Of a DNA stretch of 40,118 nucleotides, positions 1 through 40,118 are shown piece after piece. The stretch's first letter is position 1. Every line of letters starts with the position of its first letter. The position numbers and the translations under genes are program-made. The notes beneath the pieces were generated by a model. It worked only from the letters and a program-made list of their open reading frames with translations. It was not told where the DNA came from and ran no database searches. The stretch lies in assembly GCA_014859085.1 (NCBI GenBank), contig JACUUY010000010.1:1-40118 (forward strand), in the 5' to 3' direction. This stretch comes from Caldifarciminota bacterium. Its GTDB lineage: Bacteria > Hydrothermota > Tepidihabitantia > SM23-42.

Positions 1-741
1 CTGTGCGATGCCATGGCGATCTCGCTCATGGACCAGGTCTTTCTTGAGGGAGGCGTTCAGGACCCGTACTATGCCCGGCGACGTACGAAGACCATGATCA
101 TTTCGTTCGCCTGCATCGACCCCGGATCAGCGTGTTTCTGCAGTTCAATGGGCGGCGGCCCGGATTCTGAAACCGGCGCTGATCTGGTGTTCTACGAACT
201 GAAAGACCGGTATTATATAAGAAAGGTAAGCGAGCCGGGTGCTGCGATACTGGCTGTCGCGGGCGTGAAGGTCAGCAATGCAACCGTAAAGGATTGTGAG
301 GAAAAAGAAGGTCTCATGGACCGTTCAAGAGCGAAGCTCGAAAAAGAGTTCGATGCCGTAACCCTGGCCGGGAAACTCGAGGATTTCGATGCGGACATAT
401 GGGAAACCCTGCACCAGAAGTGCCTGGGCTGCGGGGTCTGTACTTATCTATGCCCGACGTGCCACTGTTTCGACATCACGGATGAGATCGTGAAGGCGCA
501 CGGTCGACGCGTGCGGACTTGGGACTCGTGCATGTTTCCGCTCTTTACTTTGCACGCGTCAGGCCATAATCCCAGGCCAGGGGCAAAACAGAGAATGAGA
601 CAGCGGCTCATGCATAAGTTCAATTACGCGCTGAAGAACGCGGGTCAGGTATTCTGCGTGGGCTGCGGCCGGTGTATCATTCACTGTCCGGTGAACCTCG
701 ATATCCGGACCGTGCTCAGAGAGATCGCAGGAGGAACATGA
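1..741 (+). CDS. 4Fe-4S dicluster electron-transfer subunit (sulfhydrogenase beta / anaerobic sulfite reductase A type), 5' end missing
   Basis: The frame is open to the first base of the window, so the true start lies upstream and the visible 246 codons are the C-terminal part. Two ferredoxin-like cysteine clusters are visible: CLGCGVCTYLC followed by CPTCHCF (from about nt 421) and CVGCGRCIIHCP (from about nt 655). The segment before them (DPGSACFCSSMGGGP) matches the central part of the HydB/AsrA-like family, which passes electrons between a flavin subunit and a catalytic partner in the cytoplasm. The stop overlaps the next start as ATGA, so the two subunits are translationally coupled. 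The catalytic partner (hydrogenase, sulfite reductase or another enzyme) is not in view, so the substrate cannot be named. Confidence 0.82.
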   Translation: MCDAMAISLMDQVFLEGGVQDPYYARRRTKTMIISFACIDPGSACFCSSMGGGPDSETGADLVFYELKDRYYIRKVSEPGAAILAVAGVKVSNATVKDCEEKEGLMDRSRAKLEKEFDAVTLAGKLEDFDADIWETLHQKCLGCGVCTYLCPTCHCFDITDEIVKAHGRRVRTWDSCMFPLFTLHASGHNPRPGAKQRMRQRLMHKFNYALKNAGQVFCVGCGRCIIHCPVNLDIRTVLREIAGGT

Positions 742-1577
742 AAAACCCGTACGAACCGATATTGGTCAAGATCGCAGGCATCAGCATCGAGAATGAGGCC
801 AGGGATATCAAGACAATAAGGCTCGCCTTTGCCGACAAGAATGATGAAGAAGCGTTCTCCTTTCTGCCCGGTCAGTTTGCCGAACTCTCCGTTTTCGGAG
901 CCGGCGAGTGTCCGATCGGCATTGCCTCGTCGCCCACGGAAAAAGGGTATCTCTTGTTCACGATCAAACGGGCGGGCCTTGTGACGACCCAGCTGCACCG
1001 TGCCGCAAAAGAAGAGTCGATCGGGATACGCGGGCCCCTGGGCAACACCTACCCGCTTGAAAAGATGGAAGGCCGCAATGTGCTGATCATCGGCGGCGGT
1101 TTTGCCTTTACCACGCTGCGGGCAATGATCGCCTATATTATCGACGAAGCAAATCGTCCGCGGTTCAAGGACCTGACCGTGTTCTACGGCGCGCGCACGC
1201 CCGGCGAGCTCATTTACAAAACGACCCTGCGGGAGTGGGAAAAGAGAAGCGACATGAAGACGCACATCACGGTCGATCAGGCCGGCGGAGATTGGAAAAG
1301 GCATGTCGGCGTAGTGCCGGCCGTGATCAAAGAAGTGTCGCCGAGTGCGAATGATACCATTGCCCTGGTATGCGGGCCGCCCATTATGATTAAGTACACG
1401 TTACCGGTTCTGGCTGAGTTGGGGTTCAAAGCCGAATCGATATTTCTTTCACTGGAGATGCGGATGAAGTGCGGCATCGGTAAGTGCGGCCGCTGCAATA
1501 TCGGCCATAAGTACGTGTGCAAGGACGGCCCGGTCTTCTCATACGCCGAACTCCAGGCCCTGCCGCAAGAATACTAA
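738..1577 (+). CDS. FAD/NAD(P)-binding, 2Fe-2S oxidoreductase subunit (sulfhydrogenase gamma / anaerobic sulfite reductase B type)
   Basis: The start is ATG 738, preceded by AGGAGG at 729-734 and overlapping the upstream stop; a longer in-frame reading from 672 would lie inside the upstream gene. The 279-residue protein has the ferredoxin-NADP reductase layout: an FAD-binding beta-barrel (about residues 5-100), a nucleotide-binding fold with the glycine-rich motif NVLIIGGGFAF, and a C-terminal cysteine cluster CGIGKCGRCNIGHKYVC that fits a PyrK/HydG-type 2Fe-2S site. In the family this subunit exchanges electrons with NAD(P)H and hands them to the dicluster subunit encoded just before it. The operon ends here: an inverted-repeat element follows 2 bases after the stop and no hydrogenase subunits follow. 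Confidence 0.85.
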   Translation: MKNPYEPILVKIAGISIENEARDIKTIRLAFADKNDEEAFSFLPGQFAELSVFGAGECPIGIASSPTEKGYLLFTIKRAGLVTTQLHRAAKEESIGIRGPLGNTYPLEKMEGRNVLIIGGGFAFTTLRAMIAYIIDEANRPRFKDLTVFYGARTPGELIYKTTLREWEKRSDMKTHITVDQAGGDWKRHVGVVPAVIKEVSPSANDTIALVCGPPIMIKYTLPVLAELGFKAESIFLSLEMRMKCGIGKCGRCNIGHKYVCKDGPVFSYAELQALPQEY

Positions 1578-1579
1578 CA

Positions 1580-1688
1580 CCGGGGACAGGCATAAACTTA
1601 TAAACTCTTGGCTCAAAGGCAGGTCTGGCGGCTGTTCGCTTGTTGATCCCGGGGTGCTGAGAAGTATAGAAGTTCATGCCTGTCCCCA
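1580..1688. repeat. Inverted-repeat element with GGGGACAGGCAT ends
   Basis: The left arm begins 2 bases after the upstream stop codon and reads CCGGGGACAGGCATAAACTT. The right arm (about 1667-1688) is its near-perfect reverse complement, ending ATGCCTGTCCCC. About 60 bp lie between. Single arms recur at 10024-10050 and 16227-16255, in both cases directly after the stop codon of a minus-strand gene. This looks like a REP/BIME-like or MITE-like unit, and the paired arms here could also act as a terminator hairpin. Confidence 0.7.
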
Positions 1689-1694
1689 GACCCC

Positions 1695-1723
1695 TTGACA
1701 TCTGTCTGACTTGACCGTATAAT
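1695..1723 (+). promoter_or_regulatory. Sigma-70 promoter for the secreted propeller gene
   Basis: Perfect TTGACA at 1695-1700 and TATAAT at 1718-1723 with a 17-bp spacer. The predicted transcript starts near 1730, about 40 bases before the ATG at 1772. Confidence 0.8.
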
Positions 1724-1771
1724 TTCCTAAGAAGAAATTCGTCAGTATCCATAGATCGTAGCGGAGGAGCT

Positions 1772-3169
1772 ATGAAGAGGTTGTTATTGGCAATGTTTTG
1801 TGTTGGCAATGCATGGGCCTGGTGGTCGCCGTCGATCGATCTCGGATTGAGTGGCGTCGATGATATTCATCCGCAGGCTTGTCGCGTTCAGTCACACGGT
1901 TACGGACGTCTGGCAATGGTGTGGGAGTCATACCTTGACGGGAACGCTGATATCGTTTCGCGCTTCAGCAGCGGGCCGGCATGGAGTGATACCTTCAGGG
2001 TAACGGCCGACCCCGGCCATGATATTTGCCCCAGCATTGCCTACGATTATACCAGAGACTGCTTCTGGTGTGTCTGGCGGCGCTATGGCGCGGCAGGTGC
2101 CGGCATATACGTGGCTCAGGGGAACGAAATGACCGGCTGGTCTGCGGCCTATCAATTGACGTCTGATACCTTGTTTGAGGATCTGCCGTCGGTATGTGTT
2201 ATCCATGATACGGTCTGGATCGTGTGGCAGCGCGGAGCATTATTCGGTGACTCGATATCCTTCATGAATATCCATGCCGCTTATTATGACGGAAGCGTGT
2301 GGTCCCCACCATGCCCCTTGACCAGCGATTCCAATGTGATCAACCGCCGGGCAAAAGTAGGCATGCGCTACCCCCATCCGCTTGTCGTCTGGGAAAGAGA
2401 TGGTGACATTTACTACTGCGAGCACATAGGCGGATCGTGGCATACGGCGCAGCCCGTCACAGCGGACATTCACGAGAACATAAATCCTGATCTCGCGCAC
2501 GGCGGAGATCTCTTTGGCGCCGGTGCCTGGATTGTCTGGCAGACAGACCGTGACGGCAACTATGAGATCTACACGACGGCGTATGATACGTTTGATGTTC
2601 ATTACCGCGTGACCTTCAACGACGCTGCGGATATTACACCGAGCCCGTTACAGTTTCAAGCGGCTACACGACAAGGGGGGCCGCCGGTTACTGCATTCAG
2701 CTCGGACCGGAACGGCAATCAAGACATCTACACGCACTTCAATTTGTGGCCATCGTGGGATACCTTACTGCAAGTGGATACGAGCCAGGTCGATGACATA
2801 TCCCCGGTCATGACCGCAAGCCCGCATTACCTCTGGGTCATCTGGCAGACAGACAGGGACGGTGATTGGGATATCTATGGCAGTTATATGGGGATTGGCG
2901 GTATAGAAGAACATGGTTTGGCCGCTATGCGTTCGGCCCCGCATATTTTTCCTAATCCGGCAAAGGCGTCATTCATACTCCATTCGGCAATGCCGGTGCA
3001 GGGCATCAGGATATACGACGTTCTTGGTAGGTTGGTCAGGACCAGGGTATTTGCGGAATTCAGGGGAATGGAAGAGATTTCGCTAACAGGAGTGAATGCG
3101 GGCGTTTATTTTGTGATCGTCGCAACGAACGAGGACGAATTCATAAGCAAGATAATAGTGACGAAATAG
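1772..3169 (+). CDS. Secreted beta-propeller-like protein with C-terminal T9SS sorting domain
   Basis: ATG 1772 is preceded by a GGAGGAGC ribosome site. The N-terminus (MKRLLLAMFCVGNAWA) is a signal peptide. The body has repeated blades of the form WxVWQxDRDGNxxIY (for example around residues 250-265 and 355-370), typical of TolB/sialidase-like propellers. The last ~75 residues (FPNPA, IYDVLGRLVR, GVYFVIV, KIIVTK) form a Por-type sorting domain, which directs export across the outer membrane by the type IX system and attachment at the cell surface. No catalytic residues are recognisable, so the ligand is unknown. The gene is monocistronic, has its own consensus promoter, and converges on the next gene. 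Confidence 0.82.
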   Translation: MKRLLLAMFCVGNAWAWWSPSIDLGLSGVDDIHPQACRVQSHGYGRLAMVWESYLDGNADIVSRFSSGPAWSDTFRVTADPGHDICPSIAYDYTRDCFWCVWRRYGAAGAGIYVAQGNEMTGWSAAYQLTSDTLFEDLPSVCVIHDTVWIVWQRGALFGDSISFMNIHAAYYDGSVWSPPCPLTSDSNVINRRAKVGMRYPHPLVVWERDGDIYYCEHIGGSWHTAQPVTADIHENINPDLAHGGDLFGAGAWIVWQTDRDGNYEIYTTAYDTFDVHYRVTFNDAADITPSPLQFQAATRQGGPPVTAFSSDRNGNQDIYTHFNLWPSWDTLLQVDTSQVDDISPVMTASPHYLWVIWQTDRDGDWDIYGSYMGIGGIEEHGLAAMRSAPHIFPNPAKASFILHSAMPVQGIRIYDVLGRLVRTRVFAEFRGMEEISLTGVNAGVYFVIVATNEDEFISKIIVTK

Positions 3170-3190
3170 CCCCGGTAAGGACCCCTTTTT

Positions 3191-3332
3191 TCAAAAGTCA
3201 ACAACTCGAAGTACAAAATCGCACCGCGCCAAAATAGTCATGTAATATCGGCTGATTCTGCATCAAAACGCAACAAAACCAACCAGGTTGCAGGTTGGAT
3301 TGACAGGATCTGCGACAGGTTGGGTGGTGGTT
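3191..3332. repeat. Dispersed intergenic repeat, copy 1
   Basis: Fills the space between two convergent genes. It shares ordered blocks with 7202-7325: TCAAAAGTCAAC (3191-3202), CAAAACGCAACAAA (3264-3277) and CAGGATCTGCGACAGGTTGG (3304-3323). The sequence between blocks is diverged and of slightly different length. No ORF or clear hairpin was seen. Confidence 0.65.
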
Positions 3333-3344
3333 GGGTGGTGGAGG

Positions 3345-6161
3345 TTAGCGGGTTATGTTGCGCAGGAATTTTCGCGCTTCATCGAAATCAGGTTGCAGCG
3401 CAAGGCAGCGCTCGAGCGCCGCGATCGCCTCTGATATCCGGCCCGCGTTGTTCAATGCCACGCCGAGATAGAAATGTCCTTTTGGGTCGTCGGGTTGCAG
3501 GGCCGCGGCGCGCGCATATAACTGCACGGCTTCGGCCCATCTCTGCTGCCGGCTCAATTCGACACCATAACGCCAGTAGATCTCCTTGAGGAAATGGGCG
3601 GCATAGCTGTCCGTGGGATCGTTCGCGAGCACGATTTCGAAGTTCCGGTAAGCCGTTGCATAATCACCCAGGGCAATTGCTGCGAATCCCTGGTCACGGG
3701 CATACCACGTTGCTTTCCTGCCCCGCCACTCGGATCCCAGGTCGTCCAATTCTGCCGGGGGGATCCCCCGGATGATACTGACCGGCGATTCCCGCGTTTT
3801 AGAGAGAGCCAGGATAGCGTCCCATGGAAAGATATGCTGATGACGGGGGATGGTATATTCGATAAAGGGACGGTCATCATATACCAGGGGTGCATTTCGG
3901 GTGTACTCTTTCATGCCCGCCGGTCCCAGCAGGTATCCTGAAAGCAGTGTCCAGTGATCATCAAGGTGGACTTTTTTCAGGACATCCTTGATCTTTGGAT
4001 TCGACAGATGGCCGGTTAACCATACCCAGTCGAGCTGGAGAGAGTCGCGCGCGCAGAGCAATATGCCTTCGCTGCCGACCAGCCACAGACCGGTTTGAGG
4101 AAACACTGCGAGCGCGGTAGCGAGCAATGCCTTCGCGTCCTGGGCCGACATGCTGTAGAGGGGCACCCACTGGCACAGCACGCCGTTATCGTTGAGCTTG
4201 CGCTTGGCTTCTTGGTAGAATTCAACACTATAGAGAGCAGAAACGCCTTTCAGTCCGGGATGCATGGGTTCGAGCGTGATCACATCGTATGTCTGCCCGG
4301 TCGTCAGCAGGTAACTGCGTCCGTCATCGATGATGATATTCGTATTCGCGCGCTCGAGAACGTTGCCGTTCCATTCCGTGAAGAAGGATGCCGCATCGAT
4401 GACGGCAGAGCATATCTCGACACAATCGACGCGGTCGAGATCGTATAATCCCAGCGCCCCGAACGTGCCGCCGCTGCCGAGACAGATCACGAGTGCGGTC
4501 TGCGCGCCCGGACAGGCCCACAACGGAAGATGCCCCATTAAATGGTTCTTACGCTGGCCCGGGAGATAAGTGGAAGTCGCTTGCTGTCGATTGATCAACA
4601 ATCGGCGTACGCCGCGGTCGCCCAGGTCTTCGGTCACCATCACGGTCTGGTCCGCGCTTTCGCGATAATAGAGCAATCTTGCCTTTTCGTGACTGGCTAT
4701 CTGTTTGAATCCGAAATCCGCGCGCATGGGGTAGACCAGAAACATGACTCCGGCTACGGGAACGGTCAACAAGAGGCCGAAGGTCCTGCGGCGCCGTTCG
4801 ATGGGTCCGCACAGGAGGGCGGCAACGCCCACGGCCATCGAGAAGCCGATCAGGATGAGCAGACTCTTCTGAATGCCGGCCAGGGGAATGAGCAGGAACC
4901 CGGCGGCAAGGCTGCCCGCAATACCGCCTGAGGTGTTGCACGCGGTCACCCGGCCGACTTGCCCGGCCAATCGCCGGATACTGGCCGCGTAGAGCGATAC
5001 GATGAGGGGGAAGATGTACCCGAGCACGAGCGTGGCCGGCAGGATCAGGACGACGGCCTGAATTGAGGTATTGCGCAGCGTTTTGGCCCAATATACCGGA
5101 TCAATGGTCGTCGGTTTCGGGAGTTCGGTGCCGAGCCAGACGAGGATCGAGAAACCCAGGACAACGGCCAACGCGACGAGCAGTTCGGCCAGACCCAGTT
5201 CAAACCATGCCCTCGATGCGTTCATTTGGTGCTTCAGCGCCCTGAATCTTCTCGCGGCCACCATACTGCCGGCGCCAATCCCCAGCAGATAGATGCCGAG
5301 CATGAGGGCGAAGGCATACGTATCGGTGACCACGGTGAAGGCAAGGGTCCGGAACCAGACAACCTCATAGCCCAGCGCGGCGAACCCGGATATCGCGGCG
5401 ATGATCAACAGAACGGATCTCAATCCCGATTTCGTCGTTCCGGGGTCATTCAATGGGGCCGCGGTCGCTTGCGATGCTGAAGGTTCTGTCTGAGATCCGT
5501 TCGGCGTGTTGCGTGGCGCCAGGATAAACGCGGTGATGCCAATGGCGAAATTGACGGCCATGGCCGCGATGATCGTCTTCAAGTAACCAAGATGTTCGAG
5601 CAGGAGAAAACCGCAGAGCAGGGTGCCGGCCGTCGCGCCTATCGTGTTCATGCTGTAAAGGGCGCCGATGCGGCTGAACCGGTGCCCCATTGTGCGGGTC
5701 ATGCCGCGCGACAATGCGGGCAGCGTTGCGCCCATCAGTATGGTTGCCGGCAGGAGAATCACGACACTCAGGGTTACCTGGAGCGAGGTTTGCGCGGCGG
5801 TCGGTAGGTCGAGGTTGGCAGACATATGCGCATACAGACCGCGGATGACCGGGATGAGCAGCACGGCGACGATCGCCCAGAGGCCGATGCCGATCTCAAG
5901 AAGACCGTACAGGCGCAGGGGTGAATACCGGTCGGCTTTTGGTCCGATGAGCACGGCGCCGAGCGCGAGACCGCCGAAGAAGACCGCGATGACCACGGAT
6001 ACGGCGCTGAGCGTGCTGCCGAAGATCAACTGCAATTGACGGGCAAACGCCGTCTCGTAGACCAGGGCCGTCAGGCCGGACAGGAAGAACAACGCGTAAA
6101 ACCATCGAGTCTGCAGGCCGTTGCGCGGCCGCGCGGGATCACCTTTCTTCATGCGGAGCAT
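3345..6161 (-). CDS. Fused multispanning membrane protein / spermidine-synthase-like protein with C-terminal TPRs
   Basis: A 938-residue protein. Residues ~20-480 form two blocks of hydrophobic helices resembling the MFS-like half of 'fused MFS/spermidine synthase' proteins. Residues ~490-770 are a spermidine-synthase-type Rossmann fold with the SAM-binding motif ICLGSGGTFG (559-568) and DDGR (612-615). Residues ~820-938 are TPR helices. The usual catalytic acidic motif of spermidine synthases (D-S/T-x-D-P) is replaced by LEPMHPG, so polyamine synthesis is doubtful. Substrate and direction are unknown; an inner-membrane location is inferred. Two nearby ATGs (6161 and 6152) are possible starts and neither has a clear ribosome site. 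A consensus promoter lies about 80 bp upstream. Confidence 0.8.
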   Translation of the reverse strand: MLRMKKGDPARPRNGLQTRWFYALFFLSGLTALVYETAFARQLQLIFGSTLSAVSVVIAVFFGGLALGAVLIGPKADRYSPLRLYGLLEIGIGLWAIVAVLLIPVIRGLYAHMSANLDLPTAAQTSLQVTLSVVILLPATILMGATLPALSRGMTRTMGHRFSRIGALYSMNTIGATAGTLLCGFLLLEHLGYLKTIIAAMAVNFAIGITAFILAPRNTPNGSQTEPSASQATAAPLNDPGTTKSGLRSVLLIIAAISGFAALGYEVVWFRTLAFTVVTDTYAFALMLGIYLLGIGAGSMVAARRFRALKHQMNASRAWFELGLAELLVALAVVLGFSILVWLGTELPKPTTIDPVYWAKTLRNTSIQAVVLILPATLVLGYIFPLIVSLYAASIRRLAGQVGRVTACNTSGGIAGSLAAGFLLIPLAGIQKSLLILIGFSMAVGVAALLCGPIERRRRTFGLLLTVPVAGVMFLVYPMRADFGFKQIASHEKARLLYYRESADQTVMVTEDLGDRGVRRLLINRQQATSTYLPGQRKNHLMGHLPLWACPGAQTALVICLGSGGTFGALGLYDLDRVDCVEICSAVIDAASFFTEWNGNVLERANTNIIIDDGRSYLLTTGQTYDVITLEPMHPGLKGVSALYSVEFYQEAKRKLNDNGVLCQWVPLYSMSAQDAKALLATALAVFPQTGLWLVGSEGILLCARDSLQLDWVWLTGHLSNPKIKDVLKKVHLDDHWTLLSGYLLGPAGMKEYTRNAPLVYDDRPFIEYTIPRHQHIFPWDAILALSKTRESPVSIIRGIPPAELDDLGSEWRGRKATWYARDQGFAAIALGDYATAYRNFEIVLANDPTDSYAAHFLKEIYWRYGVELSRQQRWAEAVQLYARAAALQPDDPKGHFYLGVALNNAGRISEAIAALERCLALQPDFDEARKFLRNITR

Positions 6162-6239
6162 GGATTAAAGCATTGGCTGTGTAACAGGCAACTGGTGGAT
6201 TGCTCATGTGCTGTTTGTGTGCGGACATTATGATAAGTG

Positions 6240-6267
6240 ATTATATTATGTTCGTCGGCCGTGTCAA
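6240..6267 (-). promoter_or_regulatory. Sigma-70 promoter for the fused MFS/spermidine-synthase-like gene
   Basis: On the minus strand, TTGACA (6267-6262) and TATAAT (6245-6240) are separated by 16 bp. The predicted start is near 6233, giving a leader of about 70 bases. The rest of the 257-bp divergent space holds a TATAAT at 6364-6369 facing the plus-strand gene but no convincing -35 box for it. Confidence 0.75.
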
Positions 6268-6418
6268 GGCCAGCAGGCATTGACGCGCGCATTGGCAGGA
6301 TCTTCGGCCGGTCGGCAGGATCGTGCTGTGAGCCGTATGTGAGCCGATGTTGAGGAAAGCTTTTATAATGAAGCGTGCGGTCGTTCCCGCAATACAATCA
6401 TAATGAAAGGGAGGAAAG

Positions 6419-7150
6419 ATGCTGAATAGAATATACAGGATGAAGGTTCTTGGTGTCGTGCCGATGGGGCTGATACTCGTGGTCCTGAGCACCGGGTTCC
6501 TGTTTGGCCAGTGGGAAACCGACGTGCGATTGACGACCGATGCCGATTCTTCGTACACGTCGTACAACAACGCGTGGTGCGTCGCCGCCAGCGGCGATAC
6601 GGTCCACGTCGCATGGTATGATGGACGCGACGGCAACGAAGAGATCTACTACAAACTGTCGACCGACAATGGATCGAACTGGGATGCCGATGCCAGGTTG
6701 ACGGATGATATGAGTATCTCCCAGCTTGCCTCGGTAGCGGCCTCGGGTTCGATGGTGCATGTCGTCTGGAGCGACGAGCGGAACAGCAACTGGGACATCT
6801 ATTACAAGCGCAACCCGACCGGGAATACGGGCATCAGCGAGTACACGGACGGAGTGGCGGAGGGCTTCAGCCTGGTCGCGGCGCCCAATCCGTTCACGCA
6901 TACCACAAGAATAGGATACTCGATACTAGATTCTGGATACTTGATACAAAGCCCAGGCATTAGTATCTATGACGCAACGGGGTGTCTGGTCAGATCATTA
7001 TATCCAGAATCCAGTATCCAAAATCAAGGATCAGAGGTCTGGTGGGATGGCCGGGATGACCACGGCCGGCAGCTGGGCGGCGGCGTGTATTTTGTGAGAT
7101 TGAGTGCTGGCGTTTATACGGCGACCGAAAAGCTATTGTTGGTACGATAG
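6419..7150 (+). CDS. Secreted BNR/sialidase-like repeat protein with FlgD/T9SS-type C-terminal domain
   Basis: ATG 6419 follows GGGAGG at 6409-6414; a second ATG at 6440 is possible. A signal peptide ends near LFGQWE. Residues ~30-135 hold two or three short blades (VHVAWYDGRDGNEEIYYK, VHVVWSDERNSNWDIYYK) of the BNR/sialidase-like type. The last ~90 residues (NPFTHTTRIGYS, ISIYDATGCLVRSL, WDGRDDHGRQLGGGVYFVRL) are a FlgD-like Ig domain used as a T9SS-type sorting signal. At 243 residues it is short for the family, with fewer blades than its relatives. A palindromic repeat is inserted in frame in the C-terminal domain (see the repeat at 6914-7028), coding ILDSGYLIQS and PESSIQNQGS. Confidence 0.8.
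   Translation: MLNRIYRMKVLGVVPMGLILVVLSTGFLFGQWETDVRLTTDADSSYTSYNNAWCVAASGDTVHVAWYDGRDGNEEIYYKLSTDNGSNWDADARLTDDMSISQLASVAASGSMVHVVWSDERNSNWDIYYKRNPTGNTGISEYTDGVAEGFSLVAAPNPFTHTTRIGYSILDSGYLIQSPGISIYDATGCLVRSLYPESSIQNQGSEVWWDGRDDHGRQLGGGVYFVRLSAGVYTATEKLLLVR
6914..7028. repeat. Palindromic repeat embedded in frame in a coding sequence
   Basis: Bases 6922-6939 (GATACTAGATTCTGGATA) pair with 7001-7018 (TATCCAGAATCCAGTATC) at 17 of 18 positions, with about 60 coding bases between. A short direct repeat (GGATACTYGATAC, 6914-6926 and 6935-6947) extends the left arm. Both arms stay in frame and encode loops of the FlgD-like domain, flanking the conserved strand ISIYDATGCLVRSL. Confidence 0.6.
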
Positions 7151-7201
7151 TCGCGGGTGCGTTGATGTACAGGGGCCGGCATACGCCGGCCCCTTTTTGT
7201 A

Positions 7202-7325
7202 TCAAAAGTCAACTGTAAAAGGTGCCAGATGACGCAGTATAAAAATTGTTGTGAAATATCATGCGATTTCGCCACCAAAACGCAACAAATGTAAGCAGGT
7301 TGGCAGGATCTGCGACAGGTTGGAT
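7202..7325. repeat. Dispersed intergenic repeat, copy 2
   Basis: Carries the same ordered blocks as 3191-3332: TCAAAAGTCAAC at 7202-7213, CAAAACGCAACAAA at 7276-7289 and the 20-base block at 7304-7323. It lies after a stop codon and upstream of the next gene, whose weak -10 (TATAAT, 7363-7368) lies just outside the repeat. Confidence 0.65.
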
Positions 7326-7469
7326 TGGCGTGAACGTTCATTTGGTGCGGGGTGTCACAGTATATAATTAGAATCGCACCGGGACAGCGCAAGTTTGCCG
7401 CGGTATTGCGTGTCTAATTTATCAAGCATAATTCTCAAGGACATTGAACGAAAGGGGTGGATTTTGACG

Positions 7470-9917
7470 ATGATCAATAGATTCGTTGCCATGACAATCC
7501 TGACATTGACCTTATCGAACGCCGGTTACGCGCAGGCGTCACAGGGCCAGAGATTACCGGCGGGCGCGGGTGCTGGCATGCTCACCGGTCAGGTCGTCGA
7601 TGCCGAGCTTGGCACGCCGCTGGAGTACGCGAACGCTGTTTTATACGAAAGAACAAGCCAGGCGCAGGTTACCGGCGCGATGACTGATAACGGCGGCAAT
7701 TTCCGGTTGATTGGGGTGAAGCCGGGTACTTACACACTCAAAGTTTCATTCATGGGATACTATCCAACCGAAATTGATAGTATTGTGGTCAGCAGTGAAG
7801 ACGGGATGGTCAGCGCCGGCGTCATATCCTTAGAGAGAGCGGTGCTCATGATGGAAGGCGTCGAGGTGACGAGCGCTAAGCCGGGCGTGGAATTCCAGAT
7901 CGACAAGAAAGTCATCAATGTTGACCAGCACTACACGGCGACATCGGGCACGGCGGTCGATGTTCTGCAGAACGTGCCGTCGGTCACGGTCGATATCGAG
8001 GGCAACGTCAGTCTGCGCGGCAGCACAAATTTCACGCTGCTCATCGACGGCCGGCCGACAATCCTGGAGCCGAGCGATGCGCTCCAGCAGATACCTGCGA
8101 ACACGATCGAGAATATCGAGATCATCACCAATCCTTCGGTGCGGTATGATCCGAGCGGGATGGGCGGTATCATCAACGTCGTCATGAAAAAGCAGAGGGC
8201 ACAGGGCACGAGCGGTATCGTGAATCTCAGCGTCGGACTTGCGGAGAGATACAGCGCTGATTTTCTGGCGAGCCACCGCACCGACAGATTCAATGTCTAT
8301 CTGGGCGCGAACTACAACCATGACGCGCGGCCGGGCACGACGACCGTGGAAAATCAGACGACGGCCAATGACACGACTTCATTTGTGTATTCGCTGGGCG
8401 ATATGCGCTGGGAGAGGACATTCTACGGCGCCAGGGGCGGTATTGACCTGTATCTCGGCAAGCACGACATGTTGAGTTTTTCCGGAAGGCTCATGAGCCG
8501 GAGGATGGAGAATACATCGGAGCGCTCCTACACCGAATGGACCGACCCCGGGGACACCCAGAATATCTACGTGAGCAAGACCGATATGAAGCGCGGCGGC
8601 GATTTCTATTCGATAAACACCGACTACGCGCACAATTTCAGCGGGCAGGGGCACAAGCTCACCGCGAGTTTGGCTATGAACCGAAGGATTGGGATGGACG
8701 AGGAGTCGACGACCGAGCTGTTCGATGGGGCCGGCGCGATAACGAGCGGCGTGCTCACCAGGACAAAGGGTCCTTCGACGCGGTTACAGGCGAATATCGA
8801 CTATGTGCGGCCGGTCATAGTGACGAACCAACTGAGCGCCGGCTACCAGTACAGCATACGCCTCGCCCTGGACAGTACGGAACTGTACGAATACGATACG
8901 GACAGCGCCACGTACGTATTCTGGCCCCAGTTCAGTCACAACGTTGAATATGATGACCGGATCCACGCCTTCTATGGTCTGTACAAGGGCGAATGGGAGA
9001 AGTTCGGCTACCAGGTTGGTCTGCGCAGTGAATACTCGAACCGTGTGGTCGAACTGGTCGGCGAGGATGAGAGCTTCACGATCGACCGGTGGGATTATTT
9101 CCCGAGCGCGCATGTCTCTTACGAATTACCGGCCGAGCAGGAGGTCATGGCAAGCCATACGCGCCGTATCCGCCGGCCAAGGGGCAGGGACCTTGAACCG
9201 TTCCTGACCTGGATGGATGCTTACAACGTACGCATCGGCAATCCGGCGCTCGAGTCCGAGTACATCAATTCGTACGAACTCGGGTACCAGAAGCACTTTG
9301 GCCGCAATTTCCTGTCCCTGGAATCCTACTACCGTATGACCGAAAACAAAATCGAGCGGATCCGGTCGGTGTACGACGTCAATGTCCTGCTCCATTCGGT
9401 CGATAACGTGGGCACGGATTATGCCTACGGCGCCGAGGTCATGGTTGACTGGGATCTGTTCAAGTGGTTGAATCTCAACCTGACCGGTGATGTCTACAAT
9501 TACCGGATCGAAGGCGAGCTGTATGGCGAGCCGTTTTCGCGGGAGAGTTTCAACTGGAACGCGAGGGCAAACGGCACGGTGAAGCTGACGGGATCCACGA
9601 GGTTTCAGATGACGGGAATATACGTCAGCCCATCGGTTTCGGCCCAGGGCCGGCGCGAGGGTTTCATCATAACGAATGCCGCGATCCGGCAGGACCTGTG
9701 GAACAGGAAACTCTCAGCAACGCTGCAGGTGCGGGATATCTTCGGTACGGCAAAACACGAATTCCTCAGTGAGGGCGCGGATTTCCGTTCGTATACCGAA
9801 TTCACCCGCCAGTCGCCGGTCGTGTCCTTCACGCTCACGCTCAACCTGAACCGGTTCCGGCAGGAAAGCGAGCGCGACGAGAACGGCGAGGAGTATGAGG
9901 AAGAGGTGATTTTCTAG
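7470..9917 (+). CDS. TonB-dependent-receptor-like outer-membrane beta-barrel protein with carboxypeptidase-regulatory domain
   Basis: I chose ATG 7470 because the signal peptide MINRFVAMTILTLTLSNAGYAQA starts there and a GGGGTGG ribosome site precedes it; the open frame extends upstream to 7395 without a plausible leader. The domains in order are a carboxypeptidase-D-regulatory-like fold (LTGQVVDAELGTPLEYANAVLY, about residues 25-110), a plug domain (NVPSVTVDIEGNVSLRG ... LLIDGRP ... INVVMKK, about 125-240), and a long beta-barrel of the OMP_b-brl_3 type to the end. In the family such proteins sit in the outer membrane and take up or bind ligands; the ligand is unknown. The C-terminus (RDENGEEYEEEVIF) is acidic. 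It is monocistronic and converges on the lipoprotein-like gene. Confidence 0.82.
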   Translation: MINRFVAMTILTLTLSNAGYAQASQGQRLPAGAGAGMLTGQVVDAELGTPLEYANAVLYERTSQAQVTGAMTDNGGNFRLIGVKPGTYTLKVSFMGYYPTEIDSIVVSSEDGMVSAGVISLERAVLMMEGVEVTSAKPGVEFQIDKKVINVDQHYTATSGTAVDVLQNVPSVTVDIEGNVSLRGSTNFTLLIDGRPTILEPSDALQQIPANTIENIEIITNPSVRYDPSGMGGIINVVMKKQRAQGTSGIVNLSVGLAERYSADFLASHRTDRFNVYLGANYNHDARPGTTTVENQTTANDTTSFVYSLGDMRWERTFYGARGGIDLYLGKHDMLSFSGRLMSRRMENTSERSYTEWTDPGDTQNIYVSKTDMKRGGDFYSINTDYAHNFSGQGHKLTASLAMNRRIGMDEESTTELFDGAGAITSGVLTRTKGPSTRLQANIDYVRPVIVTNQLSAGYQYSIRLALDSTELYEYDTDSATYVFWPQFSHNVEYDDRIHAFYGLYKGEWEKFGYQVGLRSEYSNRVVELVGEDESFTIDRWDYFPSAHVSYELPAEQEVMASHTRRIRRPRGRDLEPFLTWMDAYNVRIGNPALESEYINSYELGYQKHFGRNFLSLESYYRMTENKIERIRSVYDVNVLLHSVDNVGTDYAYGAEVMVDWDLFKWLNLNLTGDVYNYRIEGELYGEPFSRESFNWNARANGTVKLTGSTRFQMTGIYVSPSVSAQGRREGFIITNAAIRQDLWNRKLSATLQVRDIFGTAKHEFLSEGADFRSYTEFTRQSPVVSFTLTLNLNRFRQESERDENGEEYEEEVIF

Positions 9918-10023
9918 GCGTTTGACAGGCACACGCGGCGAGATGTCCCGGCTTCAAGTTGCCCGCGCCGTATCCAGGACAAAGCGCTTATTTTCAAGCA
10001 CTTTTGCGGGTGAAAAGTGTAAA

Positions 10024-10050
10024 AGTTTATAAGTTTATGCCTGTCCCCGG
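10024..10050 (-). repeat. GGGGACAGGCATAAACTT element, single arm
   Basis: Read on the minus strand, this 27-base stretch is identical to the left arm at 1580-1606. It ends 1 base from the stop codon (10052-10054) of the adjoining minus-strand gene, the same placement as its relatives. Confidence 0.7.
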
Positions 10051-10051
10051 A

Positions 10052-10675
10052 TTATTCGCGGCGCCAGGTGACGCGGAAATCCCTTGAAGCATCCTCGACC
10101 AGCGCATCGACGAGCTTGCCGTAAGCCCGTTCCGGATCCTGGGCATCGAAGACAAAACCGCCGCCTTCCCATATGCTGACGTGACCGAACTCCCGTGTCG
10201 CGGTGACCGAGGTGCTCCACAGTGATGCGCCGGTATGGGTCTCGACCATCTGCACGTCGAGGGTCGCGTCGACCTCGGCCGAAACCGACATGCCGAATAT
10301 CATGGCGATCGATATGTTCGGTCGGACATCGGATACCAGCAATTCACCGGTGAAGACCGTGGCAACTTCGTACTTCTCGCCGATCGCCTGAAAAGCAGCT
10401 CTGCTCATTTTATCATGACCGATCTCTTTGAGCACGGTTGCTTCGGTACCGAGATCGATGATCCTGATCATTTCCTGGTCGCGGCGGATCGCCTCGGTGA
10501 ATCGGCGCGTCGTGTACGGGGCAAGGTTACCTTTGTTCGCGCAATCGAACTGGATCATGCCCACTACCTCGTGCGGTTTCAGGTCGATCCTGGGCGGCAC
10601 CATGACCTTGCGGCCGCAGGTGAGTGCCCCGCCGATCACAACAATGATCATGGTCATGAGTAATGCGTTCTTCAT
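10052..10675 (-). CDS. Small secreted, possibly lipid-anchored, protein of CsgG/LpoB-like appearance
   Basis: ATG 10675 is supported by AAGGAG just upstream; a longer reading to 10723 would run into the promoter. The 207-residue product starts with a hydrophobic signal MKNALLMTMIIVVIGGALTCG. The cysteine could be a lipobox, although ALTC is a poor match. The rest (IQFDCANKGNLAPYTTRRFTEAI ... VATVFTGELLVSDVRP ... GASLWSTSVTATREFG) has the look of periplasmic CsgG/LpoB/GNA1162-like lipoproteins, which assemble envelope machines. This assignment is by general resemblance only. It is transcribed alone from a good promoter and followed by a dispersed repeat. Confidence 0.6.
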   Translation of the reverse strand: MKNALLMTMIIVVIGGALTCGRKVMVPPRIDLKPHEVVGMIQFDCANKGNLAPYTTRRFTEAIRRDQEMIRIIDLGTEATVLKEIGHDKMSRAAFQAIGEKYEVATVFTGELLVSDVRPNISIAMIFGMSVSAEVDATLDVQMVETHTGASLWSTSVTATREFGHVSIWEGGGFVFDAQDPERAYGKLVDALVEDASRDFRVTWRRE

Positions 10676-10705
10676 ATCCGGCTCCTTTCGGTTGCGATGC
10701 GGTGT

Positions 10706-10734
10706 AGTATAGAGCAACCGCACGCTGAAGTCAA
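10706..10734 (-). promoter_or_regulatory. Sigma-70 promoter for the lipoprotein-like gene
   Basis: Minus strand: TTGACT (10734-10729), 17-bp spacer, TATACT (10711-10706). The predicted start is about 25 bases before ATG 10675, consistent with that start choice. Confidence 0.7.
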
Positions 10735-10770
10735 GGCCCTTACGTTACGAACTGCCTCCTTGGACCATAC

Positions 10771-10944
10771 TACTGATTTCGGCAAAAATACGTTTACCTT
10801 TTAGAAAAGAACGAATATCAAACCATTGTAGCTGCTTGATTTATCAAGCATTTCATAGCCCAATGAATCTCCGAAGAGATATGCTCTTCAGGAGCAGGTG
10901 GGCAACTACAATTATTTGACAATTGATTAATGCCGAAATCAGTA
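10771..10944. repeat. 174-bp element with 14-bp perfect terminal inverted repeats
   Basis: The ends TACTGATTTCGGCA (10771-10784) and TGCCGAAATCAGTA (10931-10944) are perfect reverse complements. Inside lies an 18-bp palindrome TGCTTGATTTATCAAGCA (10833-10850). The interior is AT-rich and codes for nothing visible. The right end supplies the stop codon of the neighbouring DUF5916 gene (10939-10941). This is a MITE-like layout; no target-site duplication is obvious. Confidence 0.6.
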
Positions 10945-13086
10945 AATATAGAGCAGATACTTGATCTTGATCGCGCCGATCGTGTAGACCGGTTCCAGTT
11001 TCTCTCCGTCGTGCTCGCGGAAGTCGTTGAGCGCGACGTGCAGCCAGCTCTTGGGCCTGAAGTTCCAGGAGAAGAGAAACCCGAAGCGGTTGTTGATAAA
11101 GCGCGTCTCGCCGATCTCGGTCCCCGGCGTCTCCAGGAGGATGTCGTTGAAGATGGCGAGGGTTTTGTCGGCGCCGAAGCGAATGTCGAGTCTCGGCCTC
11201 AGCCTCGGGGTCATGGCGATGATAGTATTCGCGGTGTCCCATTCGACCCATAAATTCCCGGACAGGACGACGGACATCGGCGGTATTATCGAGTAGCCGA
11301 AGAAGAACCAGCTCGTCATCTGGTGCGCGAGGAAATTGCGGCGCCAGTTCCAGTTATAGCGGTAGTTCGAACCGAAGTTGACGTTGTTGCCTTTGACCAA
11401 GCCCCACACCGAGAGATCGGCGCCGCGGTACACGTAGTTCGTGTCTGCCTCGTAGTACGGGCCGGCATTGATGCCCAAGTACATGCCCCAGCGGCGGCGA
11501 AATACCGGGTTGAACTGTAATCCGGCGATTTTGGACCAGTTCGTGTTACCGGGTTCCTGGATGACGTGAATGCCGGGCGCGACACAGAGCCAGCGCAAGA
11601 ACCCTTCCTGATGCACCTTGCCCGGGCCGCTGAAGAAATACAGCCGTTTTCGGCCGGCCCAGGGTACGTACCCAATCTCGCTGACATTGAAGGAGTCGTG
11701 CACCGCTTCAATGGCCGCCCTGGTGTAGAAGCGGCCGAGAAATCCCTGGTAGCCGGAAGACATCGCCCAGCCGTGTTTCCCTGTGCTGTCGCTGAACGCG
11801 CCCTGCACGATGACCTGGTCGTCATCGCTCCGGTAAATGCCCTCAAGGCCGAGCGCGTAGTTGTAGTCGTCGCCACCGGCCATGGTAGCGCTGAAGAGCA
11901 CGCCGAGGTCAGAATTGTCCATGATGCGGCGTCTGGCGCGGAAGACGCCGAACCAACGGTCGGGTTCGTGAAGCGTGTAGCCGGGCGCGGTCAGGGTGAA
12001 GTCACCGGTATAAGCGCCCAACATGCCGATGTTCCATTCTTGCGAATTGTTTGTCACCTTGAGCCCGCCATAGATCGGTACGACATCGCCGTTTAGCGAT
12101 TTGCCGATGCGCCGGGAATAGAAGACCGCCAGCGGGGAGAAGAAACCCCCGCCGTTGTCGCCGAAATCCGACATCCGGAAGATATCCCGGCCTTCGAGGA
12201 AGAACGGTCTTCTTTCGCTAAGGTAGGTCGGATATCGCGAAAGGTTCACGGTGAACGGGTCGGATTCGATCTGGGCGAAGTCCGGGTAGACCGTCGCGTT
12301 GACCGTGGTCTGGGTCGTGACATCCCACTTGAAATTGAGGCTGGCGCTCGGTTTTATGTCCGTGGAGTCGGTTCTTACCGAATTCGTGTCAGTGTAGTAT
12401 CTTCTGTCGAACCGGACATATGCTTCGGGAAACAGCTCGAAGTAGTATCCGGTCGATTGCGCGTTGACATTCTTGAGCGCGCCCCAGCGCGATACCATGT
12501 CGTTCTCGCCCTGCGCAACCTCGATCCAGTGGGCGTCCTCCTGGTTGTGCGCCTGGTGGCGGAAGAATTGGACGCCCCATTCGGTCAGTCCCTTCTTGTA
12601 GCGGATCGACTTGAAGGGGATCTTCATCTCGACATCGAAGTAGTCGTCGTACACCTTCACCGCGCGGTACCAGACTCCTTCCCACGAATCGTCCCAGATG
12701 CGTGCGTCATCGAATACCCACCCGTCCCAGTGGAGCTGGCTCGCGAAGACGAGGAAGTAGTACCCCGTGGTCTTGCTGCCGAACGGGTCGATGGAGACGC
12801 GGACGTAGTCTTCATCGGTCGTAAGGCAGGCGATGGGCCGGTGTCTCTCGGCGTAGCACCGAAAAGCAAAGTACAGGTTGTTGTGATCCTGCAGGACATA
12901 GACCACGGTCCGCTCGGTCGGCGCGGTCTTCTCGTAGGGTATGTGCTGGACAAAATCGTACGCCGAATCGGCTTGAAGCCACACGTCTTCAATGACGCCG
13001 TCGATCTGCGGCGTGATCTCAGTGAACCATACGTCAACGGCTTTTCCGCCGCTGGCGAGCATGAGAAAAAGCAATACAGCGTGCAT
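10939..13086 (-). CDS. DUF5916 protein with N-terminal carbohydrate-binding-9-like domain
   Basis: ATG 13086 follows a strong AAGGAGG ribosome site, and the product begins with a short signal peptide (MHAVLLFLMLASGGKA). Residues ~18-210 match the CBM9-like/DOMON-like fold (ITPQIDGVIEDVWLQAD ... FAFRCYA ... DYVRVSIDPF). Residues ~225-715 match DUF5916, with the typical segments YPDFAQIESDPFTVNL, YPTYLSERRPFFLEG and YSRRIG. The barrel-like aromatic C-terminus suggests an outer-membrane location. The family's function is unknown. The last residues and stop codon fall in the inverted-repeat element at 10771-10944, so the 3' end may have been altered by that element. No clear promoter was found upstream. 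Confidence 0.83.
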   Translation of the reverse strand: MHAVLLFLMLASGGKAVDVWFTEITPQIDGVIEDVWLQADSAYDFVQHIPYEKTAPTERTVVYVLQDHNNLYFAFRCYAERHRPIACLTTDEDYVRVSIDPFGSKTTGYYFLVFASQLHWDGWVFDDARIWDDSWEGVWYRAVKVYDDYFDVEMKIPFKSIRYKKGLTEWGVQFFRHQAHNQEDAHWIEVAQGENDMVSRWGALKNVNAQSTGYYFELFPEAYVRFDRRYYTDTNSVRTDSTDIKPSASLNFKWDVTTQTTVNATVYPDFAQIESDPFTVNLSRYPTYLSERRPFFLEGRDIFRMSDFGDNGGGFFSPLAVFYSRRIGKSLNGDVVPIYGGLKVTNNSQEWNIGMLGAYTGDFTLTAPGYTLHEPDRWFGVFRARRRIMDNSDLGVLFSATMAGGDDYNYALGLEGIYRSDDDQVIVQGAFSDSTGKHGWAMSSGYQGFLGRFYTRAAIEAVHDSFNVSEIGYVPWAGRKRLYFFSGPGKVHQEGFLRWLCVAPGIHVIQEPGNTNWSKIAGLQFNPVFRRRWGMYLGINAGPYYEADTNYVYRGADLSVWGLVKGNNVNFGSNYRYNWNWRRNFLAHQMTSWFFFGYSIIPPMSVVLSGNLWVEWDTANTIIAMTPRLRPRLDIRFGADKTLAIFNDILLETPGTEIGETRFINNRFGFLFSWNFRPKSWLHVALNDFREHDGEKLEPVYTIGAIKIKYLLYIY

Positions 13087-13254
13087 TTAGCCTCCTTTAC
13101 CAGTCATCCAGGAAGAGACGCTGCCTGAGAGCCCTCCTTGGTTCAACGATCACGTATGTCCCCACCGGCATTGAACGTCTGTTTGAAACGGTCATCCGTA
13201 CGCTACATATTACGGGCCTTGGTCAAATATACCTCACAAGATGCTCACAATTCA

Positions 13255-13335
13255 CCCGGGGACAGGCTCCGTCTTCGACGAGAGTAAACATAAACTTTTA
13301 TACTTTTTGCCGGGCGTCTTTTTGACCCGGTTTTT
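13255..13335. repeat. Diverged GGGGACAGG element and hairpin after the unknown membrane-protein gene
   Basis: CCCGGGGACAGGC (from 13255) and ACATAAACTTTTATACTTTTT (13288-13308) look like the dispersed element split by about 20 unrelated bases. A hairpin with stem CCGGG (13310-13314) / CCCGG (13326-13330) and then TTTTT abuts the stop codon at 13335. It could act as a terminator on the plus strand and weakly on the minus strand. The remainder of 13087-13254 shows nothing recognisable. Confidence 0.4.
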
Positions 13336-14318
13336 CAGTCGTTCTGCCGGTCTTTCAACCATTCGATCGCGGCCTGGCGGTCGAGTTGCCGGCCTTTTCG
13401 TATGAAATAGTTGGCGATGATCGCCAGTTCGGTGAGCGATACCAGGATCACGGCTCCGCCGATGGCATCGGCCTGCCAGGCTTCCTTGGCATACATGTCG
13501 GCCCAGGGTACGTGGAGGACGTACGCGGTTACGCCGGCGGCCAGCAACCCGGCGCCTATGCCCAGGGTGCCGAGCAGCAGTTCGTTCGTGGACCGGTGGG
13601 CTGCGGCCACCTGTACCTCAGTGATCGGAAAGTCGGCATTATCAAAGGCGACGATGTCATGGCCGATGGCGCGGCACAGGAGATCGGTTGTCCGGAGCCG
13701 GTGCTGCGTCCTGCCCCAGGCATAGCCGAGGCCCGTACCGACACCCGCGCCGGCCAGATATGACAGCTCGCTGAAACTGTAGCGCCGGATTTCGACCGGG
13801 ACAAAGATGCAGCCCGGCTCGCCGCCGACAAAGCACGGCACGGGCATGCTGACCGTGTCGGTCGTGATATTTCGCGTCAGCAGGGCGGAGGTGTATGCGC
13901 CGAGACCGCAGCCGCCGCTCATGCAGCAGGCCGTGGTATGGAGGCGTTTTCTCTTCGACGCGCGGGCGACGAGTTCGATGTCGCGTTGCGAGACAACGGG
14001 CCACCCGATCTTGAACGTCTGCACGAATGATTCACGGAATTCGCGGTCCTCAATGATCGTCCTGAAGTTGTGGATGTACGAACGAAGAGCCGCGAACAAG
14101 TCCAGGTCGATGGTCACAACCGAGTCATACGCGGTGCCGTCCTGCAGGAACGTAAGTGCCACGGCGACCGAATCACCGGCTTCATGGAACCGGGCCGATA
14201 CAAAACCTGGAATGTCGGTGAATAGATGGTACTTCTGCGCTTCGAGTGAATCGATTTCGTTGCCGACAATGCCGTTGATCTCCAGCTGGGCGACAAGCAG
14301 GGAAAGTGCGATCAACAT
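13335..14318 (-). CDS. Unknown membrane protein with a cysteine-rich segment
   Basis: ATG 14318 is preceded by GGGAGGT. I do not recognise a family. The 327-residue protein starts with a hydrophobic signal or membrane segment (MLIALSLLVAQ). Residues ~125-175 hold a cluster of cysteines (TTACCMSGGCG ... PCFVGGEPGCIF). The second half has glycine-rich hydrophobic segments (LAGAGVGTGLGYAWG, LLGTLGIGAGLLAAGVTAYVL, AIGGAVILVSLTELAIIANYF) likely to be membrane helices, then a basic C-terminus. Cysteines outside the membrane could bind a metal or form disulfides; this is inference. It has its own consensus promoter. Confidence 0.65.
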   Translation of the reverse strand: MLIALSLLVAQLEINGIVGNEIDSLEAQKYHLFTDIPGFVSARFHEAGDSVAVALTFLQDGTAYDSVVTIDLDLFAALRSYIHNFRTIIEDREFRESFVQTFKIGWPVVSQRDIELVARASKRKRLHTTACCMSGGCGLGAYTSALLTRNITTDTVSMPVPCFVGGEPGCIFVPVEIRRYSFSELSYLAGAGVGTGLGYAWGRTQHRLRTTDLLCRAIGHDIVAFDNADFPITEVQVAAAHRSTNELLLGTLGIGAGLLAAGVTAYVLHVPWADMYAKEAWQADAIGGAVILVSLTELAIIANYFIRKGRQLDRQAAIEWLKDRQND

Positions 14319-14405
14319 AACTACCTCCCTTGGGTTCGGCTAAGGTGGAGTTTCCCGCCTCGTCTGATCAGACAATTCGTTTGAAACGGGCGATCCATCC
14401 AGTAG

Positions 14406-14433
14406 ATTATAAAGGGCACCCGTCATCTGTCAA
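14406..14433 (-). promoter_or_regulatory. Sigma-70 promoter for the cysteine-rich membrane-protein gene
   Basis: Minus strand: TTGACA (14433-14428), 16-bp spacer, TATAAT (14411-14406). It gives a leader of about 80 bases. It is divergent from the promoter at 14546-14573; between them lies only a degenerate GTTATGCCTGTCGCCGG remnant (14526-14542) of the dispersed repeat. Confidence 0.75.
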
Positions 14434-14545
14434 TAGCCACAGGCGCAGACCACGTATGCTTCTTCACGAGATGGCCGGGCTCTGACTGTGGTTTAGCCGC
14501 AGTGGCCAGGAGAAATGTTACAAATGTTATGCCTGTCGCCGGTGA

Positions 14546-14573
14546 TTGACAGGGTTGTTGATCGTCCTATAAT
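14546..14573 (+). promoter_or_regulatory. Sigma-70 promoter for the FG-GAP propeller gene
   Basis: TTGACA (14546-14551), 16-bp spacer, TATAAT (14568-14573). The leader to ATG 14623 is about 43 bases. Confidence 0.78.
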
Positions 14574-14622
14574 AAGGGAGTGATCAATATTGCGTCGGTA
14601 AAGATGACGCAAGGAGGCGCAA

Positions 14623-16125
14623 ATGAAAAGGTTGATCATTGTATGGTATATGTGTCTGACCGCGCTGTCTGCCCAGAGCGTGATCTGGTCCTACTACGCG
14701 CCGAGCGGCGGGATCTACGCGCACTTCAGGGCAACCCGCACGATCGCCGATGTCGACGCGGACCTGCACGACGATGTCATCGCCGTTAGTGAGAATGATA
14801 CGCTCTATTGTTTTTCGGGCATGACCGGTGTGCCTATATGGCGGTTTGCCGCGGACCCGTGCTATGTAGAAAGGGGCTTGATATCGGTCAGTGATCTCGA
14901 CGGCGACACGATCGCGGATGTTATCCTGGGCACGGTCTGGGGCACGCGCTCGGTCTTTGCCATCTCCGGCGCCGACGGCAGCGTCATCTGGATGTACGAC
15001 ACGCATGAATACGGGCAGGGCGGCTGGATCTACGAGGTATCCTCGACCGAAGACATTACCGGCGACGGGATCCCCGAGATCCTGGCATCATCGGGCGGAC
15101 CCGATGCCAAGCGCGTCTATATGTTCAACGGCGCGACCGGCGCCAAGGTCTGGGAATATAATGCCGGCTACGCATGCTACGGCGTCCAGCCGATCGGCGA
15201 TATCAACGGCGACGCGATCAGCGACATCGCGGTCGCTACGGGCAACTATGTGGCGAGTGCCTACCGGGTCAAATTACTCGACGGCCTGACCGGCACCCTG
15301 ATACGCGAAGTCGCGCTACCGGCTTCGGGCCTGACCGTGGTCGGGATCGGCGATATAAACGCCGACCTGATACCGGACGTTGCCTGCGGCACGGGCAACG
15401 GCACGATCCTCGCCCTGTCCGGCGCCGACGGCAGTACTTTGTGGACCGCGGGCGTTGGCGGCATGGTGTGGGATCTCAGCCTGCTGCCGGATATCGATAA
15501 CAACGGTTTCCCTGAACTGCTGCCTTCAGGAACCGGAATGAACAGCGCGATCTGCCTAGACGCGTTGACCGGCAACACCAATTGGGCGACGCCGGTGGCC
15601 GATCAGGTGTTCGTGAATGTCGCGATCGCGGATATCAGCGAGGACGGGATCTGGGATGTCGTTGCCGGCACCGGCTACACGAACAGCGTGCTCTATGTCC
15701 TTGATGGAGGATCGGGCGGAATATACTGGCAGTATTCGATAGGCAGTCCGGTCGAATCAGCATACTGGATCGAGGATATCGACGGCAACTCTATTCCCGA
15801 CATCCTGGTCGGCACGCGCAACGGTTGGTTGTATGCCTTCAGTGACGGCAATGTCGGCATCACGGACCAAGGCCGGCTCAAGGAAGAGTTCACGTTACTC
15901 ACGAGCCGTTTTGGCCGCCTCGAGATCAGGCATAACCTTGCCCATGGCACGCCGCTGCATGTTGCGCTCTTCTCGATCCTGGGCCGGAAGGTCATGGACC
16001 GGCATCTGCGCGCCGACCGCAACCCGCTCGATATCAACGTGACGGGCTTGCCCGCAGGCGTGTATTTCGGGCGCGTGTCAGGACCCGGTTTTGATGCGCG
16101 CGTGAAGTTTGTGGTGATCGATTAA
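14623..16125 (+). CDS. Secreted FG-GAP/VCBS-type beta-propeller with T9SS sorting domain
   Basis: ATG 14623 follows AAGGAGGCG. The N-terminal signal peptide is MKRLIIVWYMCLTALSAQ. Repeated calcium-binding-like turns (DVDADLHDDVIAV, DLDGDTIADVILG, DITGDGIPEILAS, DINGDAISDIAVA, DIDGNSIPDILVG) at about 50-residue spacing alternate with strands of the form ALSGADGSxLW, giving a seven- or eight-bladed FG-GAP/quinoprotein-like propeller over residues ~20-415. Residues ~430-500 are a sorting domain (LEIRHNLAHGTPLHVALFSILGRKV ... LPAGVYFGRV ... KFVVID). It is probably exported to the cell surface, where such propellers usually bind ligands. Soon after the stop comes a short TGGGGACACG motif resembling the dispersed repeat family. 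Confidence 0.82.
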   Translation: MKRLIIVWYMCLTALSAQSVIWSYYAPSGGIYAHFRATRTIADVDADLHDDVIAVSENDTLYCFSGMTGVPIWRFAADPCYVERGLISVSDLDGDTIADVILGTVWGTRSVFAISGADGSVIWMYDTHEYGQGGWIYEVSSTEDITGDGIPEILASSGGPDAKRVYMFNGATGAKVWEYNAGYACYGVQPIGDINGDAISDIAVATGNYVASAYRVKLLDGLTGTLIREVALPASGLTVVGIGDINADLIPDVACGTGNGTILALSGADGSTLWTAGVGGMVWDLSLLPDIDNNGFPELLPSGTGMNSAICLDALTGNTNWATPVADQVFVNVAIADISEDGIWDVVAGTGYTNSVLYVLDGGSGGIYWQYSIGSPVESAYWIEDIDGNSIPDILVGTRNGWLYAFSDGNVGITDQGRLKEEFTLLTSRFGRLEIRHNLAHGTPLHVALFSILGRKVMDRHLRADRNPLDINVTGLPAGVYFGRVSGPGFDARVKFVVID

Positions 16126-16226
16126 TGGTGTCGATGGGGACACGTATATGCTTTTGCAACTTCTTGCACGGATGTAAGTGTGGTGTTCACTTGTCGGGTC
16201 CGGCATACGGTGTGGCGACACTACTG

Positions 16227-16255
16227 AAAGTTTAGAAGTTTATGCCTGTCCCCGG
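16227..16255 (-). repeat. GGGGACAGGCATAAACTT element, single arm
   Basis: Reads AAGTTTATGCCTGTCCCCGG at its right end and touches the stop codon (16256-16258) of the minus-strand HD-GYP gene directly. It differs from the copies at 1580 and 10024 only within the TTATAAAC part. Confidence 0.7.
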
Positions 16256-17911
16256 TTATTCGAACCGGAAACCCTTTTCGCGGAAGAGAAGGAGACAGGT
16301 GTTCACCGCATCCGCATCGTAGATGATGCCCTTGTCCTTCGATATTTCTGCAAGGGTATACTCGAGGCTGTGTGCCGGCCGGTAAGGGCGGTGCGACGAG
16401 ATCGCCTCGACGACATCCGCCACCGAGAGGATGCGCGTTTCGAGCAGAATATTATTGCCGGTAAGACCCGCGGGATAACCTGAACCGTCGATCCTTTCAT
16501 GGTGCTGGAGCACAATATCGGCGATCGGCCAGGGGAATTCAACCGTCCGCAATATCTCGCTGGCGACGCTCGGGTGCGTCTTGATGATCGCGAATTCGGC
16601 TTCACTGAGCCGGGTGGGTTTGCTCAGGATCTCCGAAGGCACGGCCAGCTTGCCGATGTCGTGCAGCATGCCGGCGAGCCTTATCCCGTTTATCTGCTTC
16701 TCGTTCAACCCCATCTGTTGAGCCATTGCGCAGGCGAGCGTCGTGACGCGGCGCTGGTGGTCGGTCGTGTAAGGATCGCGCTTGCCGACCGCAGATGAGA
16801 GGGCATTGACCGTCTGCTCGAATATCTTGCGCAGCAGCTTGTAGCTGCGCTGCAGATCTTCGGCCGATTTCTTCCCCTCGGCACGCACGTGCAGTGCGAT
16901 TATGCCGTAAGCGACGTCGTCGGCCAGTTCCCTGAGCAGTTTGACCTCTTCACCGTCGAAGACATCCGGCTCGGCCGAGTAGATATTCAGCGAGCCGATC
17001 ACGCGGCCGTCCTCGCGCAGGGGCAGGGCGATCAGCGCTGCGTATCCGCGCTTCACGGCTTCGCTCCGCCACGCGGCGCGGGCCGGACACGTGGCCAGGT
17101 TCTTTATGATCTCGGTCTTTCCAGTGAGGATGGCATGACTCACTGGTTCCCGTTCGGGGCCTGTTCTGGTCAGGGAGAGACTCACCCCGTCGAGGTATCC
17201 CTGTTCATGGCCGGCGCGCGCAACCGGCCGGACCTCCTGGCTGCCGTCCCCGGCGACCATGCCGACCCATGCGAACCGGTACCCGCCCATGTCGACGATG
17301 ATCCGGCATATGTCGAGGAGCAATTTCTTCTCGTCCGTTGCCCGAACCAGCACCTGGTCGCATTCGGTGACCACATTGAGGGCGCGGTTGAGTTTGTGCA
17401 GGAGCGCTTCGGATCTCTTGCTCTCGGTAATATCGCGGATGATGCCCAGCGTGCCGAGGAACCTCTTGTCCGCGTCAGTGACACCCTTATCGTAATGGCC
17501 GGTCGAACTGACATCGCCGAATGCAATGACCGTGCCGATCCGCTCGTCGAGTTCCTTGGTTCTTTTCTTGAGAAGCAAGCGTATTTCGAGGTCTTTGGTC
17601 TTTCTCCGGCCGGTTCTTCTCTCGTCAAATAGTTTTGGGGCATGCTCGTCGCCCGTGGCGGTTCCGGTGTATGCGGGCAGGACAAGATTGCGCGCGAACG
17701 ATTTTACGTCGTCCGGATGGACGATCCTGCTGAAGTGCTCGCCGATCAGTTCCTCAGGTTCGTAACCCAGGCTGCGTACCGCGTCATTGACGAAAATGAA
17801 TCGGCCCTCGGGGTCGATTCGGTATACGATGTCGGGCAACGCCCGGATGACGTTTATGTAACGCTCGGCGTCCTGCTTGCTGATGCTGTCGGGATTCGCA
17901 CGCTCGTGCAT
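16256..17911 (-). CDS. PAS-GAF-HD-GYP signalling protein, probable c-di-GMP phosphodiesterase
   Basis: I chose ATG 17911, the first methionine before the PAS domain; the open frame continues to 18046 but crosses a consensus promoter and a repeat. Of 551 residues, ~17-75 are a PAS fold (LPDIVYRIDPEGRFIFVN), ~155-165 read IIRDITESK like a PAC motif, ~180-345 are a GAF domain, and ~365-545 are an HD-GYP domain. The HD pair is in MLHDIGK (H417, D418) and the GYP motif in HHERIDGSGYPAG (478-480). The family hydrolyses cyclic di-GMP in response to the sensor domains. No transmembrane helix is seen, so the protein is cytoplasmic. The -10 box lies 10 bases before ATG, implying an almost leaderless mRNA. 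Confidence 0.85.
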   Translation of the reverse strand: MHERANPDSISKQDAERYINVIRALPDIVYRIDPEGRFIFVNDAVRSLGYEPEELIGEHFSRIVHPDDVKSFARNLVLPAYTGTATGDEHAPKLFDERRTGRRKTKDLEIRLLLKKRTKELDERIGTVIAFGDVSSTGHYDKGVTDADKRFLGTLGIIRDITESKRSEALLHKLNRALNVVTECDQVLVRATDEKKLLLDICRIIVDMGGYRFAWVGMVAGDGSQEVRPVARAGHEQGYLDGVSLSLTRTGPEREPVSHAILTGKTEIIKNLATCPARAAWRSEAVKRGYAALIALPLREDGRVIGSLNIYSAEPDVFDGEEVKLLRELADDVAYGIIALHVRAEGKKSAEDLQRSYKLLRKIFEQTVNALSSAVGKRDPYTTDHQRRVTTLACAMAQQMGLNEKQINGIRLAGMLHDIGKLAVPSEILSKPTRLSEAEFAIIKTHPSVASEILRTVEFPWPIADIVLQHHERIDGSGYPAGLTGNNILLETRILSVADVVEAISSHRPYRPAHSLEYTLAEISKDKGIIYDADAVNTCLLLFREKGFRFE

Positions 17912-17921
17912 ATCTAATTGG

Positions 17922-17949
17922 ATTATAATGATAACTGTCGATTTGTCAA
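17922..17949 (-). promoter_or_regulatory. Sigma-70 promoter of the HD-GYP gene, nearly leaderless
   Basis: Minus strand: TTGACA (17949-17944), 16-bp spacer, TATAAT (17927-17922). The start codon is at 17911, so the expected transcript has only about 3-5 untranslated bases and no ribosome site. Confidence 0.75.
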
Positions 17950-18039
17950 TGACCGCCGCTGGCGCATAGACTGGTCCCTGAGTCTCCTTCATTTTTCGCA
18001 AAGTGTTGTTAACAATGCTCTTCCAGCGCATGATGGTTC

Positions 18040-18195
18040 TTGTCATTGCGCGTGAGGCCTGCCAAAAGGCAGGACGAACGCGGCGATCATATAATTTCTT
18101 GGGACTTCTTCGGCACTGAGATTGTCCCGTCCCGAGGATCCTCGCTTCGCGGGACTTCGTCCTCCTCGACCAGCTCGGAGTCCTCGCAATGACAA
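18040..18195. repeat. TTGTCATTGCG-ended inverted-repeat element
   Basis: The ends TTGTCATTGCG (18040-18050) and CGCAATGACAA (18185-18195) are perfect inverted repeats. The interior resembles the widespread 'cattgcgag...cgaagc' class of intergenic repeats (CCGAGGATCCTCGCTTCGCGGGA region). An imperfect outer pair (CCCTGAGTCTCCTTCA near 17974; its diverged complement near 18214-18230) may widen it to about 17972-18237. It fills the space between two divergent promoters, leaving no gene there. Confidence 0.65.
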
Positions 18196-18240
18196 TTCAA
18201 GGTTCTGGAGAAAGTGAAGAGGACTCAGGACTGGTCCGGC

Positions 18241-18268
18241 TTGACACGCTCCATTATCAAAATATAAT
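18241..18268 (+). promoter_or_regulatory. Sigma-70 promoter for the GYD-domain gene
   Basis: TTGACA (18241-18246), 16-bp spacer, TATAAT (18263-18268); followed by AGGAGG (18277-18282) and ATG 18287. Confidence 0.8.
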
Positions 18269-18286
18269 TGAATGACAGGAGGTCAT

Positions 18287-18583
18287 ATGGCAACGTATAT
18301 TCTGGTTACAAGATTATCTCCCGAGTTGACCAAAGACATGAAGAAGCGCGCCGAGATCGGGCGCAAGTGGATGGAACGGGTCCGAAAGGAATGCCCGGAT
18401 GTCAAGTTCGTGGGGCACTATGCGCTCCTCGGTCCCTATGATTTCCTCGATATTTATGAGGCGCCGGATGAAGAGACCGCAGCCAAGGTTTCGATGATCA
18501 GTCTGTCCGGGGGTGCAACTGCGGCTGAATCATGGACCGCCATTCCCTACAGGAGATTTCTGGAACTCATCAAGAACCTCTGA
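18287..18583 (+). CDS. GYD-domain protein
   Basis: ATG 18287 has AGGAGG 4 bases upstream; an earlier in-frame ATG at 18272 would place the ribosome site inside the gene. The 98-residue product is a complete GYD domain, a small ferredoxin-like-fold protein with the family's YALLGPYDFLDIYEAPDEETA core (residues ~45-65) and the SGGATAAESWTAIPY region. The cytoplasmic family has no established function; members are thought to be small oligomers. It is transcribed alone from a consensus promoter and converges on the DUF4388 gene. Confidence 0.85.
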   Translation: MATYILVTRLSPELTKDMKKRAEIGRKWMERVRKECPDVKFVGHYALLGPYDFLDIYEAPDEETAAKVSMISLSGGATAAESWTAIPYRRFLELIKNL

Positions 18584-18634
18584 CTGCGGGCTACCAGGCG
18601 CGCGCCGATTACACAGCGAAGGATTGAGGGGTAG

Positions 18635-19282
18635 TTACTTCTTCTTGAAAAACCTCGAAAGCCAGCCATCGTCTTCCGGCTCTTTGGCCGGCGGCGGTTT
18701 GGGTGGTTTCGTTTCTTTCTTCTCTCCGATCTTTTCCTGCTTGGGGGGCGCCACGCTAACCAGGCCTGAGGAGATCATTCCATAGAAGATCTTCGCGGTC
18801 TCGAATTCAGGGATATCTGCCTTGCGGGCGATCTGCCTGACCGTCAGGTTGCCGTCAACAAAGGAAAGTGCCTTCCATTCCCGCGGATTCAGCTCGATAT
18901 TCTCCACACCTTCCTGGGGGATTTCGACGATCTTAATGACAACGTCAAATGAAGGGATCAATTTCTGGATCCGTGCCAGTTCATCGATACGGCGCGCCGC
19001 TTCCAGGATCACCTGCTGGATCGGCAGATCGACCGTGCGTTGCGCCATTTGTTCACCTGCGGTGAATATGAAGCGTCCTTTTTTCCAGCCGAGGAGCGTG
19101 TCGATGGCCGGTTCGCCCTGGATCGATTTCGTCTGGGCGTGCGCCACCTTGCCGTTCTTGAGGTATACAAACCCGACGTCGTCCGCCGTTTCTATTTTTA
19201 ATACGCCGTCTTTCTGCCCCAACTGGATCAGCTGGAAGAGATCGGTTATCTCAAAATCCTGTAGATCACCCGCCAGCGGCAT
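18635..19282 (-). CDS. DUF4388 (PATAN) domain protein
   Basis: The start ATG (19282-19280) overlaps the accA stop by one base (TAATG), so the gene is translationally coupled as the last gene of a four-gene operon. Residues ~5-100 are a DUF4388/PATAN domain (LQDFEITDLFQLIQLGQKDG ... IFKNGKVAHAQT-like segment YLKNGKVAHAQT ... LLGWKKGRFIF). Residues ~130-175 form a small winged-helix-like segment (LSFVDGNLTVRQIARKADIPEFETAKIFYGMISSGLV). The C-terminus is a charged, proline-rich tail (KPPKPPPAKEPEDDGWLSRFFKKK). The family works in signal-transduction chains, often with response regulators, as a protein-interaction adaptor. Its link to accA and the outer-membrane gene upstream is unexplained. Confidence 0.8.
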   Translation of the reverse strand: MPLAGDLQDFEITDLFQLIQLGQKDGVLKIETADDVGFVYLKNGKVAHAQTKSIQGEPAIDTLLGWKKGRFIFTAGEQMAQRTVDLPIQQVILEAARRIDELARIQKLIPSFDVVIKIVEIPQEGVENIELNPREWKALSFVDGNLTVRQIARKADIPEFETAKIFYGMISSGLVSVAPPKQEKIGEKKETKPPKPPPAKEPEDDGWLSRFFKKK

Positions 19283-20223
19283 TATCCCTTGTAGATCCCC
19301 ATATTCCTGAATTTGCCGATCCGCGCCTCGATCAGGTCAGGGACCGGGATGCTGGTCAGTTCGTCCAGATTACTCACGATCGCCGAGCGAATGTTCCTTG
19401 CGGCCGTTTCAAAGTCCATGTGCGCGCCGCCGACCGGCTCCGGGATCGTGTCATCGATAATGCCCATCGCCTTCATGTCTTCGGCCGTCATCTTGAGCGC
19501 TTCGGCCGCGTCCTTGTTCTTCGCGGCGTCGCGCCAGAGGATCGAGGCGCAGCCTTCGGGTGAGATGACTGAGTAGACCGCGTTCTCCATCATCAGTATC
19601 CGGTCGCCGAGCGCGATCGCGAGGGCGCCGCCCGAGCCGCCTTCGCCAAGGATTATGACCAGGATCGGCGTCGGCAGGGTTGCGCACTCGAAGAGATTCG
19701 AAGCGATCGCCTCGGCCTGACCCCTCTCCTCGGCACCGACCCCCGGGTATGCGCCCGGCGTGTCGACCATAGTGACGACCGGCATTTTGAACTTGGCGGC
19801 AAGTCTCATGATCCGCATCGCTTTGCGGTATCCTTCAGGGTGGGGCATGCCGAAATTGCGCCGGATCTTCTCTTTTGTGTCCCGTCCTTTCTGATGGGCG
19901 ATGATCGCAATGCGGTGCCGGTCGATCTCGGTGATACCCGCAACGATCGCGTGATCGTCGCCGAACCGGCGGTCGCCGTGCAACTCGACGAAACCCTCGG
20001 CCATGAGGTTGATTATGTCCAGCGGGTAAGGCCTCCTTGGATGGCGCGCGAGCTGAACTCGCTGCCAGCGCGTCAGGTTCGAGTATATGCTACGCTTGAG
20101 TTTCTCGGCCTGTACTCTGAGGCGCTCGATCTCTTCGTCAACGCCCTTCAGCCCCCGCAGTTCATCGATCTTCCTTTCGAGTTCAACGATCGGTCGCTCG
20201 AACTCAAGCCAGATGCCGTTCAC
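19282..20223 (-). CDS. accA: Acetyl-CoA carboxylase carboxyltransferase subunit alpha
   Basis: AccA, with AccD, transfers the carboxyl group from biotin to acetyl-CoA to make malonyl-CoA, the first committed step of fatty-acid synthesis. The 313-residue length is normal. Visible signatures are the N-terminal helical region (FERPIVELERKIDEL), LARHPRRPYPLDII, FVELHGDRRFGDDHAIV, the MVDTPGAYPGVGAEERGQAEAIA loop, the GEGGSGGALAI oxyanion motif and SVISPEGCASILWRD. The start is GTG (20223-20221), overlapping the upstream stop as GTGA. No accD is in view. Its position inside an operon with an outer-membrane protein is unusual but may simply reflect shared expression with envelope growth. Confidence 0.93.
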   Translation of the reverse strand: MNGIWLEFERPIVELERKIDELRGLKGVDEEIERLRVQAEKLKRSIYSNLTRWQRVQLARHPRRPYPLDIINLMAEGFVELHGDRRFGDDHAIVAGITEIDRHRIAIIAHQKGRDTKEKIRRNFGMPHPEGYRKAMRIMRLAAKFKMPVVTMVDTPGAYPGVGAEERGQAEAIASNLFECATLPTPILVIILGEGGSGGALAIALGDRILMMENAVYSVISPEGCASILWRDAAKNKDAAEALKMTAEDMKAMGIIDDTIPEPVGGAHMDFETAARNIRSAIVSNLDELTSIPVPDLIEARIGKFRNMGIYKG

Positions 20224-21056
20224 TGGAGCGCAAGGGTGATCGCTAGATTGTTGACCATGCCGAGATTCTTGGGGTAAAACGAACCGCCGTATTTCACCTC
20301 GAGAGCGCCGGCATCGACCGAGAAACCGAATCCGGGGTAGAATTCATCCCGGTAATTTGCCGCCGCGCTGAGGGTGATCCGCTGGTAAAGCGGCATTGAT
20401 GCGCCGAGAGTGAATTCGAACACCGCATCATTGACCAGGTAGTGAAGGTCGCCGCTCAAGGTGAATTGCCTGACCATCTGGAAAGCGCCGAAACTGAGGC
20501 GCGCCGGGAGGTTCACCTCGTCGTTATTGATCACCATCCTCGTTCCGAAATTGGTCGCGCCAAAGGTTATGCCGCCGGTCGGACTATGGTACGCGAACGC
20601 AATATCCATGGCCAGCGCATAGTCCGAATAGATATAGATATTCTCGGTCACGTACTTGACATTGACGCCGATCCTTCCCTTGTCTGACACGTTGACTGCC
20701 GCGCCGAGGATGAGCGAAAAGTCATAGGCGCGGTAATCGATCAAAGGCTCTTCGGTCGGATATTCGGGGCGCCATTCAATTTCCCCGTAGTCGAAATTGA
20801 GGATACCCAGCCCGACGTCGATATTCTTCACCTGCTTGGCCACGGATAGCGACACGCTCTGCATGCCGAGATAGAACCGGTTGTATGAAAACTGGAAGGT
20901 GATATTGTCGCGCGACCTGAGGTTGGACGGATTGTAGAAAACCGCCTCTTCGTTGCTCGCCACGGCGAAACTCGTCGTGACACCGATCGGCGATGCCGGC
21001 ATCAAGAGTGACTTGACCCCGGCCGCCGCAAATATAAGGATCACAAAAGCATTCAT
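20220..21056 (-). CDS. PorV/PorQ-family outer-membrane protein
   Basis: ATG 21056 directly follows the upstream stop, with GAGGAAT as ribosome site at the end of that gene. The 278-residue product has a signal peptide (MNAFVILIFAAAGVKSLL) and the PorV/PorQ pattern: a conserved early motif EEAVFYNPSNLRS, then alternating amphipathic strands with glycine and aromatic residues to a barrel end (LGMVNNLAITLALQ). In Bacteroidetes, PorV escorts type IX secretion substrates and PorQ is a related OmpP1/FadL-like barrel. Here the presence of several sorting-domain proteins in the same window supports a role in type IX export, but no core Por genes are visible. Confidence 0.7.
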   Translation of the reverse strand: MNAFVILIFAAAGVKSLLMPASPIGVTTSFAVASNEEAVFYNPSNLRSRDNITFQFSYNRFYLGMQSVSLSVAKQVKNIDVGLGILNFDYGEIEWRPEYPTEEPLIDYRAYDFSLILGAAVNVSDKGRIGVNVKYVTENIYIYSDYALAMDIAFAYHSPTGGITFGATNFGTRMVINNDEVNLPARLSFGAFQMVRQFTLSGDLHYLVNDAVFEFTLGASMPLYQRITLSAAANYRDEFYPGFGFSVDAGALEVKYGGSFYPKNLGMVNNLAITLALQ

Positions 21057-22184
21057 TTATTCCTCGATTATTTCAACATTAGCCCGGGGCAGGGTGACTT
21101 TTCGTTTGTCCTCGAGTTCGACGTCCAGCACCCGGACTTTCGCTTCGGTTTCGATCTTTGCCAGCTCGACGGGCAGTCCCACAACCCGGCCGATCAGGCC
21201 AAAATAGGGTTCCCTGATTATGCGCACTTTCATGCCGCTTTCGAGCCCGGTACCGGTCGACAGGTCAGCCGTCTTCTTCTTCGGATCTGTCTTGGTGGCC
21301 GGCACAATCAGTTCCGGGCGCATGACGCCGGCCCTGATCTGGGTTGCCCCGTTCATGGAGGTCTTTCTGCCGCTCAGCGATTTAAGCAGCTGGAAGGTCC
21401 GGTCCGCCATGCGTAACTTGCCGAACCCTTCGGTCGCGATCACGGTCAGGTTCACGTTTTCCGAACCGGTGATCGCAACGCCGATGTCATAGCCCATGAA
21501 TTGCTTCAGGTCCTGATCCTCGATCCCGCCCACGACGACGCCTTTGGCGCCGACATCGCGGGCTTTTTCGAGCGCGGCAAATTCGGCCATCGAACCGCCG
21601 ATGATCACTTTGTCCTTGAATGAATCGTTGATGATACTCGCCGTGAGAACCTCGTTCGGGTCATCGACCGCCATCGCGATATGGCCGATCGTCTCGCCGC
21701 CGATGCCGAAGATACCCTGAATAAAACTGCCGGCCGTTCTGAGCTCGACACCCTCGTTTTTGATTATTCCGATAACCTCGCCGTCAATGTACGCGATCAC
21801 TTCAACCGGTATGGGCGGCTCACGCAGGATGACCTGGCCTGTGATCTTGGAGACACTCTCGATCTCACCCTGGATCGGGCTTTTGACGTGTGATTTGAAA
21901 AGGCCGAAGAAGCCTTTGCTCTCGGCGATCACCTCATCCTTGGCGCACGCCGCGCCCGGCCTCTTAATCATCACATCGTCGATCTCGGCCGGTAACGTGC
22001 CCAGGAGACCGGCGACGTTCAGGGTTTGCACCGTACCGGGCAGGTTGGTCCGGGCGACGACTTGCTCGGCGGACACCGTGGAGCCCTTCTCCACGACTAT
22101 GTCGCCCGGCAACGGCAAGCGGCGCTGTTTGGTCAAGACCGTGTATTCAAGGACTTTTAGCCCAGGGGTATATGCGTGTGCCAA
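21057..22184 (-). CDS. Conserved-looking protein of unknown function with barrel-sandwich and KOW-like parts
   Basis: The start is a TTG at 22184 with AAGGAGG 7 bases upstream; no in-frame ATG exists and the frame is closed by a TAA just before, so the start is well determined. I do not recognise a named family. Residues ~20-130 look like repeated biotinyl/lipoyl-like hairpins (PGDIVVEKGSTVSAEQVVA, KSPIQGEIESVSKITGQVI). The middle (~150-270) is alpha/beta with glycine-rich turns (GIFGIGGETIGHIAMAVDD, GAKGVVVGGIEDQDLKQF). Residues ~320-375 resemble a KOW motif (GMKVRIIREPYFGLIGRVVGLP). It leads the operon with a PorV-like gene, accA and a DUF4388 gene, and has its own promoter. No signal peptide is visible, suggesting a cytoplasmic location. 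Confidence 0.6.
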   Translation of the reverse strand: MAHAYTPGLKVLEYTVLTKQRRLPLPGDIVVEKGSTVSAEQVVARTNLPGTVQTLNVAGLLGTLPAEIDDVMIKRPGAACAKDEVIAESKGFFGLFKSHVKSPIQGEIESVSKITGQVILREPPIPVEVIAYIDGEVIGIIKNEGVELRTAGSFIQGIFGIGGETIGHIAMAVDDPNEVLTASIINDSFKDKVIIGGSMAEFAALEKARDVGAKGVVVGGIEDQDLKQFMGYDIGVAITGSENVNLTVIATEGFGKLRMADRTFQLLKSLSGRKTSMNGATQIRAGVMRPELIVPATKTDPKKKTADLSTGTGLESGMKVRIIREPYFGLIGRVVGLPVELAKIETEAKVRVLDVELEDKRKVTLPRANVEIIEE

Positions 22185-22207
22185 TTCATGCCTCCTTTAC
22201 TTTAGGT

Positions 22208-22235
22208 ATAATACTCAAATTCTCATGGAGGTCAA
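22208..22235 (-). promoter_or_regulatory. Sigma-70 promoter for the four-gene accA operon
   Basis: Minus strand: TTGACC (22235-22230), 16-bp spacer, TATTAT (22213-22208). The expected leader is about 17-20 bases and contains the AGGAGG site for the TTG start. Confidence 0.65.
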
Positions 22236-22245
22236 GGGGCGAGAA

Positions 22246-23082
22246 TCATGCAAGCAGCCGGCGCACCTCTTGCATGTTCATCAGGTCCTCTTTGAGGTTG
22301 GTGCGCGGGGTTTCCATGATGAAGGGCCGATCCTGCAGTGCCGCGTGGCGCAAGATGTGCCGCATGCCCGTGCCGATCGTTCCCTGTCCGATATGCCAGT
22401 GCCGGTCGCGCCGCGATCCGCAGTCGTGTTTTGAATCGTTGAGGTGGATGAGCGCGAGACGGTCAAGGCCGATGACCCGGTCGAATTCGGTCACGCACCG
22501 GTCAACCGCCGAGGCGGTTCTCAGGTCGTATCCGGCGGCGCATGCGTGCGCGGTATCGAGCACGATGCCGATGCGGTCACGCTCCTCGACCTGGTCAATG
22601 ATCGTTCGCAACTGGCCGAATTCATGGCCGAGTTCGCGGCCGCTGCCCGCGGTGTTCTCGAGCAGCAGGGTCACGTTGTTCCGGGTACCAACCGTGCGGA
22701 ATGCCCGGTTTATCCCTTTGCTCATTTGCTTCAGCCCTTTGTCCGGTTCCGGCGCTGAGCCGACATGGAGGATGAGGTAAGAAGCGCCGAGCTGGGCGGT
22801 TCGTTTCAGATCCTCGACGAGCGAGTCGAGCGAGCGGCGAAAAAGCGGGTCTTCAGTGGACGCCAGGTTTGCCAGATAGGGCATGTGCACGAAGACCGGC
22901 TGGATGTTGTGCTTCAGTATCCCATGCCTGAACTGCGCCACGTCATCCGTATCGAGCGGGCGGTAGTTCCAGCCCCTCGGATTGCGCGAGAATATCTGGA
23001 TCGTTTCGCATTGCCGCTCCAGAGCCCGCGCCACGGCGTGCTGCACACCGCCGGCGATCGAAACGTGGAAGCCGAACCTCAT
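22246..23082 (-). CDS. nfo: Deoxyribonuclease IV (AP endonuclease, family 2)
   Basis: The 278-residue length is typical of Nfo/EndoIV, a TIM-barrel enzyme with three metal ions that cuts DNA 5' to abasic sites in base-excision repair. Visible motifs are FGFHVSIAGG at the N-terminus, IQIFSRNPRGW, LILHVGS, LLLENTAGSG, GIVLDTAHACAAGYDL, LIHLNDSKHDCGSRRDRHWHIGQGTIG and FIMETP, which carry the family's metal-binding His, Glu and Asp residues. ATG 23082 lacks a clear ribosome site. The gene lies between two separate minus-strand units and its 5' side is occupied by repeats with hairpins, so its promoter is unclear. Confidence 0.92.
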   Translation of the reverse strand: MRFGFHVSIAGGVQHAVARALERQCETIQIFSRNPRGWNYRPLDTDDVAQFRHGILKHNIQPVFVHMPYLANLASTEDPLFRRSLDSLVEDLKRTAQLGASYLILHVGSAPEPDKGLKQMSKGINRAFRTVGTRNNVTLLLENTAGSGRELGHEFGQLRTIIDQVEERDRIGIVLDTAHACAAGYDLRTASAVDRCVTEFDRVIGLDRLALIHLNDSKHDCGSRRDRHWHIGQGTIGTGMRHILRHAALQDRPFIMETPRTNLKEDLMNMQEVRRLLA

Positions 23083-23087
23083 GTGAA

Positions 23088-23256
23088 AGAAAGATTGCGG
23101 GGATGATACAGAAGATCACGGCGATGACGCCGCAGATTCCCCGGCACAGAAGCCGGGATCCTCAAGTCGGCAACAGAATCAAGATTCTGGCCGACTTGGG
23201 AACAGCGATGGTGAAGAAAGGCGATTGCGGAGATGGACGGCAGATCACAGCGATGA
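23088..23256. repeat. Intergenic direct repeats flanking two hairpins
   Basis: A diverged unit of about 35-40 bp occurs twice (about 23088-23127 and 23217-23256), sharing GATTGCGG, GATG and AGATCAC-GCGATGA. On the minus strand it resembles the ATCTGTGTAATCCGTG-type periodic intergenic repeats. Between the copies are a GC hairpin (23140-23157, loop ACAGAA) and a long hairpin CAAGTCGGC-AA-CAGAATC / GATTCTG-GCCGACTTG (23163-23198). These could terminate the upstream topA unit, but no T-run follows. Confidence 0.5.
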
Positions 23257-23280
23257 AAGATCATGAAGGGTTTCCGGCGG

Positions 23281-23826
23281 TTATTTCTTGTGGACGGCAA
23301 GCGTCGCGGGGTCGATCGTGAGGTAGCGGTCTTTGCTGAAGTACAGGGCCGGCCGTACTTTGCGCAGGTCGATGACTTCGTGCTCGCTCAGCACTTCCCG
23401 GGTAACGTGGATAGCGAGGATCTGCCCCACCACCAGGAAATGATCGCCGCATTCGTGCACGGCGAATTTCTCGCACTCGAAAGCTCCGTAGCACGCCTGG
23501 AGGATCATGCCGTTCACTTTCCCGGCCCTTTCTGCCGCGAGGCCGAACCGCTCGAGTTTATCGATCTCGCGGCCCGAGGTGTTGCCCAGTTTTGCGATCA
23601 GGCCCGCCTCCTCGTGCATGAGGAAGTTCACGGTGAAGCCGCTCTCCCGCGCCAGCAGATCGTACGTGTATCTTTTCGGTGATACGCTCACGCCGTACAG
23701 CGGAGGATCCGCGGAGAGGGGCGTGTGCCACGCCGCGGGCATGAGATTCCTGGCGGCGCCAATGATCGCCACGGTCTGGGGAAAGATCGAATAGAAATCC
23801 TGGAGTTTTGCGAATTCAAGCATCAT
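23281..23826 (-). CDS. Flavin reductase-family (FMN-binding split-barrel) protein
   Basis: The start overlaps the topA stop (ATGATG/TGA); either of two adjacent ATGs could be used. The 181-residue protein fits the flavin-reductase-like domain: FPQTVAIIGA, NLMPAAWHTPLSADPPLYGVSVSP (residues ~28-51, FMN phosphate region), TVNFLMHEEAGLIAKLGNTSGREIDKLERFGL, and HFLVVGQILAIHV. Members bind FMN and reduce flavins or other small acceptors with NAD(P)H in the cytoplasm; the substrate is unknown. It is co-transcribed with topA, which says little about its job. Confidence 0.82.
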   Translation of the reverse strand: MMLEFAKLQDFYSIFPQTVAIIGAARNLMPAAWHTPLSADPPLYGVSVSPKRYTYDLLARESGFTVNFLMHEEAGLIAKLGNTSGREIDKLERFGLAAERAGKVNGMILQACYGAFECEKFAVHECGDHFLVVGQILAIHVTREVLSEHEVIDLRKVRPALYFSKDRYLTIDPATLAVHKK

Positions 23827-25973
23827 TTTTTCTTCTTTGGCGGCTGGCAGTCAGGGCAGAAATTGCCGCCGCGCTTGGCGAGCATGGACTTGCCGCAGGC
23901 CGGGCATTTCTCGGCGACCGGCGGATAGAAAAAAGAGAAGTTGCACGCTTTGCACTTGTAGATCTTGCCGCGTTTCGTGGAGATAATGCTCAGCTCGCCG
24001 CCGCATGCGCGGCACGGAGCATCATGGATCATGCTTTCGGTGTGCTTGCACTTCGGATAATCGGGGCAGGCGAGGAACCGGCCGAACCGGCCCTGACGTA
24101 TGACCAACTCAGCTCCGCAATGCGGGCAATGCTTGTTGCTCTTTTCTTCATTGAGGTTCTCCGTGTACTTGTGTTCAGGATAGAGCGAGCATGCAAGGAA
24201 CTTGCCGTACTTGCCCCACTTGACGACCATGGCGTGGCCCAGCGGGCACTTGCGGTTGACTTTTTCCACGAGCTCTTCCTTGAGCTTGTCGGTTTCTTTC
24301 CGGATATCGATTAAATTGACCATGAATGGATCGTAGAACTCCTGCACCACGCTCTGCCATGCTTTCATCCCGTTCTCGACCTGGTCGAACTCCTTTTCCA
24401 TCTTTGCCGTGAACGAGACCTCGAAGACATGCGGGAACCGCGGAATGATTATCTTGTATACCTGGCGGCCCAATTCCGAGGGCTGGATCCGCCCCTCGTG
24501 CCGGCTGACATAATGGCGCTCGAATAGCGTTTGAATGATGTAGGCATAGGTTGAAGGACGGCCGATCCCGTTTTCCTCAAGTTTCTTGATCAAGGTGGCT
24601 TCGGTGTAACGCGGCGCGGGCTCGGTCTTCTTCTCCTCAAACTCGATCGCGGTCAGCGTGACCCTGTCGCCGGTCTTGATCTGCGGTATCATGCCCCGCT
24701 CGGCCACTTCACCGGTCAGCAACTGGTAACCGGGAAATACCGGTTTCAATTCCTCGGCGCGGAAATCCACATCCTGGTAGTTCAGGACCGCTTCGCGCTG
24801 GCAGTAACGCGCGGCCGCCATCTGTGAAGCAACGTAGCGGTTGAATGTCAATTTGTATATTTTGTATTGTTCCGGGGTAAGACGCCCTTTTATGATGTCG
24901 GGCTCCAGTTCGATCCTGGTCGGTCTGATCGCTTCATGCCCGGCCTGGGCGCCTTTGCGGTCCTTGAATTTCCGGATCTCCTTGCTGAGGTACTCGGCTC
25001 CGTACTTGCCGTTGATATATTCGCGCAGGCTGCTCATGGCGGCCGCATTGACCCTTATCGAGTCGGTCCGCATGTAAGTGATAAGACCGATCCGGCCTTC
25101 GGCCAGGCTCACACCCTCGTAAAGGCTCTGCGCAATCTGCATCGTCTTGCGGGCCCCCATGCCGAACCTCTTCGACGCTTCCTGTTCCAGGGTCGAGGTG
25201 ATGAAGGGCGGCGGCGGCTGCCGGATCGGATTGGTGGTCCGGAAAGAACCGACCGCGAATACCGTGCCTTTCTGCAGCATGTCCTGCAACCGCTTCAGTT
25301 CTTCCTTGCTCAATATCTTGCGGGCGGTGCCACCGATCCGCCAGAGCGCCGCCTTGAAGTTTTCTGCCTTTTCGGTCGCGAATTGCGCGTCGGCTGTCCA
25401 GTAAGGCGTCGCGACAAAACTCTCGATTTCGTTTTCGCGTTCACAGATCAAGCGCAGGGCGACACTCTGAACGCGGCCCGCAGACAGTCCGCCCTTGATG
25501 ATCTTCCAGAGGATCGGGCTGATGTAATATCCGACGATCCGGTCGAGCACGCGGCGCGCCTTGTGCGCGTCGACCAAATTCTGATTTATCGTGGTCGGGT
25601 GCTCCAGCGCCTGCCTGACGTGGTCCGGCGTGATTTCGAAAAAAAGCGCACGCCGGATGCTGGCGCCGTTCGAATTCAATTCTTCGTATAGGTGCTGCGC
25701 GATCGCTTCGCCCTCGCGGTCCGGGTCCGGAGCGAGAAAGATCTCGGACGAATCGCGGCATGCTTTCTTGATATCGTTTATGATCCTTGCCTTGCCCCGG
25801 ATCTTTATGTAGCGCGGCGAAAAGTTGTTCTCGACATCCACCCCCAACTGGGATTTCGGCAGATCCTTGATATGCCCTTTCGACGACACCAGGACATACT
25901 GGGAGCCGAGAAAACTTTTGATCGTCCTGCACTTCGTGGGCGATTCGACAACAATGACTTTTTTCTTTGCCAC
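23823..25973 (-). CDS. topA: DNA topoisomerase I
   Basis: Type IA topoisomerase that relaxes negative supercoils by nicking one strand. The start is GTG 25973 (GTG GCA AAG); an ATG 7 bases upstream is out of frame. Of 716 residues, 4-120 are the TOPRIM domain (VVESPTK with E10; APDPDREGEA with D83, D85, E87). The catalytic tyrosine is Y300 in GLITYMRTDS. Four C-terminal zinc-ribbon units follow: the first is degenerate (CPLGH ... CSLYPEH), the second (CPHCGAEL ... CPDYPKC), third (CRACGG ... CKAC) and fourth (CPACGKSM ... CPDC) are intact. The -10 box ends 5 bases before GTG, so the mRNA should start at the initiation codon. Confidence 0.95.
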   Translation of the reverse strand: MAKKKVIVVESPTKCRTIKSFLGSQYVLVSSKGHIKDLPKSQLGVDVENNFSPRYIKIRGKARIINDIKKACRDSSEIFLAPDPDREGEAIAQHLYEELNSNGASIRRALFFEITPDHVRQALEHPTTINQNLVDAHKARRVLDRIVGYYISPILWKIIKGGLSAGRVQSVALRLICERENEIESFVATPYWTADAQFATEKAENFKAALWRIGGTARKILSKEELKRLQDMLQKGTVFAVGSFRTTNPIRQPPPPFITSTLEQEASKRFGMGARKTMQIAQSLYEGVSLAEGRIGLITYMRTDSIRVNAAAMSSLREYINGKYGAEYLSKEIRKFKDRKGAQAGHEAIRPTRIELEPDIIKGRLTPEQYKIYKLTFNRYVASQMAAARYCQREAVLNYQDVDFRAEELKPVFPGYQLLTGEVAERGMIPQIKTGDRVTLTAIEFEEKKTEPAPRYTEATLIKKLEENGIGRPSTYAYIIQTLFERHYVSRHEGRIQPSELGRQVYKIIIPRFPHVFEVSFTAKMEKEFDQVENGMKAWQSVVQEFYDPFMVNLIDIRKETDKLKEELVEKVNRKCPLGHAMVVKWGKYGKFLACSLYPEHKYTENLNEEKSNKHCPHCGAELVIRQGRFGRFLACPDYPKCKHTESMIHDAPCRACGGELSIISTKRGKIYKCKACNFSFFYPPVAEKCPACGKSMLAKRGGNFCPDCQPPKKKK

Positions 25974-25978
25974 GGGTC

Positions 25979-26006
25979 ATTATACAAAATTTCAAGTGCG
26001 CGTCAA
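25979..26006 (-). promoter_or_regulatory. Sigma-70 promoter of topA, leaderless
   Basis: Minus strand: TTGACG (26006-26001), 16-bp spacer, TATAAT (25984-25979), then five bases and the GTG start codon at 25973. Transcription would begin at or within a base of the start codon. Its -35 lies 14 bp from the divergent promoter at 26021. Confidence 0.75.
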
Positions 26007-26020
26007 GCGCTGACGGATTG

Positions 26021-26048
26021 TTGACATTATACGGGCAATAGTTATAAT
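26021..26048 (+). promoter_or_regulatory. Sigma-70 promoter for the sensor/HD-GYP operon
   Basis: TTGACA (26021-26026), 16-bp spacer, TATAAT (26043-26048). The ~125-base leader to ATG 26182 holds a hairpin (AGAGCA 26063-26068 / TGCTCT 26082-26087) and a 17-codon ORF (26100-26153) with GGGAGAGG in front of it. Confidence 0.75.
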
Positions 26049-26181
26049 TGCAGAATAACCGAAGAGCAGGAGTGCGCGCGGTGCTCTGGGAGAGGTGTCA
26101 TGCAAACTGCAATATCGGGTCGTTGCGCAATAACCAGATGTCAGTATCGTTGATCAGCTTGATGCTAACCAGAGCATTCAC

Positions 26182-26778
26182 ATGATAACCAGAACAGAAT
26201 TCCAGGAGATCATTAAGCTCGATGGTCAGGTTCGGGGATCGGCGCTCAATACCGATGCCGCCTATGTTGAGAGCCAGGAAGGCAGAGCCGCGCTGCACAG
26301 GGTTGAAACAACGTTCCAGACAATGGGTTATCCCCTGCAATACACCAAGATAAACAGCATGGGGTGGTATCCGGTCTGTCTGCGTGTCCTTTCGCTGCGT
26401 CTTATCCAGGACGTCCTCATGCTCGATGAGGCCGGCCTGCGGACAATGGGAGATGCCGCGCCCAAATTTTCATTCCTGGTCAGGGTCGGCGTGAATCTTC
26501 CCTTGCTGCCGGCGGCTTTCACGAAGAAAATCCCCGGCTACTGGCGCAGGCACTACAGGGTGGGTGAGCTCTGGGCCAGCGAGATGAATGGCCAGGAGCG
26601 GTCACTGCGCCTGCAACTGAGGAATTTCCGCCTCCACCCGGTCCTGTGCCGCTATTTTGAGGGATATTTCGGACGGTTACTGCAGTTCGGCTTTGCTGAC
26701 CAGCAGGTCGAGTGCCGTGAGACCAAGTGCGTCTATGAAGGGGATGCCTGCCATGAGTACGAGCTCAGCTGGCAATAG
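26182..26778 (+). CDS. Probable small-ligand sensor protein with V4R/DUF2378-like C-terminus
   Basis: ATG 26182 is the only start in the open frame but has no evident ribosome site. The 198-residue protein has no signal peptide. Its end (FRLHPVLCRYFEGYFGRLLQFG ... VECRETKCVYEGDACHEYELSW) follows the pattern of V4R/4-vinyl-reductase-like and DUF2378 domains, which bind hydrophobic small molecules or act as sensory modules and finish with C-x3-GD-x2-C/H-x-(F/Y)-x-(V/L). The assignment is by pattern only. The stop overlaps or narrowly precedes the HD-GYP gene, so this is probably an input partner for that phosphodiesterase; that is inference. Confidence 0.5.
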   Translation: MITRTEFQEIIKLDGQVRGSALNTDAAYVESQEGRAALHRVETTFQTMGYPLQYTKINSMGWYPVCLRVLSLRLIQDVLMLDEAGLRTMGDAAPKFSFLVRVGVNLPLLPAAFTKKIPGYWRRHYRVGELWASEMNGQERSLRLQLRNFRLHPVLCRYFEGYFGRLLQFGFADQQVECRETKCVYEGDACHEYELSWQ

Positions 26779-26803
26779 CGAGAATACGGGCAGGACGCAG
26801 CAG

Positions 26804-28654
26804 ATGACAGATACCGAGCTTGAATTGTATGCTTTAGAGAGGTATATCAATGAGATGTGGCAGTCGCTGCCGGTCCCGGTTGCCTACATCAGCCCGCAGG
26901 GTGTGATCCTCGATGTGAGCAGTTCGCTCCAGAATGTGCTGCACTACCGCCGGGAGGAGTTGATCGGCGGCACACTGGTGGGCTTGCTCGGCGACGGCGA
27001 AAAGGCGGGCCGTATCCAGGATCTCGCTTTTGACAAGGACCGCGCGAGCAGTTACGAGTGCGTTATCAGGAGCAAGAGCGGACAGGGTATACCGGTCAGC
27101 GTGTCGATGCTGGCCCGAAGGAATGAACAGGGCGGGGTGACCGGTTATTTCATCGCCCTGGTCGATATCACGGACCGCGTAACACCCGCCGGCAGACGCG
27201 ACAGCATATCGGAAGCAGAGTATCGCGCGACCTTGAATTCCATTGGTGACGGAATACACGTCGTTGACCGGGATTTGCGTTTCGTCATGGTAAACGAGGC
27301 GCTGCGGTCGCGCATCCAGGGGTTCGGCATCGATATCGATCCGCTGGGCAAACCGCTCCGTGATATCTTCGGGTTCCTGCCGGCCGGGGTCGATAATGAA
27401 TATGCCTCGGTGTTCAAAAAGGGAGAGTTGCTCGTGACCGAGGAGAAGGTGACGATTGCCGGCCGGGAATTCATTTCCGAGGTGCGCAAGATACCGATCT
27501 TCGAGGGCGGTACCGTGAAGCAGGTGGTCACGGTCATTCACGATATCACGGAACAGAAAAGGAATGAACAGATCAAGACCGTGCTTTACCAGATATCGGC
27601 CGAGGTTAATACGGCCCGCGATCTGCAGCATTCATTTGAGATCATCCGGCGCCGGTTGAGCACGATCATCGATACGCGGAATTTCGCCATCGCCCTGCGC
27701 AACAGAAGTGAGCCGGAGGTATCGTTCGCTTATTACGCAGATGAAAAGGAGGGGTACGATCCCCCGACTTCGGGCCGGACCCTCACTTCGTATGTCATTG
27801 AACACAACCATTCCTTGCTGGTCACCGAAAACGACGCAAGGCGGATGATACGTTCGGGCCAGATCGACATGGATGAGGAACCGGCCGGGGTCTGGCTCGG
27901 CGTTCCGCTGCGGGCCAAAGATGGAGTGATCGGCGCCCTCGTTGTGAAAAGCTACGATGATCCTGCAGCTTACAGCCGGCGGGATCTGGAGGTCCTTGAG
28001 TTCGTAAGCGAACAGGTGGCGGCGGCGATCGAGCGCAAGAGAGTCGATGAAGAGATGCAGCAGACCATTGAGCGCTTGAAGAAGACTTCAACCGGCATTA
28101 TCTACACCATCGCGAAGATCCTCGAGTTGCGTGATCCCTACACGGCGGGCCACCAGCAGCGCGTGGCGCGGCTGGCTTGCGCGATCGCGCGCGAAATGGG
28201 CATGAGTGAAGAAGAGGTAGATGGTATTTTCATGGCGGCACTGATTCATGATATCGGCAAGATCTACGTCCCCGCGGAAATCCTCAACCGGCCCGCGAAA
28301 CTGAGTGAAACCGAGATGGATCTTGTGAAGACCCACCCCGGTATCGGCTATGACATCGTCAAGGGGATCGATTTCTCGCAGCCGGTCGACCGTATCGTCG
28401 TGCAGCACCACGAACGCATCGACGGTTCCGGATATCCCAGCGGCATCGAGGGCGACGCCATCATACTGCCGGCAAGAATACTGGCGGTCGCCGACGTGGT
28501 CGAGGCGATGGCATCGCACCGTCCCTACCGGCCGGCGTTCAGTCTTGACGATACGCTGAGCGAGATAAACCGGTGCCGGGACAGCCTGTATGACAGCAGC
28601 GTTGTCGACGCATGCATGAAGGTCTTCCGGGTCGACAATTTCAAGTTTGAATGA
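26804..28654 (+). CDS. PAS-PAS-GAF-HD-GYP signalling protein, probable c-di-GMP phosphodiesterase
   Basis: ATG 26804 has CAGGA 8 bases upstream; ATG 26753 (with AAGGGG) is an alternative that overlaps the upstream gene by 26 bases. From 26804 the product has 616 residues: PAS ~21-126 (VPVAYISPQGVILDVSSS), a second PAS ~136-251 (GIHVVDRDLRFVMVNEAL ... IHDITEQKR), GAF ~256-413, and HD-GYP ~426-601 with HDIGK (H482, D483) and HHERIDGSGYPSG (GYP 543-545). It is cytoplasmic. It closely resembles the HD-GYP protein at 16256-17911 in its output half but has different sensors. It is probably co-transcribed with the sensor-like gene before it. Confidence 0.85.
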   Translation: MTDTELELYALERYINEMWQSLPVPVAYISPQGVILDVSSSLQNVLHYRREELIGGTLVGLLGDGEKAGRIQDLAFDKDRASSYECVIRSKSGQGIPVSVSMLARRNEQGGVTGYFIALVDITDRVTPAGRRDSISEAEYRATLNSIGDGIHVVDRDLRFVMVNEALRSRIQGFGIDIDPLGKPLRDIFGFLPAGVDNEYASVFKKGELLVTEEKVTIAGREFISEVRKIPIFEGGTVKQVVTVIHDITEQKRNEQIKTVLYQISAEVNTARDLQHSFEIIRRRLSTIIDTRNFAIALRNRSEPEVSFAYYADEKEGYDPPTSGRTLTSYVIEHNHSLLVTENDARRMIRSGQIDMDEEPAGVWLGVPLRAKDGVIGALVVKSYDDPAAYSRRDLEVLEFVSEQVAAAIERKRVDEEMQQTIERLKKTSTGIIYTIAKILELRDPYTAGHQQRVARLACAIAREMGMSEEEVDGIFMAALIHDIGKIYVPAEILNRPAKLSETEMDLVKTHPGIGYDIVKGIDFSQPVDRIVVQHHERIDGSGYPSGIEGDAIILPARILAVADVVEAMASHRPYRPAFSLDDTLSEINRCRDSLYDSSVVDACMKVFRVDNFKFE

Positions 28655-28689
28655 GCAGCGGTTCGCACTGTGGCGCGTGCGCACAGGAT

Positions 28690-28718
28690 TTGACATGCAT
28701 AAGGAGTTGTAGTATAAT
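28690..28718 (+). promoter_or_regulatory. Sigma-70 promoter of the broken MalT/BTAD regulator, leaderless
   Basis: TTGACA (28690-28695), 17-bp spacer, TATAAT (28713-28718), then six bases and ATG 28725. The box-to-ATG distance predicts a leaderless transcript. The promoter itself is perfectly preserved although the gene it drives is broken. Confidence 0.75.
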
Positions 28719-28830
28719 GCGCCCATGCAGGATGATGACCGGATCGTATTGACGAAGCTCGCCCCGCCGCAAATCAAGGGCAAGATCCTGCGCCGATGCC
28801 GGTTACGGCAAGACAACGCTCCTTGCGCAA

Positions 28831-31101
28831 TTGTGCCAGGAACTCCGCGATCCCTTCGTCTTCTATGACCTTGACGTACAGGACGGCGCAGTTCATACGT
28901 TCTTCAGATACCTGGTCGCAGGCATGAAGCGTCACGCCCCCCGTTTCGGCGCGAGGGTCAGTGCCGTGCTTGCGGAGAAGCGTGACAACGAGACGGTCTG
29001 CGGTACTTTCATAAACGAATTCGTCGAAACGATAAAAGGCGATTTCTTCATCATCCTCGATGATTATCACCGGCTGCGCAAAGACCGCAAGTTCACCGCC
29101 ATGATGAATTACTTCCTGCGCCATCTGCCGGCCAATCTGCATTTTGTGATTTCTTCGCGCACGACCCCGCCGTTATATCTCGCTTATTACCTGGCAAAAC
29201 AGGAATTGCTCCATCTCGACACGGAACACCTGCAGTTCGATGTGAAGGAAACGCATGCCCTCCTGCATCAGATCTACGGTCTCGAAGTGCCGGAAGAAGA
29301 GATTGCCCGCATCACAGAACTCTCAGAGGGATGGGCCACGGTCATCCAGCTGATACTGCAAAAGATCAGCGCTACGCCGGGGTCCAGGGCAAAAGAGACG
29401 CTCAACGGCTATGTGGCGTCGGGTGAAGAGGTCTTCGAGTATTTCACGCGCGAGGTCTTCAGGAATCAACCCAGAACAGTCCGGGAATTCCTGATGAAAA
29501 CCTCGATCCTCGAATACCTGAATCGTGAAATATGCGATCGAGTGCTGTCCGTCAAGGGATCGGGCAAAATCGTCAGCCACCTTGAGACCGAACACATATT
29601 CGTCCTGCGCACCGGGGAGAACCTGTTATTTCACCCGCTTTTCCAGGAATTCTTGTACCGGCGGTTGACCGATTACTGTACGGGGCGCGATGTCGTCAGA
29701 CTGCATGATGCGGCAAGCGAGTATTTTCAAGGCCGCGGCGAATATTCCTTGGCGGTGCACCATCTGCTGCGCGCCGGGCGGTTCGGCCGGGCCGCAATGG
29801 TTCTTGAACGGCAATGTGAATACTGGTTTACGCCGGGTGAGCACGCGACCTTCATGCAGTTCTTGGAGCAGCTTCCCGGATCATTCATTCTGAGACGTCC
29901 GTATCTTCAACTCACCAGGGGCAGCATGTATATCGAAATGATGCAGGCGGACAAGGGGCTGACCGACATCGACCGGGCATTGGTGCAGCTGCGGCGCGCC
30001 GGTGACCGGCAGGGAATGATCAAGGCCTACACGCTGAAATTCAATGCCAATATCTACCTGATGCAGTCGGCCCGGGCGCTGTACAACATAAAGAAGGCAT
30101 ATGCCCTTGCCGGCGACCGGCGGTCCCGGGACAAAGCTGGCGTAATGATCGATCTCGGTAATGCTTACCGGATAGCGGGCAGGTTCCGCAAAGCCCAGTC
30201 CATACTTGAGGCATCGCTCAAGATCGCCCGCGCTAAGAAGGACGGCCGATTAGAGTATCGTGCGCTCCATAAACTAGCTATGATGTATTACAACATCTCG
30301 GCATTGGAAAAGGCGGAAAATACATTCATGGACATCGCAAAACGTTTTCACGATCTGCTCTACCCGCTCGAACTTGCTTATATCTATCGAACTATTGCAT
30401 CGATCGCGATCGATAGCGGAGATGCCGCGCGCGCCCGGCACTATATCGGGCGTTCCGAGGAAATTGCAGAGCAGTTCGGCGATCTTTTTCTGAATAATTT
30501 TCTCAGACTGCTGAAGGGAAGGTTGAGCTATCTGGAGGGTGATCATGAACAGGCGATCGCCCTGCTCAAAAAGACGATCGGGAAGGACCCGGAGGCCGAG
30601 ACAAAGATCACGGATCTGTATGCTTTGCTGGGTCTGGTCGATGTGCATCTGACGGTCGGTGACATTCGGAGCGCGCGGTCCGCGTTGATGCGGGCCGATT
30701 CATTGTTGAAGGAGAGCAAGGACATACCGCAGCATACGGTCGGTTACGAGACCGCCAAGGGTCGGGTCGAGACGGCCGAGGGTAGTTTTGAAGCAGCGCG
30801 GATCTCGTTCGATCATGCGCGGCGCATCTGCAAGAGGGTCTATGATCCCATGCAGCATATCGAGATATGCTACGCGTTGAGCGAACATTCGCTCGCGCGC
30901 GGCAAGATCGCGGAGGCGTATGATCACTTCAGGAGGTGTCTCGAAATTGCCTCCCAGCATGGACTCGAGACCTATCTTGTTCTGCGGGGGCGCAAGGATC
31001 TCAGACTCTTCAACCTGGCATTGGAACGCGAATACATGCCGGATTTTGTGCTCAAGGCAAATACGATCTCGAATGCCGTTATTTCGGTCCCCTCGAAGTG
31101 A
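28831..31101 (+). CDS. ATPase/TPR core fragment of the broken MalT-like regulator
   Basis: This is the largest open piece of the pseudogene (756 residues from the TTG at 28831; the frame is open back to 28753). If translated from this TTG the product lacks the Walker A P-loop, whose codons lie just upstream in the same frame but without a usable ATG. Present are Walker B (FFIILDDYHRL), the STAND-ATPase sensor region (ISSRTTPPLYLAYYLAKQEL), the winged-helix-like segment after the ATPase, and a long run of TPR-type helices from about residue 270 to 740. The last 12 or so residues (after FVLKA) are out of frame relative to the paralog. Function as a regulator is unlikely without ATP binding and the DNA-binding part. 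Confidence 0.55.
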   Translation: MCQELRDPFVFYDLDVQDGAVHTFFRYLVAGMKRHAPRFGARVSAVLAEKRDNETVCGTFINEFVETIKGDFFIILDDYHRLRKDRKFTAMMNYFLRHLPANLHFVISSRTTPPLYLAYYLAKQELLHLDTEHLQFDVKETHALLHQIYGLEVPEEEIARITELSEGWATVIQLILQKISATPGSRAKETLNGYVASGEEVFEYFTREVFRNQPRTVREFLMKTSILEYLNREICDRVLSVKGSGKIVSHLETEHIFVLRTGENLLFHPLFQEFLYRRLTDYCTGRDVVRLHDAASEYFQGRGEYSLAVHHLLRAGRFGRAAMVLERQCEYWFTPGEHATFMQFLEQLPGSFILRRPYLQLTRGSMYIEMMQADKGLTDIDRALVQLRRAGDRQGMIKAYTLKFNANIYLMQSARALYNIKKAYALAGDRRSRDKAGVMIDLGNAYRIAGRFRKAQSILEASLKIARAKKDGRLEYRALHKLAMMYYNISALEKAENTFMDIAKRFHDLLYPLELAYIYRTIASIAIDSGDAARARHYIGRSEEIAEQFGDLFLNNFLRLLKGRLSYLEGDHEQAIALLKKTIGKDPEAETKITDLYALLGLVDVHLTVGDIRSARSALMRADSLLKESKDIPQHTVGYETAKGRVETAEGSFEAARISFDHARRICKRVYDPMQHIEICYALSEHSLARGKIAEAYDHFRRCLEIASQHGLETYLVLRGRKDLRLFNLALEREYMPDFVLKANTISNAVISVPSK

Positions 31102-31823
31102 GCGATCCGCACGGGCGACTGTTCACACCCCGCTGGAGGACAAGCCGTACCAAGGCCATATTCGTGCTGCTCACGGTCAATCACCCCAGGGGTTGCTCAA
31201 GGGAGACCCTGATCGATGCGTGCTGGCCCGGGAAGGCCCCAGAAAAATCATTGCACAGCCTGCAGGTGGAGATATCTTCGCTCAGGAGATTGTTGCACGG
31301 GATGGTCGGTGCGGTGTTCAGCCCGGAGAACCTGATCATCTGCCGCGATCATAATTACTCCCTGAACCCGCGTTTGTGCATCCGGCGCGATATCGTACAG
31401 TTCGAAAAATCAGCGCATGAGGCGATGGCCAGCGAATCCGTGGACCGCGAGCGGTGTAAGCAACTCGGCGATCACGCCCTGAAACTGTATCGCGGCGATT
31501 TTTGTGAAGAGATCAGCGATGACTGGTGCGAGAACATGAGGGCGTACTACCGCGAGATGAGCTTTGCCCTGCTCAAGAAGCTGGCGAAGTGCGCGTTCGA
31601 TGATGGGGATACCGGGAAGGCCCTGTCATTGTACGGGAATGCTAACCGTCTCGATCCCTACGACGAGGCGCTGCATCTTGGCATCATGCGGTGCATGGCC
31701 CGGCTGAAAGACCACGACGGCGTCCAGCAGCAGTACCGGGCTTTGACCAAGGTCCTGAAGGATCTCAAGATTGCTGCTCCGTGCCGGGAAGCGACCGCGA
31801 TCTATGAAGAGAGTCTCGGGTAG
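31098..31823 (+). CDS. Detached winged-helix/BTAD output fragment of the broken regulator
   Basis: The frame carries a transcriptional-activator winged helix and BTAD: YDLECRYFGPLEV (homology from ~31062), TPRWRTSRTKAIFVLL, LIDACWPGKAPEKSLHSLQVEISSLRRLL, then BTAD TPR-like helices with ALKLYRGDFCEEISDDWCENMRAYYREM and LHLGIMRCMARLKDHDGVQQQYRALTKVL. The only start near the junction is a GTG at 31098 that overlaps the core fragment's stop as GTGA, but it would drop the domain's first beta strand and has no ribosome site. Its end overlaps the start of the intact paralog (31804). Confidence 0.5.
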   Translation: MSDPHGRLFTPRWRTSRTKAIFVLLTVNHPRGCSRETLIDACWPGKAPEKSLHSLQVEISSLRRLLHGMVGAVFSPENLIICRDHNYSLNPRLCIRRDIVQFEKSAHEAMASESVDRERCKQLGDHALKLYRGDFCEEISDDWCENMRAYYREMSFALLKKLAKCAFDDGDTGKALSLYGNANRLDPYDEALHLGIMRCMARLKDHDGVQQQYRALTKVLKDLKIAAPCREATAIYEESLG

Positions 31824-34800
31824 CGCAGCGCGCCATTCATTCATCCTCGAGACGAAACTATCTCCGCCGCGCGTAAGAGACACAGTACTGCGGCGCGAGC
31901 GCCTGCTGGATCTCCTGCGTGATAATAAAGGGAAAAAGCTCATACTGCTCTGCGCCGATGCCGGTTACGGAAAGACGACGCTGCTGGCGCATTTCTGCGA
32001 GGAGCTTACGGTGCCGTTCGTCTACTATGATCTGGACGACACCGACAGCAATATGGCAACGTTCTTCAGTTATCTTGCCGCCGGTGTCCGAAGACACGAT
32101 ATGCATTTTGGCAGGATCGTGGAAGAACTCGTGCAGCACACCGGCAATATCGATATCGTGGTGGGTACCTTCATTAACGAATTTGTCCGGAGCACGATCG
32201 GGGAACTGTACATCATCCTCGATGACTTTCATTATCTGCAGAACAACCGCAAAATATGCAGTGCGATCGATTACTTTCTGCGCCACATGCCGGCGAACCT
32301 CCATTTCATCATTTCTTCACGCGCGGTCCCGAACATAAATCTCGCCTATTACGCGGCCAAGGGCGAGTTGCTGAAGATCGAAAAGGACTATTTGAGGTTC
32401 AGCCCCGTGGAGATCCATGCCCTCCTGACCACGGTGCACGGTCTGAAGGTCTCGGATGAGGACGTGAAGCGCATTGCGGAATTCTCCGCGGGGTGGGTCA
32501 CCTTACTGCAGCTCATGCTGCAGAAGATCCGCGCGACCGGAGAGGGAACGACACAGGATGCGCTCAATAGTTGTGTCGCATCCGATGAAAACGTCTTCAA
32601 CTACTTCGCCGGGGAAGTCTTCGACCAAACGCCGCGGGCGGTCAAGGAATTTCTGCTCAAAACCGCGGTCCTGGATTACTTCAATCCTAAAGTGTGCGAC
32701 GAGCTGCTCTGCATCCGGCGTTCGAGGAAGATCATCGCCCGCCTTGATGCGGAGAATATGTTCATTTCGAAAGTGGGAGAGAATTACCAGTATCATCCCG
32801 TTTTCCATGAATTTCTGCACCGGATGCTCGGCCAGTATTTTACCGGCGGTATCGTCAAGAAACTGCATGAGAAAGCGGGAATGCATTTCGTCAAGCAGGG
32901 AGAATACACCTCTGCCGTAAGGCATCTTGTGGCGGCCGGGCAGTACGCAAAGGCGGCCCGCATTCTCGAAAAGAACCACCAGCATTGGGCAAGACGGGCT
33001 GACTATTCGAATTATGTCCAGCTTGTGGATTCTATCCCGGCGGCCATCCATGAGAAACATCCGTATCTCCTCCTGCGTAAAGCCGACGCGCTGGATGTGC
33101 TGGACCGGAAAACCCAGGCTCTGAGGCTGGCCGAATCGGCCGCCAGGCTCTTCCGCCAGCAGACAGACCGGCCGGGAGCGGCCGAGGCCATGATGGCAAA
33201 GGCCCTCATATACTACGAACAGGGTCAGCGGCGGAAAGGTATTTTTCATGCGAAGAAAGCCTATGATCTGCTCGAACACAAGAATTCGACGCTCGGCGCC
33301 AGGATGCTTATGCAGCTGGGCAGCATGTATCGCGATGCTTGCCGTTTTGACCGGGCCCAGGAGTGCTTTGAGTCAGCACTGAAAATTCTGGGCAGACACC
33401 AGGACCGCGAACTGGAAGAGTCGCTCCTTACCAGGATCGGCCTGCTTCATCTTACAATGTCGAATTTCAAGGAAGCCGACCGGATGTTCATGGATGTCCT
33501 ATCGAGGTTCGAGGACCTGGCGCATGGCTTGAACTTGATATACAAGTACAGCACGGTCGTGGCGATAAACATTGATGCGGGGGATTATGGTAAGGCATGG
33601 GAATACCTGAAGCGGGCCGAAAGCATGCTGCAGAAATATAACGACCCATGGATCACCAAGTACCTCGTGTATATGCGGGGCAAGTTGTTCTGGGCCGAAG
33701 GTCATTTCCCGGAAGCGATCCAGTATCTCGAAAAAGCGATCGGAGAGTACAAGACCTTTTCAAGGATGTTGGATCCCTACATAATAGGCGATATCGTCGA
33801 TTCCCATTTGAGGCTTGGTGAAGTGAGCAGAGCGCGCGAGGCGTTCACAAAACTGGACGGCGTGCGTGACATCATCGATGAAACCCCGAACCTGACCGTT
33901 GCCTATCTGACGATCCAGGGATCATTGCTGAGTGCCGAGGGTAAATTCCCCGAAGCGCTGGCTTCGCTCTACGAGGCCCTGAAACGAGTGCGCAGTGTGG
34001 ATCGATATTACATGACGATGACGACATGCGGTGAATTGAGCAAGTGCCTGTACCGGTCAGGCGCGCATGAACAGGCTCTGTCCCGTTTCTTGAAATGCCT
34101 CGAGATCGCCCGCCTCAGGGAGTACGAAGCCTACATGATCATCGAGGCACGGGATTGCATCGACCTGTTCAGGCTCGCGGTAGAACGGGGCTGCCTCATT
34201 GATTACATCGCCGGCATTCTGGAGAGGACCGGGAGCGAGCCGGCAAAGAGCCTTCTCAACCAGCTGCAGATCAGACGCGGGATCTGCGATCTCAAGTGCC
34301 GGCTCCTGGGCAGGTTCGAGCTCAGCGATGCTGGCGGCCGGGTACTGACACCCGCGTGGCGCACCAGAACCGCCAAAGAACTCTTCATATTGTTCGTCGC
34401 CGGGCCGGCAAACAAGTATTCCAAAGACCAGTTGATCGATGCTTTCTGGCCGGATAAGGATCTGCGTTATGCGGCACACCACCTGCATGTTGAGATATCG
34501 GCTTTGCGCAGTACCCTGAAAAATATCGTCGGGTCCAGCCTGGACCGGCAAGAGCTGATTCTGTTCGATGGCCATCACTACCGCTTGAATCCGCAGATCC
34601 TGGTAGGGACTGACGTGCAGGAATTTGAGCGGTTGATAAGTGAGGCCGCTTCGGAATTGGGCAGTGACCGCGCGCGGGCAGAACAACTTTATACGAAGGC
34701 CTTGAGCTTGTACCGGGGTGATTTTGTCGAAGGCGATGTCGCCCCCTGGTGCAGTGAAATCCGGTCACGCTACAGGGGAGAATTGCTGAAAATACTCAAA

Positions 34801-35046
34801 TGTCTGGGCGCTATGTGTCTTGAAAACAGCGCTTTTGAAGAAGGCCTGGGTTTTCTACGCCGTGCGCTTGAGTTGGAAAATACGGATGAATCCGTGCACA
34901 TCGCGATCATGCGCTGCCTCCACGCCATGAACGACCGCTCAGGGCTGCAGAAGCAATACGAGAGGCTGGTAAAGACGTTGAAGAGACTCGGGGTATCTTC
35001 CCCGCCGCGCGAAGCCACGCGGATGTATCAGGACAGCCTGCGTTAG
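31804..35046 (+). CDS. MalT-like STAND ATPase regulator with C-terminal winged-helix and BTAD domains
   Basis: The intact copy of the tandem pair (1,080 residues from ATG 31804, which overlaps the previous frame; the frame is open to 31771). Order: TKLSPPRVRDTVLRRERLL start, P-loop ADAGYGKTTLL (GYGKTT 54-59), Walker B LYIILDDFHYL (DD 140-141), ATPase to ~330, TPR-like helices ~340-815, a winged helix ~826-915 (CRLLGRFELSDAGGRVLTPAWRTRTAKELF), then BTAD ~925-1080. These large ATP-binding regulators couple a ligand or partner bound by the TPRs to DNA binding. In SARP/AfsR-type proteins the DNA-binding and BTAD parts are N-terminal; here they are C-terminal. The targets are unknown; neighbouring receptor genes are candidates by position only. 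Confidence 0.82.
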   Translation: MKRVSGSAARHSFILETKLSPPRVRDTVLRRERLLDLLRDNKGKKLILLCADAGYGKTTLLAHFCEELTVPFVYYDLDDTDSNMATFFSYLAAGVRRHDMHFGRIVEELVQHTGNIDIVVGTFINEFVRSTIGELYIILDDFHYLQNNRKICSAIDYFLRHMPANLHFIISSRAVPNINLAYYAAKGELLKIEKDYLRFSPVEIHALLTTVHGLKVSDEDVKRIAEFSAGWVTLLQLMLQKIRATGEGTTQDALNSCVASDENVFNYFAGEVFDQTPRAVKEFLLKTAVLDYFNPKVCDELLCIRRSRKIIARLDAENMFISKVGENYQYHPVFHEFLHRMLGQYFTGGIVKKLHEKAGMHFVKQGEYTSAVRHLVAAGQYAKAARILEKNHQHWARRADYSNYVQLVDSIPAAIHEKHPYLLLRKADALDVLDRKTQALRLAESAARLFRQQTDRPGAAEAMMAKALIYYEQGQRRKGIFHAKKAYDLLEHKNSTLGARMLMQLGSMYRDACRFDRAQECFESALKILGRHQDRELEESLLTRIGLLHLTMSNFKEADRMFMDVLSRFEDLAHGLNLIYKYSTVVAINIDAGDYGKAWEYLKRAESMLQKYNDPWITKYLVYMRGKLFWAEGHFPEAIQYLEKAIGEYKTFSRMLDPYIIGDIVDSHLRLGEVSRAREAFTKLDGVRDIIDETPNLTVAYLTIQGSLLSAEGKFPEALASLYEALKRVRSVDRYYMTMTTCGELSKCLYRSGAHEQALSRFLKCLEIARLREYEAYMIIEARDCIDLFRLAVERGCLIDYIAGILERTGSEPAKSLLNQLQIRRGICDLKCRLLGRFELSDAGGRVLTPAWRTRTAKELFILFVAGPANKYSKDQLIDAFWPDKDLRYAAHHLHVEISALRSTLKNIVGSSLDRQELILFDGHHYRLNPQILVGTDVQEFERLISEAASELGSDRARAEQLYTKALSLYRGDFVEGDVAPWCSEIRSRYRGELLKILKCLGAMCLENSAFEEGLGFLRRALELENTDESVHIAIMRCLHAMNDRSGLQKQYERLVKTLKRLGVSSPPREATRMYQDSLR

Positions 35047-35154
35047 CAGGACGCCATACCCGCCTGTAATAACCCGCAGAAGATCAAAATGTGAGAGTTC
35101 CTGTGACTATCTTGTAAGGTCCCGCCACTAATATGATGTGTGTGGAGGTGAAAT

Positions 35155-37184
35155 ATGAAGAGACTGATAGGTATCATGATGGCCGGTGTTCTGCTCTTTG
35201 GCGCCGATTACGGTAGAATAACCGGCCGGGTTGTTGACGCTGAGACCGGCGCGCCCCTGGCCGGCGCCGACGTGATCGTCGAAGGTACGGACCTCGGGGC
35301 CGCGACCGACCAGAACGGCGACTATGTCGTGCTCTACGTGCCGGCCGGCACGTACCGGGTGACGTTTTCTTACATCAGCTATGACCCCCTTTCCTTTGCC
35401 AGTGTCGTGGTCAATGCTGAGCTGACGACGGTCCTTAACTTCCGGCTGCCGCCCACGGTGATCGAGGTGAGGGGCGGTCACTGCTGTTGCCGAACGCGAG
35501 GCCATAGTGCGCGATGCGGTCCACACCAGGCGTGCCGTTACTTCAGCGGAAATGGAGCGGCTGCCCGTGACCACGATCAACCAGGTGATCGCGCTGCAGG
35601 CCGGCGTCGTGGCGAGCAAGCACGGGACGCACCTGCGTGGCGGTCGCGACGGCGAGGTGTCATATTTTGTCGACGGCATCGTGACCAAGGAACCGAATTT
35701 CAACGTACAATCCTCGATCATCAACCCTTCAGCCGTCGAGGAGGTATCGGTCATCAGCGGCGGGTTCGATGCGGAATACGGGGACGCGCTTTCGGGTGTG
35801 GTGAACATCGTGACCCGTGAAGGCGGTCAGAAGATCTCCGGCAGCCTCAATTACCTCACGGACGAAATGTTCGCCGGCTGGCAGGACCAGGTGAACTACG
35901 GGTACAATCAATACGAATTCACGCTGGGCGGGCCATTGCCGGCCGCGCCCAGAATGCGCTATTTCGTGTCCGGCGAGTTGATGATGACCGACGCGCAGCA
36001 TGTCGAAGGTTTGTACAAGCTGCCCTCGGCCAGGATCGATTACCGTGCCCAGACGCGTTTTTCCTACCACCTGCCCAATACCAAGGGGAAATTGACCTTC
36101 ACCGGGTTCACTGAACGGCGTCAGTGGGTGATCTGGTCGAACATAACCGGCACTGGTCAGTACGACCTGAAGTACTTTGACCAGAAACCGATGAACCGGA
36201 TCAAGACGTGGATGCTCTCTTCAACCTTCAATTACATGCTGACACCGCAGACCCTGGCCTCGCTCAAAGCCGGCATGACCCATTATGACCGGTTCTTCGG
36301 GAACCGCGATTACGATTACGAGACGGCGAACGGCCGGCAGTGGTACGAGGATTATCGCTGCTATGCCGAGCATCTCTTCCCGCTCCTTTTTGAGGCTTCC
36401 CGCGAGGGCTATGTAGTGACCAATGGCGATACGGCAACGGTGCGCACCATTCTGGTCGACAGTCTCATGGCGTATCATGATGAATACTTTAACCGCGATG
36501 TCGAGGCATTGCGGCACAATCCCTACGGCGTTGAGGGGTTGTTCTATACCTATGGTGATTACCGGAACTGGACGCTCTCGAACAGTAATAACATGCAGGT
36601 CCGTTTCGATGTCAGCCATGCCGTGGGCAAGATCCACGAGTTCAAGACCGGCGTCGACGTGACGCATTATGAAATGCAGTACTTCCAGAACAACCTGCCC
36701 TGGGTTGCGAATCCATTCTGGGATTACTATGACCGCAGTCCATGGAAGCTCTCGGCATATATCCAGGACAAGATGGATTTCGAGGGCTTGGTGGCGCGCC
36801 TCGGCCTGCGGTTCGATTACTTCAATGCCAATACGACGACCTACCAGAACCCCGAGAATTATCTGAACGATGAACTGGTATCTTCGGAGCCGTCTTATCA
36901 GATCTCGCCGCGGTTCGGATTCTCGCTGCCGGTCACGGACCGGATGAAGCTGCGCTTCAACTACGGACATTACTTCCAGCTCCCGGCATTGGCCAACATG
37001 TACTCTTCGACCGACACCCAAGTCGTGAGGGTGCTCATCAGCCGCGGCAACGCGGTCCTCGGGAACGTGCTGATCGAACCGGAGAAGACCGTGCTCTATG
37101 AACTGGGTATCGAGAACCAGCTTACGACCGATGTCGTTTTCGGTTTCACCGCCTACTTCAAAGATATCTATTCTAAGACATTAT
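35155..37184 (+). pseudogene. TonB-dependent receptor gene, frameshifted and truncated by AT-rich DNA
   Basis: ATG 35155 follows GGAGGTG. The first frame encodes a signal peptide (MKRLIGIMMAGVLLFG) and a carboxypeptidase-regulatory domain (GRITGRVVDAETGAPLAGADVIV). At GGGG 35471-35474 the reading must move by one base: removing one G joins TVIEVRA to VTAVAEREAIVRDAVHTRRAVTS, the expected linker before the plug. The plug (VIALQAGVV ... LRGGRDGEVSYFVDGI ... NIVTREGG) and barrel follow, up to YFKDIYSKT at about 37181. There a typical receptor would continue for several hundred residues, but the sequence turns AT-rich and codes for an unrelated tail. So there is a 1-base insertion (or sequencing error) plus a large 3' truncation. 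Confidence 0.72.
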
Positions 37185-37273
37185 TCATCTGTGTAATCCG
37201 CCCTTATCTGTGTAATCGAAACTTGTTACAGAATACCCAAAATTTTCACAAAGTCAAGCATCTTCCAGCCTGA
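35507..37273 (+). CDS. TonB-dependent receptor plug and partial barrel, fragment
   Basis: The longest open piece of the damaged receptor, 588 residues from a GTG at 35507 with no ribosome site of its own. It contains the plug (residues ~15-105) and about 13-16 barrel strands, including LKLRFNYGHYFQLPAL-like late-barrel sequence (MKLRFNYGHYFQLPALANMY) and PEKTVLYELGIENQL. The last ~30 residues (LFICVIRPYLCNRNLLQNTQNFHKVKHLPA) are translation of the AT-rich DNA after the junction, not receptor. It has no signal peptide, so this piece alone could not reach the outer membrane. Confidence 0.6.
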   Translation: MRDAVHTRRAVTSAEMERLPVTTINQVIALQAGVVASKHGTHLRGGRDGEVSYFVDGIVTKEPNFNVQSSIINPSAVEEVSVISGGFDAEYGDALSGVVNIVTREGGQKISGSLNYLTDEMFAGWQDQVNYGYNQYEFTLGGPLPAAPRMRYFVSGELMMTDAQHVEGLYKLPSARIDYRAQTRFSYHLPNTKGKLTFTGFTERRQWVIWSNITGTGQYDLKYFDQKPMNRIKTWMLSSTFNYMLTPQTLASLKAGMTHYDRFFGNRDYDYETANGRQWYEDYRCYAEHLFPLLFEASREGYVVTNGDTATVRTILVDSLMAYHDEYFNRDVEALRHNPYGVEGLFYTYGDYRNWTLSNSNNMQVRFDVSHAVGKIHEFKTGVDVTHYEMQYFQNNLPWVANPFWDYYDRSPWKLSAYIQDKMDFEGLVARLGLRFDYFNANTTTYQNPENYLNDELVSSEPSYQISPRFGFSLPVTDRMKLRFNYGHYFQLPALANMYSSTDTQVVRVLISRGNAVLGNVLIEPEKTVLYELGIENQLTTDVVFGFTAYFKDIYSKTLFICVIRPYLCNRNLLQNTQNFHKVKHLPA

Positions 37274-37484
37274 CCGCTCCCCACTTTTCCTGCCCCTTGA
37301 TGATTTGACAAAAACAAAGTGTCCAAATTTTTTGTGCCCTTAAAATGGCATAAACTCCGTTGGGAAACTGACTTTCTATCAATAAATCTTCAGCAGGTGG
37401 ATTAAAGTACTTTTCTAACGGGGTATACCTGTGTGTGCCAGAACCGACTGATTGACAATAATTTAAAAAAGCATATAATAAAAT
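37181..37484 (+). other. Junction to AT-rich island, non-coding
   Basis: The base composition drops sharply at about 37181. The stretch holds a tandem pair of ATCTGTGTAATC (37187-37198 and 37206-37217), a motif of common intergenic repeats, then AT-rich DNA without an ORF, ending in the methyltransferase promoter. No integrase, transposase or clear inverted ends are visible on this side. Confidence 0.6.
37452..37479 (+). promoter_or_regulatory. Sigma-70 promoter of the methyltransferase operon, leaderless
   Basis: TTGACA (37452-37457), 16-bp spacer, TATAAT (37474-37479), then AAAAT and ATG 37485. Transcription would begin at the A of ATG, with no ribosome site. Confidence 0.78.
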
Positions 37485-38693
37485 ATGGAAGAATTAGTTG
37501 AAGTGAAACGGAATAAAATGTACCGTGAAAATTTAATTGGCTATGTTCCAGTTGCAAATAATAACTGGGATTTTGAAGAAATTGGGATTAAACACACTCA
37601 GTACTTGACTCACTTTTTTCATCACTGGGCAGCAAAGTTTATTCCTCAAATACCACAAAATATAATTCACGAATATGGCAAATCAGGGGATATAGTCCTA
37701 GACCCATTTGTGGGTTGTGGGACAACCCTTGTTGAAGGGAAATTGCTAAATTGTCATAGTTACGGTATAGACATAAACCCCCTTGCAATAAAAATCTGCC
37801 AGGCCAAACTTAATACAATTGATAATGAATTACTTGGGAAATTTATAAGCTGGTTAGACTATTACAATAAAGTTTATCAGTCGTCGTTAGAAAAAGGTCA
37901 ATTAAAATTATTTGAAGAAGAGAAACTCCCCGAGAATCCCAGTTTATTTGAAGAAAGTGACAAATGGTTCAGAGATGATGTGGCGAAATGTATAAAGTTG
38001 GTATTTCAAAAAATTATAGAATACGATTCAAATACAAAAAATTTTATAGAGGTCGGGTTATCAGATCTTCTGAAAGGAATGAGTAATTCTCGGTCTGATC
38101 GAACTATGCCCTGTCTTCCTAAACAGGCAAAATATTATGATAAAAAGCACGACCGCTGGATAGATAATGACACAAGGGAAATAAATGTTTTTCAAAGGCT
38201 ATCCTCCCAACTAAAACGGATGGCTGTAGCGTTACAACAATTTCACAGACTAACTAAAGATGAAATAATTTGCCAACCTATTCTGGCTGATGCTAAAAAT
38301 TTGACAAAATATATACAAAAGGCAAATATAGTAGTAACTTCTCCACCGTATTGGAGTGCTCAAAACTACCAAAAACTTCATTTTTTATCATTTAAAGTAT
38401 TGGGATTAAATGAACCAGGACAAGCAGAAATAGGTAGAAATGCTTCTGACTATCTTAATGATATGGATATTGTTATTGAACAACTGTCAGAAATCCTTGA
38501 CGGGATTTTTGCTATTGTAATTGGTGAATCTAAAGAAAATATACATGAAGAAGTTAAAGGATTGATTTTGAGCCATGGAATGAGAGAGGAAGAAACTATA
38601 AAAAGGAATATCCTTAACCATACTTTTTTTGCTAAAGCTGTCCAACAGGAATTTATATATATTTTCAGCAATACCTCCAAAAAGAGAGTATGA
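37485..38693 (+). CDS. Site-specific DNA methyltransferase (N4-cytosine or N6-adenine, alpha-type motif order)
   Basis: 402 residues from ATG 37485. The SAM-binding motif DPFVGCGTTLVEG (residues 73-85, motif I) comes first, preceded by HHWAAKFIPQIPQNII (motif X-like). The catalytic TSPPYW (285-290, motif IV) comes near the C-terminus. The X-I-TRD-IV order is the alpha arrangement, and SPPY is common in N4-cytosine methylases and also found in N6-adenine ones. The middle part (~120-270) should hold target recognition. Codon use is AT-rich, unlike every gene to the left, which points to recent transfer. The stop overlaps the next start as ATGA. In restriction-modification or similar defence systems such an enzyme marks host DNA against the partner nuclease. 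Confidence 0.85.
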   Translation: MEELVEVKRNKMYRENLIGYVPVANNNWDFEEIGIKHTQYLTHFFHHWAAKFIPQIPQNIIHEYGKSGDIVLDPFVGCGTTLVEGKLLNCHSYGIDINPLAIKICQAKLNTIDNELLGKFISWLDYYNKVYQSSLEKGQLKLFEEEKLPENPSLFEESDKWFRDDVAKCIKLVFQKIIEYDSNTKNFIEVGLSDLLKGMSNSRSDRTMPCLPKQAKYYDKKHDRWIDNDTREINVFQRLSSQLKRMAVALQQFHRLTKDEIICQPILADAKNLTKYIQKANIVVTSPPYWSAQNYQKLHFLSFKVLGLNEPGQAEIGRNASDYLNDMDIVIEQLSEILDGIFAIVIGESKENIHEEVKGLILSHGMREEETIKRNILNHTFFAKAVQQEFIYIFSNTSKKRV

Positions 38694-40118
38694 GAAAAAT
38701 GGTATTATTTGACTTAAGGCGTGACAAAATTCCAATAAAAGAGGCAATCAATGAAGCATCGAAATTTATCGATATTGTATCGTTTCAATTTACTTCAGAA
38801 GAAATTATACGGCTTTTGATAGATAAATCTAACAAAGGCATTAAAGTCCGGGTTGTCACTCTTCCAGAAGATAGTTACGGTGATATAGCAAAAAGGCAGA
38901 CAATAAGTAATTTGTATAAAGAACTTTCTAATAGAGGAATTGAACTCAATCTATGCTTATGGGAAGTTGGTGTTCCAGAATTAACAGAAACTTCCATGAG
39001 TGGTGAGCAAACCGAAGGAGGAGGTAATAAATGGTATTCGCTTCACGGCAAATTTGTTGTTACTGACAAGAAAGCACTAGCGGTATCGACAAATTTTACT
39101 GATGATAATCAATTAGAGGTATATCTCCGCTATGAAGATCCAAAAATCATTGAATCTTTTCGTTCAAAATTTAATCAAATAAACGAATTGTTTTGCTCCG
39201 GACAAAAACCATTGCCTGGTTCTTTATATGACCAATTACCCGCACCGATTCAAAAAGAATTAGGATCCTTATATAAAATTTCCAAAAGAATAAATATCAA
39301 GGAGTATCCACCTGAACTTGCACCTGACACCGAGATAAAAAGAGGAATGTTTCTATCTCCGTTTGAAGGCAAAGCAAGAACTTTCTTTGATAGAATAATA
39401 AATCAGGCAGAAAAATTCATTTGTCTTTCCACAGAAAGATTGTTCGATGATGAAGTCGTCAAGGTTTTGCTAAACAAGGCTTATACAACAGATATTCCAA
39501 TTAAAATCATAACCGGACACCCGAGGGGCGTAAGGCAAAATCCTGTAAAAGCAGAAAAGATGGTTGCTGATTTAATGGCTGCTGGCGTTGATTTTTCTAT
39601 AATTAACGATGTCCATGCTAAATTTTGGCTAACAGATAAATGGATATGCGTTGGTTCCGCAAATCTTGGTAAAATGAATCTTGGGTTTGCTAAGACTGGC
39701 AACTATTGGAGAGCAAATACAGAGACATTATGGTTTGATAATGATAATAAGATAATTAACACCGCGAAGGAGAAATATGAAGAAATATTTGGGAGTTCCA
39801 AAAGCGGTATTATAGCCCTCTCCGATGTCGGGACTAAAGAAGGACGAGCTAAAGATTTATTTGCCTTATTTGGTTTCAAAAGCAAAAAAGAGGCAAAAAT
39901 TCTGATAGCAAGAATAGAAACGCAGTTTACAGTGGAAAACAGGCAAAATATAATTAGAATCGCCAAGCTATCGGCAAGGCTGGCGGAAATAGAAAACAAC
40001 ACCTTTATTACCGAAGAACATGTGATAATGGCAAACATCCTTTTCTATCTAAGGGAAAGAAAACACGATATCAATGAAATAAAAGAAAAAATGGCAAAGA
40101 TAATTGAGAAACAAAAGA
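38690..40118 (+). CDS. Phospholipase D-superfamily protein with two HKD motifs, probable nuclease, 3' end beyond window
   Basis: ATG 38690 overlaps the methyltransferase stop (ATGA) and the frame stays open to the last base: 476 residues are visible. Two complete HxKx4D motifs are seen: LHGKFVVTD (H119, K121, D126) and VHAKFWLTD (H309, K311, D316), each followed by the usual small-residue segment (STNFTDDN; GSANLGKMN). Two HKD motifs in one chain can make one active site, as in PLD-family enzymes; PLD-type nucleases are known in restriction systems (BfiI, NgoFVII) and in DISARM (DrmC). After the second domain a helical region (~390-476; AKLSARLAEIENNTFITEEHVIMANILFYLRER) resembles an AAA-lid-like bundle. 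Strong coupling to the methyltransferase suggests it is the nuclease of the pair; DNA as substrate is inference. Confidence 0.8.
   Translation, partial: MRKMVLFDLRRDKIPIKEAINEASKFIDIVSFQFTSEEIIRLLIDKSNKGIKVRVVTLPEDSYGDIAKRQTISNLYKELSNRGIELNLCLWEVGVPELTETSMSGEQTEGGGNKWYSLHGKFVVTDKKALAVSTNFTDDNQLEVYLRYEDPKIIESFRSKFNQINELFCSGQKPLPGSLYDQLPAPIQKELGSLYKISKRINIKEYPPELAPDTEIKRGMFLSPFEGKARTFFDRIINQAEKFICLSTERLFDDEVVKVLLNKAYTTDIPIKIITGHPRGVRQNPVKAEKMVADLMAAGVDFSIINDVHAKFWLTDKWICVGSANLGKMNLGFAKTGNYWRANTETLWFDNDNKIINTAKEKYEEIFGSSKSGIIALSDVGTKEGRAKDLFALFGFKSKKEAKILIARIETQFTVENRQNIIRIAKLSARLAEIENNTFITEEHVIMANILFYLRERKHDINEIKEKMAKIIEKQK

Follow-up and report, generated by a model that had tools for sequence, protein, structure and literature searches.

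BfiI, a restriction enzyme with a phospholipase D (PLD) nuclease domain, has a single metal-independent active site assembled from the HxK residues of two subunits, and it has been reported to swivel this site to cut the second strand (PMC4081073). SauUSI, which is modification-dependent and ATP-dependent, likewise forms its catalytic site from the HxK motifs of two protomers (PMC7913695). In the family of BfiI/BmrI and NgoFVII, the PLD nuclease has a DNA methyltransferase partner and combines its catalytic HxK with an extra C-terminal region presumed to serve in DNA recognition (PMC4081073), an arrangement that recurs at the locus described here.

The window, by which we mean the whole stretch of DNA analysed, is 40,118 bp long and makes up all of contig C173, one of 252 in a draft genome that is 97% complete. 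An initial annotation made from its sequence had pointed to a methyltransferase gene and a PLD gene near its end, and had suggested a restriction or defence island. Our analysis indicates that the pair is most likely a self-contained, horizontally acquired, two-gene restriction-modification (R-M) cassette with a Type II-like organization, in which a protein with two HKD repeats takes the place of the endonuclease.

A single AT-rich insertion in a receptor gene

Upstream of the AT-rich DNA, the window carries a large regulator and the 5' part of a TonB-dependent receptor gene (35155..37171, forward strand), recognized by the Pfam families TonB_dep_Rec_b-barrel and Plug and by homology to relatives in the genus, in which the gene is uninterrupted, as it is in the genome's own paralogue on contig C83. 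Between 37.0 and 37.5 kb the GC content falls from about 0.54 to about 0.35, as the initial annotation had noticed in placing an abrupt shift inside the receptor barrel at about 37181, and we locate the junction at 37171/37172, with homology to the genus relatives stopping at 37169-37171. Third-position GC is 0.76 in the receptor versus 0.27-0.30 in the two cassette genes.

The insert occupies 37172..40118 of the window, and the contig ends within the PLD gene. The last 55 bp are shared exactly with one end of contig C139 (locus L003; 10,374 bp), and a search of the genome found no second match to them anywhere. Read from this overlap, C139 supplies the final 44 residues of the PLD protein (520 amino acids in total), followed by gene fragments and then by the missing 3' part of the receptor gene (L003:9443-8668), which the initial annotation had advised looking for beyond position 40118. 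The insert thus runs on from L003:10319 down to 9445, and homology to the receptor restarts at L003 9446-9444, at adjacent nucleotides of the empty site. Since C139 carries the end of the PLD gene, the gene fragments and the receptor 3' part in succession, the AT-rich DNA forms a single 3,822-bp insertion, with 36.5% GC between flanks of 56.5% and 60.2%.

A draft of 252 contigs, with a contig break inside the insert and a sharp difference in composition, invites the suspicion of an assembly or binning artefact, and a contig misjoin was indeed what the initial annotation named as fatal to its reading. However, the receptor is broken at one place only and picks up again on C139 with the next nucleotide of the empty site, and its two parts lie on contigs that share, inside the insert, exactly 55 bp unmatched elsewhere in the genome, so that the insertion is real. 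We therefore rejected misassembly, and an artefact of either kind is extremely improbable.

In an alignment with three relatives, the receptor gene has an extra G at about 35474-35476, which shifts the frame near its start. Either the gene became a pseudogene, earlier or later than the insert arrived, or the base is a sequencing error; barring such an error, the insert may have landed in a gene that was already dead.

A methyltransferase gene with a consensus promoter

The first cassette gene (37485..38693, forward strand) encodes a methyltransferase of 402 amino acids that matches Pfam PF01555 (N6_N4_Mtase, E=7e-18) and the PADLOC profile MTase_II (E=1.6e-35). Motif I (VLDPFVGCGTT) precedes motif IV (TSPPYW) by a long stretch, in the alpha order that had initially been recognized, and as in Type II R-M systems the enzyme is of the N4/N6 family with complete motifs. 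TSPPYW is the usual form of motif IV in N4-cytosine enzymes, and on this basis the product is probably N4-methylcytosine (m4C).

Just 5' of the methyltransferase start lies a perfect sigma-70 consensus promoter, TTGACA-N16-TATAAT (37452..37479, forward strand), of which, by Markov simulation, about 0.003 exact copies would be expected across the two strands of the insert; the cassette therefore carries its own promoter. Because 5 bp separate the end of the -10 box from ATG 37485, this start may be leaderless, or translation may begin at ATG 37518, giving a protein of 391 amino acids that is compatible with the promoter position and with the shorter N-terminus of the relative in locus L039.

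Such promoters recur in the window: nine exact copies of TTGACA-N16-18-TATAAT lie in the 40 kb (forward strand at 1695, 14546, 18241, 26021, 28690 and 37452; reverse strand at 6267, 14433 and 17949), versus none across 60 Markov-simulated windows. Several stand ahead of visible gene starts, and sigma-70 promoters in this genome seem to be unusually perfect.

A PLD protein with two HKD repeats in one chain

The second gene (38690..40118, forward strand, with the remainder at L003:10319-10186) overlaps the end of the methyltransferase gene, including its stop codon, by 4 bp (ATGA), in agreement with the initial annotation, and 476 of its 520 residues are encoded in the window. PF13091 matches two stretches of the putative restriction nuclease (E=3.2e-27), and both HxK(x)4D motifs, HGKFVVTD and HAKFWLTD, are complete, which bears out the two-HKD architecture initially assigned to it. 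In an alignment of the five family members, a W[RK]ANTET stretch is conserved after the second HKD motif and about 140 more residues follow.

Of the helical, lid-like tail that had been proposed, the helical character stands, as the region is predicted to be mostly helical; the resemblance to an AAA-lid or histone fold is not significant (best E about 0.8, from Foldseek on a poor model). Weak and mutually different winged-helix matches (MCM_C, E=0.004; a DUF4423-like winged helix, E=0.08) hint at a DNA-binding C-terminal end. Folding, also suggested at the outset, gave AlphaFold models of the relative in locus L038 that were too poor to use (mean pLDDT 49 for the PLD protein and 54 for its C-terminal region); Foldseek searches with them agree with a PLD fold, but models of this quality do not demonstrate an intramolecular active site or a DNA-binding tail.

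Similarity to every named restriction family is only weak, and no sequence in the PDB matches the PLD protein better than E=0.006. Its profile matches lean towards nucleases (NucT, E=0.006; Nuc, E=0.009; and also DrmC).

Comparison with BfiI, NgoFVII and SauUSI

The window protein shares with the BfiI/NgoFVII enzymes a PLD nuclease domain with catalytic HxK (PF13091, two motifs). Whereas those enzymes have one PLD domain and one HxK per chain and build their site from two subunits, here two repeats lie in one polypeptide. The RE_NgoFVII profile (PF09565) matched neither the window protein at E<=0.001 nor the L038 and L040 proteins at E<=0.01; the tail shows no sign of a B3-like domain, and no sequence relation to BfiI is detectable. 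Because it fails both the single-HxK and the profile tests, the protein is not a formal member of this family; by analogy, it probably works like one. A locus of the BfiI-like layout does occur in another genome of the phylum (L056:1768-5587), in which two methyltransferases precede an NgoFVII-like single-PLD protein, and this protein is matched by PF09565.

With SauUSI the window protein has in common the PLD nuclease domain and, as predicted, a catalytic site from two HxK motifs. SauUSI is a dimer that adds a helicase-like ATPase and a TRD (PMC7913695), whereas in the insert no ATPase or helicase gene was recognized and a methyltransferase is present.

A rare family that keeps a methyltransferase neighbour

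The PLD family is rare, and we found five members: that of the window and four relatives, in loci L038, L039, L040 and L071. A search of 147 genomes of the phylum gave one distant relative, a genome-wide contig scan yielded L038 and L039, and 400 and 396 genomes of the phylum and class of L039, respectively, contained one further relative; the 35 genomes of the phylum of L038 held none besides L038 itself. Identity is 67% for the L038 PLD protein; that of L039 is 45% identical to L038 over a truncated N-terminus, and those of L040 and L071 are 32% and 30% identical to L038. The HxK(x)4D motifs are complete in every full-length member, save that the first one in L071 reads HxK(x)4E.

In all five loci a DNA methyltransferase gene adjoins the PLD gene on the same strand and within 50 bp, the adjacency of methyltransferase and nuclease genes seen in Type II R-M systems. 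The methyltransferase itself is of two classes. In three of the five loci (the window, L038 and L039) it is an alpha enzyme with TSPPYW, encoded upstream of the PLD gene in L038 and L039 and there 72% and 47% identical, respectively, to that of the window. The other two have a beta-order enzyme with DPPF, whose gene follows the PLD gene in L040 but precedes it in L071; the two enzymes show 57% identity and have only a motif-I stretch in common with the alpha type. An XRE-type regulator, whose matches include a weak one to R-M control proteins, lies upstream in L039, and in L071 the pair stands alone between metabolic genes.

Relatives of the alpha methyltransferase within the phylum adjoin type II endonucleases, namely TdeIII (L059, E=3e-61), MvaI/BcnI (L060 and L065) and BsaWI (L064 and L057), and in L056 one of them belongs to the row described above, with a second methyltransferase and the NgoFVII-like PLD protein. 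The alpha methyltransferase thus belongs to an R-M lineage, with the same adjoining arrangement as in Type II systems with alpha N4/N6 methyltransferases, except that a two-HKD PLD protein stands where those systems have endonucleases of the TdeIII, MvaI/BcnI and BsaWI families. Together with the linkage in all five PLD loci, this supports the restriction half of the initial proposal. The host genome has a second relative of the alpha type near a contig end (L069:4054-5274, on contig C197, E=1.3e-21), and its N-terminus resembles that of the methyltransferase adjoining the TdeIII endonuclease in L059; its partner gene would be located past the contig end.

The two-HKD architecture is also common in phospholipases and synthases, which are among the Foldseek matches of the poor model, and the PLD protein might accordingly act on lipids, or be some other non-restriction PLD enzyme that neighbours an orphan methyltransferase by chance. 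Against this, a methyltransferase adjoins in five of five loci and comes in two differently built forms, and the profile matches favour nucleases (NucT, Nuc and DrmC). The initial annotation would have given way had the best relatives been lipid enzymes lacking methylase neighbours; the full-length relatives found are methylase-linked, and we rejected a lipid-acting role, for which the neighbourhoods offer no support, and judge this whole explanation highly improbable.

A pair rather than a defence island

Among named families, the PLD protein matches DrmC (E=8e-12 in PADLOC and 6e-10 in NCBIfam) and DpdK best, with weak similarity across one PLD repeat. On these grounds the pair could be a piece of a larger multi-gene defence system of the DISARM, BREX or Dpd kind, or a minimal relative of one, the PLD protein then being an accessory nuclease of the DrmC/DpdK type. 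The scores, however, are far below the curated cut-offs (39 bits against 133 for DrmC, and 24 against 100 for DpdK), and DrmC and DpdK are short proteins of one repeat, unlike the window protein.

Nor does the neighbourhood resemble such a system. Reading of the translations recognized no helicase, DUF1998, DrmA/B, Dpd or other defence gene in the insert or C139, so that no DISARM or Dpd core gene is recognized near the window pair, and C139 continues for 9.4 kb with the end of the receptor gene and what read as ordinary cellular genes. The insert itself contains only two intact genes and gene debris, and the L071 pair has metabolic genes on either side. The further defence genes anticipated past position 40118 did not appear, and the defence-island interpretation is not supported; membership of DISARM or Dpd was likewise rejected, and descent from any larger multi-gene system is very unlikely. 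A two-gene R-M system remains the reading that we favour.

Gene debris and the route of entry

Beyond the PLD gene, C139 carries an antisense radical-SAM remnant, then an antisense hypD fragment, then the receptor 3' part. The remnant is a 63-codon open frame (L003 9964-10155) in which both gene ends are recognizable. In the relatives examined, where the gene adjoins hypD, about 0.8 kb separates these ends; that middle is missing from the remnant, which thus has an internal deletion of about 0.8 kb. The hypD fragment (L003 9444-9890) is C-terminal, covering positions 205-350 of the 351 in the Pfam HypD model (E=1e-59), and the right end of the insert falls within it. Intact hypD and radical-SAM genes of the host lie on contig C100, and the fragment shares 69% identity with hypD genes from other genera in the same family (G010, G011 and G016), versus 63% with the host's own.

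A search of the region against Rfam gave no match. At the left end, no gene is identifiable in the first 300 bp of the insert. The word ATCTGTGTAATC occurs here twice, 19 bp apart (37187-37217), and is absent from the rest of the window.

No transposase or integrase was recognized in the window or C139, any target-site duplication is 0-3 bp at most, and the longest inverted match between the insert ends is 6 bp; carriage by a transposon or insertion sequence was rejected on these three counts (with a duplication of no more than 2-3 bp). Searches of plasmids, phages and IMG/VR viral contigs with the PLD protein, the PLD alignment and the methyltransferase alignment returned no homologues, so that a phage- or plasmid-borne origin is not supported. 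From these features we infer that the cassette was acquired horizontally, as a 3.8-kb fragment that would have come from another genus of the same family and entered by illegitimate recombination rather than as transposon cargo. In the simplest history, the donor piece would have been a two-gene cassette next to a decayed hypD/radical-SAM locus.

Surrounded by a radical-SAM remnant, a hypD fragment and a broken receptor, the pair might be R-M by descent and yet no longer functional, mere passenger DNA on a decaying insert. Both of its frames are nevertheless intact, the catalytic motifs are complete and a consensus promoter stands ahead of them, and we consider loss of function unlikely.

Discussion

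In a working R-M cassette, the upstream gene would supply a sequence-specific DNA methyltransferase, probably forming m4C, that marks host DNA, and the overlapping downstream gene a restriction nuclease that cuts unmethylated DNA. We consider it most likely that the methyltransferase modifies DNA at a specific site, leaving DNA without this mark to be cut by the PLD protein. By analogy with BfiI and SauUSI, the two HKD repeats of one polypeptide would come together in a single active-site cleft, in the manner of two BfiI subunits, and cleavage would proceed through a covalent phosphohistidine intermediate and need no metal ion, the nuclease being probably metal-independent. The C-terminal helical, possibly winged-helix, module would provide DNA recognition.

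A broader proposal is about as likely as not: that the PLD proteins make up a family of restriction endonucleases not previously described, each a metal-independent pseudo-dimer in a single chain with a helical or winged-helix tail for target recognition, and that this family has been combined in evolution with two differently built methyltransferase classes (alpha TSPPYW and beta DPPF) and is thinly spread among distant bacterial groups. In the open-access papers searched, we came across no account of a restriction enzyme that has two HKD motifs in one chain and a methyltransferase partner, and the novelty of the family is accordingly provisional.

That the family works with methyltransferases of two classes suggests a system whose conserved core is the nuclease. 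Further, since fragments of hypD and a radical-SAM gene resembling those of other genera remain attached to it, the insert can be read as a legible record of how an R-M system spreads without a mobile element. If our interpretation is correct, a natural single-chain two-HKD enzyme would make it possible to test directly how a single PLD cleft manages to cut the two strands of a DNA duplex.
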